Below, piece after piece: positions 1 through 21,250 of a stretch of 21,250 nt of DNA. The notes under the pieces were generated by a model. It was given only the letters and a program-made list of their open reading frames with translations, did not search any database and was not told where the DNA came from. Within the stretch, counting starts at the first letter, position 1. Each line of letters opens with the position of its first letter. This stretch comes from a virus, in the IMG/VR virus record IMGVR_UViG_3300008120_009221, positions 1 to 21,250 of that record; one strand, written 5' to 3'. The position numbers and the translations under genes are program-made.

Positions 1-447
1 TCTTGGACAGTAGCAGCTCAATCAAAACAAGAGTTGCTTCCAATGTATAAAAAATTAAACTATTTAGCTTCTAGCACTGCCCCTAATTATAGTCCTCAAG
101 GTTATATGAGAGGTAATTTAGCCCAAATTACTGTCGGAGACTATATAGTAAACCAACCAGGCATAATCACTGGGTTAACTTATGACCTTCAAGAAGATTC
201 ACCATGGGAAATAGGTATTGAAGCTAATCCCCAAGGACTTCCAGATAATACTACAGCCCAAGTACCTCATATTATTAGAGTACAAGGATTTAATTTTCTT
301 CCAATTCAACAATTTATACCTTCAAAACAAACATTAACCTTTAATAATGATGATGGTACTGGTTTCACTAACGGATACGGTATTCAAAGATTTATATCTT
401 TAAAAGGTAATGATAGTTATGGACCCATTATAACTGCTAATAGTTAA
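1..447 (+). CDS. Baseplate / tail-tube cap-like structural protein (5' partial)
   Basis: The reading frame is open from base 1, so the gene begins upstream of the window; the TTG at 34 and the ATG at 43 are internal codons. The visible 148 residues contain a stretch (LLPMYKKLNYLASSTAPNYS, then GYMRGNL, VGDYIVNQPGIITGL and SPWEIG) that I recognise as typical of tail-tube initiator or baseplate proteins of contractile-tailed phages (the T4 gp48/gp54 type of role). That assignment rests on remembered family resemblance, not on a search. The neighbours, a LysM-like wedge protein one base downstream and then a hub-peptidase, fit a baseplate gene block. No membrane segment or catalytic motif is visible. 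It could be another tail-tube-associated protein. Confidence 0.55.
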   Translation, partial: SWTVAAQSKQELLPMYKKLNYLASSTAPNYSPQGYMRGNLAQITVGDYIVNQPGIITGLTYDLQEDSPWEIGIEANPQGLPDNTTAQVPHIIRVQGFNFLPIQQFIPSKQTLTFNNDDGTGFTNGYGIQRFISLKGNDSYGPIITANS

Positions 448-448
448 T

Positions 449-748
449 ATGAATAGATATCAAAACATACCACAGACAAAAATAGATAAAAAATTAGTAT
501 ATGTTACTTCTCGTTATCCTGAAGTACCTGTTACTTCTGATGATGTGTATGTTTATACTGTTCAAGGTGATAGATTTGATGTTTTAGCTCAACAATATTA
601 TAAAGATAGTTCTTTATGGTGGATTATTTCTATAGCTAATACTGATAAATTACCTCAAAATTCATTAATAATCCCTGAAGGAATACAAATTAGAATACCT
701 GCTTTTTATAGTGGTATTATAAATGCTTTTAATAGAATAAATTCTTAA
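449..748 (+). CDS. LysM-like baseplate wedge protein (gp53-type)
   Basis: This 99-residue protein has a LysM-like core at about residues 35-85. It shows a VYTVQGDRFDVLAQQYY segment, then SLWWIISIANTD and a closing IIPEGIQIRIP, which is the pattern of small LysM-type proteins in phage and contractile-injection baseplates (T4 gp53, phage P2 gpX). In such proteins the fold holds structural partners together in the baseplate rather than binding peptidoglycan. The start lies one base after the previous stop and there is no Shine-Dalgarno sequence. The next gene starts one base after this stop, so the three are almost certainly co-transcribed. The LysM-like fold is fairly secure from the sequence; the gp53 equivalence is inferred from position. 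Confidence 0.65.
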   Translation: MNRYQNIPQTKIDKKLVYVTSRYPEVPVTSDDVYVYTVQGDRFDVLAQQYYKDSSLWWIISIANTDKLPQNSLIIPEGIQIRIPAFYSGIINAFNRINS

Positions 749-749
749 C

Positions 750-3692
750 ATGAGTAATATAGTTGGAGAAGGTTTTGATAAATATGTTGTTGAACAAGTA
801 GCTACAAGACAGGCTATTTTAGGATCAGCAGCTAGAACTAATGAAAACTTAGTATGGGAAAATACTAGAAATGGTTTTGTAAAATTAATATCATCAGCTG
901 ATATTGTAAATTTACAAGTCACTGGTCCTGATGGTAAGATAACAAATAAAAGTAGTTTTGGTGGTGGATTTACTCAAGGAAGTCAACTAGCTGAAAAATA
1001 TGTTTTATTTAATGGTGTAACAGATGAATCTCCAAGAACTGGGACTGCTGAAACCTATCAAAGAGCAGGTTTAGACACAAGTAGAGTCTTTGATAATGTT
1101 GGAGCTTATGGTCTAGGAGGATCAGAATATGGTATTAATCCAATGCCTGGTATAACCTCAGCTAATATCAAAACAGAGGCTCGAGGATCATTAAAAACAG
1201 CTACAATCCAGGTCAAAGCAAATAATAAAAACCAATTTGATATAATAAGTACTTTATATTTACGTTTAGGTTATTTAATGCTTTTAGAATGGGGTAATAA
1301 CTGTTATTATAAAAATTTAAATACTTTTATAGCTGATAATAATGCTAGTTTAGCTGATGATTTTTTAACAGCTAAATACAATTATAATACTTTTTTAGAT
1401 AAAATTGAAGAAAAAAGAAAAGAAACTTATGGTAACTATGATGCTCTTATAGGTAAAGTAGTTAACTATAATTGGACTTTTAATAGAGATGGATCTTATG
1501 ATATAACTATAATCCTTAGAAGTGTAGGTGATGTAGTTGAAGCTTTAAAAGCTAATATTTTACTACCTGGAGTAGCCGCTCAAGATTCAGGTTCATCTGC
1601 TCCTTCAGGATCAGCAGGTTTTGATGCTGTTGACCCTAACAGAGGGTATGCTAGTCCTGATTCTATTATTGTAGCTTTTTCTCATGCTCATTCCATTGGA
1701 GCTAAATTCGCTGAAATACAATATCAGTTATTCACAGATAGAAGTGGTGCTAATTTAGATCAATTTTCTCCTAATGGTATGCAAACATTAAAGGGAAAAT
1801 ACGGAAATAAAGAATACATTGATTACGCAGCTCAAGCCTTTGAAAATAATCGTGTTGAATATTATGTTAGATTTGGAGCTTTTTTAGATTATTTACAAAA
1901 TACTACTGTACCTAATATTAAAAATGGAGGTAAATTAATTAGCTTTGATGATGTTAATAGTGAAAATATTCTAAGTTATTCTCCTGGTAGACAAATTAGT
2001 GCTGATCCTAGAATATGTAATTTTAAATGTGAAGGAATTACTGATTATCCTATTTTCCCAAGCGCTGAAAATCCTTTTAGACCTGTAGGAAATAATTCAT
2101 ACATGAAATTAATGTATGTTTATTTTAATTTTGTTTTTATATTAAGGTTGTTAGAAGATTTACAAGACAAAGATGGTAAAGTTCCATTGATTGATTTGCT
2201 AAACGGTATGTTAAATGGATATTGTAAAGCAACAGGTAATTTTAATAACATTACTTCAAAGATAAACACAGAAACCAATAAAATAATTTTTATTGATGAA
2301 ACTGCTTTACCTGACCGAGACTCTTTAATTATAAATAAAGACACAGTACAATTTAATGTTTATGGTTTAAAAGGAGGAGGTAGTTTTGTTAGAGACATGC
2401 AATTAAAAACCGAAATTACTCCTGACTTAGCTAATATGATTACAATAGGATCAACAGCAGCAGGATACGTAACTGGTCAAGATGCAACTATGTTATCTAA
2501 TTTAAATAAAGGCACTAGACCAAGAATAAGTAGTGAAATAACAAGTCCTGATACTACAGCTGGAGCTGATGAAAATCAAGACACAGAAACTAGATACAAA
2601 AATGCTTTAACCGCTTATAGTAATTTTATTAAAACTATAGCCTCACATAGAAATGAAACTCTTCCTAAATGGAATGAAGATTCATTTAATAATTTTACTA
2701 GTACTCAAGTTCAATTATTAGAATACGATCAAAAACAAGCAACTGAAGAAGCTAGAAAAACAAACCCATATGCTTCATCTCCTAATAATGGATTTTTACC
2801 TTTTAATTTATCCCTAACTATGGATGGTTTAGGTGGAATGAAAATTTATCAAAAATATACTATTGATTCTACATTCTTACCAGAAAATTATCCTGACGCT
2901 ATGGAATTCATTATTTCAGGAATAAGTAATAATATTCAAGGAAATGTTTGGACTACTAGTATTGATTCTTTAGCTATACCTAAAGTATCTAAAGCAACAA
3001 AGAAAAAACTTCAACCTCCAACCCCAGTTGATCCTACAGTAGCAGGAAATGAACCACCTCAAGATCCAGTTAGTCACACAGATATAGCTACTGTTTCTGT
3101 TTTAAGAAACACTATTGTTAGAATAGCTAAATCATATGTTGGTAACCGAGAACTTCCTGCTGAGTATGTTCAAAAATCAAACGGTTCAATTTATAATAAA
3201 AATGATAATAAAGGATTTGTTGATTCTACTTTCCAAACTAAAATAGCTAATGTAGGATGGTTCTCCTCTAACAGTTCAGCTTGGTGTGGTTGGTTTACTA
3301 AATTAGTATGGAACGAAGCATATACTGAAGTTGGATCTACAGACCCAGCAGTTAAATCTATAGCTTCAACAACATTAAATAATTTTATAGCATCTGGTGG
3401 TCCTTTAACTGGAGGTGTTTCCTTAACTTATAATAATATGAAAGCGTTAGGACAAGCGGTTGATTTTATTAAAGGTAAAACTCAAATATTCCCTGGTGAC
3501 TTAATTGTTTATAGTTACAGTCATATAGGTGTAGCTGGAACTACAGATAATAAAAAACGTACTTATGAATCTATTGAAGGTAATTCTAGTTCTACTGATG
3601 CTAGAAACGGAGGTCAGGTTAGATACCTAAAAAATAGAAAAATGGATACTCAAAGTATTAGAGGTATAATTAGAGTTGTTGAACCTAAATAA
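750..3692 (+). CDS. Baseplate hub protein with C-terminal CHAP/NlpC-P60-like peptidase (tail lysin)
   Basis: A 980-residue protein that appears to join two roles. Residues 1 to about 760 look structural; near residues 690-750 the run PFNLSLTMDGLGGMKIY, LPENYPDAMEFII and NVWTTSIDSL resembles the closing domain of tail-hub proteins (gp27/gpD-like). A proline-rich linker (about 765-785) leads to a cysteine-peptidase-like domain at about 790-980. In it Cys846 lies in AWCGWF and His925 in SHIGV, preceded by the PGDLIVYS strand, with an ESIEGNS segment after it, matching the Cys-His-polar layout of CHAP/NlpC-P60 amidases or endopeptidases. The likely role is local peptidoglycan digestion during DNA injection, as T4 gp5 does with a lysozyme domain. 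The peptidase is well supported; the hub identity is moderate. Confidence 0.7.
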   Translation: MSNIVGEGFDKYVVEQVATRQAILGSAARTNENLVWENTRNGFVKLISSADIVNLQVTGPDGKITNKSSFGGGFTQGSQLAEKYVLFNGVTDESPRTGTAETYQRAGLDTSRVFDNVGAYGLGGSEYGINPMPGITSANIKTEARGSLKTATIQVKANNKNQFDIISTLYLRLGYLMLLEWGNNCYYKNLNTFIADNNASLADDFLTAKYNYNTFLDKIEEKRKETYGNYDALIGKVVNYNWTFNRDGSYDITIILRSVGDVVEALKANILLPGVAAQDSGSSAPSGSAGFDAVDPNRGYASPDSIIVAFSHAHSIGAKFAEIQYQLFTDRSGANLDQFSPNGMQTLKGKYGNKEYIDYAAQAFENNRVEYYVRFGAFLDYLQNTTVPNIKNGGKLISFDDVNSENILSYSPGRQISADPRICNFKCEGITDYPIFPSAENPFRPVGNNSYMKLMYVYFNFVFILRLLEDLQDKDGKVPLIDLLNGMLNGYCKATGNFNNITSKINTETNKIIFIDETALPDRDSLIINKDTVQFNVYGLKGGGSFVRDMQLKTEITPDLANMITIGSTAAGYVTGQDATMLSNLNKGTRPRISSEITSPDTTAGADENQDTETRYKNALTAYSNFIKTIASHRNETLPKWNEDSFNNFTSTQVQLLEYDQKQATEEARKTNPYASSPNNGFLPFNLSLTMDGLGGMKIYQKYTIDSTFLPENYPDAMEFIISGISNNIQGNVWTTSIDSLAIPKVSKATKKKLQPPTPVDPTVAGNEPPQDPVSHTDIATVSVLRNTIVRIAKSYVGNRELPAEYVQKSNGSIYNKNDNKGFVDSTFQTKIANVGWFSSNSSAWCGWFTKLVWNEAYTEVGSTDPAVKSIASTTLNNFIASGGPLTGGVSLTYNNMKALGQAVDFIKGKTQIFPGDLIVYSYSHIGVAGTTDNKKRTYESIEGNSSSTDARNGGQVRYLKNRKMDTQSIRGIIRVVEPK

Positions 3693-3704
3693 GTATAAAA
3701 GATA

Positions 3705-4343
3705 ATGGCTTACTATCCTCAATCTCAAATAACAACTAATCTATATACTAATGGGGGAGAATTCTTTTATTTAAATACAAAATTACCTTATTCTGGATAT
3801 TATTATAAACTATCAACTGGTAAATTTTATACTGGTCGTACACCTCAAGAATTACCTTCTTTAGAATTAATCCAAAACCCAAGTTGGGCTTCACCTAATG
3901 TAGTTAATACACTAGACAACTCTCCAGCTTTATTTTCATACTCATCAAATGGGGAAACTCAATATGAGTCATACCCATCCTCATTTTTTTACCAAGAGTA
4001 TCCAAAATATGCTCCAACAAGTAGAATTTTACCTTATTACTCTCCTGTTTTACCAACTCAACAAGATTATCAAATTGGAGAATTTAGAAGATATTTCTGT
4101 AAAAAAACAAATGAAATAATCTATTTAGAAATAAATCAAAACTTATTTAACTTATTACTAGAAAAATCAGACTCAATACAATGGTCATTATATTTTCCTT
4201 TTTATTTAGATTGGCAACTAACAGGAAATAAAGAACAAGTAGCTAAAGTAAATAAAAACAATACTGATTTAACTATTTTTAAATTAAAATTACCTGCTTT
4301 AGATCAATACTTAGAATTTAATTGGACTAAATACTACCAATAA
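3705..4343 (+). CDS. Probable virion structural protein, unknown function
   Basis: I do not recognise a specific family with certainty. The 212-residue product is very rich in Tyr, Pro, Ser and Asn. Near the N-terminus it has GGEFFYLNTKLPYSGYYYK followed by a KFYTGRTPQ turn, a tyrosine-rich beta-type pattern that recurs in phage structural proteins. The C-terminal third (about 125-212) alternates hydrophobic and charged residues and ends in EFNWTKYYQ. It has no signal peptide, membrane segment or catalytic motif. It is the last gene before a promoter at 4345 and before the switch to replication genes, so it closes the structural block. It could be a baseplate accessory, tail-fibre attachment or head decoration protein. 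Confidence 0.5.
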   Translation: MAYYPQSQITTNLYTNGGEFFYLNTKLPYSGYYYKLSTGKFYTGRTPQELPSLELIQNPSWASPNVVNTLDNSPALFSYSSNGETQYESYPSSFFYQEYPKYAPTSRILPYYSPVLPTQQDYQIGEFRRYFCKKTNEIIYLEINQNLFNLLLEKSDSIQWSLYFPFYLDWQLTGNKEQVAKVNKNNTDLTIFKLKLPALDQYLEFNWTKYYQ

Positions 4344-4344
4344 A

Positions 4345-4376
4345 TTTGGCTAGTTAAAATCTTGATGTTATATTAA
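4345..4376 (+). promoter_or_regulatory. Bacteroidota-type phage promoter (copy 1)
   Basis: TTTGGC at 4345-4350, then 18 bases, then TATATTAA at 4369-4376. The same layout recurs at 9068, 14750, 15412 and 17079. It resembles the Bacteroidota -33 TTTG / -7 TAnnTTTG promoter. It lies in the 48-base gap between the structural and replication modules and would start transcription about 12 bases before the polymerase ATG. Confidence 0.65.
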
Positions 4377-4391
4377 TATTAAATCAAGGTT

Positions 4392-5678
4392 ATGTTTTGG
4401 CTAATTGAAACTGAAGAACATCTAGAAGTACTACAACAAAAAATCATTAAAGAGGCTTTTGTTGAGATTGTTCCTTACCATGATTATATTCATCCTGCTT
4501 TAAATAAAGCATCATTAGTCTATATTAGACCGTTTAATGACACTAAGGGTTATATGTTATGTATCGACCATAGTGAAACTTTTTCGCTTAATAAAACGGT
4601 AGTAAACAGTATACTACAAAAAATAGGGCGGGTATGGGTACAAGATAAAAAACAAGCATTATTTTACTTCCCAATAAAATGCTTAGCTGACTTATCCATA
4701 TTCTCTCCTCCGTATATACAAAATACAAAGGCACATGATTATTTTTACTCTAAGTATCCTAACTATAGAGAAACAAATAAATTAATACCGGTATCTAAAC
4801 ATTACGAAAGATGCGAACATATTTATGAGCACGTTCATAATGTAATACCAAAGGAACTACCATCGTATTTTGATTTTTATAACAATAAAGTAACATTAGC
4901 ATTCTTTGGAATAGAAAAAAACGGATTAAAAATAGATAAATATGAATTTGATAAACATTATGAGCTCAATCAAGAATTTTATTCTATCCAAGATGATAGG
5001 ATCTACACAAACTACAATTTGGCTACAACAACACGTAGACCAAGTAATTCTTTTAACGGCGTTAATTTCGCAGCAATAAATAAAGATAATGGCTCAAGGA
5101 GAAGCTACATATCGAGTCATGGGTTTATTGAGTTCGATATTAGCGCATATCATCCTACTATTGTTGGTCGCTTACTTGCCTATGATTTTGGCGTTTCAGA
5201 TGTCCACCAAGCATTCGCAGACCTCTATCAAACCAGTTATCAAGAAGCAAAAGAAATCACGTTTAAGCAGCTTTATGGAGGTGTATTTAAAGAGTATGAG
5301 CACCTTGAATTTTTTCAACAAGTAAAGCAGTTTGTAGAAAATAACTGGAATGAGTTTAATAACACGGGACAAGTTACAGTTCCGATTTCAGGTTATGTGT
5401 TTGAAAAGGATAAATTGGAAAATATGAATCCACAAAAACTTTTTAACTATATGTTGCAAAACATAGAAAGTGCTATTAATACTAGGATATTAATAGATAT
5501 ACATAAGTTATTGCGTGGTAAAAAAACCAAGATAGTGTTATATACTTATGATAGTTTTTTGTTTGAACTAGGAGATAAGGAAGAAGGTATTGAACTTGAG
5601 ATAAATAAAGTATTTGAAAAATATAAATTAATTACAAAAACTAAAAAAGGTTATGACTATGATTTTACAAGAGGATAA
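4392..5678 (+). CDS. Divergent, minimal family A DNA polymerase
   Basis: A 428-residue product with the palm and fingers signatures of Pol I-type polymerases. IEKNGLKID at about 174-182 is the usual entry to the polymerase domain, followed by RRPSN at 215-219. Motif A is FDISAY with Asp249. Motif B keeps Lys287, Phe291 and Tyr295-Gly296 in KEITFKQLYGG. A Q-motif-like NYMLQNIESAI lies at 352-362, and motif C is TYDSF with Asp387. Both metal-binding aspartates are present. The steric-gate Glu of motif A is His254, the usual Arg of motif B is Tyr283, and HDE of motif C is YDS. Residues 1-150 may be a degenerate 3'-5' exonuclease fold, but no exonuclease acidic residues are clear. There is no 5' nuclease domain; that activity is a separate gene at 9106. 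It probably synthesises phage DNA. Confidence 0.8.
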   Translation: MFWLIETEEHLEVLQQKIIKEAFVEIVPYHDYIHPALNKASLVYIRPFNDTKGYMLCIDHSETFSLNKTVVNSILQKIGRVWVQDKKQALFYFPIKCLADLSIFSPPYIQNTKAHDYFYSKYPNYRETNKLIPVSKHYERCEHIYEHVHNVIPKELPSYFDFYNNKVTLAFFGIEKNGLKIDKYEFDKHYELNQEFYSIQDDRIYTNYNLATTTRRPSNSFNGVNFAAINKDNGSRRSYISSHGFIEFDISAYHPTIVGRLLAYDFGVSDVHQAFADLYQTSYQEAKEITFKQLYGGVFKEYEHLEFFQQVKQFVENNWNEFNNTGQVTVPISGYVFEKDKLENMNPQKLFNYMLQNIESAINTRILIDIHKLLRGKKTKIVLYTYDSFLFELGDKEEGIELEINKVFEKYKLITKTKKGYDYDFTRG

Positions 5679-5682
5679 ACAT

Positions 5683-6111
5683 ATGTATAGTGGATACGAT
5701 TTTGATTTAACCACCATATGCGACGTGAATAATAAGTTATTTTGTACATTTACTACTTTAGAAAGCTTAGATGATTTAATTAATGATCTGACAAGAGCTT
5801 ATTCTATTATGTATAATAAGATGTTTGTTTTGTATGTTAAAAGTACAGATGAATATGTTATTACTTATAATGTAGAGCAGGGTAATGTAGAAGGTATTCC
5901 ATTGAATACTATTTTAGTACATAGAAAAAAAGAAACCAATACGCTTTATACTATTAATGCGTTGAATGATTTGATAAAAAAGTTAAACGGAGGAGTGGTT
6001 GATCCATCTTACCGTGTGAACTGGCAGCACTATAAAAACTGTATTTTGTTAACCAACCATAATGAGTTGAAACAATTGAATACAAAAGTTTATAAGATTG
6101 TTGAATTGTAA
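5683..6111 (+). CDS. Hypothetical protein downstream of the DNA polymerase
   Basis: I do not recognise this 142-residue protein. I start it at the ATG at 5683 (MYSGYDFDL), five bases after the polymerase stop, rather than at the in-frame ATG at 5653. The upstream start would add ten residues lying wholly inside the polymerase gene. The product looks globular, with alternating strand-like and helix-like segments (LESLDDLINDLTRAYS, then MFVLYVKSTDEYVITYNV) and no cysteine cluster, membrane segment or obvious catalytic motif. Its position directly after the polymerase and before the ssDNA-binding protein suggests a replication accessory role, but that is only context. Confidence 0.6.
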   Translation: MYSGYDFDLTTICDVNNKLFCTFTTLESLDDLINDLTRAYSIMYNKMFVLYVKSTDEYVITYNVEQGNVEGIPLNTILVHRKKETNTLYTINALNDLIKKLNGGVVDPSYRVNWQHYKNCILLTNHNELKQLNTKVYKIVEL

Positions 6112-6112
6112 T

Positions 6113-6174
6113 ATTTATAACATATGAAAAAGGCAGATAACTTTAACGCCAAACAGTGGTTAGTAGAAAATAAA
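6113..6174 (+). repeat. Duplicated leader plus N-terminal tag, copy A
   Basis: The 13 bases ATTTATAACATAT at 6113-6125 and the first 51 coding bases of the 207-residue protein recur at 6747-6818. The 51 coding bases match at 46 positions. Only two of the five differences change an amino acid (Asn/Asp and Val/Ile). Confidence 0.85.
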
Positions 6175-6747
6175 ATTACTTTCCAATCGCGTTTAAATGA
6201 AAATAAAATAGAAGGGGTTAATGTTGAAGTAGATGATAATATGGTTACATTATCTGGTGACAGTGGTGATTATGATGGATTCATTGAAGATGATGGAACT
6301 GTAAGTTTTTCTATTACTTATGATGATATGGATGAAGAGTTCAATGAGAGTAATTGGAAAGATATTTTAAGTGATAATCATGTCTTTGTTAAAGTAGCTA
6401 ACGCTATTGATAATAGAGTAGAAGCTTTAGACGATTATGTACAAATAACTGTTAAAGCAAGTGACTTAACAAGTATGAATGAAACTCGTTTGAATGAAGA
6501 TTGGTTACCTCATAAAGACATGAGTGATAAAGAATATCGTGAAAGTTTTAAAAAATTTGTTATATCTACTTTAAAACAACATGAAGTTATAGATGAACAT
6601 ATTGAAATATATTTAGATGACATTTTGAAGGCAGATGATATAAAAGCATATGAAGGAATTAGTGATAAAAATTTATATGAAGATTTTCTTGAATTTAAAA
6701 ATGATCAAATTGAGCAAGATGAGGATTTATATGATTTCGATTTTTGA
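6124..6747 (+). CDS. Hypothetical acidic protein with MKKADNF...WLVENK N-terminal tag
   Basis: An unrecognised 207-residue, strongly acidic protein. Its first 17 residues (MKKADNFNAKQWLVENK) are nearly identical to those of the next gene, whereas the rest differs. Residues 30-75 are rich in Asp and Gly with short strand-like segments (VNVEVDDNMVTLSGDSGDYD). The C-terminal half (about 125-207) is mostly helix-forming and ends in an Asp/Glu-rich tail. The start is supported by the conserved N-terminal tag, which begins at the ATG. A tag shared by otherwise unrelated proteins suggests sorting to a common place, such as the prohead or the replication complex, or a module copied by recombination. 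There is no enzyme motif. Confidence 0.65.
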   Translation: MKKADNFNAKQWLVENKITFQSRLNENKIEGVNVEVDDNMVTLSGDSGDYDGFIEDDGTVSFSITYDDMDEEFNESNWKDILSDNHVFVKVANAIDNRVEALDDYVQITVKASDLTSMNETRLNEDWLPHKDMSDKEYRESFKKFVISTLKQHEVIDEHIEIYLDDILKADDIKAYEGISDKNLYEDFLEFKNDQIEQDEDLYDFDF

Positions 6748-6818
6748 TTTATAACATATTAATAAGCATGAAAAAAGCAGACAATTTTGACGCCAAACAG
6801 TGGTTAATAGAAAATAAA
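6747..6818 (+). repeat. Duplicated leader plus N-terminal tag, copy B
   Basis: Second copy of the repeat at 6113-6174. The 13-base leader (6747-6759) is exact, followed by nine extra bases and then the tag-coding part from 6768. The match ends after the codons for ENK, where the two proteins diverge. Confidence 0.85.
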
Positions 6819-7016
6819 AAAACCACATCCTCAATATTAAAAGAAGACGAGTCTAAATTTAGCGATATTAATGCTGATATGGACCCGAAGCGTAAAGAAG
6901 ACCTTGAAAATTTGTTAGACGGTATTATTGATGATCTTTATGAGCAGGGAGGTTATGATTTACCTATTGTAAAAGAATATTTAATACATTTGGTTAGTAA
7001 ATCATTTAAATTTTAA
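6768..7016 (+). CDS. Small hypothetical protein with MKKADNF...WLIENK N-terminal tag
   Basis: An 82-residue protein of unknown function. I start it at the ATG at 6768, because the tag MKKADNFDAKQWLIENK begins there exactly as in the preceding gene; eight in-frame codons upstream overlap the repeat leader and are unlikely to be translated. After the tag and a Ser/Thr-rich stretch (KTTSSILKED) comes a charged helical region (DPKRKEDLENLLDGIIDDLY), and the protein ends in SKSFKF. It is the last gene before the GC-rich hairpin at 7031. It may work with the 207-residue protein, but nothing in the sequence gives a biochemical role. Confidence 0.65.
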   Translation: MKKADNFDAKQWLIENKKTTSSILKEDESKFSDINADMDPKRKEDLENLLDGIIDDLYEQGGYDLPIVKEYLIHLVSKSFKF

Positions 7017-7030
7017 ATAAAATAAAATAA

Positions 7031-7051
7031 GGGCCCTTTAAAAGAGGGCCC
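7031..7051 (+). terminator. GC-rich hairpin, possible terminator or SSB leader structure
   Basis: A perfect 9-pair stem (GGGCCCTTT against AGAGGGCCC, one G-U pair) with an AAA loop. It is by far the most GC-rich spot in the surroundings and lies 15 bases after a stop codon. The U-run does not follow at once: TTTT begins at 7064, after a weaker ACCT/AGGT stem. It could therefore be a terminator, an mRNA-stabilising hairpin, or an operator in the leader of the ssDNA-binding-protein gene. Confidence 0.5.
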
Positions 7052-7060
7052 ACCTTAACT

Positions 7061-7076
7061 AGGTTTTATAACACCT
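7061..7076 (+). promoter_or_regulatory. Near-palindrome AGGTTTTATAACACCT upstream of SSB gene
   Basis: A 16-base inverted repeat with one mismatched pair (AGGT-t-TTATAA-c-ACCT), centred 48 bases before the SSB start. A third arm, ACCT at 7052-7055, can pair with the same AGGT, so two short hairpins exclude each other. It could be an operator or a regulatory RNA fold; the short stems keep confidence low. Confidence 0.25.
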
Positions 7077-7116
7077 CGTTCATATATTTCCGATATTAAA
7101 CTAATAAATAAAAATC

Positions 7117-7953
7117 ATGGATATTAATGCTATCAAACAACGACTAAATTCATTACAGTCGACGAACAACACAGGCAAGAAAGAAAAAATTGATTACTCA
7201 AAAGTTTACTGGAAACCAAAAGAAGAAGGAAAGTACCAAATTCGTATTGTTCCTTCAAAATTGAATCCTAAAAACCCATTTCAAGAGGTTTTTGTTCACT
7301 ATGGATTTTCAAAATTTCCTATCTACGCCTTAACTAACTGGGGAGAAAAAGACCCGATTGTAGAATTTGCTGCTCAATTAAGAAAAACTAATGACAAAGA
7401 AAATTGGTCATTGGCTAAAAAATTAGACCCAAAAATGAGAGTTTTTGCTCCTGTAATTGTTAGGGGTGAAGAAGAAAAAGGAGTACGTTTGTGGGAATTT
7501 GGTAAAGAAATTTACATGCAGCTTCTAGGTATTGCTGAAGATGAAGATTATGGAGACTACACTGACATTAATGAAGGTAGAGATTTTACAGTTGATGTAG
7601 TTAAAGGTGACATTGGTGGTCGTCAAGGTCTTAAATCATCAATTCGTATTAAGCCTAAAACAACTTCATTGAGTTCTGATGCTTCATTAATTCAGACATT
7701 CCTTAAAGAGCAACCAGTATTGTTAGAAATTCAACGCAAAATGGAATTTGATGCTTTGAAAGAAGTATTGCAAAATTGGTTGTCACCTGAAGAGGCTACT
7801 GGGGAAGTAGATGAGGATGAAGAAGAAGAAGTAGTAGAAGTAGCTCCAGTTAAAGCTTATGCTTTGAAAACACCTATGGCTCCTAAAGCCAACAAAGCAG
7901 ATCAATTTGATTCTTTGTTTGAAGACGAAGATGACAATGATTTGCCTTTTTAA
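7117..7953 (+). CDS. Single-stranded DNA-binding protein (gp32-like)
   Basis: A 278-residue protein with the layout of T4 gp32. A basic N-terminal segment (about 1-25, including INAIKQRLNSLQ) would mediate cooperative binding. An OB-fold-type core follows (about 30-215, with VYWKPKEEGKYQIRIVPSK and VFVHYGFSK). A long acidic tail (about 226-278) ends in DEDDNDLPF, the tip type through which SSBs recruit partners. Unlike T4 gp32, no His/Cys zinc-binding cluster is visible and I see no cysteine at all. The protein would coat ssDNA at the fork and during recombination. Its place just before the UvsX-like gene fits. The 100-base leader with a hairpin could carry translational self-control, as the T4 gene 32 leader does; that is inference. 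Confidence 0.8.
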   Translation: MDINAIKQRLNSLQSTNNTGKKEKIDYSKVYWKPKEEGKYQIRIVPSKLNPKNPFQEVFVHYGFSKFPIYALTNWGEKDPIVEFAAQLRKTNDKENWSLAKKLDPKMRVFAPVIVRGEEEKGVRLWEFGKEIYMQLLGIAEDEDYGDYTDINEGRDFTVDVVKGDIGGRQGLKSSIRIKPKTTSLSSDASLIQTFLKEQPVLLEIQRKMEFDALKEVLQNWLSPEEATGEVDEDEEEEVVEVAPVKAYALKTPMAPKANKADQFDSLFEDEDDNDLPF

Positions 7954-7971
7954 TTAAATTAAAGTTATTTT

Positions 7972-9066
7972 ATGCCAAAACCTAAAAAAAGCGAATCGCT
8001 AACGGAAGCAATCTCCTCAGAGATTAAATCAAATTTTAACCTTGAGAAATTCAAGGAAAAAAAATTGTTGAATGGAACTGTTAAATTTAAAGAACAAAAA
8101 TGGATTCCATTCTCAAAAGCACTACAAGACTCAATTTCCGTAGCCGGCGCTCCAGTAGGTCACATTACATTATTAAGAGGACACAGTAATACAGGTAAGA
8201 CTACAGCATTACTTGAGTTAGCAATTAGCGCTCAAAAAATGGGTATCTTACCTGTTTTTATTATTACTGAAATGAAATGGTCATGGGAACACGCTCGTAC
8301 AATGGGTTTCCAACTTAATGATGTAGTTGATGAAACTACAGGAGAAGTAGTTGACCATGATGGGTTCTTTATTTATAAAGATAGATCATCATTGGGTACA
8401 ATTGAAGATGTAGCTGAGTTTATTGCTGACTTGTTAGACGAACAGAAAAAAGGCAATTTGCCTTATGACTTATGTTTCTTCTGGGATTCAATTGGTTCAA
8501 TACCTTGTAAAATGAGTGTTGAAGCAAATAAAAACAATCCTATGTGGAACGCAGGAGCTATGTCTCAACAATTTGGTAACTTTATTAATCAACGTTTTCC
8601 TCTATCTAGAAAAGAAAATGCACCATACACTAATTCAATGGTAGCTATTAATAAAATCTGGGTTGCCCCAGCTGAAAATATTATGGCGCAACCTAAAATG
8701 AAGATGAAAAATGGTGAAACAATGTTTTTGGATGCTTCTATTGTATTGACTTTTGGTAACATTACTAATAGCGGTACAAGTAAGATTAAAGCAACTAAAG
8801 ACGGTAAGGAAGTAGAATTTGCTGTAAGGACTAAAGTGTCATGTGATAAGAACCACGTTACAGGATTACAAACAAAGAGTGTTGTAATTGCTACTATTCA
8901 TGGTTTTATTCAAGATGATAAAAAAGAAATTGATACTTACAAGAAAGCACATTCTACAGAATGGAAAGATATTCTAGGAGATGGAAAGTTTGAAGTAATC
9001 GAAGATACATCAGATTGGAATGAATCAACCAGAGATATTCCTCTAGACTTAATGGATGGAGAATAA
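7972..9066 (+). CDS. UvsX/RecA-like recombinase
   Basis: A 364-residue ATPase of the RecA/UvsX group. Walker A is GHSNTGKT at 70-77. A glutamate follows the next strand in FIITEMKW (about 97-104), and a Walker B-like strand is LCFFWDS with Asp172. The region about 180-225 (NNPMWNAGAMSQQFGNFINQ) resembles the DNA-binding loop area of UvsX proteins, and the acidic C-terminal end is also typical. It would form a filament on ssDNA, together with the SSB upstream, for strand exchange and recombination-dependent replication or repair. The start is an ATG with no Shine-Dalgarno sequence, 18 bases after the SSB stop. The assignment to the recombinase class is firm; UvsX rather than bacterial RecA is inferred from neighbours and length. 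Confidence 0.85.
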   Translation: MPKPKKSESLTEAISSEIKSNFNLEKFKEKKLLNGTVKFKEQKWIPFSKALQDSISVAGAPVGHITLLRGHSNTGKTTALLELAISAQKMGILPVFIITEMKWSWEHARTMGFQLNDVVDETTGEVVDHDGFFIYKDRSSLGTIEDVAEFIADLLDEQKKGNLPYDLCFFWDSIGSIPCKMSVEANKNNPMWNAGAMSQQFGNFINQRFPLSRKENAPYTNSMVAINKIWVAPAENIMAQPKMKMKNGETMFLDASIVLTFGNITNSGTSKIKATKDGKEVEFAVRTKVSCDKNHVTGLQTKSVVIATIHGFIQDDKKEIDTYKKAHSTEWKDILGDGKFEVIEDTSDWNESTRDIPLDLMDGE

Positions 9067-9067
9067 A

Positions 9068-9099
9068 TTTGGCCTATTTAAGAAAATTTGTTATATTTA
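9068..9099 (+). promoter_or_regulatory. Bacteroidota-type phage promoter (copy 2)
   Basis: TTTGGC at 9068-9073, 18 bases, then TATATTTA at 9092-9099. It fills the gap after the recombinase stop. The predicted transcription start falls at about 9103-9106, against the nuclease ATG at 9106, so that mRNA may have almost no leader. Confidence 0.65.
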
Positions 9100-9105
9100 A
9101 ATAAC

Positions 9106-10143
9106 ATGAAAAAGAGCGACTTAATAAACCTTCTAGGCAAAGTAACCAAAGAAGATGAAGTACTGACTAATCCTCATGAGCGAGTATTGCTCATTGATGG
9201 GTTGAATTTGTTTTTTAGAAATTTTGCAATGATGAAAATGGTTAACCAAGATGGAGCTCATGTTGGTGGCCTAGGAGGTTTTTTACGCTCATTAAATTAC
9301 TTAGTAAATCAATTACAACCCACTTCTGTCTATGTTGTATTTGATGGTGCTGGTTCTTCTATAAACAGAAAGAACCTATTACCTGAATACAAATCAGGTA
9401 GAAATTTAGTTCGAATTACTAACTGGGATGTTTTTGACTCATTAGAAGAGGAACATGATTCTAAGATTAATCAAACTGTTAGGTTAATCCATTATTTAAA
9501 ATGTTTACCTGTTAAAACAGTTAGTATGAATAAGGTAGAAGCAGATGATATTATCGCATATTTAAGTAATATACTGTCTACTAAACATGGTTCTAAGGTA
9601 TTCATTGTATCTAATGACCAAGATTTTATTCAATTAGTAGACGATAAAATAACAGTATATAGACCAGCTGAAAAAGAATTTTACACCAAAGATATGATTA
9701 AAAGCAATTATGGTGTATTAGCTGAGAATTTTATTTTATACAAAACACTTTTAGGTGATAATTCAGATAAAGTAGAGGGTATTAAAGGTTTAGGTAAAAA
9801 AGGTGTTACTAAAAAGTTTCCTGAATTGCTTGAACGACCTTTATCTTTTGATGATTTGATGGGTATAGCAGAGGCTAAATTAAAAGAACATGTTATTTAC
9901 GCTCGTGTACTTCATGATGAGGAAAGATTAAGAAATAATTATAAAATTATGGACTTAGGAAAACCACTAGTTGATGAAGTAGAAAAACAATACCTAGAAG
10001 AGTTTTCAGAAGAATTACCTCCAGCTTTGAATACCAAAGCATTCATGTTACTTTATAATGAAGATGGATTAGGCAAATTAATGAAAGATCCAGAATTAAC
10101 AATCAACAACACATTTAAAGTAATAAACAGTTTTAAAAAATAA
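9106..10143 (+). CDS. 5'-3' exonuclease / RNase H (FEN family)
   Basis: A 345-residue nuclease of the flap-endonuclease group (T4 RNase H, Pol I 5' nuclease domain). The acidic metal ligands are all visible: Asp31 in LLIDGLN, Asp80 in VVFDGAG, Glu145/Asp147/Asp148 in VEADDI, Asp171/Asp173 in SNDQDF, and Asp218/Asp221 in LLGDNSDKVEG. A helix-hairpin-helix (GIKGLGKKG) lies at about 225-233. It removes RNA primers and 5' flaps during lagging-strand synthesis and supplies the 5' nuclease missing from the small polymerase. I start at the ATG at 9106; an in-frame TTG at 9088 lies inside the promoter. The gene is followed five bases later by the helicase. Confidence 0.88.
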   Translation: MKKSDLINLLGKVTKEDEVLTNPHERVLLIDGLNLFFRNFAMMKMVNQDGAHVGGLGGFLRSLNYLVNQLQPTSVYVVFDGAGSSINRKNLLPEYKSGRNLVRITNWDVFDSLEEEHDSKINQTVRLIHYLKCLPVKTVSMNKVEADDIIAYLSNILSTKHGSKVFIVSNDQDFIQLVDDKITVYRPAEKEFYTKDMIKSNYGVLAENFILYKTLLGDNSDKVEGIKGLGKKGVTKKFPELLERPLSFDDLMGIAEAKLKEHVIYARVLHDEERLRNNYKIMDLGKPLVDEVEKQYLEEFSEELPPALNTKAFMLLYNEDGLGKLMKDPELTINNTFKVINSFKK

Positions 10144-10148
10144 GTTAT

Positions 10149-11510
10149 ATGACACTCAATAATCTCAACGCTTATGGAACTTCATTCCAGGTTAAAGTAC
10201 TGTCTTCACTACTAACACATAAAGAATTTCTATTGAATATTCAAGATGTGTTAAGTGAAGAATACTTTGATAACCAAGCACACAAATGGATCATTAAAGA
10301 AATCCTAAAATATTATCAAAAATATCATACTTGCCCTAGTATGGATGTTTTAAAAGTAGAATTAAAGAAAATTGATAATGAAGTTTTACAAGTATCAATT
10401 AAAGAACAATTACGTGAAGCTTATAAAGCATCAGATGAGGATCTTAAGTATGTAGAAGAAGAATTTTCTAACTTTTGTAAAAACCAACAGCTTAAAAAAG
10501 CGTTATTAACAAGCGTAGATTTTCTAAACGCCGGAGATTATGATTCTATTAGGTCAATGATTGATAACGCGCTTAAAGCGGGTGGAGACAAAAATATGGG
10601 TCATGAGTATAATAAAGATGTTGAATCAAGATATAGAGAAGACCATAGAAAAATTGTTCCTACACCTTGGGAATCATTTAATGAATTGCTTCAAGGTGGT
10701 TTAGGTAATGGTGACTTTGGATTGATATTTGGTAGTCCTGGAGGTGGTAAGTCTTGGTCATTAGTTGCTTTAGGTGGTTATGCTGTTAAATTAGGTTATA
10801 ATGTTTTACATTATACCTTAGAATTAGGTTCTGACTATGTAGGACGAAGATATGACGCTTTCTTTACTAACATATCAGTTCAAGATATCACTAAACATAA
10901 GCCAAAAATTGAAGAAGCAGTGGCTCAATTAAATGGTCAATTAATTATTAAAGAATATCCAACAGGTAAAGCATCTATTTCAACTATTGAATCACATATT
11001 AAAAAATGTATTGACCTAGATTTTAAACCAGATCTAATCATTATTGACTATGTAGATCTTCTTCGCTCAAAAAAGAATAATCGTGAGCGTAAGGATGAAA
11101 TAGATGATATTTATATTAGTACTAAGGGTCTTGCTAGAGAATTGAATCTACCTATTTGGTCAGTGTCTCAAGTAAACCGAGCTGGTGCAAAAGATGATAT
11201 TATTGAAGGTGATAAAGCAGCAGGTAGCTATGATAAAATGATGGTTACCGATGTTGCTATATCCTTATCAAGGAAACGTCAAGACAAAGTAAATGGGACA
11301 GGAAGATTTCACATTATGAAAAATCGATACGGAATGGACGGTATGACCTATTCTGTCAAAGTAGATACCTCTACAGGACATTTTGAGGTATCATCCTATT
11401 TAGAAGAAGACGAAGAATCATCTTCATCACAAAAATCTAATACTTTTGGAGGTATAGATTCATCAGACAAGGCACTTATTAAACAAAGATTTTTCGAACT
11501 ATCTAACTAA
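10149..11510 (+). CDS. Replicative DNA helicase, DnaB/gp41-like
   Basis: A 453-residue RecA-fold helicase. An N-terminal helical domain (about 1-145) is followed by the motor: GGLGNGD then Walker A GSPGGGKS at 195-202, HYTLELG at about 221-227, Walker B DLIIIDYVDLL with Asp300, and the sensor-like WSVSQVNR at about 338-345. A KNRYG(M)DG segment follows near 395, the place of the arginine-finger region in DnaB-type proteins. It would unwind the fork as a hexamer. The Ser/Glu-rich C-terminal tail (EEDEESSSSQKSNT) may bind partners. No primase is present in the window; a separate primase gene or loader (gp59-like) would be expected elsewhere. Confidence 0.88.
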   Translation: MTLNNLNAYGTSFQVKVLSSLLTHKEFLLNIQDVLSEEYFDNQAHKWIIKEILKYYQKYHTCPSMDVLKVELKKIDNEVLQVSIKEQLREAYKASDEDLKYVEEEFSNFCKNQQLKKALLTSVDFLNAGDYDSIRSMIDNALKAGGDKNMGHEYNKDVESRYREDHRKIVPTPWESFNELLQGGLGNGDFGLIFGSPGGGKSWSLVALGGYAVKLGYNVLHYTLELGSDYVGRRYDAFFTNISVQDITKHKPKIEEAVAQLNGQLIIKEYPTGKASISTIESHIKKCIDLDFKPDLIIIDYVDLLRSKKNNRERKDEIDDIYISTKGLARELNLPIWSVSQVNRAGAKDDIIEGDKAAGSYDKMMVTDVAISLSRKRQDKVNGTGRFHIMKNRYGMDGMTYSVKVDTSTGHFEVSSYLEEDEESSSSQKSNTFGGIDSSDKALIKQRFFELSN

Positions 11511-11526
11511 AATTATTAAAAAACAA

Positions 11527-13383
11527 ATGTTAACCACAGAATCACAAATTTTGTCTGAAATTACTACCCACCTCAAATACGCGAAATTCGTACCTGACAA
11601 AAACAGGAGAGAGACATGGGACGAGCTAGTAACTCGAAACAAGGAAATGCACTTGAAGAAATTTCCTGAACTGGCTGAAGAAATTGAAGCCGCTTACAAG
11701 TATGTTTATGATAAAAAAGTTTTACCATCAATGCGTTCTATGCAATTTGCTGGTAAGCCTATTGAAATAAACAACGCTCGTATTTTTAACTGTTCTTATT
11801 TACCAATTGATGATTACAGAGCTTTTTCTGAAATCATGTTCTTGCTACTTTCAGGATGTGGAGTTGGATATTCAGTCCAAACCCATCACGTAGAACAATT
11901 ACCTGAAATTAGAAAGCCACTAAAATCAAAACGTTATTTAGTAGGTGATTCTATTGAAGGATGGGCTGATGCTGTTCGTATGTTAACTAAAGCTTATTTT
12001 GGTTACACATCAACCGCACCCATATTTGACTTTAGAGACATCAGAGCTAAAGGTGCCTCATTAATTACAGTTGGTGGTAAAGCACCAGGTCCAGAACCAT
12101 TAAAAATTGCTTTGATTCATATGCAAGCTATTTTAGACCGTAAAGCAGATGGTGAAAAGTTAACAACAGTTGAATGTCATGACATTATTTGTCACTTAGC
12201 TGACGCTGTATTGTCCGGAGGTATTCGTAGGGCTGCTTTGATTGCTTTATTTAATTTGCATGATGAGAATATGTTGACTTGTAAATTTGGTAACTGGTGG
12301 GAAGATAATCCACAACGTGGTCGCGCTAACAACTCAGCAGTATTGCTTCGTAACATGATTGATAAAGAAACATTTATGAACTTATGGGGTAAAATTGAAG
12401 CATCTAACAGCGGTGAACCAGGTTTCTTATTCACAAATGATAAAGATGCAGGTACTAATCCGTGTGCTGAAATTAATTTGAAAGCTAACCAATTCTGTAA
12501 CTTGTGTGAAATCAATGCTTCAGATATTGAAACACAAGAAGAATATAATGCCAGAGCTAAGGCGGCAGCATTTATTGGTACATTACAAGCTTCATATACT
12601 GATTTCCATTATCTAAGAGATGTTTGGAAAAAAACAACTGAAAAAGAAGCATTGTTAGGTATTGGAATGACAGGTATTGCTTCTGGAGCTGTATTTAAAT
12701 TGAATATGAAAGAAGCAGCTAAAGTAGCTTGTGATGAGAATGAGCGTATTGCTAAAGTATTAGGTATTAATAAAGCAGCTCGTGTCACTACAGTTAAGCC
12801 TTCAGGTACTACTTCATTAGTATTAGGTACAAGTTCAGGTATTCATGCTTGGCATGATGATTATTATATTCGTCGTATTCGTTTAGGTAAAAATGAAGCA
12901 TTGTATACTTACTTAAGTATGTACCATCCAGAAATGTTGGAAGATGATTTCTTTAAACCAACACTTCAATCAATTGTTTCTGTTCCTCAACGTGCTCCAG
13001 AAGGTTCAATCACTCGTAAAGAATCAGCTATGGATTTGTTAGAGCGTATTAAAACAATTAATAAAAATTGGATTAAACCAGGCCATAGAAAAGGCGCTAA
13101 CATGCATAACGTTTCTGCTACTGTGACTATTAAACAAGATGAATGGGATACAGTTGGTGAATGGCTTTATGAAAACAAAGAATACTTCACAGCATTATCT
13201 TTCTTACCTGAAGATTTAGGTACTTACAAACAAGCCCCTTATGAAACTATTACTAAGGAACAGTTTGAAGAACAGATAAAATCATTACATCAAGTAGATT
13301 TGTCACGAGTTGTTGAAATGAGTGATAACACAGCTTTGATGGATCAAGCAGCTTGTGCTGGTGGTGCTTGTGAAATAATTTAA
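11527..13383 (+). CDS. nrdJ: Class II (B12-dependent) ribonucleoside-triphosphate reductase
   Basis: A 618-residue monomeric adenosylcobalamin-dependent ribonucleotide reductase of the Lactobacillus leichmannii type. The residues of the family are visible: redox Cys89 in NCSYLP, the thiyl-radical Cys313 and Glu315 in NPCAEINL, the partner Cys324 eleven residues later (as between Cys408 and Cys419 in the reference enzyme), and the C-terminal swinging pair Cys610/Cys615 in CAGGAC. It makes dNTPs for phage DNA, needs no iron subunit and needs coenzyme B12 from the host. Thioredoxin, the usual reductant of the tail cysteines, is encoded at 19348. It is shorter than the roughly 740-residue reference enzyme, so peripheral insertions, possibly allosteric, are reduced. 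No cobalamin riboswitch fits the 16-base gap before it. Confidence 0.92.
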   Translation: MLTTESQILSEITTHLKYAKFVPDKNRRETWDELVTRNKEMHLKKFPELAEEIEAAYKYVYDKKVLPSMRSMQFAGKPIEINNARIFNCSYLPIDDYRAFSEIMFLLLSGCGVGYSVQTHHVEQLPEIRKPLKSKRYLVGDSIEGWADAVRMLTKAYFGYTSTAPIFDFRDIRAKGASLITVGGKAPGPEPLKIALIHMQAILDRKADGEKLTTVECHDIICHLADAVLSGGIRRAALIALFNLHDENMLTCKFGNWWEDNPQRGRANNSAVLLRNMIDKETFMNLWGKIEASNSGEPGFLFTNDKDAGTNPCAEINLKANQFCNLCEINASDIETQEEYNARAKAAAFIGTLQASYTDFHYLRDVWKKTTEKEALLGIGMTGIASGAVFKLNMKEAAKVACDENERIAKVLGINKAARVTTVKPSGTTSLVLGTSSGIHAWHDDYYIRRIRLGKNEALYTYLSMYHPEMLEDDFFKPTLQSIVSVPQRAPEGSITRKESAMDLLERIKTINKNWIKPGHRKGANMHNVSATVTIKQDEWDTVGEWLYENKEYFTALSFLPEDLGTYKQAPYETITKEQFEEQIKSLHQVDLSRVVEMSDNTALMDQAACAGGACEII

Positions 13384-13395
13384 TATTTATAAGAT

Positions 13396-14742
13396 ATGTG
13401 GAACAGTATAAAAGAAAGAATATTCCCCTTTATAATAGCACTTTCCGCACTATCTGTAAGTGCATCAGCAGCGGTTTATAGTGTTACTGGCCTTAGCATG
13501 TTATTTGCTGGGGCTAGTACCGCTGTAATTATTATGGCCGCTTCTTTAGAAGTGTCAAAATTAGTGATTGCTTCTCTATTATATCAATATTGGAATAAAT
13601 TAAATAAAATTCTAAGAACATATTTAACTATAGCCGCCGCTGTATTAATTTTAATCACATCCGCTGGTATTTATGGTTACTTATCTTCAGCATACCAAAA
13701 AACAGCTGACCAAACTAGTATTGTTGATTCTAAAGTAGCGTCTTTAGAAACTAAAAAGAAACTTTATGAAAATACTAGAACCGGTATTCTTCAAGAAAAA
13801 CAATCCTTATCAGAACTAAAAGGCAGTTTGTCTAAAGGATCAACAACCCAATTTACAGATCGTAAAGGTAATTTAGTAGTAAGGTCTAACAATGCCTCTA
13901 TTAAACAAATTGAAAATGCTTCCAAATCAGATGAAAAATTATCTTCTAAATTAGATATAGTAAATGATTCTATATTTTCTTTAGAAACTAAAATATTAGA
14001 AGTTAAAACTAATGCTACAGCAACTAGTGAATTAGGTCCTTTAAAATATTTAAGCGCCCTTACAGGTGTTGCTATGGACCGAATCATTAACTGGTACATA
14101 TTAGTTATTATATTTGTATTTGACCCACTTGCTATTGCTCTTGTTATAGCCGCTAACTTTGCTTTTGCTCAACTTATTAGACGTAAAGAAACACCTATTG
14201 AAGAAACAGTAGAGGGTATGAGAAAAGTAGTTGAGGCCTATGATGACTTAGAAAATGAAATGAAAGAATGGGAAGAAGCTAGTTTGACTGACTTGCAAGA
14301 TAATGAAATTGTTTGGGAAGAACCTAAAAAACAAAATGGTGTTCCTGTAATGGTTGATCCAAAAACAGGTCAATTTTTTTATGAAGAACCAGAAGTTGAA
14401 GTTATAATGAGTGGTGAACCATCTTTAAAGAACTTAGATTTAGATGGTGATGGAGTAGTAGAGGAAGAAGAATTACAACAAGTATTTGATGAAGCTGATA
14501 CTAATGATGATGGTGTGATTGATGAAGAAGAAGCTAAACAAGCTAATTTAGATATTGAGACAGCTAAAAAATTAAATCAATTTAATGAATCTTTAGAAAG
14601 ATTAGAAAGTGTAACTAATAGTTTCACTGGTGCTGAACATGGTAAAAAAGTAAAAGCATTAGAAGAAGTTTCCAAATTAAGAGAACTATTAACCCAACAA
14701 TTCCAGTCTAGAAAAGATGATGATACTATAACTTATTTCTAA
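13396..14742 (+). CDS. Multi-pass membrane protein with coiled coil and two EF-hands
   Basis: A 448-residue inner-membrane protein. Hydrophobic segments lie at about 9-31, 34-60, 74-96 and 231-260. Between the third and fourth is a charged region (about 100-225) that looks coiled-coil. After a cytoplasmic-type acidic region (about 270-345) come two canonical 12-residue EF-hand calcium loops: DLDGDGVVEEEE at 348-359 and DTNDDGVIDEEE at 368-379, with all usual ligand positions filled. A helical tail follows (380-448). Related membrane proteins with the same start (GASTAVIIMAASLEVSKLV) occur in large marine phages as proteins of unknown function, as far as I recall. It could tether replication to the membrane or remodel the host membrane in response to calcium; neither is shown by the sequence. 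Confidence 0.7.
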   Translation: MWNSIKERIFPFIIALSALSVSASAAVYSVTGLSMLFAGASTAVIIMAASLEVSKLVIASLLYQYWNKLNKILRTYLTIAAAVLILITSAGIYGYLSSAYQKTADQTSIVDSKVASLETKKKLYENTRTGILQEKQSLSELKGSLSKGSTTQFTDRKGNLVVRSNNASIKQIENASKSDEKLSSKLDIVNDSIFSLETKILEVKTNATATSELGPLKYLSALTGVAMDRIINWYILVIIFVFDPLAIALVIAANFAFAQLIRRKETPIEETVEGMRKVVEAYDDLENEMKEWEEASLTDLQDNEIVWEEPKKQNGVPVMVDPKTGQFFYEEPEVEVIMSGEPSLKNLDLDGDGVVEEEELQQVFDEADTNDDGVIDEEEAKQANLDIETAKKLNQFNESLERLESVTNSFTGAEHGKKVKALEEVSKLRELLTQQFQSRKDDDTITYF

Positions 14743-14749
14743 TTTCTTG

Positions 14750-14781
14750 TTTGGCCTTGTTAGATTTTGATGTTATATTTA
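14750..14781 (+). promoter_or_regulatory. Bacteroidota-type phage promoter (copy 3)
   Basis: TTTGGC at 14750-14755, 18 bases, then TATATTTA at 14774-14781. It shares TTGATGTTATATT and the start context AAGGTTATG with the promoter at 4345, at nearly the same spacing. It opens the modification cluster. Confidence 0.7.
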
Positions 14782-14797
14782 TAGCATAATAAAGGTT

Positions 14798-15016
14798 ATG
14801 AAAAACAAAATCGCAAATTTTAAGGTTATTGACAGTAAGAATAATGTTGTAATTGATAAGTACAGTATTAAATACAATACAGCTGATGAGCTTAAAAATA
14901 TAATTGATGAAGCTCGTCAAGTATGGTATGAGTTTTCTATTAAGGTAGAGACTGATTTGTTTACTCAAAGTTTTTCTCACACATATCAAGAAGAACTTAT
15001 GTTAGGTCTCCGTTAA
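14798..15016 (+). CDS. Small hypothetical protein, first gene of the modification cluster
   Basis: A 72-residue protein of unknown function, read from the promoter at 14750 with a leader of about 13 bases. It starts with a basic strand-like stretch (MKNKIANFKVIDSKNN), continues with a short Asp/Glu-Lys helix (TADELKNIIDEARQVWYEF), and ends in strand-like sequence (IKVETDLFTQSFSH). It has no cysteine, membrane segment or catalytic motif. The start context AAGGTTATG matches that of the polymerase gene, which supports this start. Small early-gene products of this kind often act on host proteins, but nothing here shows a target. Confidence 0.6.
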   Translation: MKNKIANFKVIDSKNNVVIDKYSIKYNTADELKNIIDEARQVWYEFSIKVETDLFTQSFSHTYQEELMLGLR

Positions 15017-15027
15017 TAAGTTATAAT

Positions 15028-15516
15028 ATGCATTCAAAAGAAGTTATTCAAAAACACTTATCACAACTTAAAAAACTTAACTACAGTCCTTTTAGATGGT
15101 GGAGAAATTATGATGTTCCAAAACCATTACCTAAGTCTGCTCATATTGAAAAAAGAATAAACAATGGTGACTTTGATCCATCTCCTTATTTTTGGATGGC
15201 ACAATCCGCCCTTTGGGAAAAATATGATAATGACAATGCTGGTTTAGAACCATTTGATAGAGCTAAACGAGGTGGTTTATTGTTAAGTAAATATGAGCGT
15301 TTAATGACAGATCATTATAGTGATGATGATTCTAAATTAGAAAATTTTATAGATGCTATTTATGATCATTTTGAAGTTGATAAACTCTTAATAGAAGATG
15401 AAATTAAATTGTTTGGCTCATCTATAAAGGATTATTATCTTTATGCTAGTACAAAATACAATGTTAGGAGAGTAGCTCCTAAAAGACGAGGTAGACCTAA
15501 AAAAGTAAATATATGA
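15028..15516 (+). CDS. Hypothetical protein with C-terminal AT-hook, upstream of dpdA
   Basis: A 162-residue protein without a recognised domain in its body (1-145), which is charged and helical with several Trp and Tyr (FRWWRNYD, PYFWMAQSALWEKYD). Its C-terminus, RVAPKRRGRPKKVNI, contains a canonical AT-hook core (Arg-Gly-Arg-Pro at 154-157 followed by Lys-Lys), a minor-groove binder of A/T-rich DNA, so the protein probably binds DNA. The stop overlaps the dpdA start (ATGA), which suggests translational coupling and joint action. A promoter-like element (15412) lies inside its 3' end. It may bring the base-exchange enzyme to DNA, act as an adaptor, or be a transcription factor; the sequence does not separate these. 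Confidence 0.65.
   Translation: MHSKEVIQKHLSQLKKLNYSPFRWWRNYDVPKPLPKSAHIEKRINNGDFDPSPYFWMAQSALWEKYDNDNAGLEPFDRAKRGGLLLSKYERLMTDHYSDDDSKLENFIDAIYDHFEVDKLLIEDEIKLFGSSIKDYYLYASTKYNVRRVAPKRRGRPKKVNI
15412..15443 (+). promoter_or_regulatory. Bacteroidota-type promoter (copy 4), inside the AT-hook gene
   Basis: TTTGGC at 15412-15417, 18 bases, then TATCTTTA at 15436-15443, one base away from TATATTTA. It lies inside a coding region, about 70 bases before the dpdA start, and could drive dpdA and the following genes on their own. Confidence 0.5.
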
Positions 15517-16289
15517 AAATAAGTCATGAAGTTCCCTTATGTTTGTTAGAAGATAGTCTTGATTTTAATGACTATGATTATTGTTTAGTTCATCTTTTAG
15601 ATAAAGATAAAGACTATGTTGATTTCTTTATGAAAGCAAAACAACAAGGTCGTTATATCATTTTAGATAATTCACTCCATGAGCTAGGAACAGCATACCA
15701 TGATTCAGGTCTTTTACATTGGGTTGATAAATTACGTCCTAATGAATTTATTGTTCCTGATGTATGGCAAGATACAAATGCTTCTATTGTTAATGCTAGA
15801 AAATGGGCTCAAATTAAATTACCTAAAGAAGTTACTAAAGTAGCAGTTGTTCAAGCTCAAAACTTTTTAGATGCTGTTTTATGTTATCAAACATATAAAG
15901 ATTTAGGCTATAAAAAGATTGCGTTTTCATATGGTGCTGAATATTATTTAAATCACTCTAATCACCCTAATGAAAATCTAGCTAAAGCATTAGGTAGAAT
16001 TGAGGTAATAAGTAGAATGTATCATATGGGTTTGATTGTAGATAATGATAGAGTACATTTATTAGGTTGCCAAGTACCACAAGAATTCAGTTGGTATAAA
16101 GATATGCCTTTTATTGAAACTATTGACACATCAAACCCAATTATGTCTACTTTAGATGGCACTCAGTATGGTAGGAATGGTTTAACTGAAAAACCAAAAT
16201 CAGATATGAACCATAATTTTTATACTACAGATATTGATTATAACTTACTTGATTGGAATTTAAGAATGTTTAGAAAACTATTAAAATAA
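15513..16289 (+). CDS. dpdA: DpdA-like DNA guanine transglycosylase (7-deazaguanine insertion)
   Basis: A 258-residue protein of the tRNA-guanine-transglycosylase superfamily, phage DpdA branch. Recognisable positions are ILDNSLHELG (50-59; Asp52 in the place of the TGT DSGGFQ Asp), VPDVWQDT (81-88), VVQAQ (112-116), HLLGCQVPQEF (182-192) and ETIDTSNP (202-209; Asp205 in the place of the TGT nucleophile). The tRNA-TGT zinc site (CxCxxC...H) is absent, as in DpdA proteins. It would swap guanine in DNA for a free 7-deazaguanine base made by QueD, QueE and QueC, encoded 0.8-5 kb downstream. The start overlaps the previous stop and the stop overlaps the next start. The family is well supported; DNA as substrate follows from known DpdA proteins. 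The base inserted is not known. Confidence 0.8.
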   Translation: MKISHEVPLCLLEDSLDFNDYDYCLVHLLDKDKDYVDFFMKAKQQGRYIILDNSLHELGTAYHDSGLLHWVDKLRPNEFIVPDVWQDTNASIVNARKWAQIKLPKEVTKVAVVQAQNFLDAVLCYQTYKDLGYKKIAFSYGAEYYLNHSNHPNENLAKALGRIEVISRMYHMGLIVDNDRVHLLGCQVPQEFSWYKDMPFIETIDTSNPIMSTLDGTQYGRNGLTEKPKSDMNHNFYTTDIDYNLLDWNLRMFRKLLK

Positions 16290-16774
16290 TGCAAGTATTT
16301 CTCCCATATCCCGACTTTAAAACATCACTTGAATCTCTAGACGATAAACGTTTAGGTAAACAGCGAGTAGAAACTTATCAATTAATTGCTGGTCTAGAAG
16401 GTAGACCAACATTGACTGGTAAAGCATATTCTAAAGGCCGAGTTAACCACCCTATAAGCCAGATGTTTAGAAATAACATACCAGCGTTAAAACAATATTT
16501 AAACGACTCTATAGACGTTTGGGTTGCTAGAGGTAAAAATAATACTATGAAAAAAGAGGTTATTACTGAAGAGATTGTTATGCCTGTTTGGTTTGGAGAT
16601 GAAGAATTTCATAAGTCTCACAGAGCAAATTTGTTAAGAAAAGATGCTGTTTATTATGGAGCTCATGGTTGGAATGATAATCCTGAATTGCCTTATAGAT
16701 GGTATGACATGAATAGAGAACAATGGTATGACCAAACAGCAGGCACTAAAGAAAAAATATATTTAAAAAAATAA
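16289..16774 (+). CDS. Pyrimidine-dimer-DNA-glycosylase-like protein (MSMEG_6728-type)
   Basis: A 161-residue protein with the pattern of a bacterial and phage family usually annotated as pyrimidine dimer DNA glycosylase-like (related to T4 endonuclease V by profile). The pattern comprises MQVFLPYPDF at the very N-terminus, LDDKRLGKQRVE (18-29), VNHPISQMFR (about 51-60), EFHKSHRANLLRKD (about 106-119) and YYGAHGW. The invariant-looking Lys and Arg in KRLGKQR could serve the active site. It overlaps dpdA by one base (TAATG), which makes the two proteins close partners in expression. It may repair UV damage, or recognise or cleave modified or unmodified bases in connection with DpdA. The family call is good; its activity is unproven. 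Confidence 0.65.
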   Translation: MQVFLPYPDFKTSLESLDDKRLGKQRVETYQLIAGLEGRPTLTGKAYSKGRVNHPISQMFRNNIPALKQYLNDSIDVWVARGKNNTMKKEVITEEIVMPVWFGDEEFHKSHRANLLRKDAVYYGAHGWNDNPELPYRWYDMNREQWYDQTAGTKEKIYLKK

Positions 16775-16777
16775 GTT

Positions 16778-16987
16778 ATGGAAATGTTATCACTGTATGA
16801 TTACCTTAAAAAACCAGCAGGAGGTGAATTAGGTAAAAAAGTAGCTGAAGCTGCTATGAATGAAAAAATTCTAATTGGATCAAAACAAGTATCAAATCCT
16901 AAATACAAAGGAGAAATTTTAATGTATCCTAAAGATTGGTTAGATAGATACTTTGAAGTTGAACAAATAGATGAATTACCTTTTTAA
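16778..16987 (+). CDS. Small conserved-looking protein with an SSB-like acidic tip
   Basis: A 69-residue protein (MEMLSLYDYLKKPAGGELGKKV...). Sequences starting with SLYDYL-K/G-x-AG-x-x-LG are familiar to me from small proteins of bacteria and phages, without a known function. The middle (VSNPKYKGEILMYPKDWLDRYF) looks like one strand-helix unit. The last residues, EVEQIDELPF, closely resemble the acidic tip that ends the phage SSB in this window (DEDDNDLPF) and bacterial SSBs. It may compete for, or copy, SSB-tip interactions. It follows the glycosylase-like gene by three bases, and the small 46-residue gene follows two bases after it. Confidence 0.65.
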   Translation: MEMLSLYDYLKKPAGGELGKKVAEAAMNEKILIGSKQVSNPKYKGEILMYPKDWLDRYFEVEQIDELPF

Positions 16988-16989
16988 TT

Positions 16990-17130
16990 ATGAAAAAACA
17001 AATAGAAATGAACTCTGCTTGGGAAGCAGAAATTAAAAAACAATTAGATAACATTTGGAAAAATCGCCATCGCCTTAGTTTGGCTAATTTAGAAATGTTA
17101 CATAGATTAGCAAATAAAACAAAACTATGA
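16990..17130 (+). CDS. Very small basic protein (46 aa) overlapping the queC start
   Basis: An ATG-to-TGA frame of 46 codons (MKKQIEMNSAWEAEIKK..., ending LHRLANKTKL). It starts two bases after the previous stop and its TGA overlaps the queC ATG (ATGA), the same junction type used by confirmed neighbours. That position, and the lack of any other gene in this 139-base gap, support it as real. The product is amphipathic and helical with a net positive charge (KNRHRLSLANLEMLHRLANK). It could be a translation-coupling peptide for queC or a small nucleic-acid-binding protein. The promoter-like element at 17079 lies inside it. Confidence 0.55.
   Translation: MKKQIEMNSAWEAEIKKQLDNIWKNRHRLSLANLEMLHRLANKTKL
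17079..17110 (+). promoter_or_regulatory. Bacteroidota-type promoter (copy 5), ahead of queC
   Basis: TTTGGC at 17079-17084, 18 bases, then TAGATTAG at 17103-17110. This is the most divergent -7 of the five, but the spacing is identical. It would start transcription about 13 bases before the queC ATG, the same distance as at 4345 and 14750. Confidence 0.45.
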
Positions 17131-17999
17131 AACAACAAGCCGTATTATCGTTAAGTGGAGGGATGGATTCTTCTACTTTATTACTTCACCTACTTGCTCA
17201 AGGAAATGAAGTAACAGCATTGTCTTTTGATTATGGACAAAAACACTCTGTTGAACTTGAACGTGCTAAAGATTTAGTAGATTATATTAATAATATGATT
17301 GATAATGATGATTTTTCAAAAACAATAAATCATCCATGTCGTATAAAGTATCAAGTAATTAAACTTGATGGTTTAAGCCAACTACTTAATTCAGCGCTTG
17401 TAACAGGAGGAGATGAAGTACCTGAAGGTCACTATGCTGAAGAAAACATGAAAGCAACAGTTGTTCCTAATCGTAATAAAATATTTAGTTCAATTATTCA
17501 AGCGGTAGCTTTGTCTATTGCTGAGTCTAAAAGAGCAAATTGTAAAATTGCTATGGGGATACATGCCGGTGATCATTCAATTTATCCTGATTGTCGTCAA
17601 GAATTTAGAGATGTTGATTTTGAAGCATTTAAATTAGGTAATTGGAATGCTGAAAGTGTTAGACATTATACTCCTTATTTGCATGGTGATAAATTTAGTA
17701 TTTTAGAGGATGGTTTAAGATGTTGTGAAATACTAGGATTTGATTTTGATGAAATTTATCGTCGTACAAATACAAGTTACAAACCAATGATACATTTAAT
17801 ATTTGATAATTATGGAAATCCTACACCTGAATGGTTTTCAGATTACAAATCAGCATCATCTGTTGAACGTGTTGAAGCCTTTATTAAACTAGGTAGAAAA
17901 GACCCTGTAAACTATGCTGATGAATTTGGACCAGTAACTTGGGAATATGTAAAAGAATACGTATCTTCAGTATTAGATGACCACAAAAAGACGATATAA
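17127..17999 (+). CDS. queC: 7-cyano-7-deazaguanine synthase QueC, lacking the zinc-site cysteines
   Basis: A 290-residue PP-loop ATPase of the QueC family. Visible motifs are SGGMDS (10-15), SFDYGQKHSVE (33-43), VVPNRNKIF (112-120) and HAGDHSIYPDCRQEF (146-160). QueC turns 7-carboxy-7-deazaguanine first into the amide (ADG) and then into the nitrile preQ0, using ATP and ammonia. In the usual enzyme four C-terminal cysteines bind zinc (one in T-x-S/T-C-Y, three in CGxCxxC). Here the aligned positions are Ser217, Asp239, Ser242 and Ser245, although the following Arg and the GxxDP element (256-260) still align. It is also longer than E. coli QueC (231 residues). Loss of zinc may mean a different fold-stabilising solution or an altered product. 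The downstream gene begins inside its 3' end. Confidence 0.85.
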   Translation: MKQQAVLSLSGGMDSSTLLLHLLAQGNEVTALSFDYGQKHSVELERAKDLVDYINNMIDNDDFSKTINHPCRIKYQVIKLDGLSQLLNSALVTGGDEVPEGHYAEENMKATVVPNRNKIFSSIIQAVALSIAESKRANCKIAMGIHAGDHSIYPDCRQEFRDVDFEAFKLGNWNAESVRHYTPYLHGDKFSILEDGLRCCEILGFDFDEIYRRTNTSYKPMIHLIFDNYGNPTPEWFSDYKSASSVERVEAFIKLGRKDPVNYADEFGPVTWEYVKEYVSSVLDDHKKTI

Positions 18000-18192
18000 A
18001 AAATCAGGACCATATCCACAAATGTATATTGTGGTTAATAAACATGGTGAGGTATTTACGGGACTAATCAAAGGATCTACTCAATGGTCTTATGATTGGT
18101 CTCAAGCCAAACCATTATTTAAAGAAAATACCTCTCGTCTCCTAGAGGAAAACTGTGGAGCTGAATTAGTTAAAGAAGAAGAAATTATATGA
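17977..18192 (+). CDS. Small hypothetical protein overlapping queC
   Basis: A 71-residue protein of unknown function. Its ATG lies 23 bases inside queC, and its stop overlaps the next start by four bases. The N-terminus is basic (MTTKRRYKKSG), the middle contains an aromatic strand-like part (PYPQMYIVVNKHGEVFTGLI, then TQWSYDW), and the C-terminus is acidic (ELVKEEEII). The overlap on both sides supports it as a real, coupled gene. There is no enzymatic motif. A small adaptor of the neighbouring enzymes is possible but not shown. Confidence 0.55.
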   Translation: MTTKRRYKKSGPYPQMYIVVNKHGEVFTGLIKGSTQWSYDWSQAKPLFKENTSRLLEENCGAELVKEEEII

Positions 18193-18401
18193 AAAACGAA
18201 CATAGTATTAACAATGAAATTCATTATAGAATTTTAAACAAAAAACAAGATCATCCTGATCCTAAATTACACCAACAAGTTAGCTTTTTAAAATCAGCAG
18301 TTAGAATCTCAGGTTATGTTGCTTTATTTTGGAGCATTGGCCTTGGAGCTGTTATTTTGATCCTTAGTGAACTTATTGGAATTGTTGAAGAACTAGTTTA
18401 A
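18189..18401 (+). CDS. Small single-pass membrane protein
   Basis: A 70-residue protein with a polar N-terminal half (residues 1-35, several His, Asn and Asp) and one clear hydrophobic segment at about 40-65 (SGYVALFWSIGLGAVILILS), ending in a short EELV tail. This is the layout of a single-pass inner-membrane protein. The start overlaps the previous stop (ATGA) and the stop overlaps the next start (TAATG). There is no lysis-cassette neighbour, and its one segment plus long polar head is not a typical holin pattern, so I do not call it a holin. It may anchor a partner, possibly the glycosyltransferase-like protein encoded next. Confidence 0.6.
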   Translation: MKNEHSINNEIHYRILNKKQDHPDPKLHQQVSFLKSAVRISGYVALFWSIGLGAVILILSELIGIVEELV

Positions 18402-19345
18402 TGAGTAATAATTGTTTTATAGTAACTGCTAGACCAACAGATCAAAATAAATTTGATATGATGGTTAAGTGTTTAAAACACTTAAGAGAAGTTACTGATG
18501 ATATGATTATTTTATCTTTAAATTATCTCCCCTCAGGTATTGAAAAATATGAAACAGAGTTATATGATTGTTTAGTTTATAGTAATACTAATGAATCATA
18601 TGATAATGAGGAAGTTGTATTAACTTATGATATAATTACTGACTTGTTTAAGTTAACTACAGAATATTCTAATATTGAGTATGGTAGAGCAGCAAATAAT
18701 TTAAGATATCGAGCTTGCAGAGTAGCTCAAACATTTGGAAAAACTGAATTCACTTGTTTAGACTATGATTGTTATATAAAAGATAAAAAGTTTATAGAAT
18801 ATCTATCTACTAAACCTGTTTTATTCCTTCAAGGTAAACAAGAAGCTACAGGTAATAAATTAATTGAAGGTTATTTCTTTAAATTAAATACTGAGTTTAT
18901 GTTCTTTTTAGACTTCTTTAGTGATAAAGAAAGGTATTTTAATTATATGAAAGATAATGGCGTCAATGGAGCTGTTTTATTTTATGAAAGCGGCATGTAT
19001 CATTTTTTAGAAAAACATGGTCTAACTAAATATTTAGTAAGTAAATTTGATTTTGATTCTTTTAATATTGATTTAGATACTAACTTTTCAGAATTTAGAA
19101 CTTTTGAGCATGAAGGAGATATTTGGATGTGTATAGAATATATGTCTTGTTCTCACCCTATGTTTGTTCAATTAGAGTATAAAGAAGAAACATTTGACCT
19201 TGGCAATCTAACTGGAAGATGGTATATTCAAAAATTAGAACCATATTATGAAGGAATGAATTATACCGCTATTATAAACGGAGAAAAAAACAAAGTATAC
19301 ATCACCCCAGAAAGTTATAAAAACACAACAGTTAAATTTTATTAA
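18401..19345 (+). CDS. Possible glycosyltransferase (GT-A-like)
   Basis: A 314-residue protein. The N-terminal part reads like a GT-A nucleotide-sugar domain: a first strand NCFIVTARP, a helix (DMMVKCLKHLREVTDD), then the strand MIILSLNYLP, and later CLDYDCYI with Asp121-x-Asp123 as a DxD metal/sugar-nucleotide motif after a strand (about 117-126). The C-terminal half (about 190-314) has many aromatic residues and no known signature. If it is a glycosyltransferase, its acceptor could be the modified base in phage DNA, since it lies between queC and queD, or a host surface sugar. The fold call comes from the strand-DxD order only, and I could not identify a specific family. One-base overlap with the upstream membrane-protein gene. 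Confidence 0.45.
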   Translation: MSNNCFIVTARPTDQNKFDMMVKCLKHLREVTDDMIILSLNYLPSGIEKYETELYDCLVYSNTNESYDNEEVVLTYDIITDLFKLTTEYSNIEYGRAANNLRYRACRVAQTFGKTEFTCLDYDCYIKDKKFIEYLSTKPVLFLQGKQEATGNKLIEGYFFKLNTEFMFFLDFFSDKERYFNYMKDNGVNGAVLFYESGMYHFLEKHGLTKYLVSKFDFDSFNIDLDTNFSEFRTFEHEGDIWMCIEYMSCSHPMFVQLEYKEETFDLGNLTGRWYIQKLEPYYEGMNYTAIINGEKNKVYITPESYKNTTVKFY

Positions 19346-19347
19346 AC

Positions 19348-19593
19348 ATGAAACAAATATTTTATTTTACAGCACCATGGTGCCAACCATGTCAAGTTTT
19401 AGGTCCTACTATGGATAAAGTAAGTCAACAAATGCCTGTTGAAAAAATTAACATTGACTATGAAATGGATAGAGCCCGTTCAGCAAATGTAATGAGTGTT
19501 CCTACTGTGGTATTAACAGAAAATGGACAAGAAATTCGTCGATTTGTAGGCGCTAGAAGTTATGAACAAGTAATGCAATTTATCAATGGGTAG
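19348..19593 (+). CDS. Thioredoxin
   Basis: A compact 81-residue thioredoxin, shorter than the usual 105-110 residues. The active site is PWCQPC (Cys12 and Cys15), and the cis-proline is Pro52 in MSVPTVVL. The following strand (TENGQEIRRFVG) and final helix complete the fold; the N-terminal helix and strand of longer thioredoxins are missing. It would reduce the C-terminal cysteine pair of the class II ribonucleotide reductase at 11527, drawing electrons from a host thioredoxin reductase. Its last codons overlap the queD start by eight bases, so it is translated within the que block. Confidence 0.88.
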   Translation: MKQIFYFTAPWCQPCQVLGPTMDKVSQQMPVEKINIDYEMDRARSANVMSVPTVVLTENGQEIRRFVGARSYEQVMQFING

Positions 19594-20050
19594 TTTTAGA
19601 TCAACAAAAATATTTGACGGTTACTCAACTGTATTCCGTCAATGGAGAGCTGAAGGAACTCATTGTAGATTCCTTCATGGTTATGGAGTATCATTCAAAG
19701 TATGGTTTGCAGGTGAACTTGATGAACGTAATTGGGTTTGGGACTTTGGAGGTATGAAACGTGCTAAAGGAACTATTGATGGTATGAATCCTAAAGCATG
19801 GATGGATTATATGTTTGACCATACAACAATTGTTGCTGAAGATGATCCATATTTGGAAACATTTAAAAAGATGAACGATGAAGGAATAATTCAATTAAGA
19901 ATTATTCCAGCAGTAGGAGCAGAACAATTTTCAAACTACCTTTGGGTAAAACTAAATAATTTTGTTCAAGAAGAAACTGATGGTCGAGTAAAAGTAGTTC
20001 AAGTTGAGTTCCGTGAACATGAAAAAAATACAGCATTTTATAAAGGATAA
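19586..20050 (+). CDS. queD: 6-carboxytetrahydropterin synthase-like protein QueD
   Basis: A 154-residue protein of the QueD/PTPS family. Visible are the catalytic Cys27 in THCRFLHGYG, the WVWDFGGMK strand (50-58), the FDHTTIVAEDDP segment with Asp78/His79 (77-88), Glu113 in VGAEQFSNYLW, and a closing VEFREHE (140-146). QueD converts dihydroneopterin triphosphate to 6-carboxytetrahydropterin, the second step of the 7-deazaguanine pathway. In E. coli QueD the zinc is held by His16, His31 and His33; here His31 remains, the third position is Tyr33, and no His is seen in the first region (FRQWRA). I recall the same HCRFLHGY pattern in a subfamily of bacterial QueD proteins, so this may be subfamily-typical. 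GTP cyclohydrolase (FolE) is not in the window. Confidence 0.8.
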   Translation: MGSFRSTKIFDGYSTVFRQWRAEGTHCRFLHGYGVSFKVWFAGELDERNWVWDFGGMKRAKGTIDGMNPKAWMDYMFDHTTIVAEDDPYLETFKKMNDEGIIQLRIIPAVGAEQFSNYLWVKLNNFVQEETDGRVKVVQVEFREHEKNTAFYKG

Positions 20051-20052
20051 TT

Positions 20053-20844
20053 ATGACAAAAGAAGATAAAAAACCAGGTCGTATTACTGACTATAATAAA
20101 AAATTACCTGTACTTGAAGTTTATACTTGTATCCAATCAGAAGGTTCAAGACAAGGCAGACCAACTGTAGCAATTAGAACAACAGGATGTACTCACAGAT
20201 GTTGGTTTGGTGCTGGTGGTTGGTGTGATAGTTGGTACACAAGTATCCACCCTGAAAAAGGTATTTATACATTTAATGACATCATTAAAATTTACGATGA
20301 AAATCCTGAGATTAAGGAAATGATGTTAACAGGAGGTTCACCAACAATGCAACCTGACCTTTGTAATGAATTAACTCACTTTGCTCATGAACGTGGTATA
20401 TGTATAACCATTGAAACAGAAGGTAGCCACTTTGTTGAAACCGATTATCCGTTTGGGTTGGTATCTTTATCTCCAAAGTTTGCCAATTCTGTTCCTGCTC
20501 TTGACGTTACCACTCCAATGGGTAAGCTCGTGGATCAGAAAATGATTGACCAACATAACAAACTTCGTTTGAATAAAGAGGCAATTCGTAAAACCTTAGA
20601 TTACCATACAGATTATCATTACAAACCAGTTTATGATGGACATAAAGGTACACTGGAAGAAATTGAGGCATTTAGGGTTGAAATGAATATTCCTAAAAAC
20701 AAAACATGGTTAATGCCTGCTGGTGACACTAGAGAGGAATTGATTAAACAATATCCTATTAGTTTAGAAATGGCCTTTGAAATGGGTTATAATTGGACAG
20801 GTAGAGATCATATTATTAGTTACGATACTAAGAGAGCAGTTTAA
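20053..20844 (+). CDS. queE: 7-carboxy-7-deazaguanine synthase QueE (radical SAM)
   Basis: A 263-residue radical SAM enzyme that rearranges 6-carboxytetrahydropterin to 7-carboxy-7-deazaguanine. The N-terminal VYTCIQSEGSRQGRPTVAIR (23-42) is the usual start of QueE. The iron-sulfur ligands are Cys46, Cys50 and Cys58 (CTHRC...WCDS), with CX3CX7C spacing instead of the common CX3CX2C. The SAM motif is MLTGGSPTMQ (91-100), with Ser where most QueE proteins have Glu (GGEP). ETEGSH (121-126) and LSLSPK (137-142) also match the family. A 220-MPAGD stretch near the end fits the usual C-terminal strand. It follows queD by two bases, and its stop overlaps the next start. The family call is firm. Confidence 0.87.
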   Translation: MTKEDKKPGRITDYNKKLPVLEVYTCIQSEGSRQGRPTVAIRTTGCTHRCWFGAGGWCDSWYTSIHPEKGIYTFNDIIKIYDENPEIKEMMLTGGSPTMQPDLCNELTHFAHERGICITIETEGSHFVETDYPFGLVSLSPKFANSVPALDVTTPMGKLVDQKMIDQHNKLRLNKEAIRKTLDYHTDYHYKPVYDGHKGTLEEIEAFRVEMNIPKNKTWLMPAGDTREELIKQYPISLEMAFEMGYNWTGRDHIISYDTKRAV

Positions 20845-21245
20845 TGGATTTATTATCTACACATCCAGTTAAAAAATCAGATTTAGGTTTCCACGGTAAT
20901 CTATTTGGCGGCAAATTGCTTAGCTGGATAGATGCCGCGGTAGCTGCTTACGCAATGGAAAAATGTAGAAGTCAAAACATGATTACTATTGCTATGGATA
21001 AATGTGTATTTTTAAAACCTGCTAAAGAAAAACAACTTGTTAAAATATATGCTGAGATGGTAAAAGTAGGAAATACATCAGCTACTTTTAATATTGAAGC
21101 AAGAGGATACAATGTGTTTAGAGGTGATGAGATTGTTTTACTTGCTACAAACATGACTTTTGTTAGAGTAGATGAGGAAGGATCACCAATCCCTATTTCA
21201 GAACAAGTAAAACGCGCCTTTAAAACTCCCGAATCAAAACTATAA
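20844..21245 (+). CDS. Hotdog-fold acyl-CoA thioesterase (YciA-like)
   Basis: A 133-residue hotdog thioesterase. The active-site block is HGNLFGGKLLSWIDAAVAAYA (17-37), with Asp30 as the probable catalytic acid, and the strands VFLKPAKEKQL and NTSATFNIEARG follow in the normal order. Such enzymes hydrolyse acyl-CoA thioesters in the cytoplasm. It overlaps queE by one base (TAATG), so it belongs to the same transcript. A link to 7-deazaguanine chemistry is not known to me; it may redirect host fatty-acid or acyl-CoA pools for membrane or lipid effects during infection, or be a former metabolic gene adapted to hydrolyse another thioester. The stop lies five bases from the window end. Confidence 0.8.
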   Translation: MDLLSTHPVKKSDLGFHGNLFGGKLLSWIDAAVAAYAMEKCRSQNMITIAMDKCVFLKPAKEKQLVKIYAEMVKVGNTSATFNIEARGYNVFRGDEIVLLATNMTFVRVDEEGSPIPISEQVKRAFKTPESKL

Positions 21246-21250
21246 TATTT

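Follow-up and report, generated by a model that had tools for sequence, protein, structure and literature searches.

Two adjacent genes of a phage DNA fragment begin with almost the same peptide and continue as unlike proteins, which raises the question of what such a shared N-terminus serves for. The fragment, hereafter the window, comprises the whole of an IMG/VR record (21,250 bases). It is a fragment of a T4-like phage, and its single-stranded DNA-binding protein (SSB) gene was 51% identical to the SSB gene of the Flavobacterium phage immuto. Gene 1 (6124–6747, plus strand) encodes 207 amino acids consisting of a tag, a domain A, an internal RLNE site and a domain B. Gene 2 (6768–7016, plus strand) encodes 82 amino acids, a tag and a 56-residue cargo, when read from the ATG at 6768, which was used here; the list of open reading frames (ORFs) gave a TTG at 6744 as the start. 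Tag 1 (6124–6201, plus strand, LNE end) and tag 2 (6768–6845, plus strand, LKE end) are both 26 residues long, and both are predicted propeptides. The pair is bordered on the left by a conserved relative of immuto gp002 (5653–6111, plus strand, 57% identity) and on the right by the conserved SSB gene (7117–7953, plus strand).

The sequence-only reading had described a 13-base leader and 51 coding bases, 46 of them identical, shared by the two genes, and the base comparison bore this out. The leader, ATTTATAACATAT, which includes ATTTATAA, was found at 6113–6125, ending in the AT of the gene 1 start codon, and again at 6747–6759 (plus strand), beginning 21 nt upstream of the ATG of gene 2. The five differences within the first 17 codons were three synonymous and two amino-acid changes (N8D, V14I), so that the description of them as mostly synonymous was barely true. 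The shared tag is real, but the length of 17 residues assigned to it was not: the similarity covered 26 residues and ended in LxE (LNE vs LKE). The remaining parts of the two proteins were unlike, as had been claimed, and no match was obtained beyond residue 26. The shared start is far above chance; the first 28 residues of gene 1 matched the whole 21,250-base record in two places only, with E values of 1.2e-16 and 1.2e-9. Over codons 2–26 the pair gave a pS of 0.58 and a pN of 0.18, which ruled out a recent duplication of the start.

The first leader copy overlaps a motif, TATTTATAA, located before gene 1 (6112–6120, plus strand), and the second copy contains GATTTATAA, one base short of this motif. 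An ORF start followed 8–35 nt downstream of 16 of the 18 copies of TATTTATAA in immuto (15 of 17 after correction for one double-counted place) and of 31 of the 43 copies in the related genome G001, when 126 permutations of the same bases gave means of 1.1 and 2.7 such matches, respectively. Hence, TATTTATAA is strongly associated with gene starts in this phage group, and it is probably a late promoter; in immuto it lies upstream of the portal, sheath and tube genes. The overlapping ATATTTATA scored slightly above TATTTATAA in G001. In the same genome, 15 of 32 motif-to-ATG distances were 11 or 12 nt, which would mean nearly leaderless messages if TATTTATAA were a −10-like promoter element, an odd arrangement. 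The exact motif preceded one of the four tagged genes of immuto, two of the four of G001 and one of the two of the window. It was also seen at 13384 in the window, 12 nt before a gene (13396–14742) that may be a late gene on account of this distance; its 448-amino-acid product showed, by eye, membrane segments and EF-hand-like acidic loops.

It had also been suggested that the tag might be present on more proteins elsewhere in the genome. The window offered only the two places given above, and it was in relatives that the expectation held, four immuto proteins being tagged. A search with the window tag alone against 50,697 annotated phage records gave no match, and the immuto-type tag retrieved only the four immuto records from the same set. 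A degenerate DNA pattern for the tag core yielded 13 stretches in viral contigs, and the search with gene 1 yielded 26 loci, 12 of which matched only within residues 1–46. A profile was built from related tags of immuto and two other records (MENFDLKKFLVENKL...). By using it, 459 pattern stretches with 318 confirmed relatives were obtained in one collection, and the best 80 of the 318 were read. The loci read contained 122 distinct tagged N-termini, a number that includes near-duplicates as well as some internal tags that have their own Met and excludes 4 of 242 core matches located more than 12 residues from a Met. When the tag was removed, the 122 proteins fell into 66 cargo clusters (blastp, E 1e-3), between which remote kinship is possible.

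The complete immuto genome contained exactly four profile matches at E 1 or better, each starting an annotated protein (gp003, gp076, gp077 and gp092), and gp003 occupies the genomic place of the window pair. The predicted cuts follow E24 in gp003 and gp076 and E25 in gp077. Eight further records of 56–167 kb had one to seven profile matches each. When bacterial genomes were scanned with the immuto-type profile, 27 pattern stretches and a single confirmed relative were obtained, which argues against the tag as a general host signal. The relative was located in the contig CALMEO010000055.1 of a metagenome-assembled genome (L194; 104,613 bases, binned as an uncultured bacterium), where one protein has both an N-terminal and an internal tag; the contig is perhaps a mis-binned phage. 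Starts resembling the tag were also noticed in immuto gp069 (MENNFDIHKW..LKE; L082:25241–25468) and near 78,166 of G001 (MKDNFDVHKW..LTE; L074:18166). The gp069 gene has the protease gene on one side and gp067, taken for the scaffold, on the other, and gp069 may be a core protein. In the literature searched, no paper with any of four tag strings, no paper pairing 'capsid targeting sequence' with 'Flavobacterium', and no title or opening of an abstract on these tags was found.

The end of the tag was the most regular part of this collection. An [LIVM]xE ended at residue 19–33 in 121 of the 122 tagged N-termini, and the strict [LI]xE was present in 112; the single protein without it, L006, read SRLTKE. 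Column information for one representative per cluster, with columns anchored on the tag-end glutamate and the E itself hence fixed, was about 1.6–3.5 bits in the tag, 0.86 bits at the first residue after the E and 0.1–0.4 bits in the next fourteen residues beyond. Due to this anchoring the count was redone unanchored, and the site was found in the tag window of 65 of 66 cluster representatives, when five downstream windows of equal width contained it in 15/66, 15/65, 7/65, 15/65 and 18/64 cases. The prohead-protease motif of the T4 type is [LI]xE. An example of it is LIE-9 of gp21 (PMC9026906). Judged by its sequence, the point at which conservation stops is a site of the kind cut by T4-type prohead proteases. 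The motif is a weak one, as [LI]xE was also present at residues 8–30 in 64 of the 203 immuto ORFs that lack the start motif. An enrichment of N-terminal [LI]xE among the ORFs behind TATTTATAA was considered and rejected: it fitted G001 (18/31 vs 66/197 other ORFs) and failed in immuto (5/16 vs 64/203).

Selection on the peptide, another proposal of the sequence-only reading, was supported by the collection. Between tags of different cargo clusters pS was 0.59 and pN 0.14–0.19, from which it follows that the tag peptide is under selection and that the copies are old; the five same-contig tag pairs gave pS values of 0.50–0.81. These numbers bear on the explanation by which the shared start is a relic at the DNA level, that is, a duplicated start, a recombination element or a translation-start element whose peptide has no role. 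The shared leader motif would fit such a relic, but the synonymous sites have diverged while the peptide was kept, and we regard this explanation as extremely improbable.

The enzyme which such a site calls for was present in the phage group. In immuto, the S77 prohead protease is gp070 (PF03420, E 8.9e-35; T4 gp21 structure 5jbl, E 3.2e-24). PF03420 was detected in 7 of 18 tag-bearing records searched, including all six of 135 kb or more, and in none of 14 control genomes; the eleven tag-bearing records without it were 98.8 kb or shorter and may be fragments. The window fragment itself is without the genes for the protease and for a gp23-type capsid protein. G003, which has PF03420, contained a 20-kb piece in which 14,351 bases aligned with the window at 87.8% identity. 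Both the gp23-type capsid protein and the S77 protease were found in the relatives immuto and G001, and their capsid proteins carry IVSE-59 and LVTE-60, respectively, in front of the gp23 domain. These putative sites are near the place where the 65-residue capsid propeptide of T4 (PMC5694885) ends. Two S77-type prohead protease matches were noted in G002 (L199, L203; 268,739 bases).

We proposed that the tag is a propeptide which targets proteins to the capsid and is cut off by the prohead protease, and to this reading, which predicts both packaging and cleavage of the tagged proteins, a probability of about 0.84 was assigned. The tag, made as part of each small protein, would dock the protein to the prohead core, and the T4-type (S77) prohead protease would cut after the glutamate of the terminal [LI]xE. 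The mature cargo would thereby be freed inside the head and would then probably be injected together with the DNA. From the window alone, a signal for sorting or processing had been suspected, with packaging in the prohead as an example. The suspicion was strengthened by the LxE end and by the S77 protease in immuto and in 6/6 of the searched tag-bearing records of 135 kb or more, and further by the cargo exchange at the site and the two unrelated tags on related cargos described below.

The closest known counterpart is found in T4, where the propeptides of the adjacent ipII and ipIII are capsid targeting sequences (CTS) that are cut off proteolytically in the head; their targeting role was demonstrated with fusions and mutations (PMC9026906). 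The internal proteins of T-even phages are described as highly diverse defence proteins with only the targeting sequence conserved (PMC3012670). In our T4 control, the adjacent ipII and ipIII had the same first ten residues and differed afterwards. Like the CTS of T4 (IPI, IPII, IPIII and Alt; removed by gp21), the tag is a short peptide at the N-terminus of small, fast-changing proteins that are otherwise unrelated, its shared part ends in xE, and an S77 prohead protease occurs in the phage group. The sharing of only the targeting peptide by adjacent genes is an exact parallel to the window pair. Several features differ, however. The tags were mostly 23–26 residues long, compared with 10–19 for the T4 CTS, they belong to at least two unrelated classes, and some of them are internal in long ORFs; a further difference is the one to seven profile matches per record in eight records. 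The cargos were mostly acidic, whereas the T4 internal proteins are basic with a net charge of +2 to +9, basic cargo being typical and not defining. A by-eye comparison of the T4 MKTYQEFIAE with the tags revealed no likeness beyond the xE end, and for this reason the tag was counted as working like a CTS and not as the same tag. By its sequence features, the window has the T4 internal-protein layout with an unrelated, longer tag.

Two other systems share some of these features. Head proteins of SPN3US and phiKZ have propeptides which are cut after glutamate by the prohead protease (PMC5694885). According to the same source, SPN3US gp53 and gp54, two diverged head proteins, have identical 15-residue N-termini, a sharing like that of the window pair. 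The motif given there is AxE, several propeptides exceed 100 residues, and gp53 and gp54 are paralogues, whereas the tags described here end in [LIVM]xE and precede mostly unrelated cargos. The polyvalent proteins of phages and plasmids are multi-part polypeptides thought to be injected early (PMC5512222), in which they resemble the joined cargos found here. They are described as joining enzyme domains, some with a metallopeptidase of their own, when the proteins analysed here would join short orphan cargos at sites of the prohead-protease type. No enzyme domain of that kind was credited in 69 tagged proteins at E 0.01.

A second tag class, MKKxxLxExFxRMQxLAGIxxE, was first met in G001 and immuto, on ORFs preceded by the start motif; immuto gp230 has a start of this type (RMQKLAG). 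The scan for it gave 310 stretches with 81 confirmed, of which 80 were kept. In the loci analysed, 65 distinct N-termini with 49 cargo clusters were obtained, the counts excluding ORFs shorter than 45 residues and three motifs that had no Met within 14 residues. An [LIVM]xE was present within nine residues after LAG[IVL] in 64 of 65 N-termini; the control windows contained it in 8/65, 6/64, 7/64 and 11/64. The cargos of 12 of the 65 second-class proteins matched first-class cargos at E 1e-3, some of them weakly, and five cross-class pairs were inspected. For L257 and L022 the alignment of 97 columns started precisely at LNE|D vs INE|D, and the tags before it were unrelated. For L302 and L079 it started six residues upstream of the cut, and two of these residues matched; for L274 and L160 it started well inside the cargo, and the low-level alignments of L232/L177 and L233/L137 started within the tags. 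One clean and one near-clean case of a cargo with two unrelated tags are thus the strongest evidence, at the level of sequence comparison, for a common fate of the tags.

The tags could also be uncut docking peptides for the tail, the baseplate or an infection compartment. A conserved short N-terminus fits such a peptide as well, but conservation stops at a protease-type site, the two unrelated tags share that end, and internal tags are flanked by such sites on both sides; the uncut docking peptide was therefore considered improbable. Twelve distinct internal tag cores were found 120–425 residues behind the first Met of long ORFs, nine of which were also tagged at the N-terminus, with a tag of the gp077 type or a similar one. 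An [LIVM]xE was present within the preceding 22 residues in all twelve, mostly as ALQE, although several of these ORFs are related and not independent, and 22 residues can hold such a motif by chance. It also followed the tag in all ten uncut cases; the two cut ones, L127 and L224, end inside the tag. Four of the ten uncut tags had no Met of their own and are hence readable only as part of the long protein, which again speaks against a DNA-level relic, since these are full tags without a start codon. Eight long ORFs (L116, L125, L126, L129, L166, L194, L216 and L226) were relatives or look-alikes of immuto gp077. Besides the N-terminal tag, they contained a variable part, a conserved stretch of charged residues and a second tag, to which another cargo belongs.

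Gene 1 of the window has a layout of tag-A-NETRLNE-B. Domain A (6202–6462, plus strand; residues 27–113) is a compact beta-rich domain and domain B (6499–6744, plus strand; residues 126–207) is helical with low model confidence. The RLNE between them (6487–6498, plus strand; residues 122–125) is a predicted second cleavage site. In the AlphaFold2 model, obtained from six sequences, the block means were 79–93 over residues 31–110 (the compact domain A), and pLDDT was below 50 for the tag residues 1–25 (with a helix at 9–15) and for the linker 118–129, in which the RLNE lies. The low confidence at the predicted cuts is unspecific, as most of domain B was low too, in parts below 50. The model of gene 2, made from a single sequence, was all-helical and of low confidence (mean pLDDT 66). 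No fold in PDB or BFVD matched the model of gene 1 with an E value of 0.001 or lower. Gene 1 looks like the precursor of two cargos, A and B, both of which would be released through the RLNE as the second site.

The related loci contained the same modules in other combinations. The tag and domain A stood alone in L020, another domain, C, followed the same RLNE in L009 and L016 (tag-A-NETRLNE-C), and domain B was located directly behind the tag in L017, L018 and L019. When L018 was compared with the window over 5600–7200, the left side, tag included, was 96.4% identical over 605 nt, domain B 96.8% over 281 nt and the right side 94.9% over 196 nt, and domain A and gene 2 were missing from L018. 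The junction was a 20-nt tract common to the tag end and the internal RLNE site. These comparisons indicate that close relatives of the window swap cargo at the tag-end site, and that the locus flanked by the gp002 relative and the SSB gene is a cassette site for cargo exchange, in which the exchange would take place at the cleavage site. The use of the tag-end tract as homology in L018 would also suit the DNA-level relic.

The cargos were mostly acidic: the net charge was below −3 in 47 of the 66 cluster representatives and above +3 in five, with a median of −9, and it was −34 and −7 for the two cargos of the window. Family searches were performed with 69 tagged proteins, namely the 66 representatives (including window gene 2), gene 1, L034 and immuto gp077. 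Against Pfam, PHROG, NCBIfam and PADLOC at E 0.01 they gave only scattered single matches, none of which was credited, and consequently no cargo was recognized as a known injected protein. The best uncredited matches were to Pfam PF20216 (unknown function, 9.7e-05) and PHROG 13468 (no function, 1.8e-06), and those in NCBIfam and PADLOC had values of 0.00065 and 0.00023, respectively. Immuto gp077 is annotated as a cob(I)alamin adenosyltransferase, and no support for this annotation was seen.

The charge of the cargos bears on the explanation by which the tagged proteins form the prohead core or scaffold, the tag docks them, the protease chops them and the pieces leave the head without injection. 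Acidic cargos would fit it, as would the long charged stretches of the gp077 type and the position of immuto gp077 and gp076 just upstream of the terminase gene. The cargos are, however, very diverse and differ between close relatives, unlike the T4 core proteins, which are described as conserved (PMC9026906), and domain A was modeled as a confident compact domain. A core or scaffold role was thus considered unlikely, if less so than the uncut docking peptide, and the capsid-targeting propeptide was retained as the preferred explanation.

A broader proposal, to which we would give about even odds, is that T4-like relatives of the Flavobacterium phage have a modular head-delivery system. It would comprise at least two unrelated interchangeable tags, fast-swapping orphan cargos, recombination at the protease site and true polyprotein precursors releasing two or more cargos. 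Injected phage proteins are hard to tell from their sequence, many of them being small orphans, and a removable label would turn their recognition into a pattern search. If the proposal is true, the tags alone would reveal hundreds of injected, probably anti-defence proteins. T4 IPI* is an inhibitor of host defence (PMC3012670), and by analogy with it the cargos are natural candidates for inhibitors of this type. The proposal also predicts that precursors are processed inside the phage head and that there is a way to load foreign proteins into the heads of this phage group.

Genes of another kind were noticed in the same phages. Immuto is annotated with queuosine/deazaguanine genes and DpdA (gp028, gp202, gp206, gp210, gp214 and gp216), and the window encodes proteins at 17127–17999 and 20053–20844 that by eye resembled QueC and QueE, respectively, which suggests modified DNA bases.
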